DNA from: a virus
Length of the DNA stretch: 64,000 nt
Reading direction: 5' to 3' (one strand)
IMG/VR virus record: IMGVR_UViG_3300035670_000119
Coordinates: 1 to 64,000 of that record
Position numbers and translations under genes: made by a program
Notes under the pieces: generated by a model
The model's input: the letters and a program-made list of their open reading frames with translations, nothing else
Told to the model about the DNA's origin: nothing
Database searches by the model: none
Part shown: one piece after another, positions 1-64,000 of the stretch
Position numbering within the stretch: the stretch's first letter is position 1
Layout of the letters: each line of letters starts with the position of its first letter

Positions 1-544
1 TCTCGTAGCCAGGGTTCTTATCAATCCTGTTGCGTAGCCAAGCGTCATCGTACCAAATGATTTTGTTATTGGGGTACGCGTAAAAGTTTCCGTTGTCCAT
101 GCGGAAGAAATGTGCACACTTGTGCTCGGGCGTTTCACTGAAGTTGGTGTTAAGAGTTGACTTTGATTCCCAAGACCAATCCAAGGTAAACATATAGACG
201 CCTTGATTGCGTTCTCCTTTGTAGTTAATTAACTCTGCACGTAAGTTGGCAAGACGTGAGCGCACCTGCACATCGATATAGGGAGAGAAGCAATCCCACC
301 ACATGCACTCGTTCAACGCAGGGACTGGCGCATCTGGTTTCCAGCACAACGCATGGATTGGGCGACGGGTCCAGTTGACGCCATTCTCCAGAAACACCTC
401 AAACAAGGGGACGCGTTTCTCTAAGGAAGCTACGGAATGTACGTCGCAAGGCGTTACGTCGCCCTGACCTTGCTTGTGATTGTATAAAAACTCGTTGCGT
501 ATATAGCAAGTGAAGGTCGGTAGGTTGTGGTTGAGATATGCCAC
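1..544 (-). CDS. Partial unknown protein, runs off the left edge
   Basis: An open frame reads leftward from a GTG at 542-544 to the window edge, giving about 181 residues without a stop. The translation is rich in aromatic residues and cysteine (for example FTCYIRNEFLYNHK and ECMWWDCFSPYIDV), which looks like a genuine soluble protein and not a shadow frame. No ATG lies near the apparent N-terminus. The GTG sits right at the end of a terminator hairpin, so the true start is uncertain. I do not recognise the family. It is probably the last or first gene of another minus-strand unit. Confidence 0.6.
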   Translation of the reverse strand, partial: MAYLNHNLPTFTCYIRNEFLYNHKQGQGDVTPCDVHSVASLEKRVPLFEVFLENGVNWTRRPIHALCWKPDAPVPALNECMWWDCFSPYIDVQVRSRLANLRAELINYKGERNQGVYMFTLDWSWESKSTLNTNFSETPEHKCAHFFRMDNGNFYAYPNNKIIWYDDAWLRNRIDKNPGYE

Positions 545-571
545 AAAAAATCCCGGTTGTTATACCGGGAT
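545..571 (-). terminator. Rho-independent terminator, minus strand
   Basis: On the minus strand an 8-bp perfect stem (ATCCCGGT with ACCGGGAT) closes a 6-nt loop and is followed by a run of T. It lies downstream of the small minus-strand genes ending at 684 and would end their transcript. Confidence 0.75.
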
Positions 572-600
572 CATAGCTTCCTTCTACGCTTTGCTGGGCA

Positions 601-617
601 CCACGTTCGTAACGTGG
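601..617. other. Perfect 7-bp hairpin in the 3' untranslated region
   Basis: CCACGTT and AACGTGG form a perfect stem with a CGT loop. A second weak stem (GGGGT/ACCCC, about 620-638) lies beside it. The 572-683 gap otherwise shows no gene. The hairpins may stabilise the 3' end of the minus-strand transcript before the terminator at 545-571. Confidence 0.4.
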
Positions 618-683
618 AAGGGGTTTCGACTATTACCCCTAGAGCTGAATTGCTCCACGTGTCAGGATATCACAACAAGGGCG

Positions 684-833
684 TTACTTTTTCTTTTTGG
701 CTGCCGCTTCTTTTTTCTTGGCAATCATTTCTTTGAACTTGTCGCGTGCTTCGGTCTGCTTAGCAGATGCGCCACCTTTCCCCTTTGGGGGCACAGCACC
801 TTTCTTCGGAGGCACGGGTTTCTTTTTTTCCAT
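684..833 (-). CDS. Small lysine-rich basic protein (49 aa)
   Basis: ATG at 831-833 opens a 49-residue frame ending at TAA 684-686. About 40% of the residues are lysine, with a Pro/Lys N-terminal half (MEKKKPVPPKKG) and a helical Lys/Ala C-terminal half ending in KKKK. It is too short for standard gene cutoffs but has the composition of a nucleic-acid-binding phage protein. It lies 33 bp downstream of the next minus-strand gene and just before the terminator region. Function unknown. Confidence 0.6.
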   Translation of the reverse strand: MEKKKPVPPKKGAVPPKGKGGASAKQTEARDKFKEMIAKKKEAAAKKKK

Positions 834-866
834 GGTAAAAAGGAATCTTTGTTAAGTATAAATGAG

Positions 867-1076
867 CTACTTATCCCTGTAGCGTTTTGCTACGCGGGCT
901 GCACGTCCTGCTTTCTTTGCAGTATCTGTGTTAGGTACAAACTGTTTGCCTTTGCGGCTACCAGCTCTTTTCTTCTGATCCGTCTCTTGACGTTCTTCTT
1001 TAGACAGCGATGCCCACGCAGCCTTTGGTAGGTAACGCTTGGTATATCCCTTTTGTATAGCCTTGTCAACGGCCAT
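867..1076 (-). CDS. Probable C-terminal half of a split DUF5872-like protein
   Basis: This 69-residue basic frame contains KRYLPKAAW and AGSRKGKQFVPNT. From memory, these resemble the C-terminal part of a family of small basic phage and viral proteins (DUF5872-like). The N-terminal part of that family (SKGGKPGQWSARKAQL, GGGYKGG) occurs in the separate frame 1523-1825. The two halves are divided exactly by an HNH endonuclease gene. The ATG at 1074-1076 follows the HNH stop by one base, so this half may be translated separately. The frame is closed upstream by a TAA inside the HNH gene, so it is not simply readable through. Confidence 0.65.
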   Translation of the reverse strand: MAVDKAIQKGYTKRYLPKAAWASLSKEERQETDQKKRAGSRKGKQFVPNTDTAKKAGRAARVAKRYRDK

Positions 1077-1077
1077 T

Positions 1078-1548
1078 TTAAATATGATTCCAGGTCTTTC
1101 TTTTTATAATAGCCGAAATAGTTTTGTGATCTACATTAAACATTCTTCCCAACTTTCGCATGCCATATCCTTTGTCCCCGAGTTTTCTAATCTCTAAAAT
1201 CTGATCCTCTATTAATTTAGAACTACCAACTTTGCTGCCAACTGCTGATTTCTTTTCCGAAGAATTTTCTTCTAACAGCTTCCAAATAACATTGCCCGGC
1301 TGGTAATTACCTTGATCATTAAGCCGCGAAAGAACATGACCTTCAGGCCTTTCTCCCATGTCTTCCAAAAAACATTTAAAACAACGCCACCGATCGCAAA
1401 CAGTGACTCCAATAGCGCCGTAATATCTGTAACTAACACTTGATTTTAAAAAACAACGGTCATACATTGCACGCCAACTGTTGTAAGTGACTGAACGTTT
1501 TGTTTCCCCTCGTTTACCTAAGTTATGGCCGTGAATTTTTTTGGGCAT
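1078..1548 (-). CDS. HNH-type homing endonuclease with C-terminal HTH
   Basis: The 156-residue product has the typical order of free-standing phage HNH homing endonucleases: YNSWRAMYDRC near residue 22, VTVCDRW (about 48), MGERPEGHVLSRLNDQGNY (about 64) and PGNVIWK. A resolvase-like helix-turn-helix follows (DQILEIRKLGDKGYGMRKLG, about 115-135) that would contact the target DNA. It overlaps the end of the upstream gene (1523-1825) by 26 bp and abuts the downstream one, so it sits inside what looks like one interrupted gene. Such enzymes cut intron-less or unoccupied alleles to spread themselves. Whether an intron or intein surrounds it is not evident. Confidence 0.8.
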   Translation of the reverse strand: MPKKIHGHNLGKRGETKRSVTYNSWRAMYDRCFLKSSVSYRYYGAIGVTVCDRWRCFKCFLEDMGERPEGHVLSRLNDQGNYQPGNVIWKLLEENSSEKKSAVGSKVGSSKLIEDQILEIRKLGDKGYGMRKLGRMFNVDHKTISAIIKRKTWNHI

Positions 1549-1825
1549 TGCGCTGCTTTGCTTTTTTGGCTACTTTAGCAGCTTTCAAACCCTTTTCGTA
1601 TTCTTCTCGAGTGCTCCAATCCTCTTTGCCCCATTTCTCCAAAGACTTTTGTTTTTCTCCCTTGCCACCTTTGTAACCACCACCAGCTTCCTTGTACTCC
1701 TGTGCGACAAGCTGGGCCTTACGCGCAGACCACTGCCCAGGCTTGCCACCTTTAGAGCCTGCCATTACACGATCTTTAATGCGTTCGCGTAACTCGGGTT
1801 TTGTGTATTTATTCTCCTGAGACAT
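1523..1825 (-). CDS. Probable N-terminal half of a split DUF5872-like protein
   Basis: This 100-residue basic protein carries YTKPELRERIKDRVMAG, SKGGKPGQWSARKAQLVAQE and GGGYKGGKGEKQKSLEKW. From memory these are hallmarks of the DUF5872-like family of small basic phage proteins. Family members usually continue into a RYLP...GKQFVPNT segment, which here is found only in the separate frame 867-1076. The last residues (about RNAQKNSRP) are encoded by DNA shared with the start of the HNH gene, consistent with read-in after an insertion. Function of the family is unknown; DNA binding is plausible. Confidence 0.7.
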   Translation of the reverse strand: MSQENKYTKPELRERIKDRVMAGSKGGKPGQWSARKAQLVAQEYKEAGGGYKGGKGEKQKSLEKWGKEDWSTREEYEKGLKAAKVAKKAKQRNAQKNSRP

Positions 1826-1979
1826 CAGGATTATTTTTTCTTTCTTCTATTATTTTAGCCCACTTACATGGTTTGGCATTCAGCTCCCAGTCCTTTGGTG
1901 GATTGGGAAACATAACACGTAATTGATAAAAGTATTTTGCGAGGCGTTCAGCCTCGGTAGGGATTCTGCTTCTCTTCAT
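1809..1979 (-). CDS. Unknown small protein (56 aa)
   Basis: ATG at 1977-1979 opens a 56-residue frame (MKRSRIPTEAERLAKYFYQL, then PNPPKDWELNAKPCKW) that ends at TAA 1809-1811. Its end overlaps the start of the 1523-1825 gene by 17 bp and its start overlaps the end of the next upstream gene by 32 bp, as expected of a compact phage operon. I do not recognise it. Confidence 0.6.
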   Translation of the reverse strand: MKRSRIPTEAERLAKYFYQLRVMFPNPPKDWELNAKPCKWAKIIEERKNNPDVSGE

Positions 1980-2160
1980 CCTTGCTAATAAACTGCGACA
2001 TGAGATCGTCTACCTGTTCCAAGGATTCAAGGCGGCAGAGAATGTCGGAGATAGTTGAGATAGTAATCGGATGTTCTGCGCGAGCAGCAAAAGCTAATGC
2101 ATCGCGCATATTGTTGGCGGCATCGTTAATTGCAGCCTTAACTTGAGCAGAGAGAGCCAT
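1948..2160 (-). CDS. Unknown small helical protein (70 aa)
   Basis: The frame from the ATG at 2158-2160 gives 70 residues beginning MALSAQVKAAINDAANNM. It is rich in Ala, Asp and Leu and predicted helical. An upstream in-frame extension to 2310 exists but reads through AT-rich, non-protein-like sequence, so I chose the internal ATG. It lies in the minus-strand run of small genes; function unknown. Confidence 0.6.
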   Translation of the reverse strand: MALSAQVKAAINDAANNMRDALAFAARAEHPITISTISDILCRLESLEQVDDLMSQFISKDEEKQNPYRG

Positions 2161-2257
2161 TTCGGAGGGGCGCGGTTTCCTTACTATAGTAAACATGCGT
2201 AGCCAAATGTCTATATCTATTGTGTTATATGTGTGATAACAACGCAAGTACGGATAA

Positions 2258-2846
2258 CTACAACCAGATCCAGCCAATTTGGTATTGATCAAACCAAGGT
2301 TCAATGCCAATTGATTCCATCAGCTCATAGATAAGGCGTCCCTTGCCGTAGCGTTGGCCATTTGGAGCCTTGATGTTGTCGTCTACTACGATCAACGTGT
2401 TGTTGCGCAGGAATTCTTTGGCACAAAACAACTCTTTAAGATGATGGGCAGCGGGGGCCCAATCGTTTCGCCAATCAGTAATGTTGTACGAATCTAGGTA
2501 CAGCACAGCAAGATCTTCAAGTGCGGTAAATGTTTCCAGGAATTCGACAGAGTCTGCTTCATAGACCTCCGCATGTTTTGTACTTGCAGTAGCAAGTTCA
2601 CAAGCGGCGGGATCAATATCGACCGATACCAGGCGTCCGGTCTTCCTGATATCAATGTAGTTATCAAATAAAAGAGTCGAGCAACCGTCACCTGTGTAGT
2701 TGTTTTCTTCTCGATATGTCCCTGTTTCAATGATCAACGGATCTTCAAACTCATCTAGGTGCTCAAAGATCTTCTCAAATGTTGCTGCACGGGCGCCAAG
2801 AGAAGGCTTGACAGTTGCAAAGTAATCTTCCCAAGTATGTGCCATG
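2258..2846 (-). CDS. Class I SAM-dependent methyltransferase-like protein
   Basis: The 195-residue product resembles small Rossmann-fold methyltransferases: PLIIETGTYREENNYTGDG fits the glycine motif I, RLVSVDIDPAACELA the acidic loop after strand 2, and LAVLYLDSYN and TLIVVDDNI the later strands. The start at 2844-2846 lies one base after the stop of the upstream gene, which supports it over an in-frame ATG at 2872. The substrate is unknown; the family includes sugar- and small-molecule methyltransferases. It shares the operon with the Hli protein. Confidence 0.65.
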
Positions 2847-3008
2847 CTAGAAATCAACCCTTGTGTATGCAATCTCTTGGGATTTTAAATCATTTTCGTA
2901 CTGCTCTGCTTCAATTGTTTCTACATCAACGAAAGAAAGTCCTTCGAAACAGCCTGTACGGCAGTCTTCGTCAAACTCAAAATAAAATCTCGTTAAGTTT
3001 GATGTCAT
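2847..3008 (-). CDS. Unknown small acidic protein (53 aa)
   Basis: From the ATG at 3006-3008 the product (MTSNLTRFYFEFDEDCRTGC and onward) is 53 residues, acidic, with two cysteines. Its stop directly abuts the start of the methyltransferase gene. Its start overlaps the Hli gene end by 32 bp. A longer frame to 3095 overlaps the Hli gene and reads as a shadow. Function unknown. Confidence 0.55.
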   Translation of the reverse strand: MTSNLTRFYFEFDEDCRTGCFEGLSFVDVETIEAEQYENDLKSQEIAYTRVDF

Positions 3009-3219
3009 GGGTTGCGCACCAAATAAAGATGAAGGTAAGGGTAAGCATGGCAATGCGGCCGTTAACGCGCTCGGCATACCAAATGTGATCATCAAAGTTT
3101 GTGTGTCGTTTCCAAAACTTAAGGTCGGGTGCTTCTTCCCAGATAAATTTTAGGAGGGCTGCTGGAACCCAGGAAACACACGACCAATAGCCTTGGATTC
3201 CAAGCCAGAACTTGTTCAT
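2977..3219 (-). CDS. hli: High-light-inducible protein (Hli), chlorophyll-binding-like
   Basis: The 80-residue protein has the signature of one-helix light-harvesting-like proteins at residues 50-58: E-R-V-N-G-R-I-A-M, followed by a hydrophobic helix (LTLTFIFIW). Glu50, Asn53 and Arg55 match the chlorophyll-binding positions of the family. In cyanobacteria Hli proteins bind chlorophyll and carotenoid in thylakoids and protect photosystems. Phage copies are thought to keep photosynthesis running during infection. An additional aromatic hydrophobic stretch occupies residues 4-28, which is unusual for the shortest Hli forms. The gene is coupled to an upstream 34-codon membrane peptide by a 4-bp overlap. 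Confidence 0.8.
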   Translation of the reverse strand: MNKFWLGIQGYWSCVSWVPAALLKFIWEEAPDLKFWKRHTNFDDHIWYAERVNGRIAMLTLTFIFIWCATHDIKLNEILF

Positions 3220-3320
3220 TGGCGTGAAAGGACTTCTGTAAAGAACAGGTAGGCATCCATGCTAATCACGACGAGCATAGCCCCAAGGATTGAGGCAATT
3301 GCGTAGTTGAATCCGTCCAT
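3216..3320 (-). CDS. 34-residue single-span membrane peptide
   Basis: ATG at 3318-3320 opens a 34-codon frame whose stop overlaps the hli start (ATGA). The peptide has one hydrophobic segment (YAIASILGAMLVVISMDAYL) and short polar ends, a layout like the tiny subunits of photosystems or cytochrome complexes, but I cannot match it to one. Translational coupling to hli suggests a joint membrane role. Confidence 0.55.
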   Translation of the reverse strand: MDGFNYAIASILGAMLVVISMDAYLFFTEVLSRQ

Positions 3321-3371
3321 ACCAACTGGTTGATTTATATGTTAAGTTAGCAGCAATATACAAAACCGTCG

Positions 3372-4226
3372 ATGGTTGCTAAAATAAATACATCCGATCC
3401 TTGGATCAAGGCCAAGGACGAGCAACCAGAAGTTATGCGGTCACTCAATAGGACCGCAGCCAGAATTACGCTTAACGGTAAGAGGCACTATACAACACCG
3501 TTACCCACTGGACCTGCGCCGTCTGTAACTACTATTATTAGTGAGACAGCTTCCGAAGCAAACAAACGGAAGCTCGAAATGTGGTCTAAAAACAACCCAG
3601 GTGTTAAAGAGGCTGCTGCCGAAAGGGGTACCGCCATCCACTATGGTATGGAGCAGTACCTTAAGGGGAATAAAAATCCGGAAATCAAAGATGAATATGC
3701 GGACTTTTGGGCGGGTATGCCAGGGATTCTTGATCAATTTCAGGAGGTTCTCTGGGCGGAATCCCCTGTACTGGAACGTTTTAATTTTACTGTTGGTTCT
3801 GATGATGTGGCTCGCGTCTGGGGTTGCGATTCAGAAGGCCGTGCTTGGGCTGGCGCTCCTGACATTATTGCTGTTGCCAATAACAAGCTGACGCTTGCCG
3901 ACCTGAAGACCAGTGTCAAACCCTATAGCCGCAAGTGGCCTAAAGACTTGGAGAAGGGCTCCCAAGAGTGGAGGGATCTGCTCGGCGGTCACCTCAAGTT
4001 CAAAAAAACATGTAAACAACTAGCAGCATACGATATCGCTATTGAACAGACGTTGGGAATGACGGTACAACAGGCAGCAATCCTAGTTTCAACTCCCGTG
4101 CGCACTCAAGTGTTTAAGATATCCCGTCATTTTTTAGACTCATTGCGAGAAGACTGGTACGCACTGGTCGCTGAATACTATACTCAAATCGAAAACTGTG
4201 GTGTTTATGACCCAGATCTTATCTAA
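3372..4226 (+). CDS. PD-(D/E)XK exonuclease (RecB/Cas4-like nuclease)
   Basis: The 284-residue protein has the motifs of phage RecB-like exonucleases: GTAIHYGMEQYL (about residue 87), the acidic strand GAPDIIAV (about 171) and LADLKTS (about 185). These give the D-x(n)-(D/E)-x-K metal-binding core. Such enzymes process DNA ends in phage recombination or degrade host DNA. It starts the plus-strand replication operon, 51 bp from the divergent minus-strand membrane-peptide gene. The next gene overlaps its 3' end by 20 bp. Confidence 0.75.
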   Translation: MVAKINTSDPWIKAKDEQPEVMRSLNRTAARITLNGKRHYTTPLPTGPAPSVTTIISETASEANKRKLEMWSKNNPGVKEAAAERGTAIHYGMEQYLKGNKNPEIKDEYADFWAGMPGILDQFQEVLWAESPVLERFNFTVGSDDVARVWGCDSEGRAWAGAPDIIAVANNKLTLADLKTSVKPYSRKWPKDLEKGSQEWRDLLGGHLKFKKTCKQLAAYDIAIEQTLGMTVQQAAILVSTPVRTQVFKISRHFLDSLREDWYALVAEYYTQIENCGVYDPDLI

Positions 4227-4659
4227 ACTTTGCATACGCTGTAAAAACAACAAAACCCTGGAAAGCTTTGGTTTTTCAGGGTATGTCAAAAAAACTGGCG
4301 AAAAAAGCCGCTGCACTTATTGCCGTGATTGTCAAAATGAACTAAGAGTTGAAAGGAAATTTGGAGTTTCTTATCGTGAGTATCAAAAAATACTAGAAGC
4401 TCAAGGAGGTTGCTGTGGTAACCCTAACTGTAAAACAAAAAAACCTGGAGCCCCTGGGCGTAAACGATTTTATATTGATCATTGCCATGTTACGGGAAAA
4501 ATAAGGGGACTACTGTGTCATTCTTGTAACCTTGCTCTTGGTCATGTTCAAGATGACGTTAAAAAACTAAAAGGTTTAATTGAGTATTTAAATGATGAAT
4601 CAATTAATTGGGGATATGTTAAAAGCTATCATCAAGTGGTGGAAGAAGACGTGGTTTGA
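4207..4659 (+). CDS. Endonuclease VII-like HNH nuclease
   Basis: From ATG 4207 the product is 150 residues. A zinc-binding part is seen first (CIRCKNNK, CTYCRDCQ), then YREYQKILEAQGGCCGNPNC, then the catalytic IDHCHVTGKIRGLLCHSCN followed by LGHVQDD. These are the hallmarks of the recombination endonuclease VII family. In T4 this enzyme resolves branched DNA before packaging, but many phage copies are free-standing mobile nucleases. The 20-bp overlap with the upstream gene and the 44-bp overlap with the next fit an inserted mobile gene. In-frame GTG codons at 4198 and 4201 are alternative starts. Confidence 0.8.
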   Translation: MTQILSKLCIRCKNNKTLESFGFSGYVKKTGEKSRCTYCRDCQNELRVERKFGVSYREYQKILEAQGGCCGNPNCKTKKPGAPGRKRFYIDHCHVTGKIRGLLCHSCNLALGHVQDDVKKLKGLIEYLNDESINWGYVKSYHQVVEEDVV

Positions 4660-4903
4660 AGCCAAGCTCAAAGCGCGGCTCACCATGATCGAATGGGAAA
4701 ATCAATGGGAAGCTCAACGGGAGCTTGAGGAACAGAATAAGCCGATCTATATTGAACATGAAATAAATCCGGAACTCCAGACAGGTGAGTCCAGGAAACT
4801 GGGCGGAGCCATGGAGCTACGTGCGCCTTGGTACAATGACCCCATACAACCCCAACGGCAAGATGGAGTGCAGGAAGCGCCTGGCATGGACGATCGCCTG
4901 TGA
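4616..4903 (+). CDS. Unknown protein (95 aa)
   Basis: The frame from ATG 4616 gives a basic amphipathic N-terminus (MLKAIIKWWKKTWFEAKLK), a Glu-rich middle and a C-terminus MELRAPWYNDPIQPQRQD. An upstream in-frame ATG at 4592 lies inside the HNH gene. The last 68 bp overlap the next gene in another frame. Function unknown. Confidence 0.5.
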   Translation: MLKAIIKWWKKTWFEAKLKARLTMIEWENQWEAQRELEEQNKPIYIEHEINPELQTGESRKLGGAMELRAPWYNDPIQPQRQDGVQEAPGMDDRL

Positions 4904-5027
4904 GCAAGCTGTCGTCACAAAAGAAGACGCTATCGCTCTCTACAACAAAATTATGAAAGATTTCGAGGCAACTGATAAGAGAAATAAATACAGAGAACGC
5001 GAGTCCAATAAGACTCAACAATCTTAA
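4836..5027 (+). CDS. Unknown small protein (63 aa)
   Basis: ATG 4836 starts MTPYNPNGKMECRKRLAWTI, followed by a helical charged region (AIALYNKIMKDFEATDKRNK). I prefer it to the in-frame ATG at 4785, which would overlap the previous gene more. The segment reads like a real protein but is unfamiliar. It lies between the mobile HNH gene and the primase-helicase. Confidence 0.5.
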   Translation: MTPYNPNGKMECRKRLAWTIACEQAVVTKEDAIALYNKIMKDFEATDKRNKYRERESNKTQQS

Positions 5028-5093
5028 GTTTTGGTCGATGGATGGCATGGGTTGGGGACCGTAGGATAAGAAAACAACCCAGCCTCCCTCCTC

Positions 5094-5282
5094 ATGGACA
5101 TTACTGTCGGCATGGGTGAGTGGATGAATAGTCTCATGAGTCGCATGACAAGTGCGGCAGATGGGGACTGTTTTTATCTGCCCACACTCATGCACCTCCA
5201 TGCTTACAACTTGCTAAAGGAGAGCTGTTTCCCAGATAAAAACTTTAAAGTAGCCGTAGAAAAGACTGTTTTAAGCAAATGA
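5094..5282 (+). CDS. Unknown small protein coupled to primase-helicase
   Basis: A 62-residue frame (GDCFYLPTLMHLHAYNLLKE in its middle) ends at TGA 5280-5282, overlapping the primase-helicase ATG by 4 bp. That arrangement is typical of translational coupling. The start could be ATG 5094 or the in-frame ATG 5112. The opposite strand also has a long frame here, but it lacks such coupling. Function unknown. Confidence 0.55.
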   Translation: MDITVGMGEWMNSLMSRMTSAADGDCFYLPTLMHLHAYNLLKESCFPDKNFKVAVEKTVLSK

Positions 5283-7921
5283 CGCAAAAGCAATACGCTG
5301 TTAAGCCAGGTGAAATTCGCCTTGATCTTCTCCCTATTGACTGGCCCTTCACACCATTAGGCGGTAAAAAAGATCCGTATGTCATTGGCTGGCAAAAGAA
5401 ACCTTTTAGTGCCGATGAGATCGAAAAAGAAATTCTGTCAGGTGACTGCAAGGCGGTTGGTCTCCATGGGGGTCCTGTCTTCAATCATCCCTATGGTTTG
5501 GTTTGGGTTGATGTGGATGGAGCAAGCATCTACAAACTTGTGGAAGAAATCTCTGGTCTTCCGTTCAACAATGCACTTCCTCCAACTCTCACCATTCTGA
5601 GTGGTAAACCCGGACGCGAACGCAAGCTATATCGTGTTGAAAAGAAAAAACACGATGCTTTCCTGCGTAATAAGTACGTTTGGCATAGTAAGGAAGTAGC
5701 CGAAGAAAAACTTGAAATCCTTTGGAAGCGGCACCAAGGGGTATTGATGGGTCTACATCCAGAGACTAAAGGTTACTTCACCGCAGAAGGTCAGGGTTTC
5801 GAGTGGGTTAATCGTCTACCAGAGATGCCAGCTTGGTTGCTGAATGGCATCATCAATAAAAACGTACAGCAAGGTAAACCGCCACAAGAAATTACGCGGC
5901 GGGTAACAGCAGGCAGTGTTGTCCAATCAATAACTGGACAAGAACGGGAAATCCAAAACGCAAAGGAAGCGGCTTGGGCATTACCTCCTGAAGCTGCAGA
6001 CGACTACGATCTTTGGATCATTGTTGGACAGACGCTTCATTCAGTTGATGAATCGCTACTGGATGAGTGGGATGCTTGGTCCAGGCAATCGGAAAAGTAT
6101 CAAGAGGGTGAGTGTCACAGGCGTTGGCTTTCCTTTACGAAGGGTGGTGGCCGCACGGCTGGGACTCTTTTCCACATGGCAAAGGAGAATGGTTGGTCTC
6201 CTTCTCAGGACTATCGTGCGTTTGGTGTTGATGATGAGACACTGGAGCATGTTTCAAAACTGGTTGAACAAATTGACGAGGATTTAAAACAAATGGCATC
6301 TGTTCCAGCGGCGGTTGAGAAAGATAAAGCTGAGGCTTGGAGTAATACGCACCAAATGCTGGCGCAGAAAACAAGCAAGAAAAAAGAAGAAAAGGAAGAT
6401 AAGCGGCTTTCATCGGATGTGATTGCGGATCGTGTGTTCGACATGTATACCGGCAATCTCCGGTACAGTCAACCTCATGGTCAGTTTTTCTTATATGACC
6501 AGCGGAAAGGATTATGGGAGCCTTTGACCAAGGTTGAGATGCTTGGGAGCTTGCGAGAAAAACTCAAAACCCTTGTCACCATAGAAAACGACAAGTTCAA
6601 AGGGTTCAGCACGAACCTTATGAATGACATCTACTCGCAACTGCAATCTATCATTCCTTTTGATGAGTGGTACGACGGCTCCAGGTATCTGCTGTTTACC
6701 AATGGGGTCTTGGATGTTGAGACCAAGGAGCTGATGGATTTCCGCCGGGATCTTTATCTGACGCAGCAAATGCCCTACGACTATGATCCTGCTGCTACAT
6801 GTGAAGAAATTGTTAAGTGGCTGAAGCACACGCAGCATGACAGCTACCAGCGGGCACAGGTTCTTCGTGCCTGGCTGAGGGCAACACTACTCGGTCGCCA
6901 TGAAATTCAGAAGTTTGTTGAAATCGTGGGACCCGGTAAGTCTGGTAAATCAACCTATGCAAACCTTGCTGTTGCACTGGTTGGTAAGCAGAATACTTAC
7001 TCAACGGACTTTGAAAACCTGGAGAAGAACCGTTTTGAGGCGGCAAGTTACATGGGTAAGAAGCTGCTTCTCTTCCAGGATGCAGATCGATGGGGTGGTT
7101 CTGTCTCCAAACTGAAAGCAATCACGGGTGGTGACTGGATTCGCTCGGAACGTAAGTATCAAACTGAAAGTCAAGATCCATTCCAGTACCACGGAATGGT
7201 CATGATTACAGCTAATGAAGCTATCCAGTCTACCGACTACACATCTGGTCTTGCCCGTCGCCGTCTGACTATTCCCTTTGATCGTCCCTTTGCCGGTGGC
7301 CAAGCAGAACAAAAGGAACTAATTAAGTTCGACAACAAAGGTAACCCGCAAGGTGTCTTTGCTCCTCTTCTGGCTGGTCTCGTCAACTGGTTACTGGATA
7401 TGACAGAGGAGGACATGCGTTCCTATCTCATGGAAACTGGTAAGAATGTCTCGTTCTTCCAGCGGTATGAGAAGACGCAAAGCCTGCGCTCTAATCCACT
7501 ACTGGACTGGATGGACCATAAAGTTGTCTTTGATCCGAACGTCAGCTCTCCCGTTGGCTTCTGTAAGGTGCAACCGGGCGGTGGTTCCGGTTACTACGAC
7601 AACTGGGACAAATGGTTGTACGCAAGCTATGCAGAATTCTGCCGCAGCTGCAATGTCGGCATCATGTCGCGTGGTCGTTTTGAACCCCTATTCCTGGACA
7701 TCTGTCGCCACCAGCTAAAGATCAATGTCTACGGCGTTAAGAACAGTAAGGGACTGCGCATCATCAATGCTGTTGTCCGTGACTCAAATAAAACGCAGTA
7801 TGAAAACTATCCCTCCATTGTTGAGGTCGCGGCTAATCCTGAAAAATACAGCGAATTCTATGGGGCCTGCTTATCAACAACTACCGATGAGATAATGGAT
7901 GAAAATGCAACAGACATGTGA
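5279..7921 (+). CDS. Primase-polymerase / SF3 helicase fusion
   Basis: The 880-residue protein combines three parts. Residues 1-190 are a Prim-Pol domain with the metal-binding VWVDVDG (75-81), SGKPGRERKLYR (108-119) and LMGLHPETKGY (156-166). Residues about 235-310 match the PriCT-2 linker (DDYDLWIIVGQTLHS, DEWDAWSRQS, TLFHMAKENGW). Residues about 385-720 are a D5-like superfamily 3 helicase with Walker A GPGKSGKST (551-559), Walker B LLLFQDADRW (596-605) and an arginine-rich ARRRLTIPFD. Such proteins make primers and unwind the replication fork. It is the only core replication enzyme in the window; no DNA polymerase is present here. The gene overlaps its neighbours by 4 bp on both sides. 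Confidence 0.9.
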   Translation: MTQKQYAVKPGEIRLDLLPIDWPFTPLGGKKDPYVIGWQKKPFSADEIEKEILSGDCKAVGLHGGPVFNHPYGLVWVDVDGASIYKLVEEISGLPFNNALPPTLTILSGKPGRERKLYRVEKKKHDAFLRNKYVWHSKEVAEEKLEILWKRHQGVLMGLHPETKGYFTAEGQGFEWVNRLPEMPAWLLNGIINKNVQQGKPPQEITRRVTAGSVVQSITGQEREIQNAKEAAWALPPEAADDYDLWIIVGQTLHSVDESLLDEWDAWSRQSEKYQEGECHRRWLSFTKGGGRTAGTLFHMAKENGWSPSQDYRAFGVDDETLEHVSKLVEQIDEDLKQMASVPAAVEKDKAEAWSNTHQMLAQKTSKKKEEKEDKRLSSDVIADRVFDMYTGNLRYSQPHGQFFLYDQRKGLWEPLTKVEMLGSLREKLKTLVTIENDKFKGFSTNLMNDIYSQLQSIIPFDEWYDGSRYLLFTNGVLDVETKELMDFRRDLYLTQQMPYDYDPAATCEEIVKWLKHTQHDSYQRAQVLRAWLRATLLGRHEIQKFVEIVGPGKSGKSTYANLAVALVGKQNTYSTDFENLEKNRFEAASYMGKKLLLFQDADRWGGSVSKLKAITGGDWIRSERKYQTESQDPFQYHGMVMITANEAIQSTDYTSGLARRRLTIPFDRPFAGGQAEQKELIKFDNKGNPQGVFAPLLAGLVNWLLDMTEEDMRSYLMETGKNVSFFQRYEKTQSLRSNPLLDWMDHKVVFDPNVSSPVGFCKVQPGGGSGYYDNWDKWLYASYAEFCRSCNVGIMSRGRFEPLFLDICRHQLKINVYGVKNSKGLRIINAVVRDSNKTQYENYPSIVEVAANPEKYSEFYGACLSTTTDEIMDENATDM

Positions 7922-8277
7922 GCAACGGACGCCATCTCATCTTGGATCTCTATGACTGTAATCCAGAGATCCTTAATGATTATGAGGAGCTTCAGCGATT
8001 GCTAGAGGCTTCTCTTGTGATGGCGAAAGCTACAATCTTGCGCATTATTGGTGAAAAATTTGAGCCACAAGGCGTGACACTATTGGCATTACTGGCCGAA
8101 TCCCATGCATCCATTCACACCTGGCCTGAGATTGGATACTGTGCAATTGATCTCTATACCTGTGGCGACACTACGCAGACACACAAAGCTGCAGAGTTTC
8201 TTAAAAAGAAACTGAACGCTAAAACATCAGAAGAAAGAGAGTTGACACGTTCAATAACTCCTCTTGTTTCGGTATAG
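7918..8277 (+). CDS. speD: S-adenosylmethionine decarboxylase proenzyme
   Basis: The 119-residue product is the length of the prokaryotic SpeD family. It carries LAESHASIHTWPE, in which Ser62 after Glu61 is the expected self-cleavage site that becomes the pyruvoyl cofactor, His67 the processing base and Cys82 (YTCG) the catalytic acid. The spacing fits the family. The enzyme makes decarboxylated SAM for spermidine synthesis, and phage copies are auxiliary metabolic genes that may support DNA packaging or host physiology. Translation appears to start at GTG 7918, overlapping the primase-helicase stop by 4 bp. Confidence 0.9.
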   Translation: MSNGRHLILDLYDCNPEILNDYEELQRLLEASLVMAKATILRIIGEKFEPQGVTLLALLAESHASIHTWPEIGYCAIDLYTCGDTTQTHKAAEFLKKKLNAKTSEERELTRSITPLVSV

Positions 8278-8302
8278 TTAATCGGAAGGTACCCGATTAT
8301 CC

Positions 8303-9595
8303 ATGAGTAAAAAGACAAAGATTTTGTGGTGTGGTGACATCGTCGCCATGACTGGCTTCGCACGCGTCACCGAAAACGTCATCTATCGCCTGAAGGATGA
8401 CTTCGAGATTGTTGTCCTCGGCCACAACTGGTGGGGTGACCCGTGCGATCAACAGAAAGATTTCAAGATGTATCCGTCGTCCAACCGGTTCCAGACGGCG
8501 CCCTTTGGTGAGCAACGCATTCGAGAGATAGTAGAAAAAGAAGAACCGGATATCGTTTTCTCGATTAACGATATGTGGATTATCAATGAGCAATACCGGC
8601 AAATCGAGGATCTACACAGGGCGGGTAGGTTCAAGTTCGTTGGTTACGCCCCAATGGACTCGTATGGGTGGATTGGCTGCCTTGCGGATACCGCCAACAA
8701 CTGGGACTCCATCATTTCCTATACGGAATTTGGTGCTCACGAATTTGTAAAAGGTGGCATCAATAAACCGATCGCCGTCATCCCCCACGGCGTTACGCCT
8801 GGTCAGTTCTATCCCAAGGACAAGGCGGAATGTCGTCGCAAGCTGGGTCTCGATGAAGACCTTTTCATCGTGTTCAACGGAAACAGGAATCAGTTCCGTA
8901 AGCGGATTGACATCACCATCAAGGCATTTGCCGAGTTTGCGGTTGGGCGCCCTGAGACCCGTCTGTACCTCCACATGGGCATGAAGGACCAAGGCTGGGA
9001 TGTGATGAATATCTTCGGCAGGGAAATGTCAAGGATGGGTCTGGATCCCAACGGGCGCATCATCATGACAGCACAGACGGAAGGGCCGCCGAACGTATCC
9101 GTGGACATGCTCAACACCATCTATAACGCCTGTGATGTGGGCATCAATACCTGCAAAGGTGAGGGCTGGGGTCTTGTCAACTTTGAACACGCTGCATGTG
9201 GTGTGCCACAGGTGGTGCCTGACCATACGTCATGCAAGGAGATCTTTGAGGGCTATGGCGAGCTGATCCGCTGCGACCACGTTGATGTGGATACCAATTA
9301 CGGACGTGAGATGCCTTGCCCCTCTGTTGAGCACCTCGTGGAAATCCTGGACCAGCTCTACACATTTCCTGAGATATGCGACAAGGTTGGGCAGCAGTGC
9401 TACCGGCGGGCTACTGATCCTCAATTCTCATGGGACACAGTTGCGTCTCAGTTTGGTGGCATCTTTGAGGATGTGATGAACCAGGTGGATCACTCAGTCC
9501 AACCTGAGATCAATGTTGAGATTGGTGAGAAGCCCAAAGCACGTAAGAAGAAAGGTAAACCGATGCGTCGTGAGCTGGCAAGTGCCGTAAAGTAA
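8303..9595 (+). CDS. Glycosyltransferase, GT4-like (GT-B fold)
   Basis: The 430-residue protein starts with GDIVAMTGFARVTENVIYRL, a Rossmann-type acceptor domain with a glycine loop. It continues to PIAVIPHGVTPGQFYP (about 155-170), and contains the donor-binding signature CKGEGWGLVNFEHAACGVPQ (about 283-303), in which the two glutamates of the E-x7-E motif are visible. The last 25 residues are a basic tail (KARKKKGKP). It is the final gene before a terminator. The likely role is sugar transfer to phage DNA, virion proteins or host surface; the sequence does not decide. Confidence 0.85.
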   Translation: MSKKTKILWCGDIVAMTGFARVTENVIYRLKDDFEIVVLGHNWWGDPCDQQKDFKMYPSSNRFQTAPFGEQRIREIVEKEEPDIVFSINDMWIINEQYRQIEDLHRAGRFKFVGYAPMDSYGWIGCLADTANNWDSIISYTEFGAHEFVKGGINKPIAVIPHGVTPGQFYPKDKAECRRKLGLDEDLFIVFNGNRNQFRKRIDITIKAFAEFAVGRPETRLYLHMGMKDQGWDVMNIFGREMSRMGLDPNGRIIMTAQTEGPPNVSVDMLNTIYNACDVGINTCKGEGWGLVNFEHAACGVPQVVPDHTSCKEIFEGYGELIRCDHVDVDTNYGREMPCPSVEHLVEILDQLYTFPEICDKVGQQCYRRATDPQFSWDTVASQFGGIFEDVMNQVDHSVQPEINVEIGEKPKARKKKGKPMRRELASAVK

Positions 9596-9618
9596 GCGGG
9601 CGACAAATGGGGAGACCG

Positions 9619-9650
9619 GCCTCTGCTGAAAAGCAGGGGCTTTTTTTGTT
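9619..9650 (+). terminator. Rho-independent terminator after glycosyltransferase gene
   Basis: A 9-bp stem with one wobble or mismatch (9619-9627 with 9632-9640), a GAAA tetraloop and a run of seven T form a typical terminator 24 bp after the gene's stop. It closes the replication operon. Confidence 0.9.
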
Positions 9651-9678
9651 GCGTGGTGATACAAAACTAGGGAACAAC

Positions 9679-9709
9679 GGTCGGACTTTGGTCGGACTTT
9701 CCGACTTTG
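9679..9709. repeat. Tandem 11-bp direct repeat GGTCGGACTTT
   Basis: GGTCGGACTTT occurs twice in tandem (9679-9689 and 9690-9700), directly followed by the related CCGACTTTG. The segment 9695-9709 is repeated as an exact 15-bp reverse complement at 9874-9888, so the repeat forms the left arm of a long-range stem that encloses two more hairpins. Confidence 0.75.
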
Positions 9710-9739
9710 GGGGTATTTCTATCTTTAATCACACGAGAG

Positions 9740-9771
9740 CCCATACACTTTGGGGGGTTAAAGTGTATGGG
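9740..9771. other. Perfect 12-bp hairpin with G-rich loop
   Basis: CCCATACACTTT (9740-9751) and AAAGTGTATGGG (9760-9771) pair perfectly around the 8-nt loop GGGGGGTT. The loop is complementary over 7 bases to the loop of the hairpin at 9812-9843. No T-run follows, so it is not a terminator. Confidence 0.8.
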
Positions 9772-9811
9772 TAGCAGGATCACGTTCTCGGCTTGGTCTC
9801 ACGGTAAGAAA

Positions 9812-9843
9812 CCCTTACACTTTGACCCCCCGAAATGTAAGGG
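9812..9843. other. Hairpin with C-rich loop complementary to its neighbour
   Basis: CCCTTACA (9812-9819) pairs with TGTAAGGG (9836-9843), with partial continuation inwards. The loop holds ACCCCCC (9825-9831), the complement of GGGGGGT in the loop at 9752-9758. The stem sequence also resembles that of the first hairpin (C-C-x-TACACTTTG), as if one arose from the other. Confidence 0.75.
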
Positions 9844-9917
9844 GAGTTTTTAGAATAAAGGTGAAACCGGGGGCAAAGTCGGAAAGTCTGCCCTCCCCCT
9901 CCCATCTATTTCAATTC

Positions 9918-10634
9918 ATGGCAAACATCCCCAAAAAGATCGCATCCCTGGTAAAGGAGCACGACTCTTTCCGTCATGTACCCAATACCGAGCGGCTTAG
10001 TACTGATGAACTAACTGCAAACGGTCTTTACAGGGGCTATCCCTGCCCCCATGGACATGACATCCGCCTGCTTGACAACCACTCCTGCTATCACTGCGCC
10101 TGCAAGATCAGAGACAACATCTGTGGCTTTGACGTGAACTACATGCAGGAGGAGTACAAACGCAAGTACGCGGACCTTTGGAGCCAGATTGCCGTTGGTG
10201 ATCCCAGTGAGTGCTGGGAGGCGCCAGGGCTGACGCAGAAACGCATCTGTTTGCCCTCCTACAGGTCGCTGTACGCCAGGGACAAGTCAACCAATGTCAC
10301 CGCCCACAAGGCGATTTACCAATGTGCCTGGGGGGACGTGGGTGCGTTGTTCGTGACGAGAGTATGTGGGAACAAAACGTGTCTCAACCCTCTCCATTTG
10401 GTCTCAAGCTGGAATCGCTTGTTCCCTCCCAGCGTGATCAGCCCCTTTGACTACGCGTTCCAGCCCGAAAAGCTAATGCAATATCAACAGGTGCAAGACG
10501 TAAACCAACTCAAAGTATTACGCGAACGTTACTACAAGTGCACTATTCAGAACCCTTTGGTTAACCAAAACAACTCGGATTATGATAGTGAATATACACA
10601 GTATTACCAATCCGAATGGCAAGAAACCAGTTGA
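9918..10634 (+). CDS. His-Me finger (HNH-like) nuclease candidate with zinc knuckle
   Basis: From ATG 9918 the product is 238 residues. It has a Cys/His knuckle (CPHGHDIRLLDNHSCYHCAC, about 36-55) and, further on, THKA-like VTAHKAIYQCAWG and CGNKTCLNPLHLVSSWNR (about 150-167). The C-x4-C-x-NP-x-HL pattern is typical of His-Me finger homing endonucleases with a zinc-stabilised fold. An in-frame upstream start at 9822 would run through the structured region and is unlikely. It may be a mobile nuclease or a DNA-binding protein derived from one. The next gene overlaps its end by 19 bp. Confidence 0.65.
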   Translation: MANIPKKIASLVKEHDSFRHVPNTERLSTDELTANGLYRGYPCPHGHDIRLLDNHSCYHCACKIRDNICGFDVNYMQEEYKRKYADLWSQIAVGDPSECWEAPGLTQKRICLPSYRSLYARDKSTNVTAHKAIYQCAWGDVGALFVTRVCGNKTCLNPLHLVSSWNRLFPPSVISPFDYAFQPEKLMQYQQVQDVNQLKVLRERYYKCTIQNPLVNQNNSDYDSEYTQYYQSEWQETS

Positions 10635-11524
10635 GTCAACCTCAACGAACCCAGGCAAACCCCCTGGTTCTTGGTACCTTTTCGGAAACAGCTATTCGCA
10701 ACCTACGTGGTTCTTTAGGACCCAAGAATCGTGTCGTTGGTTATGCAGATACCCTCCAAAACTCTAATGGAGGTTTTGGTGGCGGTACTTACAACCACTG
10801 GTTCCAAATTAATATCGAAGCTCCGGCATGGATCATCCTTGTAAAAGGTCCTCCAAGGCCCAATTACATCCAGGTGTCTGCTTATAGTCTTGACCAAACA
10901 CCAATCGAAGGCAAAGGAATATTTGACGCCGATTCTGTAACAACGACAACAAACGGACAGGTGTACGTACCGTATTTAGATACGGTAATGAGTGCACAGT
11001 CTGATTTATACAACCAGTTCTCTTCCCTTCGCCTTGACAGGGGAGATGAGCGTTATTACCCCCTGGAAAAAAGCAGCTATCTTATTTGCGTTTCGTCGAC
11101 ACGCAACGAACCAATTAATTACAACGTCTCTGTTGTCATTGAATTCCAGGAAACAATTGCATTCTTTGAATTAGAAGACGAAGACGGAAGTGTTGCTCTA
11201 CAAGAGTCAACTCCGTTTACTGAAAACATTGTCTCTCCAATTACATCTAACACAACAATTATTGACGAATCGTATGCTTTTACAGATGAAAACTGTACCA
11301 TTAATAATGGTGTTGTCGTAACAATTGAGGGGCTTGGTATTTGGTATATCGGTACTGCTCCAGTGAATGAGCAAAATAAGATCATCCTGGAGCCAGGGGA
11401 TGATGCTTATTTCGACACAATACACGACCATTCGCTCTCAGCTTGGAAGCAAGCATGGGAGAATGAACATCGAGAGGATGAACCCTTCCCAAATATCCTC
11501 GTTCCTTTAACAAACAGACCATGA
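10616..11524 (+). CDS. Unknown protein, possibly virion-associated (302 aa)
   Basis: The 302-residue product is rich in beta-prone stretches, Asn, Thr and acidic residues. It has no obvious catalytic motif or membrane segment. The N-terminus (ARNQLSQPQRTQANP) resembles flexible ends of structural proteins. The last 40 residues are acidic (WENEHREDEPFPN). It overlaps the genes on both sides by short stretches. I infer a structural or host-interaction protein, but this is weak. Confidence 0.55.
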   Translation: MARNQLSQPQRTQANPLVLGTFSETAIRNLRGSLGPKNRVVGYADTLQNSNGGFGGGTYNHWFQINIEAPAWIILVKGPPRPNYIQVSAYSLDQTPIEGKGIFDADSVTTTTNGQVYVPYLDTVMSAQSDLYNQFSSLRLDRGDERYYPLEKSSYLICVSSTRNEPINYNVSVVIEFQETIAFFELEDEDGSVALQESTPFTENIVSPITSNTTIIDESYAFTDENCTINNGVVVTIEGLGIWYIGTAPVNEQNKIILEPGDDAYFDTIHDHSLSAWKQAWENEHREDEPFPNILVPLTNRP

Positions 11525-11637
11525 TCAAGCTTTTACTGACCTGGTTTAAAGGGAAAAACAAAACAACGAAACACCCTTGGCACCTCTACTGCAAGGAAAA
11601 TCCACACTCCTTGGGCTGTCGTGTTTACGACATCTAA
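11521..11637 (+). CDS. Unknown 38-residue protein
   Basis: ATG 11521 overlaps the previous stop by 4 bp (ATGA) and opens a 38-codon frame beginning MIKLLLTWFKGKNKTTKH and ending CRVYDI. The coupling and the lack of gaps support it. It is basic with two cysteines. Function unknown. Confidence 0.5.
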   Translation: MIKLLLTWFKGKNKTTKHPWHLYCKENPHSLGCRVYDI

Positions 11638-11667
11638 AAGATAGAATGAGGGAAATGGATTATAACC

Positions 11668-11832
11668 ATGGACAAACTTAACCAGTATCTAGAAGTAGCA
11701 CTTGCTATCCACGCTGCTTGCTCAGCTATTACAGCGTTAACCCCTACGCCAAAAGACGACAAAATTGTCGGCAAACTCTACAAACTGATCGAGCTTGGCG
11801 CACTTGTCATTGGTCGTGCAAAACAGCGCTGA
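11668..11832 (+). CDS. Unknown 54-residue helical protein
   Basis: ATG 11668 opens a 54-codon frame (LEVALAIHAACSAITALTPT, then KDDKIVGKLYKLIELGALVI) ending at TGA 11832. Similar short proteins with an ALTPTPKDD core occur in many phages, next to lysis genes or head genes, but their role is not known to me. The hydrophobic first half could be a membrane helix, so a holin-like role beside the endolysin gene is possible. It ends one base before a convergent gene. Confidence 0.55.
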   Translation: MDKLNQYLEVALAIHAACSAITALTPTPKDDKIVGKLYKLIELGALVIGRAKQR

Positions 11833-11994
11833 TTAGTCGGGCAGAGCTTGAAACCAAAAACAAACGCCTCCCTGTTTCTCAACCCAATCTCTCGTTGCGT
11901 ACGCTTCTGCTTTTGGAAGTGTTACGCACTTTTTTTCTTTGTCAACTTCCCAGCAGATATTTACGCGTATCTGAGGTTCCTTGTACTTTTTCAC
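11833..11994 (-). CDS. Unknown small protein downstream of endolysin (53 aa)
   Basis: A frame open from 12063 ends at TAA 11833-11835. The GTG at 11992-11994, just after the endolysin stop, is a sensible start and gives 53 residues with two charged patches and the C-terminal ATRDWVEKQGGVCFWFQAL. An ATG at 12063 would instead overlap the endolysin gene by 68 bp. Function unknown; its place suggests lysis or tail functions. Confidence 0.5.
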   Translation of the reverse strand: MKKYKEPQIRVNICWEVDKEKKCVTLPKAEAYATRDWVEKQGGVCFWFQALPD

Positions 11995-11995
11995 G

Positions 11996-13009
11996 TCAGT
12001 AGTCCCAACGCACGCGCGGCTTTCCTTCTCTGATGCCAAGGTGAACAAATCCTTTTGGGGCACCGTATCCTAGCGAATAAGGCCACCTGGAATCACACCA
12101 GCTTTGCACCGTGTATATGTTGACACCTTCGACGTAAAAATCGACAGCCCCCTTAGAAGGAGCGTCGTAGGTGTGTTCACTATTCTTGGCGCCACCCATT
12201 TGTGTGTTGATGGGCTCCGGCCTGGAAGCACTAGTGATAATGAGTGGTTTGTTACCAAAGTTGGTCCGCACCTTTTCCAAGAAAAGACATAGTTCTTTTG
12301 CCGTGTCGCATTGGTATTGTTTGGTAAAACGACGCTTTTCCTGATTAAGAGTCAGTTCTCCATACGTGATATGCGGCGTAATTTTGTAACTAAATGGGCT
12401 CCAGGGATTGAAATTATTGCTATGTGGATCTTTACTATCTTGCTTGCCGCCGCTATTTTGTAGCTGGCGATCCATGATCTGAATTAGTTTTGTGCTGTAA
12501 TCAGGGTCAGTAGCGTAACCCTCCTTTACTAAAAGCTGTGCACACTCGTTGCGAGAAGTGGCCCTATTGACGCCTTTAAATCGCCCGAAATCTTTGTACC
12601 AACGGTCAACAAGATAGTGGACGCATGTGGTTAAATCCGGGAAATCAATAAAGCCGGCTTGAATAGTAATCCATTTGCCATTGATGAATTCCTGCGTACT
12701 GACTGTAGAGCCAGATCCTTTTAGCCCAAAGGCATTCCAGGTACCAGAAAAATGTTTCCCCCAGCCTGACTCAAGTGCCCACTGTGCACAAACACAGTCG
12801 GGAAATTTGGCTCCTGCTTCTTTTGCTGCCGCGTACACACCTTCCCACGTATTGGAATGAGCTTGTGAAGGCGCTGGTTTTGTCCGATACTTAAGTGCAA
12901 AAGACTCCAGGACAGAGGGATCGATCTGCCCTTGGAGCCAATTCCAGGCATCAACCTGATGCTTCTCTTTGTTAAAAAATTCTGCAGCGTCTGTGAGTTT
13001 AATTGACAT
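11996..13009 (-). CDS. Bifunctional endolysin: GH73 glucosaminidase + M15 peptidase
   Basis: The 337-residue protein has two catalytic parts. The N-terminal half matches FlgJ-type glucosaminidases, with AQWALESGWGKH (catalytic Glu80) and GTWNAFGLKG (about 89-98). The C-terminal part matches M15-type D,D/L,D-peptidases: SASRP, GGAKNSEHTYDAPSKGAVDF with His279 and Asp290, and GFVHLGIR with His323, the three zinc ligands. There is no signal peptide, so export would need a holin. It would cut both the glycan strands and peptide stems of the cell wall at lysis. Its operon also holds tail-fibre genes upstream. Confidence 0.85.
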   Translation of the reverse strand: MSIKLTDAAEFFNKEKHQVDAWNWLQGQIDPSVLESFALKYRTKPAPSQAHSNTWEGVYAAAKEAGAKFPDCVCAQWALESGWGKHFSGTWNAFGLKGSGSTVSTQEFINGKWITIQAGFIDFPDLTTCVHYLVDRWYKDFGRFKGVNRATSRNECAQLLVKEGYATDPDYSTKLIQIMDRQLQNSGGKQDSKDPHSNNFNPWSPFSYKITPHITYGELTLNQEKRRFTKQYQCDTAKELCLFLEKVRTNFGNKPLIITSASRPEPINTQMGGAKNSEHTYDAPSKGAVDFYVEGVNIYTVQSWCDSRWPYSLGYGAPKGFVHLGIREGKPRVRWDY

Positions 13010-13050
13010 ATCGACCCGAGTCTTTTGTCAACTCTAGGTCAGGTCAATAA

Positions 13051-13221
13051 TCACACAGGTTCGGACTCTTGTACTTCATCTTCTTCTGGTGCGTACTCCA
13101 GGGTATCCATTAATTGTTTCACCAGATCAATGGACATGGCAATTAAATTACCATCATTTGTAGTACGTGCAGATCCGTAAGAAGTAATAGCGGAAGCCAA
13201 TTCACTCTTTTTGCACGGCAT
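13051..13221 (-). CDS. Unknown 56-residue protein
   Basis: ATG at 13219-13221 opens a 56-codon frame (MPCKKSELASAITSYGSART, then IDLVKQLMDTLEYAPEEDEV). It is a short helical protein with an acidic tail. It fills the gap between the endolysin and the tail-fibre chaperone candidate. Function unknown. Confidence 0.55.
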   Translation of the reverse strand: MPCKKSELASAITSYGSARTTNDGNLIAMSIDLVKQLMDTLEYAPEEDEVQESEPV

Positions 13222-13243
13222 AAGATAAAAGCAAAGACTTATT

Positions 13244-13699
13244 CTACGGTTTTTCTGGCCAGGTTAAGTCCCAGGGGAAACCCTCTTGTTCAGTAAGATC
13301 TCTTAAAGCTTGACGATAAACTGCCCAAGCTTGTTTATTCACGGGCACGTCATCTATTTGAGTCCAGTCAGATTCAATCAATAAATTATTCCTTTGCGCT
13401 CTTACATCTTTTTGCTTTGCGTTTGTACGTTCCTCAACTTGTTCTGGACTTGCCTCTTCAATCATCCAGGTCTCAAACCACTGGCCTTTGTTATTAGGCG
13501 CTGCTGAACGTATTAAGTTCTGCGCATGATTAACTTCTGGCGGCTCGGTTAATGTAACCGGACGTAAATTAAACAATTCAGTAATAGAATCGTCAATTAC
13601 ATTAGGAAAACTAACGTGTTTATTTTCGTACTTTAAATCTGTAAGCGTATATGGATAGCGATCTACCCCACCTTCTTTGTTTAATTTGACGTAAAACAT
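13244..13699 (-). CDS. Tail fibre assembly chaperone-like protein
   Basis: The 151-residue product ends with the pattern RNNLLIESDWTQIDDVP, AWAVYRQALRDLTEQEGFPW and TWPEKP. This is a widespread signature at the C-terminus of phage tail-assembly chaperones encoded next to tail-fibre genes. It would assist folding or trimerisation of the adjacent fibres at 13971-17541. The N-terminal 90 residues are variable in this family. Its start overlaps the upstream coiled-coil gene by 19 bp. Confidence 0.7.
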   Translation of the reverse strand: MFYVKLNKEGGVDRYPYTLTDLKYENKHVSFPNVIDDSITELFNLRPVTLTEPPEVNHAQNLIRSAAPNNKGQWFETWMIEEASPEQVEERTNAKQKDVRAQRNNLLIESDWTQIDDVPVNKQAWAVYRQALRDLTEQEGFPWDLTWPEKP

Positions 13700-13962
13700 A
13701 AATCTCCTGTTAACTCAAAAAGCTGTTCTTTGATGACATCGCGAATAATGCGCGATTTTGTCTGCTGCAAACAATTTTCTTTTAAAAGGTTTTCTAAATG
13801 AGCTTTAAACTCTTGAATTTCAGGGTTGTCTTTATATTCTATTTCAGTTTTTTTAATGGCTCGTTTAAAGTTTTCAATGTCAATCTGGTAATTAAAAATT
13901 TCTTCTTCCCTCATTGACAAAGCGTTTGTCAAAATCTGAATCTTGTTCTTTTGTGTTGTCAT
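13681..13962 (-). CDS. Unknown coiled-coil protein (93 aa)
   Basis: The 93-residue product is mostly charged helix (SMREEEIFNYQIDIENFKRA, EIQEFKAHLENLLKENC) and predicted coiled coil. It lies 8 bp downstream of the beta-propeller-like gene and overlaps the chaperone gene by 19 bp. It may be a fibre chaperone or attachment component. Confidence 0.55.
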   Translation of the reverse strand: MTTQKNKIQILTNALSMREEEIFNYQIDIENFKRAIKKTEIEYKDNPEIQEFKAHLENLLKENCLQQTKSRIIRDVIKEQLFELTGDLCFTSN

Positions 13963-13970
13963 TTTACTTT

Positions 13971-15065
13971 TTACATGAAAGCGATTGCACGACTATTCCC
14001 AGGGGGAAGCGACGATGGGTTCGAGTATTTAGTCCCAAACCCGGTTGAATCATTCCATGGATAAACGTGGACGTAAGGACTAGAGCTTGATGCAACTGCG
14101 ACAAGATCATTTGTCCTTGGAACAGCAACATCATAACACGCTGCCCCAGGTAACGTTGATGGGTTTGAAAACTTTGCCCCAAATCCTGTGGCTTGATCAA
14201 AAGAATAAGCTTCAATATAAGGAGAAGAGGTGCTTGACGTAAAAACTGTTTTACCACTTCTTGAAAATTTTACCCCTGTTAAATTCGCCATTGGGCTCGT
14301 TGCGTCATTAATGGTTGTTCCCCATCCCCCTCCAAAATTAATAGCGCGTAATCCTGCTGTTGTACCTCCTTTTCCGACCACTACAATCAAATTTGATGGA
14401 TGCCAGTCTCCATAACTCCATCCCGCTCCTTGTGATGTGGCCTCAAGCGGAGTACCCAAGTTAACAGTTGAATAAACCCATCCATCTGTCCATGGATAAG
14501 CACGAATATAAAGACTGCTAAGAACAGCAAGTACGTAAGTTCTTGTAAAATTAAATTTTAAATCTGTTAGTACTGATCCAGTTCCAATGCTTTTAATGTT
14601 TGTATTGTTTACTGTACTTGAATTTGCAGCATGAGCGCGCCAAATGTTTCCCGCATAGGAGCATAAAATATAGTAATAACCACCTCCATATTCGGATGGA
14701 AATGATGTAATTGGTCCTCCGGTGCCAATAAAAACACTACCGTTACCGCTAAAAGTAAGATAACTCCCAAAGCCGCTACTTTTAGACCAATTAAAAATAA
14801 CAATGCCACCAGAAGTTCCATTGTTTTGGCTAACCGAAAGAAGACTGCCGTCCTCAGTAAAATTAACTCCTTCCGTATAAGATGGGCCGTTAAAGTTAAA
14901 TGGAGTGCTTGACGGGTCACTGTATTTGGTTCCAAAACCAGCCGATCTTGTAAATGGGTATACTGTTATATATGGTGAGTTACTAGTCGATCCCACAGCA
15001 AAACATCCGTCATATTCTTGCTCCTTTTGCGAGGCAGCTAATAACTGAGTAGATATTGGATCCAT
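13971..15065 (-). CDS. Beta-propeller-like tail protein
   Basis: The 364-residue protein contains repeats of about 45-60 residues with the core SPYI(T/E/H)VYPF...GFGTKYSDPSS. Clear copies occur near residues 30, 300 and 340, and weaker ones between. The Gly/Ser/Thr-rich repeats and regular aromatic positions fit WD40/NHL-type propellers, where the first and last blades often close the ring as seen here. I infer a receptor-binding or tail-tip protein. It lies directly downstream of the long repeat fibre. Confidence 0.65.
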   Translation of the reverse strand: MDPISTQLLAASQKEQEYDGCFAVGSTSNSPYITVYPFTRSAGFGTKYSDPSSTPFNFNGPSYTEGVNFTEDGSLLSVSQNNGTSGGIVIFNWSKSSGFGSYLTFSGNGSVFIGTGGPITSFPSEYGGGYYYILCSYAGNIWRAHAANSSTVNNTNIKSIGTGSVLTDLKFNFTRTYVLAVLSSLYIRAYPWTDGWVYSTVNLGTPLEATSQGAGWSYGDWHPSNLIVVVGKGGTTAGLRAINFGGGWGTTINDATSPMANLTGVKFSRSGKTVFTSSTSSPYIEAYSFDQATGFGAKFSNPSTLPGAACYDVAVPRTNDLVAVASSSSPYVHVYPWNDSTGFGTKYSNPSSLPPGNSRAIAFM

Positions 15066-15066
15066 A

Positions 15067-17541
15067 TCAAGTCGTGTAGTTACTCAGGAACGCGCCACGC
15101 CAACGCGTTCCGCCATCGTCAGTTACAAAAATAAACAAACTGGTTCGACCTGCCGTTAAAGACGGAGCAACTCCTTCCGGCCACTCTACACCAGAAAACC
15201 AAGTCACTGCACCGCTAGTGTGTGTCAGCTCAAGCGTAAAGCAATAAGCGCGACTTGAAGGCACATTACTTATTGTAAAAGTAGTATTTGAACTAATTGT
15301 TTTTGTGAAATAATTTCCCGCACTACAGTCGATATTGCTAGCGGCAATTGCTGTGATTCCGCTTCTATATGATCCGGTGACATCAACAGTGCTGGTATAA
15401 ACACCACCTGAAATTGTTTTATTGGTTAGTGTCTGCGTCCCTGTTGCAAATACATCTCCGCATCCGATATCGTTTAATGTCCAGGTTACATTTGCGGATC
15501 CGTTAAAAGTTCTTGCAGTATTACCAATAGTGAATGTGCGTGCCGTTGTTAATGTAGTAGCAGAACCAGTAATACTGATAGACCACGTACCCGTTGCGTT
15601 AGCTCCTCCAGTACTGGGAGCGCCGATCGTGTTATACGAAACTGTCCGGGCAGTTCCTCCATCAAATGTTGTTCCAGAGGCAACGCCAGCTCCTCCATTG
15701 TTAAAAGTTAAAGCCGCTGTTGTAGAAGAGGTAATTGTAATATCCGACGAACCGTTAAAAGAAATACCGTTAATTGCGCGTGCCGTCTGCAATGTAGTTG
15801 CCGTGGACGCATTACCTACCAAGTTCGCAGTAATTGTACCGGCTGCAAAGTTTCCCGATGCATCTCTTGCAACAATTTTGCTTCCGGTATTTGCCGTTGT
15901 CGCGTCTACCGCCCAAGTAACAGCGCCGGATCCATCATACGCACTACCGGTTAAGTAAGATCCGTTTGTAAGAGAAAAAGGACTTGCGGCTGTAATCGTA
16001 ATGTTTGCCGAACCGTTAAAGGAAGTGCCGTTAATCGTGCGTGCGGTTTGCAGTGTTGTTGCAGTGGTTGCGTTACCGCTTAAAGCCGCAGTAATTGTAC
16101 CTGCTGCAAAATTACCAGACGCATCTCTTGCGACGACTTTACTTGCTGTGTTTGTGGTTGTTGCATCTACTGCCCAAGTCGTTGCAAGTGACCCATTAAA
16201 ATTGTCTCCTGTTAAATAAGAACCGCGTGTAAGAGTATTTGTGGTGTTGGCTGTAATTGTAATATTTCCAGTGCCATCAAAACTAACCCCATTGATATTT
16301 CGTGCCGTCTGCAAAGCCGTTGCAGATGCTGCATTGCCTAGGATTGCAATATTCCATGTGCCAGATGCATTTGCGCCCGTGGTACTGGGAGCGCCTAGCG
16401 TGTTGTAAGAAACAGTAATTGCGGCGCTACCATCATAGGTAATGCCTGTAGCGTTTCCTGAACCACTATTGTTAAAGGTAACAGCATTTGCAGCTGTTGC
16501 GGGAATTGTGATATTGGCCGTACCATCAAATGCAACACCGTTAATGTTGCGTGCAGTTGCAAGTTTTGTTGCGGTTCCAGAATTTCCGCTTACGCTAATG
16601 CCCCAGGTACCAGTTGCATTGGCGCCAGAGATACTTGGAGCGCCAATTGTGTTGTAGGAAATTGTTCGAGCAACGCTTCCATCAAACGTGGTTCCAGCGG
16701 CGGCACCTGCTCCTCCTGCGTTAAACGTGGCTGCATTGGTAGTGCTTCCACTGATTGTTATATCTGCAGAACCATCAAAACTAACGCCGTTAATGGTACG
16801 TGCCGTTTGTAATGTGGTCGCAGTAGATGCGTTACCGGTTAATGGTCCCGTAAAACCTGATGCAGTAACTGTTCCAGAAACATCAAATGCTGTTGCTGGA
16901 TTTGTTTTATTGATACCAATTCTGTTGTTTGCAGCATCAATATATAAAACACCGCTGTCAATGTTTACGTTACCGGACTCATCTACCAAGACACGTCCAA
17001 CACCGCTTGTTGCAATACCAACTTGATTTGCCCCTGGAAAATATAAACCTGTATCAACGTCCCCGATCGGGATAAGTCCTGGACTTGCGGCACTACCGCT
17101 GCCTACAATTCCCGTAGTTACGGTAAGTGAAGCTAATGGAGATACCTCTGTAAAAGTACCCGTCGTAAATATTGCCGTTACACCGCTTACGTTTGTTCCT
17201 GTAATAGTTGCAAAACGACCTGCATCACCAGTAACAACAGCACCTGATACTTGTGTTGTAAATACACCGCTTACAAAGTTAGCCGTGATACCAGTAAAAG
17301 TTACACCGCTTTGCGTAGTAAAACGAGAAGTTGTACCCGTAACTGTAGTAAATAAACCGCTAACGCCTGTAACGGTAAGGCCGTACACCCGAGTGCCGCC
17401 AATGACAACATCACCGGATACAGTGCCGGTAACTGTTAAATTTCGCCCCAGGTTTTCTGCAATACCTGAGACAGTTATATTGGCTTCCCCGATACCGTCT
17501 GTATAGGTAAGCGTATCAACCTTTAGAGTACCGAATGCCAT
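15067..17541 (-). CDS. Tail fibre protein with LQTAR-INGxxFDG repeats
   Basis: The 824-residue protein has an N-terminal Val/Thr/Gly-rich part with repeated TGxxGxFTTVTGT units (about 40-130). Five or six long repeats start with LQTARTINGVSFDGSADITI-type segments (about 240-700). The C-terminal domain contains DCSAGNYFTKTISSNTTFTI, HTSGAVTWFSGVEWP and VTDDGGTRWRGAFL, common at the ends of marine and freshwater phage fibres. A strong Shine-Dalgarno (AGGAG) precedes the ATG at 17541. It is probably a trimeric fibre that contacts the host surface. Confidence 0.8.
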   Translation of the reverse strand: MAFGTLKVDTLTYTDGIGEANITVSGIAENLGRNLTVTGTVSGDVVIGGTRVYGLTVTGVSGLFTTVTGTTSRFTTQSGVTFTGITANFVSGVFTTQVSGAVVTGDAGRFATITGTNVSGVTAIFTTGTFTEVSPLASLTVTTGIVGSGSAASPGLIPIGDVDTGLYFPGANQVGIATSGVGRVLVDESGNVNIDSGVLYIDAANNRIGINKTNPATAFDVSGTVTASGFTGPLTGNASTATTLQTARTINGVSFDGSADITISGSTTNAATFNAGGAGAAAGTTFDGSVARTISYNTIGAPSISGANATGTWGISVSGNSGTATKLATARNINGVAFDGTANITIPATAANAVTFNNSGSGNATGITYDGSAAITVSYNTLGAPSTTGANASGTWNIAILGNAASATALQTARNINGVSFDGTGNITITANTTNTLTRGSYLTGDNFNGSLATTWAVDATTTNTASKVVARDASGNFAAGTITAALSGNATTATTLQTARTINGTSFNGSANITITAASPFSLTNGSYLTGSAYDGSGAVTWAVDATTANTGSKIVARDASGNFAAGTITANLVGNASTATTLQTARAINGISFNGSSDITITSSTTAALTFNNGGAGVASGTTFDGGTARTVSYNTIGAPSTGGANATGTWSISITGSATTLTTARTFTIGNTARTFNGSANVTWTLNDIGCGDVFATGTQTLTNKTISGGVYTSTVDVTGSYRSGITAIAASNIDCSAGNYFTKTISSNTTFTISNVPSSRAYCFTLELTHTSGAVTWFSGVEWPEGVAPSLTAGRTSLFIFVTDDGGTRWRGAFLSNYTT

Positions 17542-17561
17542 TGTTTATTTTCTCCTTTTGA

Positions 17562-17864
17562 TTACCAAGTCGATAATGCGGCTCGTTTCCAGGTATTTGT
17601 GTCGGTGCAGACGTAGATATAATCACTGTCCCAAGTGATTTCACCTTTGGTGCCTGTAGCCGATGCACTAGCTGGCGTTTTTTCTTGGCCGATTTTTACA
17701 TTTGCGTAGTATTGATCCAGGTAGGCGCGAAACTGCGTAAAAGTAATTTTACGATTACGCAGTGTTGGGTCAACTTCAAATACGTGAACAAGCGTCAGAA
17801 TATCTTGGGTGTCAATATCCGCCCCATTAATGGATGGAAATTCACTAATCTTTCGGTTGCTCAC
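17562..17864 (-). CDS. Small tail-fibre-associated protein
   Basis: The 100-residue product ends with GTKGEITWDSDYIYVCTDTN and WKRAAL, a motif found at the end of many phage fibre and baseplate-wedge proteins. The N-terminus is KISEFPSINGADIDTQDIL, typical of tail-fibre connector parts. The start codon is GTG at 17862-17864. The gene lies just upstream of the repeat fibre. Confidence 0.65.
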   Translation of the reverse strand: MSNRKISEFPSINGADIDTQDILTLVHVFEVDPTLRNRKITFTQFRAYLDQYYANVKIGQEKTPASASATGTKGEITWDSDYIYVCTDTNTWKRAALSTW

Positions 17865-17907
17865 GTACCTTTTACGCGCTCTTTTTATTCATTATAAAGG
17901 CAATTAC

Positions 17908-18228
17908 TCAGCGTACTTTTACTTCAATCCGCGGCAAAAGGTTTGAAATGGCTGACCAACTCCATTGAATTCCTGTTACAATTCCACAAGAAAGGAGGAT
18001 GACAAGGAGGAGTTCCGCAACAGTCAAGTTGCGACGCACATAAATTACTTGCGGTTGAGCAGGTGCAGTCGTCTGTTGTGCCAAGGCCTGCTGTATGGCT
18101 AGTTGCTTAGCTCGCGCCTTCAGCTCTGCCAGTTGCTCAGGTGTGATTTCGGGTTGGCCAGGGAAACGTGCCGGTTGTTGACTGGGGGGAATCTGCTCTT
18201 CCATGGGAAACGCAAAAGATTTTCCCAT
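17908..18228 (-). CDS. Single-span membrane protein, holin or spanin candidate
   Basis: The 106-residue protein has a Pro/Gln/Ala-rich N-terminal half and one hydrophobic helix near residues 70-92 (VAELLLVILLSCGIVTG), then a short basic end. The size and layout would fit a class III-type holin or a membrane anchor, but no family is recognised. It begins the minus-strand fibre and lysis operon and faces a divergent regulator gene across 28 bp. An in-frame ATG at 18204 is an alternative start. Confidence 0.5.
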   Translation of the reverse strand: MGKSFAFPMEEQIPPSQQPARFPGQPEITPEQLAELKARAKQLAIQQALAQQTTAPAQPQVIYVRRNLTVAELLLVILLSCGIVTGIQWSWSAISNLLPRIEVKVR

Positions 18229-18256
18229 ACCTTAGCATTTAAAAAACAAGTTTGTT

Positions 18257-18670
18257 ATGCAATACGGAATACGTAAAGGTCTTGAAGACATTGCCCATGA
18301 ACTAAAGGGAATTAAGACCGTTCTTTCTTCGTTGTGGCACAGCCGCTACGCAGACGGAGAGACAACAACACTGACTCCCGAGGCTTTTGCCGACGAATAT
18401 ATTTCGACAGAAGAATGCGGAAGACGCCTTGGCGTATCTGACCAAACAATTAGAAACTGGATTTCGATCGGACGGAAAACTCCAGAAAAAGGCTGGGTAG
18501 AAGGGGTCCATTACGTCAATGTGTCTCCGGATCACAGAAAGAAAGCTTTGATCCGAATCCCCTGGAACCGCTTGATCCAATCATTTGCAAAAAACAAAGA
18601 GGTTGCTTTTTCTGATTTAAGAAGCGGTAATGCTTTATATGCGCCACGTCCGTTTGGGCGCTTGGAATAA
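18257..18670 (+). CDS. HTH DNA-binding regulator
   Basis: The 137-residue protein contains a winged HTH of the MerR/excisionase type at about residues 50-110: STEECGRRLGVSDQTIRNWI, then GRKTPEKGWVEGVHYV and a wing-like segment. It faces the minus-strand lysis and fibre operon, so it may control this divergent pair. Its TAA overlaps the next ATG (TAATG). Confidence 0.65.
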   Translation: MQYGIRKGLEDIAHELKGIKTVLSSLWHSRYADGETTTLTPEAFADEYISTEECGRRLGVSDQTIRNWISIGRKTPEKGWVEGVHYVNVSPDHRKKALIRIPWNRLIQSFAKNKEVAFSDLRSGNALYAPRPFGRLE

Positions 18671-19128
18671 TGGCGCATCGTTTCCAGGGGGTCATCATTT
18701 CTTCTGTCTCAGTTGAGAACTACAAAGAAACGTTACCCGCCTCATTGGCTTTGCAGGTTGAAATGTTCCTTCCACCCGAAGGATCATTTGATGACGGCTG
18801 CCTTCAGCGTTACCTAGAAAACCTCCGTAATTACGAACAAGAGGACTTGAATTCCAGCATGACGTTGGCAAATCGCTTGCGTCTAGCTTTCAAAGATATG
18901 CAGGTGGATACCATATGCGGCAAGTTTCCACAGGCAGAGCTTCCTCTAAAGAGAAGGCTGCGTTGCGTTGCGGAGTATCTTATCCGTTCCGGAGAATTTA
19001 ATAAGGTTCGGGATGACCAAGGAAAGCTGGTCAAGAAAAGGGGTGTCCTTGGTAAGCTCGTTGTTATGTACCAGCCGACCGAAAAACTTGTAGAATCCCT
19101 TCAACGTCAAGGTTTACTAGAAAAATGA
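18670..19128 (+). CDS. Unknown protein (152 aa)
   Basis: The 152-residue product is helical, basic in its second half (LPLKRRLRCVAEYLIRSGEF) and without a known motif. It overlaps the previous stop by one base and the next start by 4 bp, so it is part of a tightly coupled operon with the HTH protein and the Dam-like protein. The basic winged-helix-like end might bind DNA. Confidence 0.55.
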   Translation: MAHRFQGVIISSVSVENYKETLPASLALQVEMFLPPEGSFDDGCLQRYLENLRNYEQEDLNSSMTLANRLRLAFKDMQVDTICGKFPQAELPLKRRLRCVAEYLIRSGEFNKVRDDQGKLVKKRGVLGKLVVMYQPTEKLVESLQRQGLLEK

Positions 19129-19508
19129 ATCGCCGCGAAAAACTAATTACTTCCGTGATTGGTCCGGAGCTGGACGAGACACGCAGCAAAATGCTTGATG
19201 CCACCATGAAGTTGATTCTTGGTGACATGGGTGGAATGTACGTAAAATTTTGGGAATCCGAGGGTCCAGGTGTTATGTGCTTTCAGCCTGACTCTGATCG
19301 CACGATGTTTTATCTGACCCTAAAAGAACTGCATTCTGCACAAGAGCAAGAAGAACATGCAAACAACGGAGATTTGGCCGAAACGTTTCGCCGTATTCTT
19401 TCCGCTGCTCAAAAAATTGATCCCCAGGAAAAGGCTGGGTATTTGATCAATGACGGTTCTGGTATTCGCTATTTGGAAATAGATTACAATAAGCAATCTG
19501 AGAAATAA
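19125..19508 (+). CDS. Unknown protein (127 aa)
   Basis: The 127-residue product starts MNRREKLITSVIGPELDETR and continues with a mixed alpha/beta region (GMYVKFWESEGPGVMCFQP). No catalytic motif is recognised. It overlaps the previous gene by 4 bp and ends 2 bp before the Dam-like gene, so co-expression with DNA-modification or replication functions is likely. Confidence 0.55.
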   Translation: MNRREKLITSVIGPELDETRSKMLDATMKLILGDMGGMYVKFWESEGPGVMCFQPDSDRTMFYLTLKELHSAQEQEEHANNGDLAETFRRILSAAQKIDPQEKAGYLINDGSGIRYLEIDYNKQSEK

Positions 19509-19510
19509 AA

Positions 19511-20098
19511 ATGACAGGGTTTGCTACCGCAGTTAGGCGTGAAGATGCCGAGTTGATTACCAGCCAGGATCTTGTTAATGCTGCTCATGGATTGATGGGC
19601 GGCATTGATCTAGACGTGGCCAGCTCTGCGTTGGCAAATGAATATGTTGGTGCACAAGAATATTACACTCCATCACAAGACGGCTTGAATGCTCAACCCT
19701 GGTACGGAAAGGTTTATTTGTTTCCTCCAAGTGGTTGTTACTTTTGGGATAGGAAAAACCAGCGGTGGAAAATGACAAGAGCATCTTCCATGACACTTAC
19801 CTCATCCCATGCCGTTTGGTTTCGTCGTCTATACCGTGAGTGGCTAGCTGGCGAAGTAGAGCAAGGGCTTTACTTTACCAACTGTCCCGACATGATTCGA
19901 TACGAACAGAAAATCTTTGACTTTCCGGTGTGCATTTTAAGAACTGCCCCAACTCTCTTGCGTAATATCAAAGGGGAAGTAAAGTCGCACAAAACGTGTA
20001 CCTCATTTCTCGTTTATCTTCCCCCTGTGGACGACAGCACTGCAGCGGTTGAACGTTTTGTAGAAATTTATTCAGAAAAGGGAAGAGTCCTTTGTTGA
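19511..20098 (+). CDS. Dam-like N6-adenine methyltransferase, altered catalytic motif
   Basis: The 195-residue protein aligns by pattern with the phage Dam-type family: TSQDLVNAAHGLMGGIDLDV, ASSALANEYVGAQEYYTP, DGLNAQPWYGKVYLFPPSG. In active members the last segment reads (N/D)PP(Y/F); here it is FPPS, so the catalytic Asn/Asp and the aromatic residue are both missing. Downstream, RLYREWLAGEVEQGLYFTNC is the usual later strand. It may be an inactive DNA-binding relative or use a different active site. It lies before dCTP deaminase. Confidence 0.6.
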   Translation: MTGFATAVRREDAELITSQDLVNAAHGLMGGIDLDVASSALANEYVGAQEYYTPSQDGLNAQPWYGKVYLFPPSGCYFWDRKNQRWKMTRASSMTLTSSHAVWFRRLYREWLAGEVEQGLYFTNCPDMIRYEQKIFDFPVCILRTAPTLLRNIKGEVKSHKTCTSFLVYLPPVDDSTAAVERFVEIYSEKGRVLC

Positions 20099-20131
20099 TT
20101 TGAGTATACTAAAGAACGATTCCAAGGATTT

Positions 20132-20719
20132 ATGAGCGTCCTGGCCGACTGGGAAATCAAGCAGCTTGCCGAAAGAGAGGAAATGATTTCTCCTTTTGTT
20201 GATCACCTGGTCAGCAAAGAAGGTGAACGCAAGCTTCTGAGCTATGGCCTCAGTTCTTATGGGTATGATATTCGCCTTTCCCCCAGCCAATGCTTAATTT
20301 TTGGCAAGGTACAAGCTGGTGACTGTGACCCGAAAAACTTTGATCCTGCCATCCTGAAGCCTGCGGATCTCCTGGAAGACGAACGCGGTCAATACTTCCT
20401 GCTCCCTCCGTACGGCTATTGCTTGGGCGTTGCACAAGAACGGCTGAAACTCCCCAGGGATGTCACTGTTGTTGCGGTTGGTAAATCAACTTACGCACGT
20501 TCAGGCATCTTGGTTAACATCACACCTGCCGAAAGCGGTTGGGAAGGTTACCTAACGCTTGAAATCAGCAACTGTACCGGCCTTTTCAATCGTATCTACG
20601 CAAACGAAGGGATCACGCAATTACTGTTCTATCGTGGCAACCCCTGTAATACCACGTATCAAGACCGAAAAGGCAAGTATCAAGACCAACCTAATAACGT
20701 GGTTTTTTCCCAGGTCTAA
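20132..20719 (+). CDS. dcd: dCTP deaminase / dUTPase-family protein
   Basis: The 195-residue product carries the trimeric dCTP-deaminase/dUTPase core: YGLSSYGYDIRLSPSQC (about 38-54), VAVGKSTYARSGILVNITPA (about 112-131), the catalytic glutamate region ESGWEGYLTLEISN and a C-terminal YQDRKGKYQDQ. It would turn dCTP into dUTP and supply the dTMP pathway during phage DNA synthesis. Length and motif order match the family. It ends the plus-strand unit and converges with a minus-strand gene, overlapping it by 4 bp. Confidence 0.88.
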   Translation: MSVLADWEIKQLAEREEMISPFVDHLVSKEGERKLLSYGLSSYGYDIRLSPSQCLIFGKVQAGDCDPKNFDPAILKPADLLEDERGQYFLLPPYGYCLGVAQERLKLPRDVTVVAVGKSTYARSGILVNITPAESGWEGYLTLEISNCTGLFNRIYANEGITQLLFYRGNPCNTTYQDRKGKYQDQPNNVVFSQV

Positions 20720-21066
20720 CCAAAGGGTTTGCCAAACTGGCCCGTTGGTTTACGGGCGTAGCCTACTGCTCCGCTGCGCCCACCTGAGTCACCCGTGGTA
20801 GGCAACTCAGTTCCCTCAATGGAGGCTCTTGTTCTAGGAGTTTTTCCTCGGACAGAGGGCTCTGAAATACTGGTGCGTTGCTGATATGCGCCAGCAGTCC
20901 GCGCTGCTTTCATGTATTGAGCTACGCGATCTTGGCTGTTATTGATATTTTCAACAGCAAAGCGTTCATCTGGCTCCAGGCGGCGCAAATCTGTGTCGTA
21001 CGCCTGTTCCGGACGCAAATCAGAAACTTCGGCTCCTGATGTACCAGAGTTTTGACTTGCTTTCAA
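20716..21066 (-). CDS. Unknown low-complexity protein (116 aa)
   Basis: The frame reads leftward from a TTG at 21064-21066; no ATG lies close to it, so an internal start at MKAARTAGAYQQRTSISEPS is possible. The product is rich in Ser, Arg, Thr and Gly and seems disordered (GDSGGRSGAVGYARKPTGQF at the end). It resembles flexible virion or DNA-binding proteins. Function unknown. Confidence 0.45.
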   Translation of the reverse strand: MKASQNSGTSGAEVSDLRPEQAYDTDLRRLEPDERFAVENINNSQDRVAQYMKAARTAGAYQQRTSISEPSVRGKTPRTRASIEGTELPTTGDSGGRSGAVGYARKPTGQFGKPFG

Positions 21067-21124
21067 AGTCTTAAATGTTTGCCATCTTATTATTGTAAAA
21101 GACCTGAATCAATGCTTAGCTGTG

Positions 21125-21466
21125 ATGAATCCTGCCGCTGGTTTTCTTGACTCTTTTGTACAAGATGAAGTAAAGTGCCGCTGCCTTGATGAAGAAGATT
21201 TCGGGGCGCCTCTCGATAACGAAGAAAATGACGTACCATTGTATGACATGTACAACAGAGGATTGGTTGCATGCCAACAGGGACTCGAAAGGAACCCATT
21301 GAATCTCGAGGGTCAACGGCCAGGAATGACGGGTTACATCCCATCGATGGAGGAGGGCCTATCACTTGGAGCTTCTCCACGACCGAAAGCACTGGTACTG
21401 GAGTTGCCGGAACCGGAGGAGAAAGAACGGGTGTTATCGGCAAAGCGTCGTGGTTTGCTCCGGTAG
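21125..21466 (+). CDS. Unknown protein (113 aa)
   Basis: ATG 21125 opens a 113-residue frame starting MNPAAGFLDSFVQDEVKCRC, followed by DEEDFGAPLDNEENDVPLYD. The first half is acidic with two cysteines; the second is Pro/Glu/Lys-rich and overlaps the alternative 5' extension of the next gene. I do not recognise it. Confidence 0.5.
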   Translation: MNPAAGFLDSFVQDEVKCRCLDEEDFGAPLDNEENDVPLYDMYNRGLVACQQGLERNPLNLEGQRPGMTGYIPSMEEGLSLGASPRPKALVLELPEPEEKERVLSAKRRGLLR

Positions 21467-21498
21467 AAGACAGCACTGTCTCCAGTGATCAATCTGTT

Positions 21499-21786
21499 AT
21501 GGAGTGCAAGGACGGCGTTTGCCCGGTACCCTGGGCTGTCACAGAAAAGGCACCTGTAGTACAAGAGGATGAGGTGAATCATCCTTCGCATTACACCGAT
21601 GGTGGAATTGAGTGCATCGAAGCTATTGAGGCTTCTTTGACACCGGAAGAATTCCGTGGTTACTGCAAGGGCAATGTAATGAAGTACGGTTGGCGTGAAC
21701 GCAAAAAAGGCGGTACTAAGTCACTGAAAAAAGCTCAGTGGTACTTGGACCGCCTTATTAAATTTGACGAAACTCAAAACGGCTGA
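21499..21786 (+). CDS. DUF3310 (SaV-like) protein
   Basis: The core VNHPSHYTDGGIECIEAIEA, GYCKGNVMKYGWRERKKGGT and LKKAQWYLDRLI is the DUF3310 family, small helical proteins common in phages and encoded near nucleotide metabolism or replication genes. From ATG 21499 it is 95 residues with a cysteine-containing leader (MECKDGVCPVPW). The frame is open upstream to ATG 21271, which would add 76 Thr/Gly-rich residues overlapping the previous gene for 196 bp. The shorter form matches the family length. Confidence 0.8.
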   Translation: MECKDGVCPVPWAVTEKAPVVQEDEVNHPSHYTDGGIECIEAIEASLTPEEFRGYCKGNVMKYGWRERKKGGTKSLKKAQWYLDRLIKFDETQNG

Positions 21787-22076
21787 AGCAAGTCGTCTTC
21801 TCCGTCATCCTCGTCGTCGTACGTACATGCGGCGGCGAGTTCTTCTAGTTCCAGATCTGTTGGAATATCAAAATCAATTGAGATATTCTCGTCTTCTAGC
21901 AGGGATTTGATGGCGTACCACTCCATCAACCGCTGGTGATATAGATTAAGTAAAGCGTAGTGTAGCTCGTCCCAGGTTAATTCGCGTGCTGCAAGCTCTG
22001 CTTTCCGCATGGAAAACTGCAGTTCCAATGGAAGCTCATACTCCTCCCTGACTGATTCTTCCATCCCACTCTGCAT
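21774..22076 (-). CDS. nblA: NblA-like phycobilisome degradation protein
   Basis: The 100-residue product has the compact helical core of the NblA family at about residues 13-62: LPLELQFSMRKAELAAREL, TWDELHYALLNLYHQRLM and an aliphatic/lysine end (IKSLL). The L-x-LE-x-QF-x2-R and L-x2-LY-x-Q-x-L spacing match. NblA guides phycobilisomes to the Clp protease in starved cyanobacteria. A phage copy could free amino acids or reduce light capture during infection. The acidic C-terminal 40 residues (YDDEDDGEDD) are longer than in host NblA. It converges with the DUF3310 gene and overlaps its end by 13 bp. Confidence 0.55.
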   Translation of the reverse strand: MQSGMEESVREEYELPLELQFSMRKAELAARELTWDELHYALLNLYHQRLMEWYAIKSLLEDENISIDFDIPTDLELEELAAACTYDDEDDGEDDLLQPF

Positions 22077-22100
22077 GGTTCAGATGCAACTATTCTAAGT

Positions 22101-22760
22101 CTATCTGTCAAACAATAAATACGTGTTGTCTTCTTTGTCAATCCCCCAGGGGTCTTCCTCTGTTTGGAAGTTGTTGGCAAACTCGGACAGCACATAAGGA
22201 TTGATCGCCTCTTCCAGCTGGCGGATTGCATTGACTTGCTTCGCAGATGCGGTGTAATTGCGGAATGCAGCCAGTAAAACGCCTGCAGTACATCCAGGAA
22301 TATTGCTGACTCCCTGGATAAACAAGTCAATTTCTTCCCTACGCCGATCAAGTAACCCGCCAATTACCTTGTGGTCAGCATCAAAGATCCATCCTCCCAT
22401 CTCTTGGGTAACACCGGCGTAATTCTCTAGTTCAAGATTGTCGATAATGCTTGTGTACAGAAAAGGTTCCCACCCAATGGAGTGAACGAAGGAAATCAGC
22501 GCTTGAAGCATATGGCTATCCAAGCCAAAATTAAACTTCAGCAGTTGAGTTTCAATCAGGTTGACTTCGTGAAACAAATACTCCAGGGCTTTTTCTTTAC
22601 TGCAACAATTTCCCTTCCGCACTGGTGATCCGTCTGGGTAGAACTGTGTACCGTATCCGAAAGTGTAGGGTTCTGCACCAGTGGTCGGATCTGGGTAGGC
22701 CTTCTCGTTAAATCCTTCGTATTTACGAATTAAGTTAATTGCACACGAAAGATCCGACAT
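22101..22760 (-). CDS. GH24 phage-type lysozyme (muramidase)
   Basis: From the ATG at 22758-22760 the product is 219 residues. The N-terminus holds LIRKYEGFNEKAYPDP with Glu15 and Asp24, the nine-residue spacing of the T4 lysozyme catalytic pair, then TFGYGTQFYPDG with the conserved Thr region. The rest is longer than T4 lysozyme (164 aa). No signal peptide is seen. Since a GH73-M15 endolysin lies at 11996-13009, this may be a second lysis enzyme or a virion-associated lysozyme used for entry. An alternative in-frame start lies at 22784. Confidence 0.75.
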   Translation of the reverse strand: MSDLSCAINLIRKYEGFNEKAYPDPTTGAEPYTFGYGTQFYPDGSPVRKGNCCSKEKALEYLFHEVNLIETQLLKFNFGLDSHMLQALISFVHSIGWEPFLYTSIIDNLELENYAGVTQEMGGWIFDADHKVIGGLLDRRREEIDLFIQGVSNIPGCTAGVLLAAFRNYTASAKQVNAIRQLEEAINPYVLSEFANNFQTEEDPWGIDKEDNTYLLFDR

Positions 22761-22796
22761 GGGAGTAATTGTTATTACTCCCAATATACATAAATT

Positions 22797-22922
22797 TTAT
22801 TTGCCTTGGCCGCGCAATTTTTTCTTACCTCGACGTTGAGGTCGGCTATTTTGACCTTGACCAATGGAAGTGGTTTTGGGCTTGCCTTCGATGTGGGTGG
22901 AGTTTGATTTGGGTTTGGCCAT
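22797..22922 (-). CDS. Small basic protein (41 aa)
   Basis: ATG at 22920-22922 opens a 41-codon frame, MAKPKSNSTHIEGKPKTTSI, ending GKKKLRGQGK. Very similar small basic proteins with a TSIGxG and a (Y/L)RGQGK end recur, from memory, in marine and freshwater cyanophages. It is below common gene-length cutoffs. A role in binding nucleic acid is plausible. Confidence 0.6.
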   Translation of the reverse strand: MAKPKSNSTHIEGKPKTTSIGQGQNSRPQRRGKKKLRGQGK

Positions 22923-22960
22923 GCTGGGAAGTAATCAGCCTATGCAGCTTAGCGGAGAAA

Positions 22961-23260
22961 TCACCATTTGACGCGGTGCGACCAGTACCTTGCCGACATT
23001 TTGTCAGGGTTGGGATCCTGGGCGTTATGACGGGCATAGTATGACTTCTTCCTTGCCTTATCCTTCTCAGTCTTGGGGTTCTTGCCAGCGCCTTCTACGC
23101 CTTGTTGACCAAAGCGAATAATCTTCTCCTCTCCCCCCTCGCATGCTTTTACCACATGAGACTTGGTCTTGTGTCCAGGGGTGCGCCGTGGCTTGTTGCA
23201 AGGCATTGAATCCTTCGCAATCTTTGCCGCTTTTGCCGCTTTTTTACGTGTATCGGACAT
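22961..23260 (-). CDS. Conserved basic phage protein (99 aa)
   Basis: The 99-residue protein is lysine-rich and ends with KARKKSYYARHNAQDPN and MSARYWSHRVKW. This resembles a conserved small phage family whose members end in SFRARH...MSAAYWAxKVKW (DUF6321-like, from memory). Its ATG overlaps the stop of the upstream 742-residue gene by one base. Function unknown; likely DNA- or capsid-associated. Confidence 0.65.
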   Translation of the reverse strand: MSDTRKKAAKAAKIAKDSMPCNKPRRTPGHKTKSHVVKACEGGEEKIIRFGQQGVEGAGKNPKTEKDKARKKSYYARHNAQDPNPDKMSARYWSHRVKW

Positions 23261-25488
23261 CAGAATTTAAACCCGCCAAACATAGATGTAAACTCATTTA
23301 AGATTTGCTGCCCGCTTTTTGATTTAGCGTTAGCAGTTTCGTCATCATCTTCCAACATTGTAAGATAGCTAGATGTTTTACTTGTTGAACTGGAAGTTGT
23401 TGTGGTTTTAGGCTGTGTAGATGTTGTGTCAAATAGGCTTTCGGCAGCTCCCATTACTTCAAAAGGATCCTTGCTCTTTAAGCTGGTCCAAATACTGTCT
23501 TCAGTGTCCACACCTTTTTGCCCTTGGCTTAATAAAGCCATCTCACTTCTATTGACATCGGGCATAAAATTAGTATAAAACTCATCCTCGGTCCCGGCAA
23601 AGCCAGCGTTTTTGAACACGTTATATAGAGCCGTTTCTCCTTCTGATTCAACTGTCTTTACGTCTTCCGGACGCTGAATATACTCGATTCCAAGCAACTC
23701 TTGCGTTGGTGTTTTATTTTGTTTGTTTAATTCTTCAATTGCTGTCCTGATTGATTCTGCCGGAACCGTTCTGATTGTCTGCATCAGCATGTTTTTGACA
23801 TCTTCAACGGGCTGACCGGTGTCTTCGATGCCGTATTTTTTCAGTGTTTCTTTCCAGGCTTCTGGGGTTTTTGCTGGATCTAATCCCCCGAGCAAAGAAT
23901 CCGCTAACTGCTCTGGGGTCACAAACTCCAAGAACACATTAGAACCGTAATTTTTCTCTGCTTCGGCCAGGGTTGGCGCAAGATCCTTCTCAAGGAAATC
24001 AATCAAGTCTTTGTTCGTCAGTGTATCCGCGGCCGCATCATACTGCTTATCTTTACCAATCAGTTGATAATGAAGCTGCGCGAATTGGTCTTTGTTGTTT
24101 AGGTCAACACCATACTGATAAGCAAGCTGCTCCCAGCTCATTCCATTAGAAACTATTGCCCCTGGGTTTTTCTTTGCGTTATCCCAATCTTTGGCCACAC
24201 TATCTTTTTGTTCTTGGTATAGCGCACTCTTTTGATCGTTTCCTGTAGGATCAAAGTAAAACTCTGGGTCAAAATAACGGATGTTACCAGTTTTAGCAAG
24301 ATCCCGCACAAAAGTTTGTGCTTTTAAGGTGCCAAGTTCTTTTAGTTTGTTTGAAACAGTTTGTGTTTGCAAGATATTCTGTTCGCTATCTGTTACATCT
24401 AAATAGCTTATAAACTCTGACATTGAACGCGAAGTGTCAAAGCGCGGCTTCAAATAATCGTTGATGTATCGGGTTGCAAACTCTTTATCAAGTTCGTATT
24501 GCTTCTTTGCGTCTAAGGGGTCTTCTATTTTCTCAAGCGTTTCATATTTCTTTGTTAATGTATTGTCAAACCATTCTTGCCAATTGTATTGTACATTGCT
24601 TCCCATGCCCAAGGCATTTTTCAGTCCTTCAGTTACTTTCTCTTCCGCCTTACTTCCTCCCATAATATTCAAATAACCTCCAATACCGGTATCTCCCAAA
24701 ATAGAATTGGACAGGTTGGACGTTAAATTGTATATCTCCGAGAACTCTGGCATTCGACTCATGAAATCCATTTGAGTCTCTTTCCACTTTGCCTTGTTTA
24801 ATTCATTAAGCGTTTCTTTTAACGTGTCTGAGACGAGTGCGTTAAACCGAAGCTCACCCTGTTCGTCAACATATTTTTGTGCTTGGCGCTCAACCAGGGA
24901 GGTTTCCCCTGGGCCTTTAGCCAATAACGTGTCCCGCATTATCTGCTGCTCACGGTCAGTGGGAACCCATCTTTCTTGGTATTGTTTGGTGGCCGCCAAT
25001 TCTTGCGCGGCATTCGCTCGCATGCCTGAGTGCTTACCGACTGTCGTGTAATGATATTGAAGATAAGTGTCTGGATCATATCGCTCAGTAATATCGATAT
25101 CGGGCAATGTTTGGCCGCCAAATTTTACCGCAGATCCAGCCTCGTTCCATTTTTGCAAAACTTCTGGAACTTGTTTGGAATAATAACCAGGATCAAAGTC
25201 GCCAACCGGAGGCTTGGCACCCTTAGACGTATCCCATTTTGTAGATACGTTTTTTGCCTTGTAGAAATCAGTAATTGTATTTAAAGCTTCCGAAGGTACA
25301 TATTTTTTAATGACGTCTTCTCCGTATTTTTTCTGTATAGTTGCCAATAAATCTTTGTAGGTACCAGGGGGAGCAGCGTTGAAACGTTGGGCAATATCTG
25401 CAGCCACCTCATTTTCTTCTTGATTATCTGTCTCGATGTACTTTAAAGCAGGCTGTCCATTGACAACTGTGTACGTAAAAGAAGCCAT
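23260..25488 (-). CDS. Large probable virion protein (742 aa)
   Basis: The 742-residue protein is mostly helical, charged and without a catalytic motif that I can identify. The C-terminal 60 residues are Ser/Thr-rich (STSKTSSYLT), followed by a hydrophobic end (FTSMFGGFKF). Its length, lack of cysteines and place in the minus-strand late block suggest an internal virion (ejection) or tape-measure-like protein. It overlaps the upstream HNH gene by one base. Confidence 0.6.
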   Translation of the reverse strand: MASFTYTVVNGQPALKYIETDNQEENEVAADIAQRFNAAPPGTYKDLLATIQKKYGEDVIKKYVPSEALNTITDFYKAKNVSTKWDTSKGAKPPVGDFDPGYYSKQVPEVLQKWNEAGSAVKFGGQTLPDIDITERYDPDTYLQYHYTTVGKHSGMRANAAQELAATKQYQERWVPTDREQQIMRDTLLAKGPGETSLVERQAQKYVDEQGELRFNALVSDTLKETLNELNKAKWKETQMDFMSRMPEFSEIYNLTSNLSNSILGDTGIGGYLNIMGGSKAEEKVTEGLKNALGMGSNVQYNWQEWFDNTLTKKYETLEKIEDPLDAKKQYELDKEFATRYINDYLKPRFDTSRSMSEFISYLDVTDSEQNILQTQTVSNKLKELGTLKAQTFVRDLAKTGNIRYFDPEFYFDPTGNDQKSALYQEQKDSVAKDWDNAKKNPGAIVSNGMSWEQLAYQYGVDLNNKDQFAQLHYQLIGKDKQYDAAADTLTNKDLIDFLEKDLAPTLAEAEKNYGSNVFLEFVTPEQLADSLLGGLDPAKTPEAWKETLKKYGIEDTGQPVEDVKNMLMQTIRTVPAESIRTAIEELNKQNKTPTQELLGIEYIQRPEDVKTVESEGETALYNVFKNAGFAGTEDEFYTNFMPDVNRSEMALLSQGQKGVDTEDSIWTSLKSKDPFEVMGAAESLFDTTSTQPKTTTTSSSTSKTSSYLTMLEDDDETANAKSKSGQQILNEFTSMFGGFKF

Positions 25489-25844
25489 CAGGAAGCAAGG
25501 TAGTGATCTTTAAAGCTAGACAGGTTAATGATTTCATTTTCCATCCAGGCTTTTATTTTAGCCAATTTTTCTTCTGTGAAATACTCTTGTTGTTTAAACC
25601 ATTCCTCCATATTGCTTGATGCTTTGTTTGCGTTACAGCGCCGACAGCAAGGAAGCAGGTTGTTTCGGTTAGAAGAACCAGACTTAAAGCGAGGTACTAC
25701 GTGATCCAGGCTTGTTGCCGGTTCTTGACAATAGCCACATTTATGATCCCAGGCTTTATATATCTCTTCTCTGAAACGTTTTTTTGCAAGTTTTGGCTTT
25801 AATTCAACTAGCAGGGCAAGGGGCTCGTGCTGGCTGCAAAACAT
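25488..25844 (-). CDS. Free-standing HNH endonuclease
   Basis: The 118-residue protein has the classical Cys-rich HNH fold: CGYCQEPATSLDHVVPR, GSSNRNNLLPCCRRCNANK. The two C-x2-C pairs and the LDHVVPR histidine are present. Such genes act as homing endonucleases or as packaging-associated nicking enzymes. Here it sits upstream of a virion gene, far from the terminase, so mobility is more likely. Its stop overlaps the next start. Confidence 0.8.
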   Translation of the reverse strand: MFCSQHEPLALLVELKPKLAKKRFREEIYKAWDHKCGYCQEPATSLDHVVPRFKSGSSNRNNLLPCCRRCNANKASSNMEEWFKQQEYFTEEKLAKIKAWMENEIINLSSFKDHYLAS

Positions 25845-25927
25845 GCTATTTAATTGCCGTTAACTAATTCTAATTTCCCTATATGTGCTCCTCTGCAAAA
25901 AAAGAGATAAAGCTTTGCTTAAGTCGG

Positions 25928-25960
25928 TTGACAAGCCCTTGACTCGCGGTAGGTTATATG
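25928..25960 (+). promoter_or_regulatory. Possible sigma-70-like promoter
   Basis: TTGACA (25928-25933) lies upstream of TTATATG (25954-25960) with a spacer of about 20 bp, longer than ideal. It is in the divergent region before the HTH gene at 25980. The match is only partial, and no similar element was checked experimentally. Confidence 0.3.
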
Positions 25961-25979
25961 GGTAACCACTGCCACTCCA

Positions 25980-26198
25980 ATGGCTAAGCATCCCGGCTGG
26001 GTATCAATCCAGCAAGCAGAACAGCTCCTTGGTATTGACAAAAAAACCCTGTTCCAGTACCGAGACGATGGCACGCTAAAGCTGGGGCCTCACTTTGCGG
26101 CATTTCCTGGCACCATGTCCAGGGACAGCTATAAGTGGAATGTGTCTGCCGTCAGGAAGCACCTGCATAAACAGGGTATGGTGCCTGTTGCAGTGTAA
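25980..26198 (+). CDS. Excisionase/MerR-type HTH protein (72 aa)
   Basis: The 72-residue product contains VSIQQAEQLLGIDKKTLFQY, a helix-turn-helix with a following basic wing (KWNVSAVRKHL). It is a single plus-strand gene with its own upstream promoter-like element and a terminator, placed between two minus-strand operons. This isolation suggests an early regulator of the surrounding late genes. Confidence 0.65.
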   Translation: MAKHPGWVSIQQAEQLLGIDKKTLFQYRDDGTLKLGPHFAAFPGTMSRDSYKWNVSAVRKHLHKQGMVPVAV

Positions 26199-26231
26199 GC
26201 TACCTTGCAAAGCGGGGATGAGAGGATGTAT

Positions 26232-26262
26232 GGCAGCTCTACAATTTGTAGGGCTGTTTTTT
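26232..26262 (+). terminator. Rho-independent terminator after HTH gene
   Basis: A 10-bp stem (CAGCTCTACA with TGTAGGGCTG, one wobble) has a 3-nt loop and a run of six T. It ends the single-gene HTH transcript; its T-run overlaps the end of the convergent glycosyltransferase-methyltransferase gene. Confidence 0.85.
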
Positions 26263-27880
26263 ATTGCTGGCAGTAAACCAATAAGTTTTGAACAAACCAA
26301 CCCATGTGATACCCTCGTTTCATGTCTTTGATTAAAGCGTCTTCTATCCCTGGCATATGACATAGACCAGGTGTTTTATCCATTAGGTCTCTCCAGTATT
26401 CTTTTGGTTTGCAGTTAATGTGGCCAACCCCACCTTGACCAGGGGCTGCTGCTGTCCAAATTAAAATTCCCTTTGGTGCTAAACAACGCAAAATAGCTTG
26501 GATGATTTCTTTGTTTTTGGATTCATCCATGTGCTCAGCTACTTCCATACACAAAACTACGCCAGCCTTTTCCTCAGGCGTGACAGTTAAAAGGTCTTGG
26601 CAAAAAAGATTGGGCTTACCTTCTATCCGTGGATCAATATCGTATCCAATTGCATCAATCCCTAGTTCGTTAAAACAGTCAACGTACGTCCCTGGTCCAC
26701 AACCAAGATCAATCAGAAGATCGGGACTGAAGTAAGCATCGTCAATCCAACGAGCCAACCTTTTGGCAAAGGGTTTTTCCTCTATATCAAGACTGGTGTA
26801 ATCAATGACATCATGATTTTTCAGTTGATACCAGCCTTTTTCCCATAACGCATTGATGTCCTTGAAAATCTTGTCATATTTCTCACCACAAGTTTCCAGG
26901 CTATAGCGTTCTCTTGTGATACGTGCAATTTGTTTTCGGTCTAAATCACCTGCTTTTTCAATTGCATCAATCCAATCTTGAAGAGTGTGGCATCTAAAGC
27001 CTGTGACACCATCCACAATGGTTTCTGTGAATGCACCGTAGTCAACGGCAATTAGCGGTGTACCGCAAAGCATTGCCTCTACGCCACTACCCCCAAAAGG
27101 CTCAGTAAAGTTGGTTGGCATCAATGCTGCTCGTGCATTACGCAAAAAGTTGGAGCGCTCCATACCAGAGATGGGCCCTTCATAAAAGATGTTGGGGTGT
27201 TCCCAAGGGGATGGATCTCCTTGTCCATGGAGAATAATAGGCCACGGACTGTAGTCGGCAATAGCACGAATGGTGTCCAGCCCCTTGGCGCTACAGATGC
27301 GTCCAAGAAACGCCAGGTAATCTCCTGGCTTTTCCTTAGGTTCCCATTCATCAAGGTCAAAGTAATTAGGGACAACCCACTCGTAGTTTTTGCCTTGGCG
27401 GTTTTCTTTGCCCTGGTGATAGTGCATCCAGGCGTAAGACTCAAAGATCCGAAAACTATTTGGCATCAATGTTGGATAGCCAATTCCGGTCTCAACGTGA
27501 TGGTTGTTGGGAAACTCAGACAACAACTTTTGATGAGCATGCCCAAACGGATGACAAATGATGTCTTTCTCTTTGACCCGTTTACGTAGTTCAACAATCA
27601 GACGTTCTTCAAATACCTTGTGAGCAGGGCTGCCCACATATGCGTGATCTCCGAAGAAATCTGTTTCCCTCCTGGCGCCAAAGAAAGAACGGAACTCTTC
27701 TTCGTTCAAGATTTCTACATGTTCGTCAGCGGTTGATTCGCTGCCGTAATTTGAGTATTCAGTAACCTCGTAGCCGAACCGCTGCATCATCTTTGGAAAG
27801 CGTAAAACTTTTCCAGTAAATGCGCAGTGCGAATAATCCAGGGCCGTACGCGTGTGGAACAAGCCAATAAGGTGAAGCAT
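26261..27880 (-). CDS. Glycosyltransferase-methyltransferase fusion protein
   Basis: From the ATG at 27878-27880 the protein is 539 residues. Residues about 1-350 are a GT-B/GT4 glycosyltransferase: FLGRICSAKGLDTIRAIADY, IILHGQGD, and the donor motif TEPFGGSGVEAMLCGTPL with both glutamates. Residues about 385-520 are a class I methyltransferase with LLIDLGCGPGTYVDCF, an acidic YDIDP and CMEVAEHMDE. The fusion suggests coupled sugar transfer and glycan methylation. It is the last gene of the virion block, 1 gene after the collagen-like fibre, so glycosylation of that fibre's threonines is a reasonable hypothesis. A TTG at 27886 is an alternative start. Confidence 0.85.
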   Translation of the reverse strand: MLHLIGLFHTRTALDYSHCAFTGKVLRFPKMMQRFGYEVTEYSNYGSESTADEHVEILNEEEFRSFFGARRETDFFGDHAYVGSPAHKVFEERLIVELRKRVKEKDIICHPFGHAHQKLLSEFPNNHHVETGIGYPTLMPNSFRIFESYAWMHYHQGKENRQGKNYEWVVPNYFDLDEWEPKEKPGDYLAFLGRICSAKGLDTIRAIADYSPWPIILHGQGDPSPWEHPNIFYEGPISGMERSNFLRNARAALMPTNFTEPFGGSGVEAMLCGTPLIAVDYGAFTETIVDGVTGFRCHTLQDWIDAIEKAGDLDRKQIARITRERYSLETCGEKYDKIFKDINALWEKGWYQLKNHDVIDYTSLDIEEKPFAKRLARWIDDAYFSPDLLIDLGCGPGTYVDCFNELGIDAIGYDIDPRIEGKPNLFCQDLLTVTPEEKAGVVLCMEVAEHMDESKNKEIIQAILRCLAPKGILIWTAAAPGQGGVGHINCKPKEYWRDLMDKTPGLCHMPGIEDALIKDMKRGYHMGWFVQNLLVYCQQ

Positions 27881-27902
27881 GCCCAAGCAATTTTTATTTA
27901 GT

Positions 27903-28226
27903 TTAGTCTTCTTCCCAGCTAACTTGCTGAATTTGATCGCAGATTATTTTATCGTTATCATCGATTGCTTTTTGTGAAAGAGTTTCTACAAGTTCTTCTA
28001 GCTCATTTGATCTGCTTCTGTAAAAAGCACATAAACTTTTTACTTCTTCTGGCACTGGCTTGCCTCCCGATACTTCTCGTTCAACCATCCATTGCATGCC
28101 AGTTCCTTCAATTGCTTCTTTGCATTTTGTTTTTATTTCGTTAATTTTTTCAAGTGCGGCAGATGAAACGGTGCGTTCGTCAATAACTTGTATGCAAACA
28201 CCATTTTTGTAAAGTTCGTAACGCAT
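27903..28226 (-). CDS. Unknown fibre-linked protein (107 aa)
   Basis: The 107-residue protein begins MRYELYKNGVCIQVIDERTV and is then helical and acidic (ELEELVETLSQKAIDDNDK). It directly abuts the collagen-like fibre gene, in the position of a fibre chaperone. No family is recognised. Confidence 0.55.
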   Translation of the reverse strand: MRYELYKNGVCIQVIDERTVSSAALEKINEIKTKCKEAIEGTGMQWMVEREVSGGKPVPEEVKSLCAFYRSRSNELEELVETLSQKAIDDNDKIICDQIQQVSWEED

Positions 28227-31200
28227 TTAAACCACCCTAAGATAAACAGCGGGCATGGCAAGAGTGTACAAAGTTGGCGTTGTTGAGGCTGTTGCTGGTA
28301 GTGTACTTCCTGTTGTTGTTTCAGTAAACCCATTAGCCGTTAAAGTTGTATTGCTTACTGTGGTGCCATAGGTAAAAATGGCGGCAGCAGACTCGGACGC
28401 CCTGGCCCTATAGCTTGACGTAAGCGTCTTAACAAAAGCAAGGTAATAAAAACCCGCTTCAAGAGTTTCACTAATTACAATTTCTTTTTCTCCACTGGTA
28501 TTTGTCTGTACTGTTCCGTAATCCGAAATTAAATCACCCGGAAGACCTGTTGAAGCTACGGAATAAAGGCCAAGGCGTGCAACACCTAGTGATGTGGAAA
28601 CACTGGTAACCTCGATTCCAATACGGGTCCACGTTGTTTTTTTGGTACAATTAAACAACTGATAATAAATTAAACTATTTGTAAAACTTATGGTACTTGT
28701 CGTTGAGCTTGCTCCCGTCCTGTAGTAGTATCGATCAGTAATTACAGGGGGTCGTGCATTTGATAATCCCGCAATCGAGCCTGCTGTTGTTTTTCTGTTT
28801 TCAGTTTCAGATACATCGTAATAAGGAATAAATTCTGTATTTAAAACAATACCCTCGGTTAAGCTATTGACGTCTATTGCTCCAGTGGCACCTGTGGCAC
28901 CTGTAGCTCCGCCAGGACTACCTGCTGGACCTGTCGCACCCGTTGCACCTGTGATTCCGTTTGTACCTGCTGGGCCGGTAGGACCAGTGGGACCTGAAAT
29001 ACCCGCTGGGCCAGTGGGACCTGTTGCACCAGTTGCTCCGTTTGTGCCTGCTGGGCCGGCAGGACCAGTGGGGCCAGCAAGGCCAGTGGCACCTGTTGCT
29101 CCTGTAATGCCAACTGGACCAGTGGCACCTGTTGCACCCCCTGGATCACCTGCAGGACCTGTGGCTCCTGTGGGGCCTGTAACTCCGTCTGAACCAGCTA
29201 CGCCTGTTGCACCAGTAACACCAATCCCTGTAGCACCTGTAGCTCCCTCGGGACCTGTAGCTCCTGTGGGGCCTGTAACTCCGTCTGAACCAGCTACGCC
29301 TGTTGCACCTGTCGCGCCATTTACACCCGCAGGACCTGTAGCTCCTGTGGCTCCATTAACTCCTGTTGCACCAGTAACACCAATCCCTGTAGCGCCTGTA
29401 GAACCTTGTATTCCTGTTGCACCAGCAACACCTGTTGCCCCTGTAGCCCCAGTGATTCCAACACCTGTTGCTCCGGTAATTCCAACGGGACCAGTGGGAC
29501 CAGTGGGACCCGTAGGTCCGTCTATACCTGCTGGACCAGTGGCACCTGTTGCACCACCTGGATCACCTGCAGGACCCGTAGCTCCTGTTGCACCATCTAC
29601 ACCCGCAGGACCTGTAGCTCCTGTAGCGCCACCGGGACTGCCCGCATCTCCGGTGCGGAAGAACGTTATGGCTAAAACAGCTCCAGAAGTTGGTGTGCTG
29701 TTATTTTCTATAGCTGTGACAGGGATTTTATAGTAGCCTGATAACGTACTCCCCGATAAAATAATGTTACCAGTTATCTGAAAAACATGATAAATAGAGG
29801 TGACGTTTGAAAATAAACTTTGGATTAATAAACGCCCTCTATCTCCTGTTGTTGTTGAATCATCCCAGCTAGCAATCTCATCCGAAGAATTAACAGAATA
29901 GTAGTTAAGTACATCAATATAAATAAATGTTGCGTTGGCAGGAGTTGTGTTATTGAAGCGTATATCCCCAGAACCGGGATCCGAATCTACCGTACTTGTA
30001 TCAAATCGATACGCATTTCCGTTGCGAACACCCGTGGCACCAGCAGGACCTGTGGCACCTGTTGCACCATCAACCCCCGCAGGACCAGTGGGACCTGTTG
30101 CACCATCAACGCCGGCAACTCCTGTTGCACCTGTCGCACCTGTTGCACCTCCGGGATCTCCTTGTGGACCTGTCGCGCCAGTAACACCAGTGGCACCTGT
30201 TGCGCCTGTAGCTCCGTTAACACCAGCAAGGCCTGTTGCACCAGTGTCCCCCTGAGGGCCAGTGGGACCAGTCGCTCCGTTCGTACCTGCTGGGCCGGTA
30301 GCGCCAGTGGCGCCATCAACGCCGGCAACTCCTGTTGCACCTGTTGCACCCGTAGCACCTCCCGGATCACCCGCAGGACCCGTGGCACCTGTAACTCCGG
30401 TGGATCCTCGAGGGCCTGTCGCACCAGTCGCCCCACTCACACCAGTAGCACCTACCACACCCGTAGCACCTACCGCACCTTGGAGGCCGGTGGCACCGGT
30501 ATCTCCAGTGGCGCCAGTGGGACCTGTTGGGCCTTCAATACCAGTGGCACCTGTTGCGCCTGTGCTTCCAACTCCGGTTGCCCCTTGATCTCCTGTCGCA
30601 CCTGTTGGCCCTTGATCTCCTGTACGTGAAAACTCAATGACTAAAGTAGCGTTATTCGCGGGAAGTGCTCCAAGTACATACTGAACTGGTATTTCATAAT
30701 ACCCAGAGCTTGGATTAATTGTTCCCGTGATCTTAAATATGTTTAGTGTTGTACCAGCACTAGTTGCTTCGTTGATTGTCAGGTAGCCTTTGTCAGAAGA
30801 AGAGGAATCGTCCCAAGAAGAAATCCAGGCTCCTTGATTAGTATTGTTAACGTCTGCTTGATCGATATAAATTTGGCTAACACTTGCAATAGTACCGCTG
30901 TTGTAACGGAATAAACCAACGCCAGGATCTGAATTAACAGTGGAAGTACTAAAGTTGTAACGTACTCCACCACGTAATCCCGTGGCCCCTTCTACGCCTG
31001 TAGCTCCTTGAATTCCGGTAGGACCAGTTGTTCCCTGTGGACCTGTTGCGCCTGTGGTACCAGTGGGACCAGTAACTCCGGTGGGACCTTCAATACCAGT
31101 GGCGCCTGTTGCGCCTGTGATTCCAACTCCGGTTGCCCCGGTGGGTCCTTCAATACCCGTAGGGCCCGTAGCTCCAGTAGTTCCTTGGGGACCGGTAGCG

Positions 31201-31838
31201 CCAGTAACTCCGGTGGTTCCTTGGGGACCAGTGGGACCTGCAATGCCTGTAGCACCTGTAGGACCTGCTACTCCCGTAGGACCGGTTGTTCCCTGTGGGC
31301 CGGTAGCACCTTGAATACCAGTAGATCCAGTAGGACCGGTCGGTCCTTGAGCACCAGTGGGACCAGTTGTTCCCTGGGCACCTGTAGGACCAGTAGCGCC
31401 AGTAGCCCCGGTAACACCTGTTGCTCCCCCAGGATCACCTGCTGGTCCCGTAGGACCAATCATCGCGTAAACTTTTTCAAGGCCACTGACGTCATAGACG
31501 TGCCAATTGCCTTCCTGATCTAAAACTAATTCTTCTCCAGCTGCGAGCGTACCTTCCCAGACGGTACTAACGGTCGTGCCATCAGTATGCTGAACGTCTA
31601 ATGTGTTGGAGACAGATGCAGATTCGTTTTTAAAATAAAGTGTTCTTACGTTGCGCTGAATATTCTCGTCGGGAGACTCAACAATTGTCGTTGTTGTAGC
31701 AGAAGAAATAACAGTATTTTTGCGTTCAGGATTGATAACGCCACTATCGTTATCAACGTAGGAAGCGTGTACCTCTAGCGACGCCGCACTAGAAGTAACG
31801 ACCTGAACCAAGTCTGTAGTCGACCCAAGAATTAACAC
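28227..31838 (-). CDS. Collagen-like tail fibre protein with Gly-X-Thr repeats
   Basis: The 1203-residue protein has an N-terminal adhesion part (about 1-130), three collagen-like blocks (about 131-286, 402-600, 729-989) and a C-terminal domain (about 990-1203). The blocks are Gly-X-Y repeats with Thr as the most frequent Y residue ([10 protein letters not shown] types). Two homologous non-collagen modules of about 115-125 residues separate them, both containing STVxSDPG and a YIDxxxV strand. The start codon is GTG (31836-31838). Such proteins form trimeric fibres. Thr in the Y position can be O-glycosylated in bacterial collagens such as BclA, and a glycosyltransferase lies two genes downstream. 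The DNA repeat also invites recombination. Confidence 0.9.
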
Positions 31839-31875
31839 TGTCTTTCACCCAATGCTTCTATTTTAAAACAAATTA

Positions 31876-33546
31876 TTAAGTTCCTGGTTTTTCACCAAGT
31901 GATGGGCTATAGGCCGCACCATTCTTGTCGTACATGGTGAACCCACTGATTTTAATATACGTCAAAGGAATATTGAAAAGACGTTGCAACATTGGTTGCA
32001 TATGCTGAGCTTGACAGTTGTAAGGCGGAACATCCATATAGGAAAACGCTTCGGTGGATAGTTTGTGCAATCGTTTGTCTTGTTCTTTTTGCGTTTGCTC
32101 AACCAAGTTCTGTTCCCAGGCCGCCATGCTGCCCGCGCCAACCGGAAAGTCGGAAGGCTCCGGCGGGAACACATCGTCCTGAAAACGCATTGCGTAAATG
32201 TGTTTGCAGTAACGTAACTCGTCTAGCACTGGCGTCCAGAAATCACTCAAGGATGTTATCTCAATTTGAGGTATGGCGTTTGCATCAGTTTGTATGGTTC
32301 GGGAAGCGTAATCGTTATAAGAAGGCATACCTTCTGCTGTAGAACCACTTAGTCCTGGATTGGAAGTAGATCGAGTGTACTGTGCGCCAAATTCACTGTA
32401 AACACCTGGGTTGTCCCTGGTAGCCAGGAGATTGACAATGTTTTCAGTTGTTACGGTATCGGGGAGAATAAACTCTTCCCCTGGGGCAATAATCTGAAGA
32501 ATACGGTCAACATCAGCATCTGTCATCAGAGCATTGTCGACTACCCCCGCATTCTTCAGGATCTCATAACGACCAGGCTTTACGCTAGCGATAGAAGAAC
32601 GTGGGAATGCGCGTTTATTGCTGGCGCCTAGATTCATCATGTAGCTGTATTGCCGATGTGTAAAATCTTGGCAAGTACAGCAGTATCTCGGACCTGTAAT
32701 GAAATAGCGCCCAATAGCGGGTGGCCTGGTGGCAGGAGTTACCAGGGTTCTATCAGGTGTTGCCTCAACAGACCCCGCTTTTTTAAACGTAAGAACACCT
32801 GTTTCTTCATCTGTATCTACCAGGACAGCCTGGACGTATCCATATCTCTTCTGTGTAGAAGGATCGATTGTATCTCGGTCAATGATTGTACCGTCTTTGG
32901 ATAAGATGCGATCCTCTAAAACCTCACCATTAAGCGCCTTTAAGCCTTCAAGTCCTGATCCGAGGTCTACATACAACGGCGGCGGCAACTTGTTACCTTT
33001 CGACCAAACCCCGTTTAATTTGACGTACCAATAATCGGCATCCTCCGTAACCGAACCGATATATGCATCAATGTTTCTTGTTTGTTTTGCTTCTTCATCA
33101 AACCACTGACCCGGATCTTCATAGTCGTAGAGACCATGGTCGAATGAATATTTGTTTAAGAGAGCAATGTACGATTTTAATTTGTCAAAGCGAACGCTTC
33201 CCGGCGTTTTCTTCCCAGCCCAGTGGACGCGGAACTCTTTACTGCGCGTTGGAAATCCCTGGAAATAACCAAGGATATCTGGGTACTCCGTTCCTTTAGG
33301 TAAAAATCCCTCAGAGAATGGAACGGTGTACTTAAAGCGGTAAGAAAGATTGTTGGTATACAGAGATGAAGTTGCTATTTCGTAACCTTTTCTCCACCTG
33401 GCCCAGGCTGATTCCCTGTTGGCTGCGTACAAAGAATCTGGTACAGAGCCAGGGGAAAACTCTGTCGTTATCGGTTTAACGCCATTGACCGAAAAGGCTC
33501 TCGTATCGCTGAAATTGCCAAAAGAGCCTCCACTCTTTCTAGCCAT
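31876..33546 (-). CDS. Unknown structural-type protein (556 aa)
   Basis: The 556-residue protein is rich in Tyr, Arg and Pro. It has a Cys/His cluster in its middle (YCCTCQDFTHRQYSYM, about 285-300), which might bind a metal, and a C-terminal region with CQAQHMQPMLQRL. It lies between the collagen fibre and a Thr-rich protein in the late block. I infer a tail or connector component; the family is unknown to me. Confidence 0.6.
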   Translation of the reverse strand: MARKSGGSFGNFSDTRAFSVNGVKPITTEFSPGSVPDSLYAANRESAWARWRKGYEIATSSLYTNNLSYRFKYTVPFSEGFLPKGTEYPDILGYFQGFPTRSKEFRVHWAGKKTPGSVRFDKLKSYIALLNKYSFDHGLYDYEDPGQWFDEEAKQTRNIDAYIGSVTEDADYWYVKLNGVWSKGNKLPPPLYVDLGSGLEGLKALNGEVLEDRILSKDGTIIDRDTIDPSTQKRYGYVQAVLVDTDEETGVLTFKKAGSVEATPDRTLVTPATRPPAIGRYFITGPRYCCTCQDFTHRQYSYMMNLGASNKRAFPRSSIASVKPGRYEILKNAGVVDNALMTDADVDRILQIIAPGEEFILPDTVTTENIVNLLATRDNPGVYSEFGAQYTRSTSNPGLSGSTAEGMPSYNDYASRTIQTDANAIPQIEITSLSDFWTPVLDELRYCKHIYAMRFQDDVFPPEPSDFPVGAGSMAAWEQNLVEQTQKEQDKRLHKLSTEAFSYMDVPPYNCQAQHMQPMLQRLFNIPLTYIKISGFTMYDKNGAAYSPSLGEKPGT

Positions 33547-33548
33547 CT

Positions 33549-34331
33549 CTAGAAGAATCCGCCTTGAGCAATGACGTGAGCACCAGGGTTGTAGCCGGAA
33601 ATGTTCGGGCCGTCTGGGAAAACACCCACATAAATGCGGTCGCCACGTTCCAGGTAGATGCCCTTATTGCGTAGAGGTGCAGTCGACCCAAGACCAGTGG
33701 TAACACCTGCTTGCGGCATGGGGGTTGCTAATTGCGGCAGGAGATCCGAGCAGTCAACTGAACCGCTATTGGCAGGAATTGTTTTGGCGAACAATACCCG
33801 GTAATCACCTGATGCAGGAATAGGAGTCGTTGTGTTACGCGTGTGGTAGAAAACAAAAGTAACGGCGGGCTGATTCCCGTAATCCACACCGTTAAACGTA
33901 AAACCGCTAGAGGTGCCGCCTGAGTAGTGGAAAGCGGTATTTACGCCGGTAAGCGTCGTTGCTCCAGTATAGGTGTAATAGCCGATACCGCTGGCAGGAG
34001 TGGTGGCGGTAATAACGCCAGTGGAGGTGACGTTAACGATTTGTCCGCTTACCAGGGAGATGACAGTTCCCGAGGTCGTCGTATTGACAATGTAGTCTGC
34101 TTCCCTATAGAAGTCATTGCGTGTGATCGTAATTGAATCAACAACGCCACCATTATTATTGTCTTCTTCAAGGGCAGCGTCCATGTCTACGAGAATAGAC
34201 GGAGCCTGACCACCCTGCACAAATAACGTATTCGTGGTAGCGTTACCAACGGTCTGAGTCGTTACTCGTACCGTATCGAATAGCGGACGGTCAACCAGAA
34301 GTGGCTGTTTATTAGTGCTAGTGGACGCCAA
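33549..34331 (-). CDS. Unknown Thr/Gly-rich virion protein (260 aa)
   Basis: The 260-residue protein is rich in Thr, Val, Gly and Asn and predicted all-beta (SGTVISLVSGQIVNVTSTGV), typical of tail or capsid-surface proteins. It has few charged residues and two bases separate its end from the next gene. The end motif ERGDRIYVGVFPDGPNISGY resembles virion-protein beta domains. Function inferred from composition and place. Confidence 0.55.
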   Translation of the reverse strand: MASTSTNKQPLLVDRPLFDTVRVTTQTVGNATTNTLFVQGGQAPSILVDMDAALEEDNNNGGVVDSITITRNDFYREADYIVNTTTSGTVISLVSGQIVNVTSTGVITATTPASGIGYYTYTGATTLTGVNTAFHYSGGTSSGFTFNGVDYGNQPAVTFVFYHTRNTTTPIPASGDYRVLFAKTIPANSGSVDCSDLLPQLATPMPQAGVTTGLGSTAPLRNKGIYLERGDRIYVGVFPDGPNISGYNPGAHVIAQGGFF

Positions 34332-34367
34332 TGTTCTACTTCCTGTTTCTTTACATTATAGTCTTTA

Positions 34368-35090
34368 TCAGCCAATAGATCCAAACGCCTTTAAGAAGTT
34401 AGAGAAAGAAGATGTAGGTGTTTCACGCCTTTGCGATAAAAGCGGAGAATTAATTTGATTCATTAATAGTGCCATCAGCTCAGGATTATCCTGGCCAGCA
34501 ATCGCAATATTCTCACCGGAAGAGGCGGGGGAAGTTGTCGCAATAGGTTCTTGCGCATCCAATACTTCGCTTCGGGGGCCAAGTTTTTGCCACCAGGGCT
34601 TTTGTGCTTTCTTTCCGGTTTCGCTGAATAATGTATTCTCAGTGAAGTCAGGGGTTAATCCTTTTTTACGTATTTCTGCTGGTGTTAAATACTGGAGACC
34701 ACCACCCAATCTGACGGGAATTAAATTATCGGGATACTTCATGAGAAGCCCCTGTTTGTTCAGGTACGAGGTTGATCGAAAATCACCAACCCCACCAAGT
34801 TGATTTGCAGTGTTTGCTAAAAGCCTTAAGCCTTCAGGGCTGTTGTAAAACTGTTTTGCAAGACCGCCTGTCTCTTTGGTAGGTTTCTTTAAAACTGCAT
34901 ATTGACTTGGATTCATCCAAGATTGCCAGTTGCTTCCATAGCCAGGCATGTGGAAGCGATTAAGGATACTAGCAAAAGTACCCGGCTTTGCCCCGTATTT
35001 TGGGTCCCTGGCTTCCAGGGTGGCAACACGATATGCGGTATTTAAAAAATCTTGCGGGAATATAGAAGCAAGACCTGCGGGAGTAGGCAT
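34368..35090 (-). CDS. Probable virion cell-wall hydrolase (SleB-like, weak)
   Basis: From the ATG at 35088-35090 the protein is 240 residues; this start follows the upstream stop by 5 bp, while an in-frame ATG at 35168 would overlap it. FLNTAYRVATLEARDPKYGA, SILNRFHMPG, NPSQYAVL and FRSTSYLN recall the E-A-R, LNR, P-x-QY and YL positions of SleB-type wall hydrolases. The glutamate in LEAR would be catalytic. The resemblance is weak and by eye. A local wall-cutting enzyme in the virion would help DNA entry. Confidence 0.4.
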   Translation of the reverse strand: MPTPAGLASIFPQDFLNTAYRVATLEARDPKYGAKPGTFASILNRFHMPGYGSNWQSWMNPSQYAVLKKPTKETGGLAKQFYNSPEGLRLLANTANQLGGVGDFRSTSYLNKQGLLMKYPDNLIPVRLGGGLQYLTPAEIRKKGLTPDFTENTLFSETGKKAQKPWWQKLGPRSEVLDAQEPIATTSPASSGENIAIAGQDNPELMALLMNQINSPLLSQRRETPTSSFSNFLKAFGSIG

Positions 35091-35095
35091 TGGTT

Positions 35096-36604
35096 TTACA
35101 TCTGTGGGTTTCTCGCCTGGAGTTTCATCAACTCCCGGTAAGCAAGGCCAGGATTCTGACGCGTCCAATCCATCAGAGCCTGGTCGCTCATCCCGGCAAA
35201 AGCGCCCAGTTCCTTCAAGCGACGCTGAAGCTCTCCACCCTGCTCCATGCTCCTACCCAGTTGCTGCTGGCCCGCATAGAAGGAAGGTAAGGAAACACCT
35301 GCAGGAGCAGCATACTGCTGAGCAGCATTAAGTACTTCTTGAGAGAGCGCGCGTTCTTGAACATTTTGACGTTGTGCGGGAGCACCGGCCCCGTTAGACA
35401 CAACTCCGGGAGGCACACGAGGCGCAAGGGGAGGAGGTGTCAGTTGTCCGGCTTGCAGCCCTGGATCCAGAAGAGCTGGAGGGGCTGGTGCTTCAGGAGG
35501 CTGTAAACTTCCGGAAGCAATACCCACGTTAGCACCGTACAATTTTCTAAAGCTTTCTGGAGACTGGAAACCATAGTTCCGGCCAGCCCATACACGGCCC
35601 TGTGCATCGCGAATTGATGCGTCACCACCAAATGGTCGTGTGTTTTGTGCTAGAGACTGACGCAAGTAAGTGGCTTCTTTTTCGTCCTCAACACCGGCTG
35701 CAGAAGGGAAAAGGGCATCTACTGCTCCATAAGCTGCTAAACCTCCGCCAACAGTTGTTAATAAACCTGGCGTTGTTCCAGCAATGCCCAGGCTCTGTGC
35801 TAACCGTGCGCCGGCACTGATGCCTGGCATGGGATTTGCGGCATCAAGAAGATTGGCGGGATTCAGTGGATTAAAAACCTGACCAACTTTACCAAGTAGG
35901 GTTGTCGGCGTCCTTGTTGCTAAGGGGTTAATGGCTGTTGGTATCCGTCCTTGAAGATTGCGAAAAATTCCTTTTGCTGTATCGACACCGCCCTGCAACA
36001 TGTTTTGGGGTTCACGCGCAAACATAGAAGTTTTTGCGGTGATTTGTCCCAGAGGGCTAGATGGTCCTAGCATCCCTTCAGACGGCATCTGGAAAGGAAG
36101 GGGAGGCTGGACCTTCTTTAATTGCTCAACAGGGATGCCAAGTTTTTTTGCCAACTGCTCGGCAGATCCTGTCAATCCGGAAGCACGCCGTAAAGCGTAA
36201 TCAATGTTATAAGGGTTGTTTCCAGGGAGAGGCGTACTTGCTGGTGTCGTTAAGACGGGAGCTTGCGGACGTTGTCCAGGTAAGCCTGGAGCCCTAACTA
36301 CACCACCTGCATTGACTGCTCCCGCTGGACGAGCAGGGGGCTGAGCTGCAGCGCGAACAAGCGTAGTTTTTGCTTGGCTTCTTGCGGCTTCTTTTGCAGT
36401 CCCTGGAGCCATCTGTGAAATACCACTCAGTCGATCCAGGAACCCTGTCGTGAGTCCGCCCCAATTTACATTCTGCGGGATAGCACGAGAGAGTACGTCA
36501 CCTGCTGCTCTTTGCAGGAATTGATAGTTACGTGGGTCTGCGGCTTGAGCTGCACCACGTCCAATGAAGTTATAAAGAAAACCTGCGGGGGACTTAGGAG
36601 CCAT
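35096..36604 (-). CDS. Unknown Ala/Pro-rich virion protein (502 aa)
   Basis: The ATG at 36602-36604 overlaps the upstream stop (TAATG); an in-frame ATG at 36613 would add three residues. The product is rich in Ala, Pro, Gly, Gln and Leu, with a Gly/Ala hydrophobic segment near residue 290 (LLTTVGGGLAAYGAVDALF) that could enter membranes. Its composition matches internal or ejection proteins of podovirus-like phages. No homolog recognised. Confidence 0.55.
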   Translation of the reverse strand: MAPKSPAGFLYNFIGRGAAQAADPRNYQFLQRAAGDVLSRAIPQNVNWGGLTTGFLDRLSGISQMAPGTAKEAARSQAKTTLVRAAAQPPARPAGAVNAGGVVRAPGLPGQRPQAPVLTTPASTPLPGNNPYNIDYALRRASGLTGSAEQLAKKLGIPVEQLKKVQPPLPFQMPSEGMLGPSSPLGQITAKTSMFAREPQNMLQGGVDTAKGIFRNLQGRIPTAINPLATRTPTTLLGKVGQVFNPLNPANLLDAANPMPGISAGARLAQSLGIAGTTPGLLTTVGGGLAAYGAVDALFPSAAGVEDEKEATYLRQSLAQNTRPFGGDASIRDAQGRVWAGRNYGFQSPESFRKLYGANVGIASGSLQPPEAPAPPALLDPGLQAGQLTPPPLAPRVPPGVVSNGAGAPAQRQNVQERALSQEVLNAAQQYAAPAGVSLPSFYAGQQQLGRSMEQGGELQRRLKELGAFAGMSDQALMDWTRQNPGLAYRELMKLQARNPQM

Positions 36605-37065
36605 TAGCGCCAAACCTCATGAAGATAAATACGAGAACCAACTGCAGTATCAGCTGGCCCAGGTAAAGCCTGAATAAATTCTGCACCTGAGCGTTCATAC
36701 CGATACCGAGCCTGGAAAGGATCTTTGTAGTTAGGAACGTAAAGAATTCCAGCTAAACGATTTGTCTCGTAAAGATAGATTTCGTCCCAAACTTTTAAAG
36801 CTTCTTTTGCATTACTAGAGCGAATCGTGCGATCCACATCACCAGCAATGCTTTCAAGTCTAGTAGAAGGCGATGTTGCGACTTCTGTTTTCTTTTCGGC
36901 CGTATCACAGCGGCCCATTTGAATAACAAGTTTGTCGTAGAAGTATGAATCGGGAACCGTATTCATTGCTTCTTCTAGACGAGCATAGTCACCCGCCGGC
37001 ACGGAAACCGTGAAGTAGCCCAAATGATATCGGACTCTGCTTTTATCAAAATCGCTGAGCTGCAC
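36604..37065 (-). CDS. Unknown neck or adaptor candidate (153 aa)
   Basis: The 153-residue protein begins MQLSDFDKSRVRYHLGY, has a helical AEKKTEVAT and RLESIAGDVDRTIRSSN middle and ends YLHEVWR. Helical proteins of this length next to capsid genes are often head-tail adaptors. This is inferred from size and position only. Its stop overlaps the next start. Confidence 0.5.
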   Translation of the reverse strand: MQLSDFDKSRVRYHLGYFTVSVPAGDYARLEEAMNTVPDSYFYDKLVIQMGRCDTAEKKTEVATSPSTRLESIAGDVDRTIRSSNAKEALKVWDEIYLYETNRLAGILYVPNYKDPFQARYRYERSGAEFIQALPGPADTAVGSRIYLHEVWR

Positions 37066-37104
37066 AGCTTACTTCCGTATGTTTTTAATTATAAATGACC
37101 TTTA

Positions 37105-37815
37105 CTAACTCAGTTGGCCAGACAAGGGGTTGTCTAGTACTCCAGTGGGAACACTTCCCATTAGCTCTTGGAGTTCCGCGAAAGGATCTTGTTTCTTGCC
37201 TCTAACTTGTTGCAGTATTTGTTGTGCCATTTGATTTGAAATATAGTCTTTAAGAAATTTTTGCTGCCTTGCTTCTTCTACCCGAGGATCCGGAGGAAGA
37301 ACTGGTGCGGGTGGAGGGGTGCCACCGGCTTCTGCTCTTGCTGTTGACGCTTGTTGTGGTAGTTCATTTAAGTGCATGAACTCCAAAGTAAATGGACGAT
37401 TATCCAGTGTCCTGCTGGTGAATCGGGACATATTGCCCGCAGCGCCCACATTGGCCAACGGTGTTACTGATCCCTCGCCCAAAACACGCAACATCGTGTT
37501 TGCAGGCAAATCATAATCCTCGCCACGATGAGGAACATTCCTTGCACCGGTAACAGGATGTACAGCGCGTACTCCGAAGGGATCTATTAATTTAACGCCC
37601 GGATGCAAACCATATTGACTTTGACCAAGATTTTGGAATAAAGATTCCCAGGTTTCGCTTCCTGGCCTTTTGAATTGAATTCGTGTACCTGCAATTGATC
37701 TCCCCGCCTGGCTCAATGGCATGTGTTTGCCATCGACAATAAACCCCAGGTGAAGATGAGGGCCTGTAACACCGCCGGTGCTACCTGATTTACCAACGTA
37801 ACTTGCAGCTGACAT
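37105..37815 (-). CDS. M23-type metallopeptidase with permuted motif order
   Basis: The 236-residue protein has all three conserved motifs of LytM/M23 zinc peptidases but in unusual order. GSTGGVTGPHLHLGF with His20 and His22 is at the N-terminus; VPHRGEDYDLPANT with His95 and Asp99 comes next; LEFMHLNE with His147 follows. In normal M23 domains H-x3-D precedes H-x-H. A stop lies just upstream of the ATG, so no missing N-terminal copy is hidden there. The second half is Pro-rich linker and helix. It is probably a virion enzyme that opens the cell wall during entry. Confidence 0.65.
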   Translation of the reverse strand: MSAASYVGKSGSTGGVTGPHLHLGFIVDGKHMPLSQAGRSIAGTRIQFKRPGSETWESLFQNLGQSQYGLHPGVKLIDPFGVRAVHPVTGARNVPHRGEDYDLPANTMLRVLGEGSVTPLANVGAAGNMSRFTSRTLDNRPFTLEFMHLNELPQQASTARAEAGGTPPPAPVLPPDPRVEEARQQKFLKDYISNQMAQQILQQVRGKKQDPFAELQELMGSVPTGVLDNPLSGQLS

Positions 37816-37841
37816 ATTGGTTTTCTTTTTATTTTAAGACT

Positions 37842-37866
37842 AAAAAACCCCCGGTTTCCCGAGGGT
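37842..37866 (-). terminator. Rho-independent terminator within the late block
   Basis: On the minus strand, CCCTCGG pairs with CCGGGGG (one wobble) around a short A/G loop and is followed by TTTTTT. It lies after the helix-hairpin-helix gene and before the M23 peptidase gene, so it separates the head region from the downstream virion genes. Confidence 0.85.
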
Positions 37867-37882
37867 ATAAAGGATGAGTAAA

Positions 37883-38311
37883 TCAGACGCGAATTAAATT
37901 AGCTGCAAAAACCGAATCCCAATCAACCCGTTTGATTTGTTTTAGCTGTTCAAGATTGTTGAATCTTTCACCCGATAAGGACATTTGAAGATCTTTAATC
38001 TCACGAGCCGTTTTCAAACCAATGCCTTTAATATGATCCGCAATCATCTGAGCAGTGGCTGAGTTCACATTTAGGCGAGTATCCGGTGGAAAAGTACGAG
38101 GCTCTTCCTGTGCTGCTTTATCTTTTACCTGAAGAGTTTTAACCTTTTTGGTTGCTTCTTCGTCGGGCTGGATCTCAGTTTTGTAAACGGTAAAAAGGCG
38201 ACCGTCCTGATCTTCGACCATGAACCAATCGCCTTGATCCCATTCGCTTACAACTTTGACGCGAGCGCCCGTTTTTTTGTGCTGGTAAAGCATTGCCGGA
38301 ATAGTTGTCAT
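37883..38311 (-). CDS. Helix-hairpin-helix domain protein (142 aa)
   Basis: The C-terminal half matches ComEA-type HhH domains: RLNVNSATAQMIADHIKGIG, LKTAREIKDLQ, LEQLKQIKRV. The N-terminal 50 residues look like a small beta barrel (ARVKVVSEWDQGDWFMVEDQ). It could bind DNA in the head or at the connector. It lies downstream of the capsid genes and before a terminator. Confidence 0.65.
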   Translation of the reverse strand: MTTIPAMLYQHKKTGARVKVVSEWDQGDWFMVEDQDGRLFTVYKTEIQPDEEATKKVKTLQVKDKAAQEEPRTFPPDTRLNVNSATAQMIADHIKGIGLKTAREIKDLQMSLSGERFNNLEQLKQIKRVDWDSVFAANLIRV

Positions 38312-38346
38312 AAGACCAGTGGTAACCTGGTCTTAGTTTAACTTAC

Positions 38347-39138
38347 TCAGCTAACAGTGCGGCCCAGGAGATAGCCTTCGATGTCTTCGTAGCCAGCGGC
38401 TTCATCGGGCTGGAGATAACACACTTCAACCACGAAGTAACCAGTGCGATTGGCATTGGCATCACCACTGGAGATGTACCAACCACCAGAAGTGCTGGTC
38501 GAAGTACGCGAACCGCGAGCTTGCACGGTATAGGTGGTGGAAGAGGTGATCTGCTTGTAGATGTTGTTCACAGCTACACCGGCGGCACCAGTGGCGGTCA
38601 GGAAGGGCTGAGCGCTATAGGCAGCGGTACCAGCGGCGAAGAAGATTTCACCGGACTGGTCACCAGAGGTGGTGGAGGTGAGGTCAGCCTGGGACACGGC
38701 AGCGCCTGCATCACCAGAAGACACCAGACCAGGACCAAAGGTAATCACGTTACCAGTGGCGGCATACACACCAGAAGCAACGCGGCCATCGCCCCAGCCA
38801 GAAGCAACGGAGATGGTGGCGCGATACACGTAGGCAGGGATAGCGCTGCTACCAGAGATCACCATGCCGGTGATGTCGGTGCGGGTGTCGTCATTCCGAT
38901 AGGGGGAAGGAACGATCACGCTACCGGAGGCAACGGCACCAGCACCAGAGGTAGTGGTCACGGCCACATAACCACGTTGCTGGAAGTAACGGTAACCAGG
39001 AACGGCCAGCACTGAAGTGGGGCCACCCTTGGAACCATCATTGGTACCGCTGTCGTCGGTATCAATGTTCTTGTACCAACCGTTCAGAGGCTCCGCCCAG
39101 TTACCTGGGTAGATTTTTTTGGCGGACAAATAGGTCAT
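38347..39138 (-). CDS. Probable capsid-associated or decoration protein (263 aa)
   Basis: The 263-residue protein is rich in Gly, Ser, Thr and Ala, predicted beta, with the same codon-rich G+C style as the major capsid gene just upstream. It has few Lys. A position immediately after the major capsid gene and a highly expressed-type composition suggest a decoration or minor capsid protein. Confidence 0.6.
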   Translation of the reverse strand: MTYLSAKKIYPGNWAEPLNGWYKNIDTDDSGTNDGSKGGPTSVLAVPGYRYFQQRGYVAVTTTSGAGAVASGSVIVPSPYRNDDTRTDITGMVISGSSAIPAYVYRATISVASGWGDGRVASGVYAATGNVITFGPGLVSSGDAGAAVSQADLTSTTSGDQSGEIFFAAGTAAYSAQPFLTATGAAGVAVNNIYKQITSSTTYTVQARGSRTSTSTSGGWYISSGDANANRTGYFVVEVCYLQPDEAAGYEDIEGYLLGRTVS

Positions 39139-39174
39139 TTATCTTTTCCTATGTTGTAGGTTTATGTTTAATTA

Positions 39175-40338
39175 TCAGACAGTGCCGTCATCTTGCACAA
39201 AGCTGTATGCGGTGGTGACGAAATCTTTGTTCAGGATTTCGAAACCAGCGTACAGTTGCCAAATGAGAATAATGAAACGGCTGAAGTCGTCGTTGTTGTT
39301 GATGAGCACCTGAGCGTTAGGACCGCCGATACCAACACCAACAGACTGAGGACCGAAGAAGTAACCTTGGGCCACTTCCTTAGAAGCATAGCTGGAACCA
39401 CCATCAAAGGAAGCAGAAACGTTCTTGGTCGGGAAGTTGGTCGACTCGAAGAACTTAACGCCTTCAAACTGGACGCCAGTAGGCATCACAGGTTCACCAG
39501 CCAGGAAGTAACCCTGACCAGCCTGGGGACCCATGTAGAAGCTGGCGTTGTTAGGCATCATGGGGTTGCCCATGTACATGCCTTGGCCAGGATTGCCGCT
39601 ATAACGGGCGATCTCACGGAAGTCAGGATCACGACGCAGGTGCATCATGAAGGTGGGATCGCAGATGCAGCGATACAGACCATCACCAAAGGTGGGGACG
39701 TTGCGCTTGCGGAGATCCTTCACAAGGCTCAGCAGGTCGGTACGCACCTGGAACTGCTGAACTTCATTACCATACTCGGTGGAGGTGTAGGACACACGAC
39801 CAGAAGAGTCCTTGGTTTTACCGCCAGCGAAGTAGTAACCACCTTGAGTGGTAGAAGCAGCACCATTGGCTTCGGCTTTGGCGAGTTCATCAATGAACAC
39901 GCGGTCGCGCCAACGGCGATAGTCGTCGAGCAGCGTCAGGCTACCGATCGACTGGTGGAACATGTTGAGGTTGCCACTATCCAGCAGAAGGCGCTGAGCA
40001 GTGATCAGGGTCTCACGTGCAATCTTGAAGGTGCTAGGCTGGGTAGGATCGCCCGGATCTGCAGGACCAGTGTACTCTTTCAGTACAACAAGCACCTTCT
40101 CTTTGGTGATGTTGCGGCTGTTGGCAGTACCGATAGTTTGGTCAGCAATACGCTCGCGGCTGTCCTTAGTACCAGGGGTACCCCAGAACTTATAGCGATC
40201 TAACTGAACGGTTTGACCGGGCTGACGAGTGAAGTCATGAACGACCACGGGCTCGACCGCCATTTCTGCGATATACGCAGGGTGGGGGCGGTAGAGTTCC
40301 GCACCCAAAATCTTTGGAAAGTCGTTATCAATGAACAC
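39175..40338 (-). CDS. Major capsid protein
   Basis: The 387-residue protein shows the pattern of HK97-fold major capsid proteins of podovirus and siphovirus groups (N4-gp56/P22-like): PVVVHDFTRQPGQTVQLDR near the N-terminal arm, a long beta-rich core (NITKEKVLVVLKEYTGPADP, GLYRCICDPTFMMHLRRDPD), and a C-terminal FARIILIW-like strand (SRFIILIWQLYAGFEILN). Translation starts at GTG (40336-40338) preceded by a strong GGAGGA site. The 105-bp upstream gap leaves room for a strong late promoter. Its position after portal and scaffold genes fits. Confidence 0.8.
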   Translation of the reverse strand: MFIDNDFPKILGAELYRPHPAYIAEMAVEPVVVHDFTRQPGQTVQLDRYKFWGTPGTKDSRERIADQTIGTANSRNITKEKVLVVLKEYTGPADPGDPTQPSTFKIARETLITAQRLLLDSGNLNMFHQSIGSLTLLDDYRRWRDRVFIDELAKAEANGAASTTQGGYYFAGGKTKDSSGRVSYTSTEYGNEVQQFQVRTDLLSLVKDLRKRNVPTFGDGLYRCICDPTFMMHLRRDPDFREIARYSGNPGQGMYMGNPMMPNNASFYMGPQAGQGYFLAGEPVMPTGVQFEGVKFFESTNFPTKNVSASFDGGSSYASKEVAQGYFFGPQSVGVGIGGPNAQVLINNNDDFSRFIILIWQLYAGFEILNKDFVTTAYSFVQDDGTV

Positions 40339-40443
40339 TTTGTTTTATCCTCCAGTGTCGCAGGAAGTGTTTTTATCGGATGAAAGATTCAGACATTGTT
40401 ATGTCTTATCTAACACAAATTTTAGCAGTTGGTAATTTACTTA

Positions 40444-41064
40444 TTACATGTACTGCTTGATAGGCATGTTGCTAGAGCCATAAGACTCAGGATCAATAGC
40501 TTGTTGTGCAGCCATCTGCATGGCAGCATCTTGATTCATGCCTGGAATGCCAACCAATTGACCTGCGTTTGCAAGGCCACCGCCAATCATTCCACCAAAC
40601 CCGCCAGCGGCGGTTAAGCCGATTGGAATACCAGCAGTATTAATAAGAGCCTGAGACCGACGAAGGCCAGTCTTAAATTGATCTCTTATTTGGTCTGGAT
40701 CGCCACCTTGAGCGTTTAACTGCCGAAGCATATCGCGAACGTATTCTGCGTTCTCAATTTCAGAAGCAGACATACGAGCTTTGCGTGCAGCTGCTCCTGG
40801 ATTGTTCATGACAACAGCACCGAGGTCGCTCATTGCTTTTACAGCGCGGCCACGTAAGCCAGGAATTTGTGCACCAAGTAGAGCACCAGCTCCGCCAGCG
40901 CCAAGTGCCTCTAATCCAAGGCGGCCAGCACCTTCGTCTTGAGCTTCACCAGAAACCAGGTTTCCTAATGTAGCAAGGCCGGCGGCACCGAGGCCGCCAG
41001 CCACTGCAGAAGCAATGGGATTCCTGCTGATTGTGTTAGCGTACTTACCAGCAAGTTTAATCAT
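40444..41064 (-). CDS. Unknown Gly/Ala-rich membrane-active virion protein (206 aa)
   Basis: The 206-residue protein has an N-terminal Gly/Ala hydrophobic segment (SAVAGGLGAAGLATLGNLVS) and a second one near residues 150-175 (GIPIGLTAAGGFGGMIGGGL), joined by charged helix. This glycine-zipper layout is shared with several proteins of the late block and suggests membrane insertion during DNA ejection. It lies between the scaffold candidate and the capsid gene. Confidence 0.55.
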   Translation of the reverse strand: MIKLAGKYANTISRNPIASAVAGGLGAAGLATLGNLVSGEAQDEGAGRLGLEALGAGGAGALLGAQIPGLRGRAVKAMSDLGAVVMNNPGAAARKARMSASEIENAEYVRDMLRQLNAQGGDPDQIRDQFKTGLRRSQALINTAGIPIGLTAAGGFGGMIGGGLANAGQLVGIPGMNQDAAMQMAAQQAIDPESYGSSNMPIKQYM

Positions 41065-41068
41065 CGCT

Positions 41069-42031
41069 TCACTCCATCACAAACAGTTTGTTTGCAACGA
41101 CTTGAGGCTGGGCTTGGTTCAGGAGGCGCCAGGCTTGTGCAGGATCCACATCCATTTGCTGCTTGAAGGAACCCCAGAAGTTTTCAGGTTGCTGAGGAGC
41201 GGAAGCTGCGGGAGGAGCAGGGAACTGTGGCATGTAAGGATTCACAGCCTCAGTGCGGTAACCAGGGGTTTCCAGGTCGGCCTCACTTTCGTACACGGGG
41301 TACGGGCCTTCAGGACCAAAGAACCGCAAAGTGTAATCACTGAGAACGTCAGGGTTCGTCAGGATCTCGTTGTAAGCCAGGTTCTCTTGGTGCTCGTTAA
41401 CCGCGAACTCGGCATACCCTTCGATCAGGCCTTTGGCTTGGGTGCCCCAGGCAACAGCACTATCCAGCATGCCTTCCAGTTGGAGGGCATAGTTGTTCAG
41501 GATGGCAGGTGCTTCAACGCCGTACGCGCTTACCACGTGACGGGTTTCTGGACTCCACTGGAGCAGATCCGCTACGTCCCCCAAGGATTGAACCGAGAAG
41601 GTTTGGGAAGAGCTGGGCGAGGATGTCGGGTTGGCTTGCCAGGTCTGCGGAGCCGATTGTTGCGTAGCTGGGCCTACTTGCTGGCCGTAGTTCGCCGGGG
41701 CGTACTGAGTCGGCGCTACTGATGGTTGACCCTGGAACGGGGATTGAACTGGTGCGCTCAGAAGGCCCACCACTTTGTTGAACGCCGATTCCCACGGATT
41801 GCTCTGAGTCGCCGGTTGGGATTGGGGGGCGTACTGAGTAGGGGCTGATTGGTAGCTGGGGGCTGCCTGCGGTACTGCTTGGGGGTAGCTGGTACCCACC
41901 TGATACGCCACTGGAGCTGCCTGGTAGCTCGCCGGCGCTTGCGCTGGAGCTGGTGCCACGTAGCTGCTCGGAGCCACCGCTGCCGGAACTTGGCTCGTCT
42001 GTGGGATCGATTGGACGGTAGCGTCCTGCAT
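41069..42031 (-). CDS. Candidate scaffolding protein
   Basis: The 320-residue protein lies between portal and capsid genes, the usual place of the scaffold. The N-terminal 150 residues are Ala, Pro, Gln, Ser and Tyr-rich with repeats of APTQYAP and SYQ-type units, and the second half is helical (QENLAYNEILTNPDVLSDYT, MDVDPAQAWRLLNQAQPQ). An AGGAG site precedes the ATG. The first 518 bp are read in a different frame from the end of the portal gene, an unusually long overlap. Function is inferred from position and composition. Confidence 0.6.
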   Translation of the reverse strand: MQDATVQSIPQTSQVPAAVAPSSYVAPAPAQAPASYQAAPVAYQVGTSYPQAVPQAAPSYQSAPTQYAPQSQPATQSNPWESAFNKVVGLLSAPVQSPFQGQPSVAPTQYAPANYGQQVGPATQQSAPQTWQANPTSSPSSSQTFSVQSLGDVADLLQWSPETRHVVSAYGVEAPAILNNYALQLEGMLDSAVAWGTQAKGLIEGYAEFAVNEHQENLAYNEILTNPDVLSDYTLRFFGPEGPYPVYESEADLETPGYRTEAVNPYMPQFPAPPAASAPQQPENFWGSFKQQMDVDPAQAWRLLNQAQPQVVANKLFVME

Positions 42032-43778
42032 AACTCATCTCCTTTTGTAAGGCTTCTAAAGTTCGATACAGATATGGGGTTAAATCCAATCTGGGATCCG
42101 CAGCCATCGGTAGATCCGGTGCTTGCGGGTGAGGAGTCTGCATCATTCCCCCCACTAGTTTCGCGAATTGAGAGTATGCACCCTGCAACTCGTTAACCAT
42201 CCTGAACGGGAACCCAGATAACATCTCGGCTCGTTCCTCATCCGTCTTAGACGGGAAGAGGTATTTCAGTGCTTCAATGCTATCAACACCTAATTCCTGA
42301 AGATTTCGAACAACAATGGAGTTGTTCAAGATATCTTGCGTGGAATCTTCATACACTGGACCAAGCCAGCGCCAAAGTACGGTGAGATCCCCGTCGGGAA
42401 TAAGACCCATGACTCCAGGTGGAATCATTTGGGTCTCTACACATGCCATCATAATTTGTTTCAGTTTCTCGTTGTATTGTTTCAACGCTTCGTCATAAGC
42501 AGCTTGCTCTTCTGGCCTTGCTTCTTTTGGAAGATCTACTGGTTTTTCTAATCCAGCGGCGGCGGCTAGTGTTGTTTTAAACAACTGTTCTTCTTGGTAA
42601 ATAATTAATTCCAAACACCGGCAAATACCATGTGTATAAATTGCGTTTGCTTTTTTCTTTGATGTGGCCGCAACACGTCCGAAGAGTGACTTGTATTCAG
42701 TTGCGGTTACACCTGCAGAGATAGACAGTTCATCTACGCCGCCTAGTGCAGTACGGATTTCTTCGCGATACTGACGCGCAAATGCATTTTGGTCACCAGT
42801 AATCGCATCAGGAACAATGTAACCAACTCGATCGTTTGGTTCCAGGTTTGCAATAATCCGTGGAACACGAATCTGACCATCAATGCTACGGCTGGTGGGA
42901 TCAGCCTTGAACATTGACCGACTCATCGGTGAAGGGCTGGCAAAGCCAGAGTTTGCTGCAATAGAAGGACGCTGGATATTAACGTCCCCACCTGCCTCCA
43001 TTAGGTCGGTCTTGGGACGAGAGGAAAGAAGCGTGGGATTACCAAAGAACGTAATATTCTTTCGCATCGTACGCATCAATTCATCGTGCGTACAAATGTG
43101 ATTGGCCATGGCATCGAATTCGCCAATGCCTTCTGTGGAGAATCCCTGGGGATTGTTAAGAATCTCGACGCAAGGAATAAAGCCTAGGCTATTCTTGAAT
43201 TCTTTTGTTGTTCCAGTAACTGCATAGGTAGGCATGTCAAAAGACATTTCGCCATCTGAGTGCGTTTCTTCAATCAGATCCGGACGAATAGAAAGACGGA
43301 TATACCGTTTGGCGCCAGGGCTATACGTACTCTTGGAGCCGGTCAAATTTGTAGTATTAATTTGATCACCAAAGCCCGCTCCACGCCTGACCTTGTAGCT
43401 GTAGATGATTACGACTTCATCTAGCTCACCGTCAACGTTGTAGTATGTCCTGTACTCGTGCTCGCGGAAGTAATAGAGGCGATAACTGTTTTTAGTTGGG
43501 CGGATATAAAACAACCCTTTGCCATCACACAGGAAGTACTCCCAGATAGAATCCAGGCGCGTATCCATCTTGTTGTACTTCAGTACGCGATCAAGAAAGT
43601 CCTTGCGCTGGGCACCAAAATTATCTTGTGCTGGAAAGAACTCAACTCCCTGGCGAATGCCAAAGAGTTTCATTTGTGCAATATGGGACGCGACAATTCC
43701 GGTATCAACGACAATGTCACTATCCTTGTCAAGGTAGGCATTGACAATTTCTTGAAGCCGGGCTTTAGCGTCTGCCAT
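41514..43778 (-). CDS. Portal protein
   Basis: The 754-residue protein follows the terminase and precedes scaffold and capsid. Residues 1-580 look like a portal core: DIVVDTGIVASHIAQMKLFG, WEYFLCDGKGLFYIRP, a helical RQYREEIRTALGGVDELSIS and RMVNELQGAYSQFAKLVGG. Residues about 590-754 are Ser/Gly/Pro-rich, low complexity and end with basic residues (PSRGKRVRR); this tail is the part overlapping the scaffold candidate in another frame. Portal rings are dodecamers through which DNA enters and leaves the head. Confidence 0.75.
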   Translation of the reverse strand: MADAKARLQEIVNAYLDKDSDIVVDTGIVASHIAQMKLFGIRQGVEFFPAQDNFGAQRKDFLDRVLKYNKMDTRLDSIWEYFLCDGKGLFYIRPTKNSYRLYYFREHEYRTYYNVDGELDEVVIIYSYKVRRGAGFGDQINTTNLTGSKSTYSPGAKRYIRLSIRPDLIEETHSDGEMSFDMPTYAVTGTTKEFKNSLGFIPCVEILNNPQGFSTEGIGEFDAMANHICTHDELMRTMRKNITFFGNPTLLSSRPKTDLMEAGGDVNIQRPSIAANSGFASPSPMSRSMFKADPTSRSIDGQIRVPRIIANLEPNDRVGYIVPDAITGDQNAFARQYREEIRTALGGVDELSISAGVTATEYKSLFGRVAATSKKKANAIYTHGICRCLELIIYQEEQLFKTTLAAAAGLEKPVDLPKEARPEEQAAYDEALKQYNEKLKQIMMACVETQMIPPGVMGLIPDGDLTVLWRWLGPVYEDSTQDILNNSIVVRNLQELGVDSIEALKYLFPSKTDEERAEMLSGFPFRMVNELQGAYSQFAKLVGGMMQTPHPQAPDLPMAADPRLDLTPYLYRTLEALQKEMSYAGRYRPIDPTDEPSSGSGGSEQLRGTSSSASAGELPGSSSGVSGGYQLPPSSTAGSPQLPISPYSVRPPIPTGDSEQSVGIGVQQSGGPSERTSSIPVPGSTISSADSVRPGELRPASRPSYATIGSADLASQPDILAQLFPNLLGSILGGRSGSAPVESRNPSRGKRVRR

Positions 43779-43815
43779 TATCTTGGTCTTTTGTTGAATA
43801 CTAACAAGTTATTTT

Positions 43816-44337
43816 TTAAATTGCACCTGTACCAAGTTCACCCTGCAATCCAGGTCCTTGATAACGCTCAAAATATGGACGAATACCAGGCATCAAGCCC
43901 TCTGGCACCCCATAGGGCCATCGATAATTACGCAACGGATTGGAACGATTATTCATTGTGTAATTCGTAGGGTCGTATGGCAGAAATTGAGTATCTTGCC
44001 GAGTGCGTACATCTCCCGGAATGTCGCTCATGCCGCCATCGCGATTGCCAATAAGCTGTTTCAAAGTTGGTTTGGAGCCAGAGGCAGGTCTGCTTTGCGC
44101 AACTAACATTCCACCAACGTTACCAACTCCCGCCGCGGGCAACTGTGGTTGAAGTGGAAAAGTAAATTGTTTTTCCTCGTATTCTTTGGTCTCCTTTCCG
44201 GGAAGAAGGGGTTTATGCCAAGGCTCTCCACCTTGAATCTTAAAACGCGGATCTAAAAGAGGATTGCCACCCGCAACGGCACCTTGATTACCAACAAAAC
44301 CACCGTATGTGCCGCCGGGTTGTGTAATGTAACGCAT
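43816..44337 (-). CDS. Unknown Pro/Gly-rich virion protein (173 aa)
   Basis: The frame from the ATG at 44335-44337 gives 173 residues rich in Gly, Pro, Asn, Arg and Tyr (QPGGTYGGFVGNQGAVAGG, PYGVPEGLMPGIRPYFERY), without clear secondary structure. A TTG at 44352 is an alternative start. It lies between the AbrB-like gene and the portal. Function unknown. Confidence 0.5.
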   Translation of the reverse strand: MRYITQPGGTYGGFVGNQGAVAGGNPLLDPRFKIQGGEPWHKPLLPGKETKEYEEKQFTFPLQPQLPAAGVGNVGGMLVAQSRPASGSKPTLKQLIGNRDGGMSDIPGDVRTRQDTQFLPYDPTNYTMNNRSNPLRNYRWPYGVPEGLMPGIRPYFERYQGPGLQGELGTGAI

Positions 44338-44362
44338 CCTTTTATCTATCAATCTTTTTATT

Positions 44363-44545
44363 TTACTCTTCTATAACCTCGTAACCAGCCGCGTCATTCA
44401 CTTTGCTAAGAACAATGCCGTTGCTGCGTACGTCCCAGTTGAGAATATCGCCTTCTTGCCAGCCCAAATCTTCAATCACCTCGTCAGGAAGAACAATATA
44501 CTGGTCTCCGTTCTCGTCCTCCTGGACCTCAAGGATGTAACTCAT
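44363..44545 (-). CDS. AbrB/MazE-type swapped-hairpin protein (60 aa)
   Basis: The 60-residue protein matches the AbrB/MazE fold: ENGDQYIVLPDEVIEDLGWQ, EGDILNWDVRSNGIVLSKV. Such proteins are DNA-binding transition regulators or antitoxins. No toxin partner lies next to it. Its ATG overlaps the preceding stop (ATGA), so it is co-translated with the membrane coiled-coil protein in the packaging module; control of late genes is possible. Confidence 0.75.
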   Translation of the reverse strand: MSYILEVQEDENGDQYIVLPDEVIEDLGWQEGDILNWDVRSNGIVLSKVNDAAGYEVIEE

Positions 44546-44847
44546 TTGCTTGAAAGCATCGTCTCGATTAGTTTATCAAGCTTATTATTAATTTCGCGAA
44601 AGTTGTCTCGCATATCTTGGATTTCTCTTAAGAAATCAACTTTAAGGACATACTCTAGAGGCAAGCGCTTCAGGTCTTCTTCCAAAAGATCGATCCTTCT
44701 CTTCTGTGATCCTATGTAATTGTAGGCCTGTTGCACCTGGTCGTTGTATCGACTTAAGATTTTGGATGCGGCCCAGCCGCCGCCGGTAACAGCCGATATG
44801 ACGGCGGTTAAGCCGATGGCTAAGTATTCGGGTCCCACCGCAAACAA
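44542..44847 (-). CDS. Membrane-anchored coiled-coil protein (101 aa)
   Basis: The product has one N-terminal hydrophobic segment (YLAIGLTAVISAVTGGGWAA) followed by a long charged helix (YIGSQKRRIDLLEEDLKRLP, IQDMRDNFREINNKLDKLIE). The start is TTG at 44847 or GTG at 44838. Similar membrane-plus-coiled-coil proteins next to terminase genes act as holins or spanin-like parts in other phages. The exact role is not evident. Confidence 0.55.
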   Translation of the reverse strand: MFAVGPEYLAIGLTAVISAVTGGGWAASKILSRYNDQVQQAYNYIGSQKRRIDLLEEDLKRLPLEYVLKVDFLREIQDMRDNFREINNKLDKLIETMLSSK

Positions 44848-44869
44848 TGCTTTTTTCTAATTCTAGAGT

Positions 44870-46396
44870 TTAGTAATCAACCTGAAGCTGACCTTTTCGC
44901 ATTAAACCGGTAAGCAAAAACACAAGTGCGTCGACACAGTCATCGTGGCTGCTAACGCCAAAGTTAGTCAACTCCTCAAACATTGAAGTGAAATTGCGGA
45001 AGCGATTAAAAATAATTTTTCGATCCTCAAACATCCCCATGCAGCCACGGAAACGTGCAAGTTTATCCGCACGGAAACCTTTGACAGCATGCCAATTCAA
45101 GTTGTACAAACCTTCATTGTTCAAACAGATACGTTTAAAGTCTGCCTCCAGGGAAGCCTGATACGCCACAGCCTCGCTCCAGATATCACAAGTTGAATAC
45201 GTAGGAAAGTAATTACCAGAGTCGTCTTTCCCAAGAACAGACCAATCGTTTAACAATTCTTTGAGGGCATCTAGTTTCTCTAGATTACCCATGACACGTA
45301 AACGTCTGTAATCGATGATATGAATTTGATCGCCTATGCGGCCACCAAGAACCATGACCGTGTAATCGTTTTTCTCCTTAGTACCAACAGAGAGATCAAC
45401 CCCGATTCCGAGGGTGTCAAATTCAGTTGAGATTTCAGCCTTAACGATCAGCTCTGGCGCCAGAGACAACTCGTTTTGTCTAACAACCTGATTCATGTAC
45501 TGGAAAGAAAAAGCAATAGGAGCTTGCCGCTTTTTTTCCTTTAGATAGTCCAGAGACCACATCTCTGGCCAGTAAGAAATTTCTTCCCCTGTTTTGGGAT
45601 CATTAAGAATGGCGGACAAGACAATCTGCTGCCAATTGTTTTGCTCGTTAAAAGTTGTGGAATGAATGTCATCATGGCGAAAGCGTGTGCCAAGGCAAAT
45701 TGCACGTCCTCCCTCGAACATGGTGGGCGCAATCACAGCGTTCCAGTTTTCCTGCATCTGTTTGCGGATATCTGGGTTGGCAATATCAGCGGCAGATTTA
45801 ATGGCGTCATCAATCATCACCAGGTGTGAGCGCTTAGAGGTCACAGAACCTTTCAAACCAGCCGCGCAAAGCGTAAACTGTTCTTCACCCGTGGTATCAA
45901 TGCCAGCAAACTTGTGATCAATTGACCAGTACTCATTACTGGTTACGTTCTTCAATAGACGTACTTTTGGGAAGACTTCTTGGTATCGTTTGCTTTCGAT
46001 GATACGTTTGATAGTTGCAGATTTAGAACGAGCAATATCAACGGTGTAGGAAAGATAAAGAATTTGAAGTGGTTTTTGAGCATGAGTATGGATGCCAATG
46101 GCCCAAGCTGTCAGCAGACCTAGTACTGTTGACTTAGCGGAACCACGGGGGGCCAAGAGGTCGACGTTAGGTCCAGCAATCTTGATGAGGCAACTACTAT
46201 CTTCGTGGGTAACGAAGTGGCGATGCCAATACTTGTGATGCGTGGCGGGAGGCTTATCAGCTACATACTCACAAAAGAAACCAAAATCTTCTCGTGCACG
46301 CTCAATATTTTCTAAGTTTTTATGTGGTCTAATTTGTTGCTTTTGTGCTGCCGCCCTGGCATTACGTCGATATGCAAGATGTTGGTAAGCAGGCAC
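44870..46396 (-). CDS. terL: Terminase large subunit
   Basis: The 508-residue protein has the ATPase motifs LLAPRGSAKST (Walker A, about 80-90) and HLVMIDDAI (Walker B, about 191-199), and the RNase H-like nuclease acidic sites GVDLSVGTKEKNDYTVMVLG (Asp334) and SSHDDCVDALVFLL (C-terminal). It packs DNA into the prohead and cuts it to length. The start codon is GTG at 46394-46396. The portal lies three genes downstream as usual. Confidence 0.9.
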   Translation of the reverse strand: MPAYQHLAYRRNARAAAQKQQIRPHKNLENIERAREDFGFFCEYVADKPPATHHKYWHRHFVTHEDSSCLIKIAGPNVDLLAPRGSAKSTVLGLLTAWAIGIHTHAQKPLQILYLSYTVDIARSKSATIKRIIESKRYQEVFPKVRLLKNVTSNEYWSIDHKFAGIDTTGEEQFTLCAAGLKGSVTSKRSHLVMIDDAIKSAADIANPDIRKQMQENWNAVIAPTMFEGGRAICLGTRFRHDDIHSTTFNEQNNWQQIVLSAILNDPKTGEEISYWPEMWSLDYLKEKKRQAPIAFSFQYMNQVVRQNELSLAPELIVKAEISTEFDTLGIGVDLSVGTKEKNDYTVMVLGGRIGDQIHIIDYRRLRVMGNLEKLDALKELLNDWSVLGKDDSGNYFPTYSTCDIWSEAVAYQASLEADFKRICLNNEGLYNLNWHAVKGFRADKLARFRGCMGMFEDRKIIFNRFRNFTSMFEELTNFGVSSHDDCVDALVFLLTGLMRKGQLQVDY

Positions 46397-46428
46397 AACA
46401 ATAGGTTCAAGTATTACTGAATACTACT

Positions 46429-46515
46429 TTATTTTTGTTGGGTCTGGTTCTTTTTACGTTCTTGATACTGGCGTGCCTTGTCCAAAGCCGCCTTGCGTTT
46501 TTCCTTGTCCGTCAT
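46429..46515 (-). CDS. Possible 28-residue basic ORF or frameshifted end
   Basis: ATG at 46513-46515 opens a 28-codon frame, MTDKEKRKAALDKARQYQER followed by KKNQTQQK, overlapping the end of the gene at 46454-46768 in another frame. The composition (Lys, Arg, Gln helix) continues the charged helix of that gene better than its own frame does, so it may be its true end after a frameshift. It may also be chance. Confidence 0.3.
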   Translation of the reverse strand: MTDKEKRKAALDKARQYQERKKNQTQQK

Positions 46516-46768
46516 CTTGCTGCCGTCTTTGTTCTTCGCGTTCTTTGTCTTGAAGTGCTCCAGGAGCTGAGGCGGCCTTTTGTTCTTTGTCATTTTTAAG
46601 AGCGTTTAAAACGGCAGCTCCTTGTTTTGCTTCGCCGCCAATGGGAGAACCTTGCAATTCACGTACTCCGCCGAAACGGTTTTTTTGAAGTTGCTGAACA
46701 ACATTCATGAGTCCACCAGCGAGACGCGCATCGTTGGCTGGTGGCATCTGTTCGCCGGAAGGTTTCAT
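46454..46768 (-). CDS. Unknown protein between terminase genes (104 aa)
   Basis: The 104-residue protein has a helical start (ANDARLAGGLMNVVQQLQKN) and a Gln/Arg/Lys/Glu-rich second half (DKEREEQRRQQDDGQGKTQG) ending in Gly/Thr residues. The change of composition at the end coincides with an alternative frame (46429-46515) that keeps the charged helix. It lies between the small and large terminase genes. Function unknown. Confidence 0.5.
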   Translation of the reverse strand: MKPSGEQMPPANDARLAGGLMNVVQQLQKNRFGGVRELQGSPIGGEAKQGAAVLNALKNDKEQKAASAPGALQDKEREEQRRQQDDGQGKTQGGFGQGTPVSRT

Positions 46769-46779
46769 GTTCTTATTGT

Positions 46780-47400
46780 TTAGGTTTCGTCATACTGAAT
46801 TTTAGCCCATACACTCATTGAAGCTTCTTCCAAGGGCAATTCAATTGGATCATCCTTAAAGCAAGCCATCAACTCACGAATTGCTCTATCCGCACCAGCC
46901 ATCAACAAACCTTTGCGATCGCGGTTTGAAGTGTAGTTTTCAATCTGTGCAATCGTACCGCGCAATTCTTTTTGCATTGCAGCAATACGTGCAACACCTG
47001 CATCGCGTTTTACGAGGCCTTCATCTACATCCTGGCGTAACTTACGAATATCCTCCTGCATCTCATCAATTTCGTAGAGGAGGGTTTTGCGATGATCTGG
47101 TTTTGGATAGTTGGTTTTAAGCCAGAGTTCACACGCAGCAATGCTTCCCTTATAGCCCAGGAAACGAGCATAGAGGAAGCACTCAATGATGGAGTAATTA
47201 TCGAGAGAAAAACCGCTAAAAGCTTCTTGTTCAGCAGAGTTTAAATTATCAAACCACTGCTCAAACAGCTTAATATCGATAAGCTCGCTGGGCCTGGTTG
47301 TAGTCTCGGGCTTCGTCAGCTTGACGGAACTGCTGCGATTGTTCAGATGAGGTGCGCTGTTCTTCTGCGCCCTTGCCGATGGTTTCTCGCTCTTGTTCAC
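46780..47400 (-). CDS. Candidate terminase small subunit
   Basis: The 206-residue protein begins with a basic, Ser/Asn-rich disordered region. It then has helices (LFEQWFDNLNSAEQEAFSGF, YSIIECFLYARFLGYKGSIA) and a coiled coil (LLYEIDEMQEDIRKLRQDVD). A helical DNA-binding part plus coiled coil upstream of terL is the usual layout of small terminases. The GTG at 47398-47400 has a GGAGG site six bases upstream, which makes it a better start than the TTG at 47403. Recognition is by position and layout, not by sequence. Confidence 0.5.
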   Translation of the reverse strand: MNKSEKPSARAQKNSAPHLNNRSSSVKLTKPETTTRPSELIDIKLFEQWFDNLNSAEQEAFSGFSLDNYSIIECFLYARFLGYKGSIAACELWLKTNYPKPDHRKTLLYEIDEMQEDIRKLRQDVDEGLVKRDAGVARIAAMQKELRGTIAQIENYTSNRDRKGLLMAGADRAIRELMACFKDDPIELPLEEASMSVWAKIQYDET

Positions 47401-47518
47401 CAAGATCCTCCGCTTTTTTCTTAGAGAAACTATAAGCTACTTCAGCAGCTTGTTTGTATTTATCTAGGTCAAACCAGTCATCAGTATCGGTTTGTCCTGT
47501 TGGTACGCTGCTAGCCAT
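47270..47518 (-). CDS. Unknown protein, tandem paralog with VPTGQ-TDD motif (82 aa)
   Basis: The 82-residue protein begins ASSVPTGQTDTDDWFDLDKY and continues as a charged Gln/Glu/Arg helix. The first 20 residues closely match those of the gene just upstream (47545-47724), so the two arose by duplication or share a binding motif. Its last 131 bp overlap the small-terminase candidate in another frame. Confidence 0.6.
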   Translation of the reverse strand: MASSVPTGQTDTDDWFDLDKYKQAAEVAYSFSKKKAEDLGEQERETIGKGAEEQRTSSEQSQQFRQADEARDYNQAQRAYRY

Positions 47519-47544
47519 AGCTTATAGCTCTAACTTGAAGGGGA

Positions 47545-47724
47545 TCAGAAGTTGCTCATCATGCTGGCAAGACCTTGCGCGTAAATATTACGGCGGCCTT
47601 CCAGGGATTCTTGGCGCTTTTGACGACCTTTTGAACCTTCCAGCTTGTCAAGCAAGGTCTGGAATTTATCGATATCAAAGTAATCGTCGGTAGCACTTTG
47701 GCCGGTAGGGACAGAAGCAGTCAT
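47545..47724 (-). CDS. Unknown protein, tandem paralog with VPTGQ-TDD motif (59 aa)
   Basis: ATG at 47722-47724 opens a 59-codon frame, MTASVPTGQSATDDYFDIDK, then FQTLLDKLEGSKGRQKRQES and a hydrophobic end (GLASMMSNF). The shared N-terminal motif (A-S-x-V-P-T-G-Q-x2-T-D-D-aromatic-F-D-x-D-K) with the next gene strongly supports that both are real. The motif may be a peptide that docks to a virion part. Confidence 0.6.
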   Translation of the reverse strand: MTASVPTGQSATDDYFDIDKFQTLLDKLEGSKGRQKRQESLEGRRNIYAQGLASMMSNF

Positions 47725-47763
47725 GTGAATAACGCATTGGTTATTTACTTATTTTAAACAATA

Positions 47764-48483
47764 TTATCCAAAAGCGGAAGTAAGTAGACCGTACATTGAT
47801 CCGGCAAGTTGCATTTTACCGAGAGCTTTGTCTGCTTCCGTTCGAGTTGTCATGGATTTCAGGCTATATTCACCAGTTGTCTTGGCAACGTCACGTGCTG
47901 CTAATCCTTCAATATCAGCAACACGTTCAAGACCGGCATTAATAATTGGCTGAAGGTCCAGCTTGCCCTTGGTCTCGATCTCGGCTACCCTTTGCCGCCA
48001 CTCGGATTCCCTGTCGGCAGTATACTTGGTGCCTTCTAAACCAAGCTCTGCAACCCTGTTTTGCGCATTTGCGTAAGCATTTGCAACATTAAGGTCACCT
48101 TCGTTTTCGGCGCGCTGAAGATCTACGTTGGCGTTACCAACATTCTGGAAGAGCGTGTTTAGAGTGTTGGTATCAAACTGAATACCATTGATTGTTGCAG
48201 AGGTGGGATTTGGATTGACATTATTGTTGTTATTGTTAGTGTTGGTATTAGTATTGGTGTTGGTCGGCGGCTGCCAGGTAGACGCATAGTTTTGCGCACT
48301 AGAGGCAACCTTGGCGGAGGGCGCCCTTGTCTCAATCCTTGATACAATTGACGTCGGCGTTAAGCCTGTTTTCTTTTCAATTTGCTTGAGTTCGCCAGCG
48401 CCAATTTTTTTGCCGTAGTCACTGATGTCAATCTTCTTGCCGGCAATTTTAATTGTATCGTTCTTCTTGTCTTTGTTTGCCAT
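47764..48483 (-). CDS. Unknown virion-type protein with Asn/Thr run (239 aa)
   Basis: The 239-residue protein has a basic N-terminus (KKNDTIKIAGKKIDISDYGK), an Asn/Thr homopolymeric run (about residues 75-92, NTNTNTN then poly-Asn) and a helical second half with many Ala, Glu and Arg. The run is encoded by a short repeated tract and may vary in length between strains. It is probably an internal or tail protein. Confidence 0.55.
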   Translation of the reverse strand: MANKDKKNDTIKIAGKKIDISDYGKKIGAGELKQIEKKTGLTPTSIVSRIETRAPSAKVASSAQNYASTWQPPTNTNTNTNTNNNNNNVNPNPTSATINGIQFDTNTLNTLFQNVGNANVDLQRAENEGDLNVANAYANAQNRVAELGLEGTKYTADRESEWRQRVAEIETKGKLDLQPIINAGLERVADIEGLAARDVAKTTGEYSLKSMTTRTEADKALGKMQLAGSMYGLLTSAFG

Positions 48484-48493
48484 CGTTTTATAC

Positions 48494-49144
48494 CTAAGCG
48501 GTGGGATAATTCATTTTATAAGGAGTATACAGATTAAGAATTTCTCCTTTCTCGTTTCTTGCTGACGGCCCGAACATGTAGGAAATCATTTCTTGTTGCG
48601 GTGTTGCAACCAGGCGCCTTGCCAGCATATCTTCTTTTACTTTATTAGCAAACGCTTGGGGACTACGGATATTAGCGGCTTTTGCAAGGCCTGCATAACG
48701 CTCAGCGTCTTCAGGACTCAGGTCAAGACCTTGTTGAAAATATAGGTTTTCAATCTCGCTTTGGTAAGCGGGCTTGCTGTAATCAATAGGTTTCTTGAGA
48801 CTTTTTGTTAACGCTTTATCAATAAATTTTGAATTGGAATAGAGGTTTTTATATTTATCAAGGAACTCTTCTGCGCCACCTCGGTTGCCAGAAGCTACGT
48901 ATTGCCTAAACTCAGATTTAATTCTTTTCTTGGTACTTTTTGGAGGCTTGATCTGGCTGAGTCCGTATTTCCCAAAGGCTACTTCTTGTTCAGTAGGCTC
49001 GTAGGGTGCGGGGCCACCACCTCCAAAACCGCCTGAGAGAAGACCACCAACGCCGCCAATGATGGAGCCAACCGGACCGAAAACAGAGCCGGTTGCCGCC
49101 CCTGATAGGCCCCCTCCAAACGCACTTCCAATATCAAAAGCCAT
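48494..49144 (-). CDS. Gly-zipper virion protein (216 aa)
   Basis: The first 45 residues are a glycine-zipper hydrophobic region (GGGLSGAATGSVFGPVGSII and GGVGGLLSGGFGGG). The rest is a charged helical region (KSTKKRIKSEFRQYVASGNR). Similar layouts occur in DNA-ejection proteins of podoviruses, whose glycine-rich ends insert into membranes. Function inferred. Confidence 0.55.
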   Translation of the reverse strand: MAFDIGSAFGGGLSGAATGSVFGPVGSIIGGVGGLLSGGFGGGGPAPYEPTEQEVAFGKYGLSQIKPPKSTKKRIKSEFRQYVASGNRGGAEEFLDKYKNLYSNSKFIDKALTKSLKKPIDYSKPAYQSEIENLYFQQGLDLSPEDAERYAGLAKAANIRSPQAFANKVKEDMLARRLVATPQQEMISYMFGPSARNEKGEILNLYTPYKMNYPTA

Positions 49145-49184
49145 TTATCTAATAAACCTATTGCTTTATTTTAACCGAAAAGAT

Positions 49185-49634
49185 TTATGAGCCAGCGAAG
49201 CCACCAAAAGCAGTACCGCCGTATTTACCGGCAAGGTCATAGAACCTATTCGCCCTATTTGCTTGTGAATAAAAAGGATCGTTTGCTGTGAATTTAGAAG
49301 CCCAAAGAGGGGCTTCTTTTTGATTAAAAATATCAGTATTCAATGCGTGGTATTGACGACCTGTCGCAGCATCACCAAGAACGCCAGCCGCTTGCTGAAA
49401 TTGGTTGTAAGACTGATTGGCATTATTCATGCCCACCATGCTTAAACCAAGGTTGGCAATATTAAGTAAACCCCCGAGTTGACCAGTAGAAAATCCTCCA
49501 CCTGACGAAGATCCTGCAGAAGTCGACGGCGCTGGAGTAAAGGAGCCTGGAGGAGCATATTGCTGCCAACCAGATGCTCCAAATCCTGGCGCAGGAATAA
49601 ATGAACCAGGGGGAGCGTACTGTTGCCAACTCAT
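49185..49634 (-). CDS. Virion-type protein with WQQYAPPGSF repeat (149 aa)
   Basis: The N-terminus has a tandem 20-residue repeat, WQQYAPPGSFIPAPGFGASG then WQQYAPPGSFTPAPS, followed by a Ser/Gly linker, a hydrophobic part (GQLGGLLNIANLGLSMVGM) and an amphipathic C-terminus. The tandem repeat suggests a multivalent binding peptide. Location in the ejection-protein cluster suggests a virion role. Confidence 0.55.
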   Translation of the reverse strand: MSWQQYAPPGSFIPAPGFGASGWQQYAPPGSFTPAPSTSAGSSSGGGFSTGQLGGLLNIANLGLSMVGMNNANQSYNQFQQAAGVLGDAATGRQYHALNTDIFNQKEAPLWASKFTANDPFYSQANRANRFYDLAGKYGGTAFGGFAGS

Positions 49635-49644
49635 TGTTCTACTC

Positions 49645-50103
49645 TTACAGATTGATGTACTGACGGGAAACCAATGCCGGACGCTCGCGTGCCTGGCCGA
49701 TTAAGTTAATTGTAGGCTCCGCAAATGTAAATTTCTGCGCCATAGCCTTCTGCCAATTGCCGGGGAGATCCATAAAGCCTTTGAAGACATGGCCTTGCAT
49801 AGAACGTTGTTGAGCTTTATCAAATAAACGTCCCATTGTCCCCTCGTAAATACGGGAGCGCTCTTCCAAGATTCGCGGATCGTTGTTAATGATGTCTTGA
49901 AAGATCTGTACTTTCAGGGCACGTGACGTCGGATTGTCATCTTTTCCAGAGCCAAACACGTCCTTGAGATCAATACCAAGACGATTTGCTGCGTCTTTAT
50001 AGATCTGCGTGTGATCAAGTGTGCCAGCGAGGGGAGGCTCTGTACCTGCTGCAACAGGCTGGGGAGCAAAACCAAAACCACCAAACAGCTGTCCCAGTCT
50101 CAT
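49645..50103 (-). CDS. Unknown virion-cluster protein (152 aa)
   Basis: The 152-residue protein has a Gly/Phe N-terminus (RLGQLFGGFGFAPQP) and a helical, charged middle (HTQIYKDAANRLGIDLKDVF, RSRIYEGTMGRLFDKAQQRS). It lacks a known motif. It is encoded between two Gly-rich proteins in the same operon. Confidence 0.5.
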   Translation of the reverse strand: MRLGQLFGGFGFAPQPVAAGTEPPLAGTLDHTQIYKDAANRLGIDLKDVFGSGKDDNPTSRALKVQIFQDIINNDPRILEERSRIYEGTMGRLFDKAQQRSMQGHVFKGFMDLPGNWQKAMAQKFTFAEPTINLIGQARERPALVSRQYINL

Positions 50104-50114
50104 TGTTTTTCTCC

Positions 50115-51155
50115 TTAGAACGTAATGTTGGGAGCAGCAAGAACCCCGTGTTGATAAGGGTTGGCCTGTAAAGCAGTTCGCAAGTTTGCACCAGCTTCTT
50201 GTTGACTACCAACAGCTAATTTACCTGCAGTTGCAACAGTACCAAGCATTGCATAATTCTGACCCATGGTTGCAATCAAGGCTTGCTGACGCACCAGGTC
50301 ATTACGTTTTGCCTGTTCAACAATTGGGAACTGTCGTTTTAAAACTTCAAGATCTAACTCGGCAGCATCACGACCCAACTGCTTTTGGGTCTGAATATAA
50401 AGTTGTGCTGTCCTTGCATCCATCTTCGAATAAGCCTCGACAAGCTTATCGGTCATACCGATTTGCTCAGCAAGGGAACCCTCGCGACCCGTGATGGGTT
50501 GTCCTTTGCCAATGCCACCTGGCAACTTGCCTTCTGCCTTTGCCGCTTCAGCCATGTCACCAAGTCCTGTACCAGCGGCACTTGCCAGGGCAGGAACAAC
50601 GTAACCAGCTGCTTTCAGTAATGGATTTTGGGAGGCACGCAAACCAGATGTAATGGCGGCAGTGGCACCGCCAGCCGCTAAGCCACCTACCGCACCTGCC
50701 GCAGCGCCAAGAGGACGGCCCTGGATCAATTCGTTAGTTGCGATGCCAAGAGCAGGAAGTGCGACGGTACCTTGAAGCAAACGTCCACGATCAAACAAAG
50801 CATTACGCACTTGATTAGCTGATTGCCCAAGGCCGCCAGGGCCACCGGGAGTAGCATTGGTCCCTGTAATCGGAACAGTGCCACCACCGCCGCCGCCACC
50901 TGTTACGCGCCCTTGACCAGTACCTGAACCGCGTCCACCGCCGCCTGTAGTTACATTACCTGCTTCAGGGTAAGCATTACCAGTAATGCGTGGATCAAGG
51001 CTGGGTTGTTGCTCACCAAGTCCAACCGCTTGCGCCATGCCTTGCATCAAGTTTTGGAACGCAGCGCCAATGCCTGTACTTGGTTCTTGATAAAGGCGGG
51101 ATGCGCGGCCACGACGAGAAAAAGTCTGTTCGTCGCCCCCTGTAACGCTTGCCAT
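50115..51155 (-). CDS. Gly/Ala-rich probable ejection protein (346 aa)
   Basis: The 346-residue protein has a glycine-run linker (about 75-100), a hydrophobic Gly/Ala segment (GAAAGAVGGLAAGGATAAIT, about 155-175), a second one (GYVVPALASAAGTGLGDM) and a helical C-terminal half. This pattern of two membrane-active parts plus long helix fits DNA-ejection proteins that form a channel across the cell envelope. No enzymatic motif is seen. Confidence 0.55.
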   Translation of the reverse strand: MASVTGGDEQTFSRRGRASRLYQEPSTGIGAAFQNLMQGMAQAVGLGEQQPSLDPRITGNAYPEAGNVTTGGGGRGSGTGQGRVTGGGGGGGTVPITGTNATPGGPGGLGQSANQVRNALFDRGRLLQGTVALPALGIATNELIQGRPLGAAAGAVGGLAAGGATAAITSGLRASQNPLLKAAGYVVPALASAAGTGLGDMAEAAKAEGKLPGGIGKGQPITGREGSLAEQIGMTDKLVEAYSKMDARTAQLYIQTQKQLGRDAAELDLEVLKRQFPIVEQAKRNDLVRQQALIATMGQNYAMLGTVATAGKLAVGSQQEAGANLRTALQANPYQHGVLAAPNITF

Positions 51156-51185
51156 ATTACAGCTATGTTTTATGTGATAATTCTA

Positions 51186-52181
51186 TCACTGCACTTCTTG
51201 TTCATATTGTGCAAGTGTTGGTAACTTAGGACGATTGCCTTGTGCAATTAACTCATTAACTGCTGTGCCAAGTACAGCGCCAGCCACTGCACCTACAACT
51301 CCGCCGCCTAATCCCCTTCTAGTGAGGCCCTTGGCAGAAGAAAGACTCGTGGTAACAACATCGTCGGCAATACCAGGGAGGCCCTGCTGGACAACAACAG
51401 AACGGTTTGGATTAGGTGCACGCAACGCAACAGCTGCACCAGCAAGACCCCCAAGAGCTGTTGCAGCAGACGCAATATTGACAGGGTAACCAAGCATGCG
51501 AAGCTCTGGCACACCTTCTAGGTTTTCATTGGTGTATTTAACTAAACCAAGTAAGCCTTTATCTTGGTAATAGTTTTTCATAAAATTGGAGTAGCGTTCA
51601 GGAGTTAAATCCGGGATGTCTTCTTTTGCAGTCTCATATTTTAAAGGTCTGCCTTGACGACTTAAAAAGAAACGTTCAAACAATTCTTGAACTGGTTGTT
51701 CAGTTTGCCTACGATCTTCTGAGCCTTCTTCTGCGTACTGTTGCGCATAGCCCTTGGGCCTGAACATCTCTCCAACATTTGTAATGTCATAGGTACCAGC
51801 GAGAGCTGTGGCCGGTGCAGTAATACCAAGCGCAATAAGACCTGTTTTTGTTTTACCCAACTGTTTATACGCTTCTTCACCTATTGCCGTTTCTAGTGTT
51901 CTATCAACTGCTTTGTCCAGAATTGCTAAAGGGTGGTTATACCGCCAGTAAATGCCGCGTGTGCCGTCATTGGCTATGTCAGTCATCAAGCGTGCGCCAA
52001 AAGCACCTACAGCTTGAACAGGTGTTTCACTTAAAGATACGCCAAGATTTTTTAATTCTTGGTGGTACTTCCCACGGAGGTTTAGAACACTTGGATAAAC
52101 CTCTTCCGCACGACGCGTCGCCTCTGCACTTTTGGCAGCACCTGCACCGAGATTATTTAAGAAGTTTTGAAACTTATTCAT
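51186..52181 (-). CDS. Gly/Ala-rich probable ejection protein (331 aa)
   Basis: From the ATG at 52179-52181, one base after the upstream stop, the product is 331 residues. It has hydrophobic segments near residues 110-125 (TGLIALGITAPATALAGTYD), 230-250 and near the C-terminus (LGGGVVGAVAGAVLGTAVNE). It resembles the neighbours in composition and is probably part of the same virion assembly. Confidence 0.55.
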   Translation of the reverse strand: MNKFQNFLNNLGAGAAKSAEATRRAEEVYPSVLNLRGKYHQELKNLGVSLSETPVQAVGAFGARLMTDIANDGTRGIYWRYNHPLAILDKAVDRTLETAIGEEAYKQLGKTKTGLIALGITAPATALAGTYDITNVGEMFRPKGYAQQYAEEGSEDRRQTEQPVQELFERFFLSRQGRPLKYETAKEDIPDLTPERYSNFMKNYYQDKGLLGLVKYTNENLEGVPELRMLGYPVNIASAATALGGLAGAAVALRAPNPNRSVVVQQGLPGIADDVVTTSLSSAKGLTRRGLGGGVVGAVAGAVLGTAVNELIAQGNRPKLPTLAQYEQEVQ

Positions 52182-52182
52182 A

Positions 52183-52773
52183 TCACACACCCACAATGGA
52201 TGCCATGCCCGCACGAATGGCGTTCAAGTCAACTCCGCCAGAATTAAGCAGTTCTTCTCGTGCTGCATAAGACATGGGCAATGTTGACTCAATGCCTTGA
52301 GTTTGGAACATAGTACCGGGGGAGTAGGCATTGCGTACTGCCATACGGTTTGCGTTTACTTGATTTGCTTGTTCAGCAAGTTTTTCATTAAGAAGATCAC
52401 GTTGTATATTTTGTTGTAAAACTTGTTGAGATTGGATAAGATCGGTGGGAAGAGGTTGATTATGTAATAGACTGCCTACGCCCATGCTGGTAAGAAGGCT
52501 TGTGCCAATATTGACCGGTGTCTCTAAACGACTAACAATTGGTTCTGTTCTTTTTACACCGTTCTCTATAACCGTACGTGTCCCTTTGGGTCTAAGCGCA
52601 CGAACGCCAGAAACTGCAGCGCCCGAAGCAAGGGTATCTGCTGCACCATAAAGCATAGCCTCTGGAAGCGGAGTGCCTGTCAGTAATCCATATCCAGTGG
52701 TAAGCAGTCCGCTGCTTAGACCAGGCTTAACAGCGTTTAATAAAGATTGAAAAAGCCTGCCGCTTGCAGCCAT
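52183..52773 (-). CDS. Gly/Ala-rich probable ejection protein (196 aa)
   Basis: The 196-residue protein has hydrophobic stretches in its first half (LSSGLLTTGYGLLTGTPLPE, LASGAAVSGVRAL) and a Gln/Asn-rich helical middle (IQSQQVLQQNIQRDLLNEKL). It belongs to the late-block family of membrane-active proteins. No homolog recognised. Confidence 0.5.
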   Translation of the reverse strand: MAASGRLFQSLLNAVKPGLSSGLLTTGYGLLTGTPLPEAMLYGAADTLASGAAVSGVRALRPKGTRTVIENGVKRTEPIVSRLETPVNIGTSLLTSMGVGSLLHNQPLPTDLIQSQQVLQQNIQRDLLNEKLAEQANQVNANRMAVRNAYSPGTMFQTQGIESTLPMSYAAREELLNSGGVDLNAIRAGMASIVGV

Positions 52774-52800
52774 GATATCTTTTTCTTTTTATTATAAATG

Positions 52801-53340
52801 TTAGGCATCCTCTGAATCATTACTTAAGAGCTGGGCGACAGACCTCTTGTCTTCCATCTCAGCTTCAACCCTGCGCTCTGCGGTCTCCATGAGATAGCCC
52901 CGTGGATCAGGGTTAGCAATGCGAGGCATGGGATTGGTAATGCGTTTATCAGGATTAAGGGTAGGACTTAGTTTGTAAGCCTCTACCCAGATATCAGAAA
53001 AACCTGGTTGCTCTTGAGGACGCAAAGCAGTATTGGGACGCCCTTCATCAAAGCTGTAATCTTCTTTGCGTTTAAACCTTCCAAGTCCAGCAAAAACTTC
53101 AAACTCTTCAGGATTGTTGCCAACGAAGTTTAAACCTGGATTTAGTTTTAACTTACGTGTTTGGATGCGACGAAGAATATCTTTGTCCTCGAAGCGACCG
53201 TGCATCCATGGAGAAACACCAGTGGATGCTTTGGGCGCAAAGAGATCATCGTAGTTTAGTTGTTTCTTTTGGGTGAAAATATCCTGTCCGTAGGAAATAT
53301 ACTTTGACGGATCGCTGCTAAGCCGATGATCTCTTGCCAT
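52801..53340 (-). CDS. Unknown virion-cluster protein (179 aa)
   Basis: The 179-residue protein is polar and Arg/Asp/Pro-rich (YISYGQDIFTQKKQLNYDDL, RRIQTRKLKLNPGLNFVG) with an acidic end. It overlaps the next upstream gene by one base. The lack of hydrophobic segments separates it from its neighbours. Function unknown. Confidence 0.5.
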   Translation of the reverse strand: MARDHRLSSDPSKYISYGQDIFTQKKQLNYDDLFAPKASTGVSPWMHGRFEDKDILRRIQTRKLKLNPGLNFVGNNPEEFEVFAGLGRFKRKEDYSFDEGRPNTALRPQEQPGFSDIWVEAYKLSPTLNPDKRITNPMPRIANPDPRGYLMETAERRVEAEMEDKRSVAQLLSNDSEDA

Positions 53341-53570
53341 TATTCCTCAGCTTTCTTGCGGTCTTTTTTCTTCTTTAATCCTACCAAGGTTTGACGCAAC
53401 CGCGCTTGTTTTACGGTTTTTTCATCGTACTTTTCAGGATTGGCAAGAACGTTTTCTTGGAGCTGAGCAGAAGTAATACCTTTTTTCTTGGCTTTAGCAG
53501 TAAAAACACCCTCCTTCATCTCCATGCCTTGAATCCACTTTTTATCCTTCTTTTTCTTTTGTTCAGCCAT
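53340..53570 (-). CDS. Small conserved-type basic protein (76 aa)
   Basis: The 76-residue protein starts MAEQKKKKDKKWIQGMEMKE and contains GVFTAKAKKKGITSAQL and QARLRQTLVGLKKKKDR. Small basic proteins with a KWIQ-M-(x)K-G...TAKA motif are found in many phages, from memory next to structural or packaging genes. It may bind DNA in the virion. Confidence 0.6.
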   Translation of the reverse strand: MAEQKKKKDKKWIQGMEMKEGVFTAKAKKKGITSAQLQENVLANPEKYDEKTVKQARLRQTLVGLKKKKDRKKAEE

Positions 53571-53572
53571 GA

Positions 53573-56500
53573 TTAGCCTCGTGGGAAGAAGACGTTGCGT
53601 TGAACCGGGCGATTCGCCTGCGCCATTGGAACCATTTTACCTTGTCTGCGCACCATTCTCTGAGGAGTGGATTGAGAAGCAAGCTGCTGCGCTTCACGTG
53701 CCAATGCTTTTTCATAGAAGTCCAGGGCACTGTTGGGGGTGTAACCCGAAGCCGGTCTTTCCGTAAGCATACCGGGAATCGAAAGTTGAGGTCCAGTAAC
53801 ACGACGTTCGTAACCGGCAATCTCACGGTTGGCACTTGTACCTAAGGTACTAACAGCGGGACCTTGTTGAGGTGGTGGAATAGGACCGTAAGTGCGTTCT
53901 CCAGCAGTGCCCATTGGAATGTTACGTTCACCAGTCTTAACGCCTACTTGAGTTGCTCCAGGTTGTTGACCACGCTTGTAAGCTGCTTGTGCCATAAGTT
54001 GATTACCGATCTGTTGTAACTGCGATCCAGAAGCACCATAGCGCTCAAGAACTTGAGATTCAGTTAGTGCGCCAAGACCGGCGGGAATAGCTCCTATGCC
54101 CTGGCCAAGCTGTTGCGCACCACGCACCATGCGGCCACCGGGGGTTGCTTCTGCAGCGGCTGCAAGACGATAGCGGTTATATTCTTGAAGCTCAGCGGAA
54201 GGAGATGTACGCACCGAAAGACGGCTTCCGCCTTGTGGATAATCGCCACTAAGAACATCAGATGCTGGGCCAGCAGCAAAACGAGCAGGTCCTGTAAAGG
54301 AAGACGTAATTGGTTCTTGTATCAACTCCCCAAACTCGTTGTAATAGAAGCCGGGTTTTGCGGGACGCTGTGTAGGAGATACGTTTGGTTGACCTGTTTG
54401 ACGAGAAGACAGGGTTTGATAGGGGCCCGAAACCACCTCACCTTCTCCTTTTAAGGTAATTCCTGTAAGCTCCGCAATGTTTAATGCATCCTGATTCTCT
54501 CTCTTGAGAGTTTCAATTAATTGATTGCGTGGATAAGAGACGGTTTTATCACCCATCTTATAAGTAACTTTGGCCCCAGGGGTGCCAGGGGGATCAGTAG
54601 AGACTTGCGCACCGCTCTTAAGCAAAGTACGCAACTGAGAAGAAACCGCTCCACCCATCGAAGGCTCAAGGCGTGCGTAATACGCCGAACGGACATTCTC
54701 TCCAGTAGCAGATTTTTGCATGATATCCGGAAGAGGTTGACCGGATAGTTGGCGTTCGGGCGATGAAATTTGAGGTTTGGCAGAAGTAATAACACCAGAC
54801 TCATCAAAGCCTGGTAGGTATTGAGAAACAAGAGTTTGCGTGCGTTTCGAGATTTCTTCAGGATCTAAACCTTGCTGCTTAAGACTAGATTCAATTGTGT
54901 TAGAAAGTTGACGCTGAGCTTCAATAATATTTGTACGGCGATTTTGTTCATTTTGCACCGCAGATTTGCCTTTAGTTTGTGGTCCAGTGTAAGGAAGTTT
55001 TTCTCCATTCACACCAACCAAGAAACCTTTTTGTTGCGTCTCATAAGACGCCCCAGAAAGCATATTAATAAATTGACGACGGGACTCATCATACTGATCA
55101 AAAGGCCGTTGCGTCATGATTGGTGTATCACCAACCGTATTCTTCAAAAGAACATTAACCTTTCTGTTGATTGTTTCGTAATCATCGCCATGAATATCTT
55201 TAATACTTTGTACAGCATTTTGAATTGAAGTGAGCGGTGGTACACCGACAAGGGCCGCGGCATAAGGTGAAACTTCAGCATCTAAACGAATGTTGAAATT
55301 CACAAGGCGCGGTTTTGTTTTGCCAGAATCTGGATCTGTTACTAGTTCTACACGTTGAAGAGGAGCATGAACAATTTCAGTAGTTTTAAATTGACCAATA
55401 ACACCAGGGGCAATTTCGTTTTCAGTTAAGGCATCTACTGCCATGGGAACGGTGTCAATGATATTCCCTGTTTCAGCCCCTTTATAGCGAATTGGAGATT
55501 GACGAGATTCAGCCGTCAACGAAGAAAGGTTATAAGAAGGAAAACCAACCATTTGACCATTTATCTTGCGCATGGCAGGATAAACTTCTGGCTGGTACAC
55601 CGGCAGGTATGCGCGATCTCTTGGTTGTGTAGAACCACTTGGGCGTTCTTTTTCAAAATATTTCTGAAGAGGCCCTGTATATTCTTCTTGTTCACCAAGA
55701 CGCGCACGGGCTTCTTCTCCACGAGCAGGCCGTAATTCAGTGATGTACTGAGGAATATCTCCGACTTCTGATTCGTAAATTTCTTGCAAAGCTTCTGATG
55801 TTGCTTTGTCCCAACCGCCAAACGTTTGTGCACGATTGCGAGAATCACGTTGAGCCTCTGGTAATTGATAATTGAGAAGACCAGCGGCTTTGCGTTTTTC
55901 GTAATCAGTGATCGTATGTGGAAGCTCTGCCGAACGACGCTCCCAGTAATTCTTCATGGCCTCTGCATAAGCCGGGTTTACCACTTCGCGCATCTCCCCG
56001 CGAATACCACTGATGGGCTCATCAAGTAATTCGGTGTAAGGCAATTTACCTTTACGCGACAAAGCTAAAGCCGTAGTACCAGCTTCACCACGGACTCCTT
56101 CGCTTGCTTGTTTTAAACGTTGAAGATTGTAAATAGCACCTTCTTTTTGACCAGGGCTTAACTCAGTATCGTTTAAAACATTTTGGATTTGGCGATCAAC
56201 CATCTCAGGATCAATTTGTGCAAATGCCGAGAAAGTTTCACGCATTGGCGAACTTGGTCCCAAGACATTTACTTCTTCTCCTTCGTATACGTTTTTCAGA
56301 GAAGAAGGATAATTAACGATTCCTTCAGGCATCTGCCGTGAAGGCGACAGGCTTGTGCCTTCGTTCCAGGCTCTCTTTGAGAATATAGGCTGTTCAAGCA
56401 AAGCCTGCTCACTTGCCAAGCGGTCTAAAATCTTTTCTTCCCGCAAAGGGCGACGTGCTGCAGGAAGTACGCTAGATGGCGCATAAATACGTTCCTCCTG

Positions 56501-57004
56501 TGGAACGGCAACAGCTTGATCTGTAGATGAGGTACTGCGTTGTTTTTCTTCCAGGCGGCGCTGAAGAAATTGTTGGGCACCAGAGTTTACTGTTTCGTTA
56601 CGTACGTCAGCTACAGGGGGCTCCTTGGATTCTTGTACGTCAACTAAGGTTTCCTCTGGAACTTCCGGTACATCTTCCTGTGGACGGTAACGTGCGCCCG
56701 CTGCAGTCTCTAAATCGGTAAAAGTGACGCCTGACTTACCAGGCTGCTTAGGAATATCAGTAACACCACGGTCCTGAAGCAGTTTACGCACCCCATAAGC
56801 ACCTGCACCAAGGCCAGCAGCCGCTAAACCAAGGCCAATGCCCACCGAAACAGGGTCAATGCCCTCAGATTGGGGTGCTTTTAGCTGATTACGGCGAAAT
56901 TCCAGAACTTCTGGGGCCATCTGCGCCCTTTCTTCCGGATCTTCGGGTACTGGAACCCCGGTTGCACGGCTATAAGCGTAAAAATCAGCGGGTGCCAGTG
57001 CCAT
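53573..57004 (-). CDS. Very large virion protein (1143 aa)
   Basis: The 1143-residue protein has one hydrophobic Gly/Ala segment near residues 50-75 (VGIGLGLAAAGLGAGAYGVR). A long polar body follows, rich in Glu, Pro, Arg, Ser and Gln with many helical parts, and the last 150 residues are Gln/Pro/Gly-rich. No catalytic motif is evident. It is the largest non-fibre product and the first gene of the 30-kb late block. It may be an internal core or ejection protein, as in T7 gp15/gp16-like systems, or tape measure-like. The start lacks a clear Shine-Dalgarno. Confidence 0.6.
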   Translation of the reverse strand: MALAPADFYAYSRATGVPVPEDPEERAQMAPEVLEFRRNQLKAPQSEGIDPVSVGIGLGLAAAGLGAGAYGVRKLLQDRGVTDIPKQPGKSGVTFTDLETAAGARYRPQEDVPEVPEETLVDVQESKEPPVADVRNETVNSGAQQFLQRRLEEKQRSTSSTDQAVAVPQEERIYAPSSVLPAARRPLREEKILDRLASEQALLEQPIFSKRAWNEGTSLSPSRQMPEGIVNYPSSLKNVYEGEEVNVLGPSSPMRETFSAFAQIDPEMVDRQIQNVLNDTELSPGQKEGAIYNLQRLKQASEGVRGEAGTTALALSRKGKLPYTELLDEPISGIRGEMREVVNPAYAEAMKNYWERRSAELPHTITDYEKRKAAGLLNYQLPEAQRDSRNRAQTFGGWDKATSEALQEIYESEVGDIPQYITELRPARGEEARARLGEQEEYTGPLQKYFEKERPSGSTQPRDRAYLPVYQPEVYPAMRKINGQMVGFPSYNLSSLTAESRQSPIRYKGAETGNIIDTVPMAVDALTENEIAPGVIGQFKTTEIVHAPLQRVELVTDPDSGKTKPRLVNFNIRLDAEVSPYAAALVGVPPLTSIQNAVQSIKDIHGDDYETINRKVNVLLKNTVGDTPIMTQRPFDQYDESRRQFINMLSGASYETQQKGFLVGVNGEKLPYTGPQTKGKSAVQNEQNRRTNIIEAQRQLSNTIESSLKQQGLDPEEISKRTQTLVSQYLPGFDESGVITSAKPQISSPERQLSGQPLPDIMQKSATGENVRSAYYARLEPSMGGAVSSQLRTLLKSGAQVSTDPPGTPGAKVTYKMGDKTVSYPRNQLIETLKRENQDALNIAELTGITLKGEGEVVSGPYQTLSSRQTGQPNVSPTQRPAKPGFYYNEFGELIQEPITSSFTGPARFAAGPASDVLSGDYPQGGSRLSVRTSPSAELQEYNRYRLAAAAEATPGGRMVRGAQQLGQGIGAIPAGLGALTESQVLERYGASGSQLQQIGNQLMAQAAYKRGQQPGATQVGVKTGERNIPMGTAGERTYGPIPPPQQGPAVSTLGTSANREIAGYERRVTGPQLSIPGMLTERPASGYTPNSALDFYEKALAREAQQLASQSTPQRMVRRQGKMVPMAQANRPVQRNVFFPRG

Positions 57005-57125
57005 TTGTTTATTGTTGCGCGTTAAAGTTGTCCTTCTTTGTATTTTAAAGGAAAGAATTTGTAAAACACTACGTAAGTTAGACTGTTAACAAGAAAAACA
57101 CAGCGACAAGCAACGTAAAAAAGTC

Positions 57126-57335
57126 ATGAACCCTAAAACGCAGATGGAAAGGGGAATTGCACTCAAGGCAATTGCCAGCAAAGCACGAGAACTGCAAGAT
57201 AAAGGAGTCAGTGGCTTAGCTGTAGATCAATTTTTAATTGGTGCCAGGCAAAAATTGGCGGAAGAGCGCCCTGATGTAGAAGCACACGCTAAGGCCGCGG
57301 CTGCATCTAACAAATGGATGGCACAAAACCGTTAA
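57126..57335 (+). CDS. Unknown small helical protein (69 aa)
   Basis: The 69-residue product is Ala/Lys/Glu-rich and helical (ERGIALKAIASKARELQDKG). It is divergent from the 1143-residue gene across 121 bp that must hold promoters for both directions, and ends before a terminator. Function unknown. Confidence 0.6.
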   Translation: MNPKTQMERGIALKAIASKARELQDKGVSGLAVDQFLIGARQKLAEERPDVEAHAKAAAASNKWMAQNR

Positions 57336-57367
57336 GAAGAGTAAAAATATTTTTTAATATTTTTTAC

Positions 57368-57391
57368 CGGGGGCTAAAACCCCCGTTTTTT
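57368..57391 (+). terminator. Rho-independent terminator
   Basis: CGGGGG (57368-57373) and CCCCCG (57380-57385) form a perfect stem with a CTAAAA loop, followed by six T. It ends the single-gene transcript of 57126-57335. Confidence 0.9.
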
Positions 57392-57604
57392 GTGTAATTT
57401 TTTGGTGTAAGCAGTTGTTACCCATACATTTTTTGCAAAAATTGGCCCTATAGGGGTCCAAAAAGGATAAAAAATTATCTGACGCTTCTTCAACACCATG
57501 CGCGTAGTGAATTGCGTATAGAAAAAAAGAAAGGTGTGGTGGGTTAAATAATTTATCGGGGGCTGCGCATCCGTGTAACGCAGGTATTCCATCGCTTTAG
57601 ATCA
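57392..57604. other. Intergenic region with CCCTATAGGG palindrome
   Basis: The stretch holds a 10-bp palindrome (CCCTATAGGG, near 57446-57455) and AT-rich DNA before the next gene. A 72-codon minus-strand frame (57374-57592) also lies here but its end reads through the terminator stem, so I do not call it a gene. The palindrome resembles the start of T7-type promoters only in the CTATAGGG core, and no phage RNA polymerase is seen in the window. Confidence 0.35.
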
Positions 57605-57916
57605 ATGCAGTTGACGAAGGAAGAGCAGAAGGTTGTCGAGTTTGACGACCGTTGTCAGATGGTGGCAAGTTATCTATGGGAAGGTAAGTCTGTCACGATG
57701 ACTGCGAAGCAGCTTGAGTGGTATGACGTGACGCCGCACCAAGTGATAGCGGAGCTGAGCGGTTGGCTTCGTTCGGAAGAGCAAGAAGCCTGCTGGGAAG
57801 CGGAGCATTTGTATCGTGGCAGCCGCCGTGAGCGTACACATGTTGTCTATTGCACCAAGCAAGGTGACAAGTATGTGTTCAAGGCGAAGGTTGTCAAGGT
57901 AGCTAACTACGTTTGA
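57605..57916 (+). CDS. Unknown protein (103 aa)
   Basis: The 103-residue protein has a helical first half (LTKEEQKVVEFDDRCQMVAS) with HTH-like spacing (YDVTPHQVIAELSGWLRSEE) and a beta-prone end (GDKYVFKAKVVKVANY). It could bind nucleic acid but lacks a clear motif. It is followed by a terminator. Confidence 0.55.
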   Translation: MQLTKEEQKVVEFDDRCQMVASYLWEGKSVTMTAKQLEWYDVTPHQVIAELSGWLRSEEQEACWEAEHLYRGSRRERTHVVYCTKQGDKYVFKAKVVKVANYV

Positions 57917-57928
57917 CGGTTAACTCTT

Positions 57929-57955
57929 CCCCTGGTGAGAGCCAGGGGTTTATTT
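57929..57955 (+). terminator. Rho-independent terminator
   Basis: CCCCTGG and CCAGGGG form a perfect 7-bp stem with a 6-nt loop, followed by TTTATTT. It lies 13 bp after the stop of the preceding gene. Confidence 0.8.
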
Positions 57956-57994
57956 AGCCCTCAAAGCTATGCTTCTAGACGCATAAACGCATTC

Positions 57995-58020
57995 TGTACA
58001 GTCTGTACATCGCGCGCGCG
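57995..58020. promoter_or_regulatory. TGTACA dyad plus CG run, operator candidate
   Basis: Two TGTACA palindromes are spaced by three bases (57995-58000 and 58004-58009), making a perfect dyad, and are followed at once by a (CG)5 run. This is in the upstream region of the small-gene cluster and could be a repressor site. The regulator is unknown. Confidence 0.4.
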
Positions 58021-58040
58021 TACTTTTGGGCTACATCTGC

Positions 58041-58054
58041 TGCCTGTTCAGGCA
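58041..58054. other. Short perfect hairpin in upstream region
   Basis: TGCCTG and CAGGCA pair around a TT loop, flanked by CTGC/GGAC sequences that extend it poorly. It lies in the 220-bp gap before the first gene of the small cluster. No T-run follows. No gene is seen in this gap. Confidence 0.35.
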
Positions 58055-58137
58055 GGACAGTCGCGCCGCAAGGGATCTCAGCGATTAATCGTCAAGCTGG
58101 ACGTTAAACGTAGCCTTGTCCTACCTAATTCAACACC

Positions 58138-58299
58138 ATGACTTACACCGTTATCATCAAGCATCACGACGTATTCTCTCAGTCTTATCTCCAGGGCTGT
58201 GAGCAATCGTTTGACACTGAGCAGCAAGCTCAGGATTACATTCAAACATTTGAGGATTGGGAACAAGATCTTCTGGAGATTGATTTCAATCCTTTCTGA
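58138..58299 (+). CDS. Unknown acidic small protein (53 aa)
   Basis: ATG 58138, preceded by TTCAACACC, opens a 53-codon frame: MTYTVIIKHHDVFSQSYLQG, then an acidic helix (TEQQAQDYIQTFEDWEQDLL). It is the first of a run of small genes that share this kind of leader and lack a Shine-Dalgarno. The last codons overlap a tRNA-like element. Function unknown. Confidence 0.6.
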   Translation: MTYTVIIKHHDVFSQSYLQGCEQSFDTEQQAQDYIQTFEDWEQDLLEIDFNPF

Positions 58300-58339
58300 G
58301 TAACAGGCGTGATGCCGGGGGATCGAATCCCCCACTCAG
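58296..58339 (+). other. tRNA-like mini-element: acceptor stem plus T-arm
   Basis: CTGAGT (58296-58301) pairs with ACTCAG (58334-58339). Between them lie a small hairpin (GGC/GCC, 58306-58316) and a T-arm-like stem of five G-C pairs with the 7-nt loop ATCGAAT (58317-58333). As in a tRNA, the T-arm stacks directly on the acceptor 3' strand. The D and anticodon arms are missing, and position 54 is A instead of T. It may be a tRNA remnant, a tRNA-mimic or an attachment-site core. Confidence 0.45.
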
Positions 58340-58380
58340 TATTGCCACAATTCAGTGGCATTTACCTACACCACACGACC

Positions 58381-58569
58381 GTGATCAAAGCACAGAACGT
58401 CTACGCACTCATCATCATCCAGGCATTTGCCATGGGTATTATCGCTGGTCCAGTTGCTGGATACTTCATTGATAAGGCAACTGCCAAGCAATGCATTACT
58501 CACGACTGGCCGAAGGAGGCCGATCAAATCCACCGTGATTGGTGCGTCACTAACGGCTACAAGATCTAA
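58381..58569 (+). CDS. Single-span membrane protein (62 aa)
   Basis: I favour the GTG at 58381; an in-frame ATG at 58309 lies in the tRNA-like element. The product has one hydrophobic segment (VYALIIIQAFAMGIIAGPVA) followed by GYFIDKATAKQC and a charged end with DWPKEAD. Similar short proteins occur, from memory, in cyanobacterial mobile DNA. The cysteines and His outside the membrane may bind a metal. Function unknown. Confidence 0.55.
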   Translation: MIKAQNVYALIIIQAFAMGIIAGPVAGYFIDKATAKQCITHDWPKEADQIHRDWCVTNGYKI

Positions 58570-58641
58570 GACTCCTGCTCTGGGGACTACGGTCCCCTCA
58601 ACAGGACTCAACATCCTGTATCCCACTGCTCATTCAACACC

Positions 58642-58851
58642 ATGTCAATGATTAAGAACTGCACTGTCGTACTTTCCAACGGCAACGTCGTTGGGATGCA
58701 TGCAAACGAAGCAGATGCAGAAATGCAAGCAATGGAGCTGGCATACGAATGGCGCAGACAATCTGACTGTGGCTCCGAGGTACCAGCACCTAAGCTTGCC
58801 GTCCTGTCATTCAATGACTGGATGCAACTGCAGAAAGAGTTTGCATTCTGA
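58642..58851 (+). CDS. Unknown small protein (69 aa)
   Basis: The frame starts at ATG 58642 after ATTCAACACC. The product (MSMIKNCTVVLSNGNVVGMH, then EADAEMQAMELAYEWRRQSD) is a small mixed alpha/beta protein with an acidic helix. It resembles no family that I know. It belongs to the cluster with SD-less leaders. Confidence 0.55.
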   Translation: MSMIKNCTVVLSNGNVVGMHANEADAEMQAMELAYEWRRQSDCGSEVPAPKLAVLSFNDWMQLQKEFAF

Positions 58852-58874
58852 TTCCTGCACTTAACCCTTCCATT

Positions 58875-58892
58875 GTGGTACATATGTACTAC
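58875..58892. promoter_or_regulatory. GTAC-rich palindrome, operator candidate
   Basis: GTGGTACATATGTACTAC is an 18-bp near-perfect palindrome (one mismatched pair of positions) in the gap between two small genes. It may be a binding site or a short hairpin in the mRNA leader. Confidence 0.35.
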
Positions 58893-58945
58893 GACGGTAG
58901 GTTTTCTGCAGGCAATCAAGTCTGCTATCCAACTCAACTCAGCTC

Positions 58946-59134
58946 ATGACTGCACTACACATCCGCAAGAACATTGCTGCTGCACTGTTTAACACAGCGG
59001 CAGCTATTGACAATGCCAAGCTTCCTACCAAGGAAGATATCGGTACTAAGGTGAATGAGTATCGGCTGCGTGCAGCGGCACTCATGATGCCGAACGATAT
59101 GGCATTCGTCATCACTCCTAAGCAAGGCAACTGA
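58946..59134 (+). CDS. Unknown small protein (62 aa)
   Basis: The 62-residue protein begins MTALHIRKNIAAALFNTAAA and continues IDNAKLPTKEDIGTKVNEYR. It is helical and Ala-rich. The leader is AACTCAACTCAGCTC-ATG without a Shine-Dalgarno. It ends 2 bp before the next gene. Function unknown. Confidence 0.55.
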   Translation: MTALHIRKNIAAALFNTAAAIDNAKLPTKEDIGTKVNEYRLRAAALMMPNDMAFVITPKQGN

Positions 59135-59136
59135 TC

Positions 59137-59340
59137 ATGCACCGTAATTACTTTTCTGACTCCTGTGTCGCTCTTATTCTTGGCTCTGGCTTGGGTTTAC
59201 TGTTATCTGTTGGAGCACAGAAGCTTCTCAACAGACACTACCAAGCAACGTGCCATGACAGACCAGGACACAATCTGATCTACGTCCAAGGATTCCTTGG
59301 CGATACGTACTACTGCATCAACAGTAAGTATATCAACTGA
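59137..59340 (+). CDS. Small membrane protein (67 aa)
   Basis: The 67-residue product has an N-terminal hydrophobic stretch (CVALILGSGLGLLLSVGA) and a polar C-terminal half with two cysteines (ATCHDRPGHNLIYVQGFLGD). It starts 2 bp after the previous stop. It could be a membrane-anchored domain facing the cytoplasm or thylakoid surface. Function unknown. Confidence 0.55.
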   Translation: MHRNYFSDSCVALILGSGLGLLLSVGAQKLLNRHYQATCHDRPGHNLIYVQGFLGDTYYCINSKYIN

Positions 59341-59352
59341 TCTCTGCACTTT

Positions 59353-59379
59353 CCCATCATATCCATTGGATGTGATGGG
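59353..59379. other. Long intergenic hairpin (12 bp stem)
   Basis: CCCATCATATCC and GGATGTGATGGG pair over 12 bp with one wobble around an ATT loop. No T-run follows on the plus strand, so it may be an mRNA stability or processing element between two genes. Confidence 0.55.
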
Positions 59380-59432
59380 TTCCTGCAGGGCTTAGCTCTG
59401 CATACACCACACGACACCACCAGGACTCAACC

Positions 59433-59678
59433 ATGACTCCTAAAGCTGTTGAATATCTCCTGACCCAAGACGCTCGTCTGCTAGCCAGGAGAGATGCCCC
59501 TTGCATCGACCAAGAACTTGAGGCGCAGCGCCAAGCTGCTCTTGAATTGTTCTTCGAGTGGCAAGACGGTATGCGTCAATTCCAAGACCTTGTTCCCTTC
59601 GTTGCCATCGTGCAGCGTAAGGTAGATCTCAACCGGGATCTGCTTCGTTGGGAACGCAGGCAACTGGAACAAGATTGA
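59433..59678 (+). CDS. Unknown helical protein (81 aa)
   Basis: The 81-residue protein is a charged, aromatic helix bundle candidate (LEAQRQAALELFFEWQDGMR, IVQRKVDLNRDLLRWERRQL). The leader is AGGACTCAACC-ATG. It lies between two intergenic hairpins. Function unknown. Confidence 0.55.
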   Translation: MTPKAVEYLLTQDARLLARRDAPCIDQELEAQRQAALELFFEWQDGMRQFQDLVPFVAIVQRKVDLNRDLLRWERRQLEQD

Positions 59679-59679
59679 C

Positions 59680-59715
59680 GACTACACTGAGGGGCTTCGG
59701 CCCTTCTCTGTAGTC
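59680..59715. other. UUCG-capped intergenic hairpin
   Basis: GACTACA...GGGC and GCCC...TGTAGTC form a 16-bp imperfect stem capped by TTCG, a very stable loop. It begins right after the upstream stop codon. A weak T/A-rich stretch follows, so it may be a terminator or processing stem. Confidence 0.55.
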
Positions 59716-59752
59716 TTCATCAAGAAGGCTACGTACCACTGCACACAACACT

Positions 59753-60016
59753 ATGGCAGTTTCAATTGACCATCACGACATCACAGCAGCCCTTAATAAA
59801 TTCAACCTTGAGGTAACTGATTATTATCTTGAGTTTGCTGATGATGTCATCTATATGTACTGGGTAGCATGCCCGGCAGATATAGAACACTACATCAAAG
59901 AAGACACTGGTTGCCTTGCGATTCAGATTAAAGGCAAGTGGTTCTATCTGGATGAATCCCGACCGGACACTGAGCGTCCGTTTGTTAACTGTCGTTATAT
60001 CTTGGAGACAATCTGA
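59753..60016 (+). CDS. Unknown small protein (87 aa)
   Basis: The 87-residue protein begins MAVSIDHHDITAALNKFNLE and has aromatic-rich beta stretches (DVIYMYWVACPADIEHYIKE) with a C-terminal YLDESRPDTERPF. It looks like a compact alpha/beta domain. The stop overlaps the next ATG. Function unknown. Confidence 0.55.
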   Translation: MAVSIDHHDITAALNKFNLEVTDYYLEFADDVIYMYWVACPADIEHYIKEDTGCLAIQIKGKWFYLDESRPDTERPFVNCRYILETI

Positions 60017-60222
60017 TGAAGACGATTTATTCAATGGGGAGAGGCAAATACATCCACCTCGATTCTTACGGTGAGTCTCATGGGACTCGCCGTTGGTCAG
60101 TTGGTATTGCCCTCTTCTCCATCGTCATCGCCGCCATCACTGCCACCGCACTGGTGGACGTTGACATCACTGATCCTTCACTGAAACAACACCATGTCAT
60201 TCACAATCGCATTGGTTACTGA
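60016..60222 (+). CDS. Single-span membrane protein (68 aa)
   Basis: The 68-residue protein has a basic/aromatic N-terminus, one membrane segment (VGIALFSIVIAAITATALVD, about 29-48) and a short polar end. Its start overlaps the previous stop by one base, so both are translated together. The end overlaps the next gene by 29 bp. Confidence 0.55.
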   Translation: MKTIYSMGRGKYIHLDSYGESHGTRRWSVGIALFSIVIAAITATALVDVDITDPSLKQHHVIHNRIGY

Positions 60223-60418
60223 CCGGAGTGGGCGTTATGCTCACGTCTGGGGAGAACCAAGGAGCTGGAATCAATTCGTTGAACAGCTCGAAGATGCTGG
60301 CTGCGAAGTGATTGAAAACCAGACCGAAGATTGGGAAGGGTCTACCAGGGATGAAGTCGCTGAAGACTGCTTGACAGTTCATCAGCTACTGCACGACACT
60401 GACTTCATTCCCCACTAA
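60194..60418 (+). CDS. Unknown acidic small protein (74 aa)
   Basis: The 74-residue product starts MSFTIALVTDRSGRYAHVWG after AACAACACC and is acidic (EQLEDAGCEVIENQTEDWEG). It looks like a small alpha/beta domain with one Cys-Glu strand. The first riboswitch-like element starts 3 bp after its stop. Confidence 0.55.
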   Translation: MSFTIALVTDRSGRYAHVWGEPRSWNQFVEQLEDAGCEVIENQTEDWEGSTRDEVAEDCLTVHQLLHDTDFIPH

Positions 60419-60420
60419 AC

Positions 60421-60475
60421 ACCTGGGCATCCACAATTGAGAACTCTTCTCAATAACGTGGTGTAAGTCCCAGGT
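60421..60475 (+). promoter_or_regulatory. Riboswitch-like RNA element, copy 1
   Basis: The outer stem pairs 60421-60427 with 60469-60475 (ACCTGGG/CCCAGGT). An inner CCAC/GTGG stem (60431-60434 with 60458-60461) and a 6-bp hairpin (60436-60441 with 60449-60454) follow. The 3' strand carries GTAAGT (60463-60468) directly before CCCAG. The CTGGGCA...GTAAGTCCCAG core is shared with copies at 61468 and 62948. It lies 28 bp before a 60-codon gene. It resembles, from memory, the Downstream-peptide class of glutamine riboswitches known from marine cyanobacteria and their phages. Confidence 0.65.
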
Positions 60476-60503
60476 CCAACCGTTCACTTACTCAACTTAC
60501 ACC

Positions 60504-60686
60504 ATGAGAGACCCTAACTTCATTGATGAACAACGTAACGCTGACTTGCTTGATACCATGGCTGATGTGGCATATCAACAAGAGCAAGCCATGCGTGAAG
60601 CGTTTGAAGAACATCAAGAACAATGGATGATGCGTGAATTGAATCTCAACTTATTTGAACAGGAGACCTACGATGACCAAGCCTAA
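60504..60686 (+). CDS. Acidic small protein under riboswitch-like element (60 aa)
   Basis: The 60-residue protein is highly acidic and Gln/Met-rich (MRDPNFIDEQRNADLLDTMA, AYQQEQAMREAFEEHQEQWM). It is the first gene after the RNA element at 60421, and its leader is TACACC-ATG without a Shine-Dalgarno. In cyanobacteria, glutamine riboswitches often precede short peptides that inhibit glutamine synthetase or related enzymes, so a host-nitrogen effector is a hypothesis, not a finding. Confidence 0.6.
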   Translation: MRDPNFIDEQRNADLLDTMADVAYQQEQAMREAFEEHQEQWMMRELNLNLFEQETYDDQA

Positions 60687-61086
60687 GTACACACTGCGTC
60701 AAGCATGGGATGACGGTGACATTATCGTCATCCTGATCGCAATCATTTCAATCATCATCACTGAATTCGCATCATGTCTTACATCTCAGAACTCAAGAAG
60801 TTCTACCCCAAGACCTACAAAGTCCGCTTTGCAATCAACGCCTACAACACACACAAGTATTTCGAACACGAAAATCCAACGGTCATCACCGTGCACGAAA
60901 CCTGCCTCCGTTATGGAGGACCCGAAGAAGGAGGCTGGTGGTTCCAGCAAGGTAACCCGGTCCTCAGCCACTGCATCTTCTCCAAGAAGCAAGCGATCCA
61001 AACCTACGTCAAGTACTTCGAAGAGTACAAGATCGAAGGGCAGCCGTCTCTTGGAGATACAACAACTAGCTCCAACATCGAGCTAA
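60673..61086 (+). CDS. Small membrane peptide ORF with overlapping extension
   Basis: ATG 60673 opens a frame whose first 35 residues include a clean membrane segment (GDIIVILIAIISIIITEFAS). The frame then stays open to 61086 over the next gene, but there it is Ser/Thr/Lys/Pro-rich low-complexity sequence that looks like a shadow. Either the real peptide ends early or the region codes in two frames. The start overlaps the previous gene by 14 bp. Confidence 0.4.
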   Translation: MTKPKYTLRQAWDDGDIIVILIAIISIIITEFASCLTSQNSRSSTPRPTKSALQSTPTTHTSISNTKIQRSSPCTKPASVMEDPKKEAGGSSKVTRSSATASSPRSKRSKPTSSTSKSTRSKGSRLLEIQQLAPTSS

Positions 61087-61142
61087 GTTTTTCCAACAGG
61101 TATGCAGAGGTGTACCCTAAGACGCGTCCCCATTACTGCTGA
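60774..61142 (+). CDS. Unknown protein (122 aa)
   Basis: The 122-residue protein is well-formed: MSYISELKKFYPKTYKVRFA, NPTVITVHETCLRYGGPEEG, CIFSKKQAIQTYVKYFEEYK. It looks like an alpha/beta domain with several aromatic and Lys residues, perhaps nucleic-acid binding. Codon use fits real coding sequence better than the overlapping frame. Function unknown. Confidence 0.6.
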   Translation: MSYISELKKFYPKTYKVRFAINAYNTHKYFEHENPTVITVHETCLRYGGPEEGGWWFQQGNPVLSHCIFSKKQAIQTYVKYFEEYKIEGQPSLGDTTTSSNIELSFSNRYAEVYPKTRPHYC

Positions 61143-61147
61143 GATTC

Positions 61148-61390
61148 ATGCTTGCCACTGCAGTACCAGCACTCAGTATCAATCAACGTAACCTCTATGC
61201 TTACTTCTTGAACCACAAGAAGAAGTATGGGAACACACCATGCTTTGTACCAAGGCTTCCGTCACAGGCCTCAAGGCTTGAGCAATATCTTCAAGCCTTG
61301 GTAAGGCTAGAGGAATACGGATTGATACGTGTAGACAGAAGCGTTGATAACTACACAGGCTGGATGATGCTAGAACCTAAGGCCACATAA
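61148..61390 (+). CDS. Winged-helix-like small protein (80 aa)
   Basis: The 80-residue product has SINQRNLYAYFLNHKKKYGN, PSQASRLEQYLQALVRLEEY and GLIRVDRSVDNYTGWMML. This is the helix-helix-helix-wing layout of a small winged-helix domain, so a DNA-binding role is possible. It starts 5 bp after the previous stop. The upstream region of the next RNA element begins after it. Confidence 0.5.
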   Translation: MLATAVPALSINQRNLYAYFLNHKKKYGNTPCFVPRLPSQASRLEQYLQALVRLEEYGLIRVDRSVDNYTGWMMLEPKAT

Positions 61391-61407
61391 CGTAATAACA
61401 GTGCCGT

Positions 61408-61450
61408 AGTATTGGATGGCATGTAAGAATTGCCAATACATGCCAATACT
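61408..61450. repeat. Imperfect inverted repeat with GCCAATAC tandem
   Basis: AGTATT...GGCATGTA (61408-61425) pairs with TACATGCCAATACT (61437-61450), a 14-bp stem with a 4-nt bulge. GCCAATAC occurs twice, eight to ten bases apart (61432-61449). It lies just before the second riboswitch-like element and could be an operator or a leader stem. Confidence 0.55.
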
Positions 61451-61467
61451 TCAGTTATAGTCTCAAT

Positions 61468-61508
61468 CCTGGGCAGCACTGACGTAAGTACGGTGCGTAA
61501 GTCCCAGG
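61468..61508 (+). promoter_or_regulatory. Riboswitch-like RNA element, copy 2
   Basis: CCTGGG (61468-61473) pairs with CCCAGG (61503-61508), GCAC (61476-61479) with GTGC (61493-61496), and GTAAGT (61497-61502) precedes CCCAG as in the other copies. No plus-strand gene follows closely; the nearest begins at 61808, and a minus-strand gene ends only 4 bp away. This copy may be an orphan, or control a short transcript antisense to that gene. Confidence 0.6.
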
Positions 61509-61511
61509 CTT

Positions 61512-61715
61512 TTATCCGACTGTATTACGTACATCAGGTGTAAACCTTTGCATCTGATCTAACAACCTAAGCTCTGCTTGTTTGTTTTGTATCGGAATGC
61601 TTTCATTTCTTATAACAGATGTTAAGAAGTCCATTACTTTATCTTGAGGTGGCATAGAACCATGTGCCTTCATGTATTCTTGTTGCCACCCTTGAAGGAA
61701 TGGACTATTGGCCAT
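61512..61715 (-). CDS. Unknown protein, only minus-strand gene in right cluster (67 aa)
   Basis: From the ATG at 61713-61715 the product is 67 residues, MANSPFLQGWQQEYMKAHGS, then PPQDKVMDFLTSVIRN and LLDQMQRFTPD. It reads as a real protein and stands alone on this strand within a plus-strand cluster. An in-frame start at 61739 is possible. Position opposite the orphan RNA element suggests an inserted gene. Confidence 0.5.
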   Translation of the reverse strand: MANSPFLQGWQQEYMKAHGSMPPQDKVMDFLTSVIRNESIPIQNKQAELRLLDQMQRFTPDVRNTVG

Positions 61716-61807
61716 TGCATATCTACCAGCTAATAACATGGACCTGAGTATGTCCTTAAACTACTCAGTCCATCATACTCATCATCAACCTCAACTCCAC
61801 ATCAACC

Positions 61808-62083
61808 ATGACCTACCCCGAAATCGACTGGAAGAAGAACGAGTACAAGCAATTGGAAGAAGCTTTGGACATACTCAAAGCTGTCATCGAACGTGAATCA
61901 AAGCGTCATCAAATGGATGAGCACTTAGTTCCAGGAGATAATGATATTGTCCAAGAAGCAATCGGTTTGCTTGAAGAGATCATTGACTATGACCCGACAC
62001 CTAACGAGCCTGGTGAACCTCCCATGACAATGGACGAAATGCACAGTGCTGCATGGAAAGAACACCAGGAGATGCACCGGTAA
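61808..62083 (+). CDS. Acidic helical protein (91 aa)
   Basis: The 91-residue product begins MTYPEIDWKKNEYKQLEEAL and has long acidic helices (VIERESKRHQMDEHLVPGDN, AIGLLEEIIDYDPTPNEPGE). The leader is ACATCAACC-ATG. It is followed by two stem-loop structures. Function unknown. Confidence 0.55.
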   Translation: MTYPEIDWKKNEYKQLEEALDILKAVIERESKRHQMDEHLVPGDNDIVQEAIGLLEEIIDYDPTPNEPGEPPMTMDEMHSAAWKEHQEMHR

Positions 62084-62093
62084 CAGCCAACTA

Positions 62094-62123
62094 GGGGGGA
62101 CTAGTACATAAGTACTTCCCCCC
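62094..62123. other. G6/C6 hairpin after gene 61808
   Basis: GGGGGG (62094-62099) can pair with CCCCCC (62118-62123) and AGTAC (62103-62107) with GTACT (62112-62116) around an ATAA loop. It is a strong stem with a small internal loop but has no T-run after it. A second C-run follows at 62127-62132. Confidence 0.55.
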
Positions 62124-62139
62124 ACACCCCCCGACAGAG

Positions 62140-62202
62140 TACCAGGGAATCCTTGGATTTATATAGGACATACTTATGTTCCATTCCCTTGACTCCCTGG
62201 TA
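62140..62202 (+). promoter_or_regulatory. Structured leader with 9-bp closing stem
   Basis: TACCAGGGA (62140-62148) pairs perfectly with TCCCTGGTA (62194-62202). Inside lies a hairpin that pairs GGACATA with TATGTTCC (about 62167-62182) and an AT-rich TTTATATAGG stretch. The next gene starts 32 bp later. It could be a second, different type of cis-acting RNA or a promoter with a dyad. Confidence 0.5.
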
Positions 62203-62234
62203 GACTGTCCTTGTTAATCAACTCATCTCAACCC

Positions 62235-62447
62235 ATGACTACTCCCAACACTCCACGTATACCTGACTCTCTTGACATGCAAAGACTTCAAGCTATGCAA
62301 CTTGTTGCAAAGATGAAGGAATCAGCAGAGAGAAATGGTATTGGATTCATTGGTGGATTCATTGCTCCGAATGGAGAGAAGTTTGTCATGACCAACATGA
62401 CAGACGAAGATGACATCAATGCACTCATGCCGGAGGATCTTAAGTGA
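62235..62447 (+). CDS. Unknown small protein (70 aa)
   Basis: ATG 62235 follows a CATCTCAACCC leader and opens a 70-codon frame (MTTPNTPRIPDSLDMQRLQA, then GFIGGFIAPNGEKFVMTNMT). Helical start and a beta-hairpin-like end. Its end overlaps the next GTG start by 4 bp. Function unknown. Confidence 0.55.
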   Translation: MTTPNTPRIPDSLDMQRLQAMQLVAKMKESAERNGIGFIGGFIAPNGEKFVMTNMTDEDDINALMPEDLK

Positions 62448-62779
62448 ATCAATCTCATCCCGTTATTCCAACCGAGTACCTGCTTGATGCTTGGCATCAG
62501 CAACATCAACGATACAGAAAGAGCTTCAAAGAAATTCTTATTGAAGCTGCCCAATGGGGAGCTGATACAGAATTAGAAGAATGTTGTAAGCTATTCGAAT
62601 CTAATTCTGTATGTGGCACCAAGTTTCAGCGGAGATCTTCTGTTCGAGATCTACGTGAAAAGCGTAGACCTTCACCCAAGCAAAAGACATTGACAGTGTC
62701 AATCACTGGTACTGAAGATGAACTTGAACAACTCATTCGCAAACTCAAACATGAACAACAAATCTCGATTGAACTTTGA
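62444..62779 (+). CDS. Unknown protein (111 aa)
   Basis: Translation starts at GTG 62444, overlapping the previous stop by 4 bp. The product (WHQQHQRYRKSFKEILIEAA, QRRSSVRDLREKRRPSPKQK, then VSITGTEDELEQLIRKLKHE) has a basic middle that may bind nucleic acid and a helical acidic end. Function unknown. Confidence 0.5.
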   Translation: MNQSHPVIPTEYLLDAWHQQHQRYRKSFKEILIEAAQWGADTELEECCKLFESNSVCGTKFQRRSSVRDLREKRRPSPKQKTLTVSITGTEDELEQLIRKLKHEQQISIEL

Positions 62780-62948
62780 CAAAACTATCGCAGGATTCAA
62801 CATTACCGAGCGCGGTGTGCGCTCGTACAGTAAATCAATTAAGCTTGGTCCATTCCAAGTAACACTTAACGCACGTGAGTCTGGCTTACGTGGTACCATT
62901 GGTATCCCTGGCACAGGCGTTTCAATTCCAAACATTAAGCTAATCTAA
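62751..62948 (+). CDS. DUF4236-like small beta protein (65 aa)
   Basis: From ATG 62751 (leader AAACTCAAAC) the product is 65 residues, and ITERGVRSYSKSIKLGPFQ, VTLNARESGLRGTIGIPGTG and VSIP match the strand pattern of DUF4236-type proteins, usually found as small beta domains with the G-(I/L)-P-G-T-G-(L/V)-S end. An in-frame ATG at 62718 would extend it. The role of the family is unknown. The last base overlaps the beginning of the third RNA element's stem. Confidence 0.6.
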   Translation: MNNKSRLNFDKTIAGFNITERGVRSYSKSIKLGPFQVTLNARESGLRGTIGIPGTGVSIPNIKLI

Positions 62949-63012
62949 AGATCTGGGCATCCGAAAGCAACGCCGCGTCCAGGACACGCCGTAGGTGTAA
63001 GTCCCAGATCTT
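62948..63012 (+). promoter_or_regulatory. Riboswitch-like RNA element, copy 3
   Basis: The closing stem is 10 bp and perfect (AAGATCTGGG at 62948-62957 with CCCAGATCTT at 63003-63012). CATCC follows the 5' strand and GGTGTAAGT precedes the 3' strand, as in copy 1. A GCGT/ACGC stem fills the middle. It lies 22 bp before the gene at 63035. The core sequence is identical to the other copies at CTGGGCA and GTAAGTCCCAG while the stem ends and hairpins differ, as expected for a conserved RNA structure. Confidence 0.65.
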
Positions 63013-63034
63013 GTCCACTAACTCAACTCAACTC

Positions 63035-63220
63035 ATGTCTGCTTACGTCGAAAACCTCACCTTGTTTGATCGCATCAATCTTGCTGCCTGCGCACAGCGC
63101 AGAGCAACAGAAAATGTGTTGGATTCAACACGATTCAATGGCGAGTTTGACACAGCACGTCTGTGGATGAAGTATCGCCTTGTCAAGTACAGCAACTATT
63201 CATTTATCGAGGGCAACTGA
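63035..63220 (+). CDS. Small protein under riboswitch-like element (61 aa)
   Basis: ATG 63035 is preceded by ACTCAACTCAACTC and gives 61 residues, MSAYVENLTLFDRINLAACA, then ENVLDSTRFNGEFDTARLWM. An in-frame ATG at 63011 would start inside the RNA element's 3' strand. The stop overlaps the next ATG (TGATG), so both are co-translated. Function unknown. Confidence 0.55.
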   Translation: MSAYVENLTLFDRINLAACAQRRATENVLDSTRFNGEFDTARLWMKYRLVKYSNYSFIEGN

Positions 63221-63471
63221 TGACAGTCTTAGCAATCGAAAACACTTCATTCACTGACACTCATGTCACAGTTACAGCAGTTGTTGACGAGATGCGCCTG
63301 CTCTATCGCGGAAGTCGTCTCGACCCTGAAGAGTGGGCTCCTGCATTGTGTCAAGCAACTATTGAGTTGGATCCAGAGGAACAAATCCCTCTTGATGAAG
63401 ATGGCTTCTGTGCCTATCTTGATCACCTCGATCCTCAATGGCAAGTACTAGATCCGGAGGACATCGGATGA
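63220..63471 (+). CDS. Unknown acidic protein (83 aa)
   Basis: The 83-residue product starts MTVLAIENTSFTDTHVTVTA with an alternating beta strand, then DEMRLLYRGSRLDPEEWAPA and an acidic end. It overlaps neighbours by one base and by 4 bp. It seems a small alpha/beta domain. Function unknown. Confidence 0.55.
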   Translation: MTVLAIENTSFTDTHVTVTAVVDEMRLLYRGSRLDPEEWAPALCQATIELDPEEQIPLDEDGFCAYLDHLDPQWQVLDPEDIG

Positions 63472-63653
63472 TTGGCTTCTCAATTGAATTCAAACGTTGG
63501 TACTTTGTACTACGTGGTCCTAAGGGTCGTGTGTACTTGGCAACTGGCTTTGCTAAACGCATGCCAGTCATAACGCCGATTGGCACCTATGACATGGAAC
63601 AGTACATCGAAGAGACGTCACTGTTCTTAGATATACATCGGTACGAAGACTGA
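63468..63653 (+). CDS. Unknown small protein (61 aa)
   Basis: ATG 63468 overlaps the previous stop by 4 bp (ATGA). The 61 residues begin MIGFSIEFKRWYFVLRGPKG and continue RVYLATGFAKRMPVITPIGT, mostly beta and basic. It could be a small SH3-like or RNA-binding fold. Function unknown. Confidence 0.55.
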   Translation: MIGFSIEFKRWYFVLRGPKGRVYLATGFAKRMPVITPIGTYDMEQYIEETSLFLDIHRYED

Positions 63654-63708
63654 TCACACGTCCTGGACATGACGTTAAACTGTCTATTTCATTTACTCAT
63701 TTAACCCA

Positions 63709-64000
63709 ATGGAAATCAATTCTCCAACGCCACCTTTAGATCTTGTTAATGATTGGATGACGCATTGGTATGACGACAATCAAACCGATGATACCCAAGA
63801 AATGTACATTGCAACTAAGGCTGCAATGTGGGGTGCTATCTGGGGTGCTACTAATGCGTTAGAAACAGCTATCAAAGACACATCTCCTGTTCACTGGCGT
63901 GTAGCCGGTGGTGCAGAAGATGGTCAGCAAATAGTACGTGTTATTGATCTAATGGAATGGCTTGCACAATTCCGTAAAGAATATGAGGAGAAGATCAATG
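63709..64000 (+). CDS. Unknown protein, runs off the right edge
   Basis: ATG 63709, preceded by TTTAACCCA, opens a frame that stays open for 97 codons to the window end (MEINSPTPPLDLVNDWMTHW, then MYIATKAAMWGAIWGATNAL). The sequence looks like a real helical, Trp-rich protein. The frame is cut by the window, so length and family are unknown. Confidence 0.55.
   Translation, partial: MEINSPTPPLDLVNDWMTHWYDDNQTDDTQEMYIATKAAMWGAIWGATNALETAIKDTSPVHWRVAGGAEDGQQIVRVIDLMEWLAQFRKEYEEKIN

What the first reader, a model, noticed from the sequence alone, without database searches (positions are those of the whole stretch)
9651..9917. Structured non-coding region with two hairpins whose loops are complementary
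A 12-bp hairpin with loop GGGGGGTT (9752-9759) and a second hairpin with loop containing ACCCCCC (9825-9831) can pair loop to loop over 7 G-C-rich bases. Both sit inside a 15-bp exact inverted repeat (9695-9709 with 9874-9888), whose left arm is preceded by a tandem GGTCGGACTTT repeat. Nested symmetry of this kind is not expected by chance and is not explained by terminators. It could be a replication origin, a kissing-loop regulatory RNA or a DNA-processing/packaging site.
Basis: seen in the sequence. Interest (0 to 1): 0.75.

Follow-up and report, generated by a model that had tools for sequence, protein, structure and literature searches.

The report
Large palindromic likely phage replication origin
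A non-coding stretch of about 200 bases in this virus of cyanobacteria is one big, nested DNA palindrome; most of about 100 related viruses have a palindrome at the same place, downstream of the gene for their DNA-copying starter protein, which makes it the likely spot where the virus begins to copy its genome, rather than an RNA switch.

Summary
The hairpins, the complementary loops and the 15-bp inverted repeat are parts of one imperfect palindrome (9690-9893), the strongest in the window. The virus belongs to the Synechococcus phage S-EIV1 lineage. Syntenic sites in 101 related records were tested: 88 hold a palindrome above all 60 shuffles, although the arm sequences diverge.

It is not an RNA. 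Over 45 representatives, G.U and A.C mismatches in the palindromes are equal (241 vs 246). In the intrinsic terminators of the same regions, which are genuine RNA hairpins, they are 74 vs 1. The kissing loop is not conserved; loop complementarity follows from the larger palindrome.

The site lies 3' of the replication gene (Prim-Pol + PriCT_2 + D5-type helicase), found upstream in all 66 loci with room. Proteins of this class in plasmid pRN1 need a stem-loop 3' of the gene (PMC4234260, PMC3869888). In BPP-1, Acinetobacter phage 4316, BcepC6B and LincolnB the genome's strongest palindrome also lies just 3' of that gene; in the first three, and in this window, the arms carry tandem 9-11-bp repeats.

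Best reading: a replication origin recognised by the primase-helicase (0.65). No replication experiment exists, and GC skew does not help.

The parts
5279..7921 (+). Replication protein gene: Prim-Pol + PriCT_2 + D5_N + DUF5906 (SF3-type helicase), proposed initiator
   Evidence: Pfam/PHROGs; 55% identical to the S-EIV1 primase
8303..9595 (+). Glycosyltransferase gene, syntenic upstream neighbour
9618..9650 (+). Intrinsic terminator of the upstream operon (not part of the palindrome)
   Evidence: RNA-type G.U bias in terminators of these regions
9679..9700 (+). Tandem 11-bp direct repeat GGTCGGACTTT x2, possible initiator-binding iterons; a third partial copy CCGACTTTG follows at 9701-9709
   Evidence: invariant or nearly so in seven close relatives
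9690..9893 (.). Imperfect palindrome, about 204 nt, the proposed origin
9695..9709 (.). Left arm of the outer 15-bp exact inverted repeat
9716..9732 (.). Conserved A+T-rich left segment TTTCTATCTTTAATCAC (faces 9851-9866 in the palindrome)
   Evidence: (largely invariant)
9740..9771 (.). Left inner hairpin, 12 bp, loop GGGGGGTT
   Evidence: double-sided change at one pair
9812..9843 (.). Right inner hairpin, 8+3 bp with a bulged C, loop containing ACCCCCC
9851..9866 (.). Conserved A+T-rich right segment TAGAATAAAGGTGAAA
9874..9893 (.). Right outer arm CAAAGTCGGAAAGTCTGCCC, inverted copies of the iteron
9918..10634 (+). HNH endonuclease-like gene directly downstream, syntenic in the lineage; possible accessory nuclease
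   Evidence: PHROGs; alignment; only weak His-Me-finger fold matches

Best explanation
The region is a DNA element, most likely the replication origin of S-EIV1-like cyanophages. Shown: a large imperfect palindrome lies in the gap between the primase/glycosyltransferase genes and the HNH genes in most of the lineage tested, and its symmetry behaves as DNA symmetry, not RNA pairing. Inferred: the phage replication protein (Prim-Pol, PriCT_2, SF3 D5-type helicase) binds the repeated motifs in the arms (GGTCGGACTTT in this phage). The palindrome then opens or is extruded into hairpins, the helicase loads on both halves, and the Prim-Pol domain makes the first primers. This follows the scheme proposed for pRN1 and BIP-1/BPP-1 in PMC4234260.
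For: (1) Palindromes at the site exceed all 60 shuffles in 88 of 101 regions. It is the strongest palindrome in the window (112 vs 62) and in the complete isolate S-EIV1 (96 vs 62). (2) Mismatches in 45 representatives: G.U 241, A.C 246 (p 0.86); terminators of the same regions 74 vs 1 (p 4e-21). (3) Primase gene on the same strand upstream in 66 of 66 loci with room. (4) Domain architecture as in BPP-1. (5) pRN1: a 100-nt stem-loop 3' of the replication gene is required for replication, its structure conserved but not its sequence, and a similar stem-loop was reported in BIP-1 (PMC4234260; PMC3869888). (6) Genome-wide strongest palindromes just 3' of the replication gene in BPP-1 (453 nt), Acinetobacter phage 4316 (33 nt), BcepC6B (48 nt, across the record's joined ends) and Paenibacillus phage LincolnB (at the stop codon). 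In the first three the arms contain tandem 9-bp repeats, as this window's arms contain 11-bp repeats. (7) A phage with Toprim in place of Prim-Pol has no such palindrome (UFOVP1367).
Against: No replication data of any kind. One or two genes lie between the replication gene and the element, whereas in pRN1 it follows directly. Pseudomonas phage MR14 has the same domains but its top palindrome is elsewhere; in Alteromonas phage R9Y2 the palindrome near the gene is on its 5' side and ranks second. The comparison set of phages is small and hand-picked. GC skew gives no canonical origin signal: the small GC3-skew drop across the site (84 of 110) has the opposite polarity to a bacterial origin, and the S-EIV1 cumulative minimum and maximum are at about 33 and 73 kb. 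Tandem repeats are absent from many relatives' arms.
Confidence: 0.65

Rival explanations
1. A regulatory DNA region: a large operator/promoter array that switches the downstream HNH genes, bound by a phage or host regulator.
For: It lies between a terminator and the next transcription unit. S-EIV1 has a TGCTATAAT extended -10-like box between palindrome and gene (by eye). Recurrent GTCTCA/TGAGAC motifs occur near or in the element.
Against: No sigma-70-like promoter was found in the window or S-EIV1 region. Palindromes of 120-360 nt are far larger than usual operators, and similar palindromes sit beside replication genes in unrelated phages with different neighbours.
Confidence: 0.13
2. A packaging or processing site cut with help from the adjacent HNH nuclease, as reported for HK97, or a target of homing endonucleases.
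For: One or two HNH genes sit directly downstream throughout the lineage. HK97 HNH/terminase cooperation is discussed in PMC10448857.
Against: The large terminase is at 44.9-46.4 kb in the window, about 35 kb away, and about 31 kb away the shorter way round the S-EIV1 circle. The palindrome occurs whether or not the small HNH gene is present.
Confidence: 0.1
3. A structured RNA (leader or kissing-loop regulator) acting in cis on the HNH gene.
For: Strong fold (z -7.0); double-sided changes in the local hairpins.
Against: No G.U excess over A.C; kissing pairs lost in L007 and reduced in L144; no Rfam match; terminator just upstream and no promoter found.
Confidence: 0.04
4. A miniature inverted-repeat element or other insertion, kept by chance.
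For: Terminal-inverted-repeat-like ends; arm sequence variable between relatives.
Against: Only one such palindrome in S-EIV1 and in this window; same syntenic position across the lineage; the pattern matches that resemble the element lie at that position. Target-site duplications were not tested.
Confidence: 0.03

Closest known systems
Stem-loop replication origin of Sulfolobus plasmid pRN1 and relatives (PMC4234260, PMC3869888)
   Same: Replication protein with archaeo-eukaryotic primase and SF3 helicase; long stem-loop 3' of its gene; structure conserved while sequence is not.
   Different: About twice as long (204 nt in the window, 120-360 nt in relatives), nested inner hairpins, tandem-repeat arms in this subgroup, one or two genes between replication gene and palindrome, cyanophage instead of archaeal plasmid. 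Need for replication not tested.
Putative stem-loop origin of Bordetella phages BIP-1/BPP-1 (proposed in PMC4234260)
   Same: Prim-Pol + PriCT_2 + D5_N protein; genome's strongest palindrome 3' of its gene, with two tandem 9-bp repeats per arm.
   Different: Shorter (133 nt) and without the two nested hairpins. My BPP-1 palindrome (26592-26724) may not be exactly the stem-loop of that paper's figure.
Phage P4 alpha-protein origin (iterons, winged-helix binding; as summarised in PMC4234260)
   Same: Primase-helicase acting as its own origin-binding protein, and direct repeats.
   Different: P4 alpha has a Toprim primase; the P4 origin is described there as repeats, not a large palindrome. No sequence relation tested.

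Membership tests
pRN1/BIP-1-type stem-loop origin | Replication protein with Prim-Pol (AEP) and SF3 helicase | tested here: met
   Pfam Prim-Pol, PriCT_2, D5_N, DUF5906 in the window and S-EIV1
pRN1/BIP-1-type stem-loop origin | C-terminal winged-helix DNA-binding domain in that protein | not tested
   No Pfam hit at the C-terminus; fold not predicted
pRN1/BIP-1-type stem-loop origin | Large stem-loop on the 3' side of the replication gene | tested here: met
   9690-9893; primase upstream on the same strand in 66/66 loci; one or two genes intervene
pRN1/BIP-1-type stem-loop origin | Palindromic structure conserved although sequence is not | tested here: met
   88 of 101 regions above all shuffles, arm sequences diverge
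pRN1/BIP-1-type stem-loop origin | Required for replication | not testable with these tools
   needs a genetic or marker-frequency experiment
Structured regulatory RNA | G.U tolerated over A.C in the stems (strand-specific) | tested here: not met
   241 vs 246; terminators 74 vs 1
Structured regulatory RNA | Kissing loop conserved by compensatory change | tested here: not met
   0/7 in L007, 3/7 in L144
Structured regulatory RNA | Match to a described RNA family | tested here: not met
Iteron origin | Tandem direct repeats in or beside the element | tested here: inconclusive
   GGTCGGACTTT x2 in the window group, 8-9-bp tandems in L057, L178, L034; none found in many others
cos/pac site with HNH cofactor (HK97-like) | Adjacent to the terminase genes | tested here: not met
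   terL about 35 kb away
MITE/insertion | Several copies or variable positions | tested here: not met
   one such palindrome in each of the two genomes scanned, fixed synteny

The most novel reading that the evidence does not exclude
A general, sequence-readable rule: many phages whose initiator is a Prim-Pol/SF3-helicase fusion replicate from a large palindrome with iteron-bearing arms beside that gene. In S-EIV1-like cyanophages it has grown into a nested palindrome of up to 360 nt, kept symmetrical by continual arm-to-arm copying (for example L132, whose left arm exactly mirrors its right arm), perhaps processed by the neighbouring HNH nuclease.
Probability: 0.3. Interest if true: 0.75.

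Novelty: new variant of a known kind. Interest (0 to 1): 0.58.

Why it matters
I found no report of an origin for the S-EIV1 lineage in the open-access papers I could search; the S-EIV1 genome paper itself was not available. A specific site, an initiator gene and testable motifs would make replication in this group directly testable. The comparison extends the pRN1/BIP-1 stem-loop idea to further phages, gives a simple way to look for such origins (strongest genome-wide palindrome beside a Prim-Pol/SF3 gene), and shows that comparing G.U with A.C mismatches separates DNA palindromes from RNA hairpins.

Tried and rejected
Rfam scan: nothing. DNA similarity to phage records: nothing, so relatives were found by protein. 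Kissing-loop covariation: not consistent. Promoter scans: none. GC skew, total and GC3: uninformative or of opposite polarity. A single central consensus motif (GTCTTATGAGACTCA): clear in some relatives only. Tandem repeats as a universal feature: not universal. HNH fold search: only weak matches to I-PpoI and I-HmuI, E >= 0.14. Comparison phages that did not fit cleanly: MR14, UFOVP1367, R9Y2, ctSAF950, Blf4. Insertion/MITE and packaging readings: see rivals.

Full report
Observation. The fold is far better than shuffles on both strands. Aligning the region to its own reverse complement shows one imperfect palindrome, 9690-9893. The two hairpins are its two halves. All four of their arms are versions of CCCWTACACTTT, and the G6 and C6 loops face each other in the dyad. 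The loop complementarity is therefore part of the palindrome, not a separate coincidence. In the 64-kb window this is the top palindrome, score 112 against 62 for the next distinct peak.

Context. Upstream on the same strand lie an 880-aa replication protein (Prim-Pol, PriCT_2, D5_N, DUF5906), a glycosyltransferase and its intrinsic terminator (9618-9650). Downstream lie an HNH nuclease-like gene and a gene of unknown function. The nearest isolate is Synechococcus phage S-EIV1 (KJ410740; glycosyltransferase 66%, primase 55%, HNH protein 42% identical). The window is thus from the S-EIV1 lineage of cyanophages.

Conservation. Two protein searches fetched loci with the same gene order. In 66 of 66 loci with room, the primase gene lies upstream on the same strand. 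I took the gap before the first HNH gene in 101 distinct loci and scored it for imperfect palindromes against 60 dinucleotide shuffles each: 88 exceed every shuffle, with spans of roughly 120-360 nt. Many of the 13 that do not are A+T-rich regions with high shuffle scores, and in some the palindrome reaches the edge of the stretch I took. In S-EIV1, a complete isolate genome, the same gap holds the strongest palindrome (96 against 62). Arm sequences differ widely between subgroups. In L132 the left arm is an exact mirror of the right arm over more than 20 nt, while the relatives L137 and L071 share the right arm but not the left, which looks like arm-to-arm copying of DNA.

DNA or RNA. If the pairing acted in a + strand RNA, G.U mismatches should be tolerated and A.C mismatches should not; in a DNA dyad both are equal. 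Over 45 representatives the palindromes show 241 G.U and 246 A.C. As a control in the same regions, the upstream intrinsic terminators, which do act as RNA, show 74 G.U and 1 A.C. The palindrome is therefore a DNA-level symmetry. In the seven closest phages the outer repeat is nearly invariant, and the two local hairpins are kept with a double-sided change in each, but the kissing pairs are absent in L007, whose left loop is inverted, and down to 3 of 7 in L144. A kissing-loop RNA is not supported.

What it is. A single, large, syntenic DNA palindrome 3' of a Prim-Pol/SF3-helicase gene matches a known arrangement. In plasmid pRN1 a 100-nt stem-loop 3' of the replication gene is needed for replication; its structure but not its sequence is conserved; and the authors reported a similar stem-loop 3' of the replication gene of phage BIP-1, whose protein has PriCT_2 (PMC4234260; also PMC3869888). 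I tested this with the same palindrome scan. In BPP-1 the top palindrome of the genome (26592-26724) lies 453 nt 3' of the primase gene; in Acinetobacter phage 4316 (32301-32460), 33 nt 3'; in Burkholderia phage BcepC6B, 48 nt 3' (across the joined record ends); in Paenibacillus phage LincolnB (38534-38771) it starts at the stop codon. The first three carry two tandem 9-bp repeats per arm (GCCTCGTTT, AGTGACGTT, GGGACGATA), like GGTCGGACTTT in the window. The first three proteins have an AEP primase domain, PriCT_2 and D5_N; LincolnB has weak Prim-Pol and PriCT_1 matches. Blf4 (helicase without a Prim-Pol match) has a near-perfect hairpin 190 nt 3', ranked second. R9Y2 has its non-coding palindrome 5' of the gene, ranked second. 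In ctSAF950 (helicase without a Prim-Pol match) the top palindrome is about 1.1 kb 5' of the helicase gene. MR14 does not fit, and UFOVP1367, with Toprim instead of Prim-Pol, has none. The set is small and chosen by hand, so this is a lead toward a rule, not a rule.

Mechanism. Proposed: the replication protein binds motifs in the arms, the palindrome opens or is extruded, helicase rings load on both halves, and the Prim-Pol domain primes. Shown here: the palindrome, its conservation, its DNA character, its position and the protein's domains. Inferred: binding, unwinding, priming, and any part played by the HNH protein, whose predicted fold gave only weak matches to His-Me-finger homing endonucleases.

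Limits. There is no replication or transcription evidence. GC skew does not mark the site as a bacterial-type origin; the small GC3 drop across it has the opposite polarity. A regulatory array or a processing site cannot be excluded. Terminase is about 35 kb away, and no sigma-70-like promoter was found.

Verdict. Real, conserved and not an RNA; most likely the replication origin of S-EIV1-like cyanophages and a larger, nested variant of the stem-loop origins proposed for pRN1 and BIP-1.

Noticed in passing
window 44870-46396 (-) against KJ410740 54080-56620: The S-EIV1 large terminase aligns to the window's in two blocks (residues 1-200 and 532-846) that are contiguous in the window: an insertion of about 330 aa, intein-like, in S-EIV1 only.
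   Followed up: no
L010:2419-2842 and most relatives: A small HNH_3-type gene lies between the palindrome and the large HNH gene in most relatives but is absent in the window group and in L057, L071, L132 and L137.
   Followed up: partly
L191:7709-7921: In S-EIV1 the sequence ATCTTACATATCC occurs three times in the half of the genome scanned as L191, all within or beside the palindrome, one copy just before the HNH start codon; none in the other half.
   Followed up: no
L007:3752-3987: The left hairpin loop is close to the reverse complement of the window's (TACCCCCC against GGGGGGTT), as if the hairpin had been inverted.
   Followed up: partly
L144:5099-5815: The HNH gene of this relative has an in-frame stop about 11 codons before the expected end.
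   Followed up: no
L201:36244-36446: Paenibacillus phage LincolnB has a second strong palindrome just 5' of its primase gene, with repeated GAAGG/CCTTC motifs.
   Followed up: no
L197:66-188: Pseudomonas phage MR14 has an inverted repeat of about 30 nt around a tRNA-like GGTTCAAGTCCCGCC segment near the record start.
   Followed up: no
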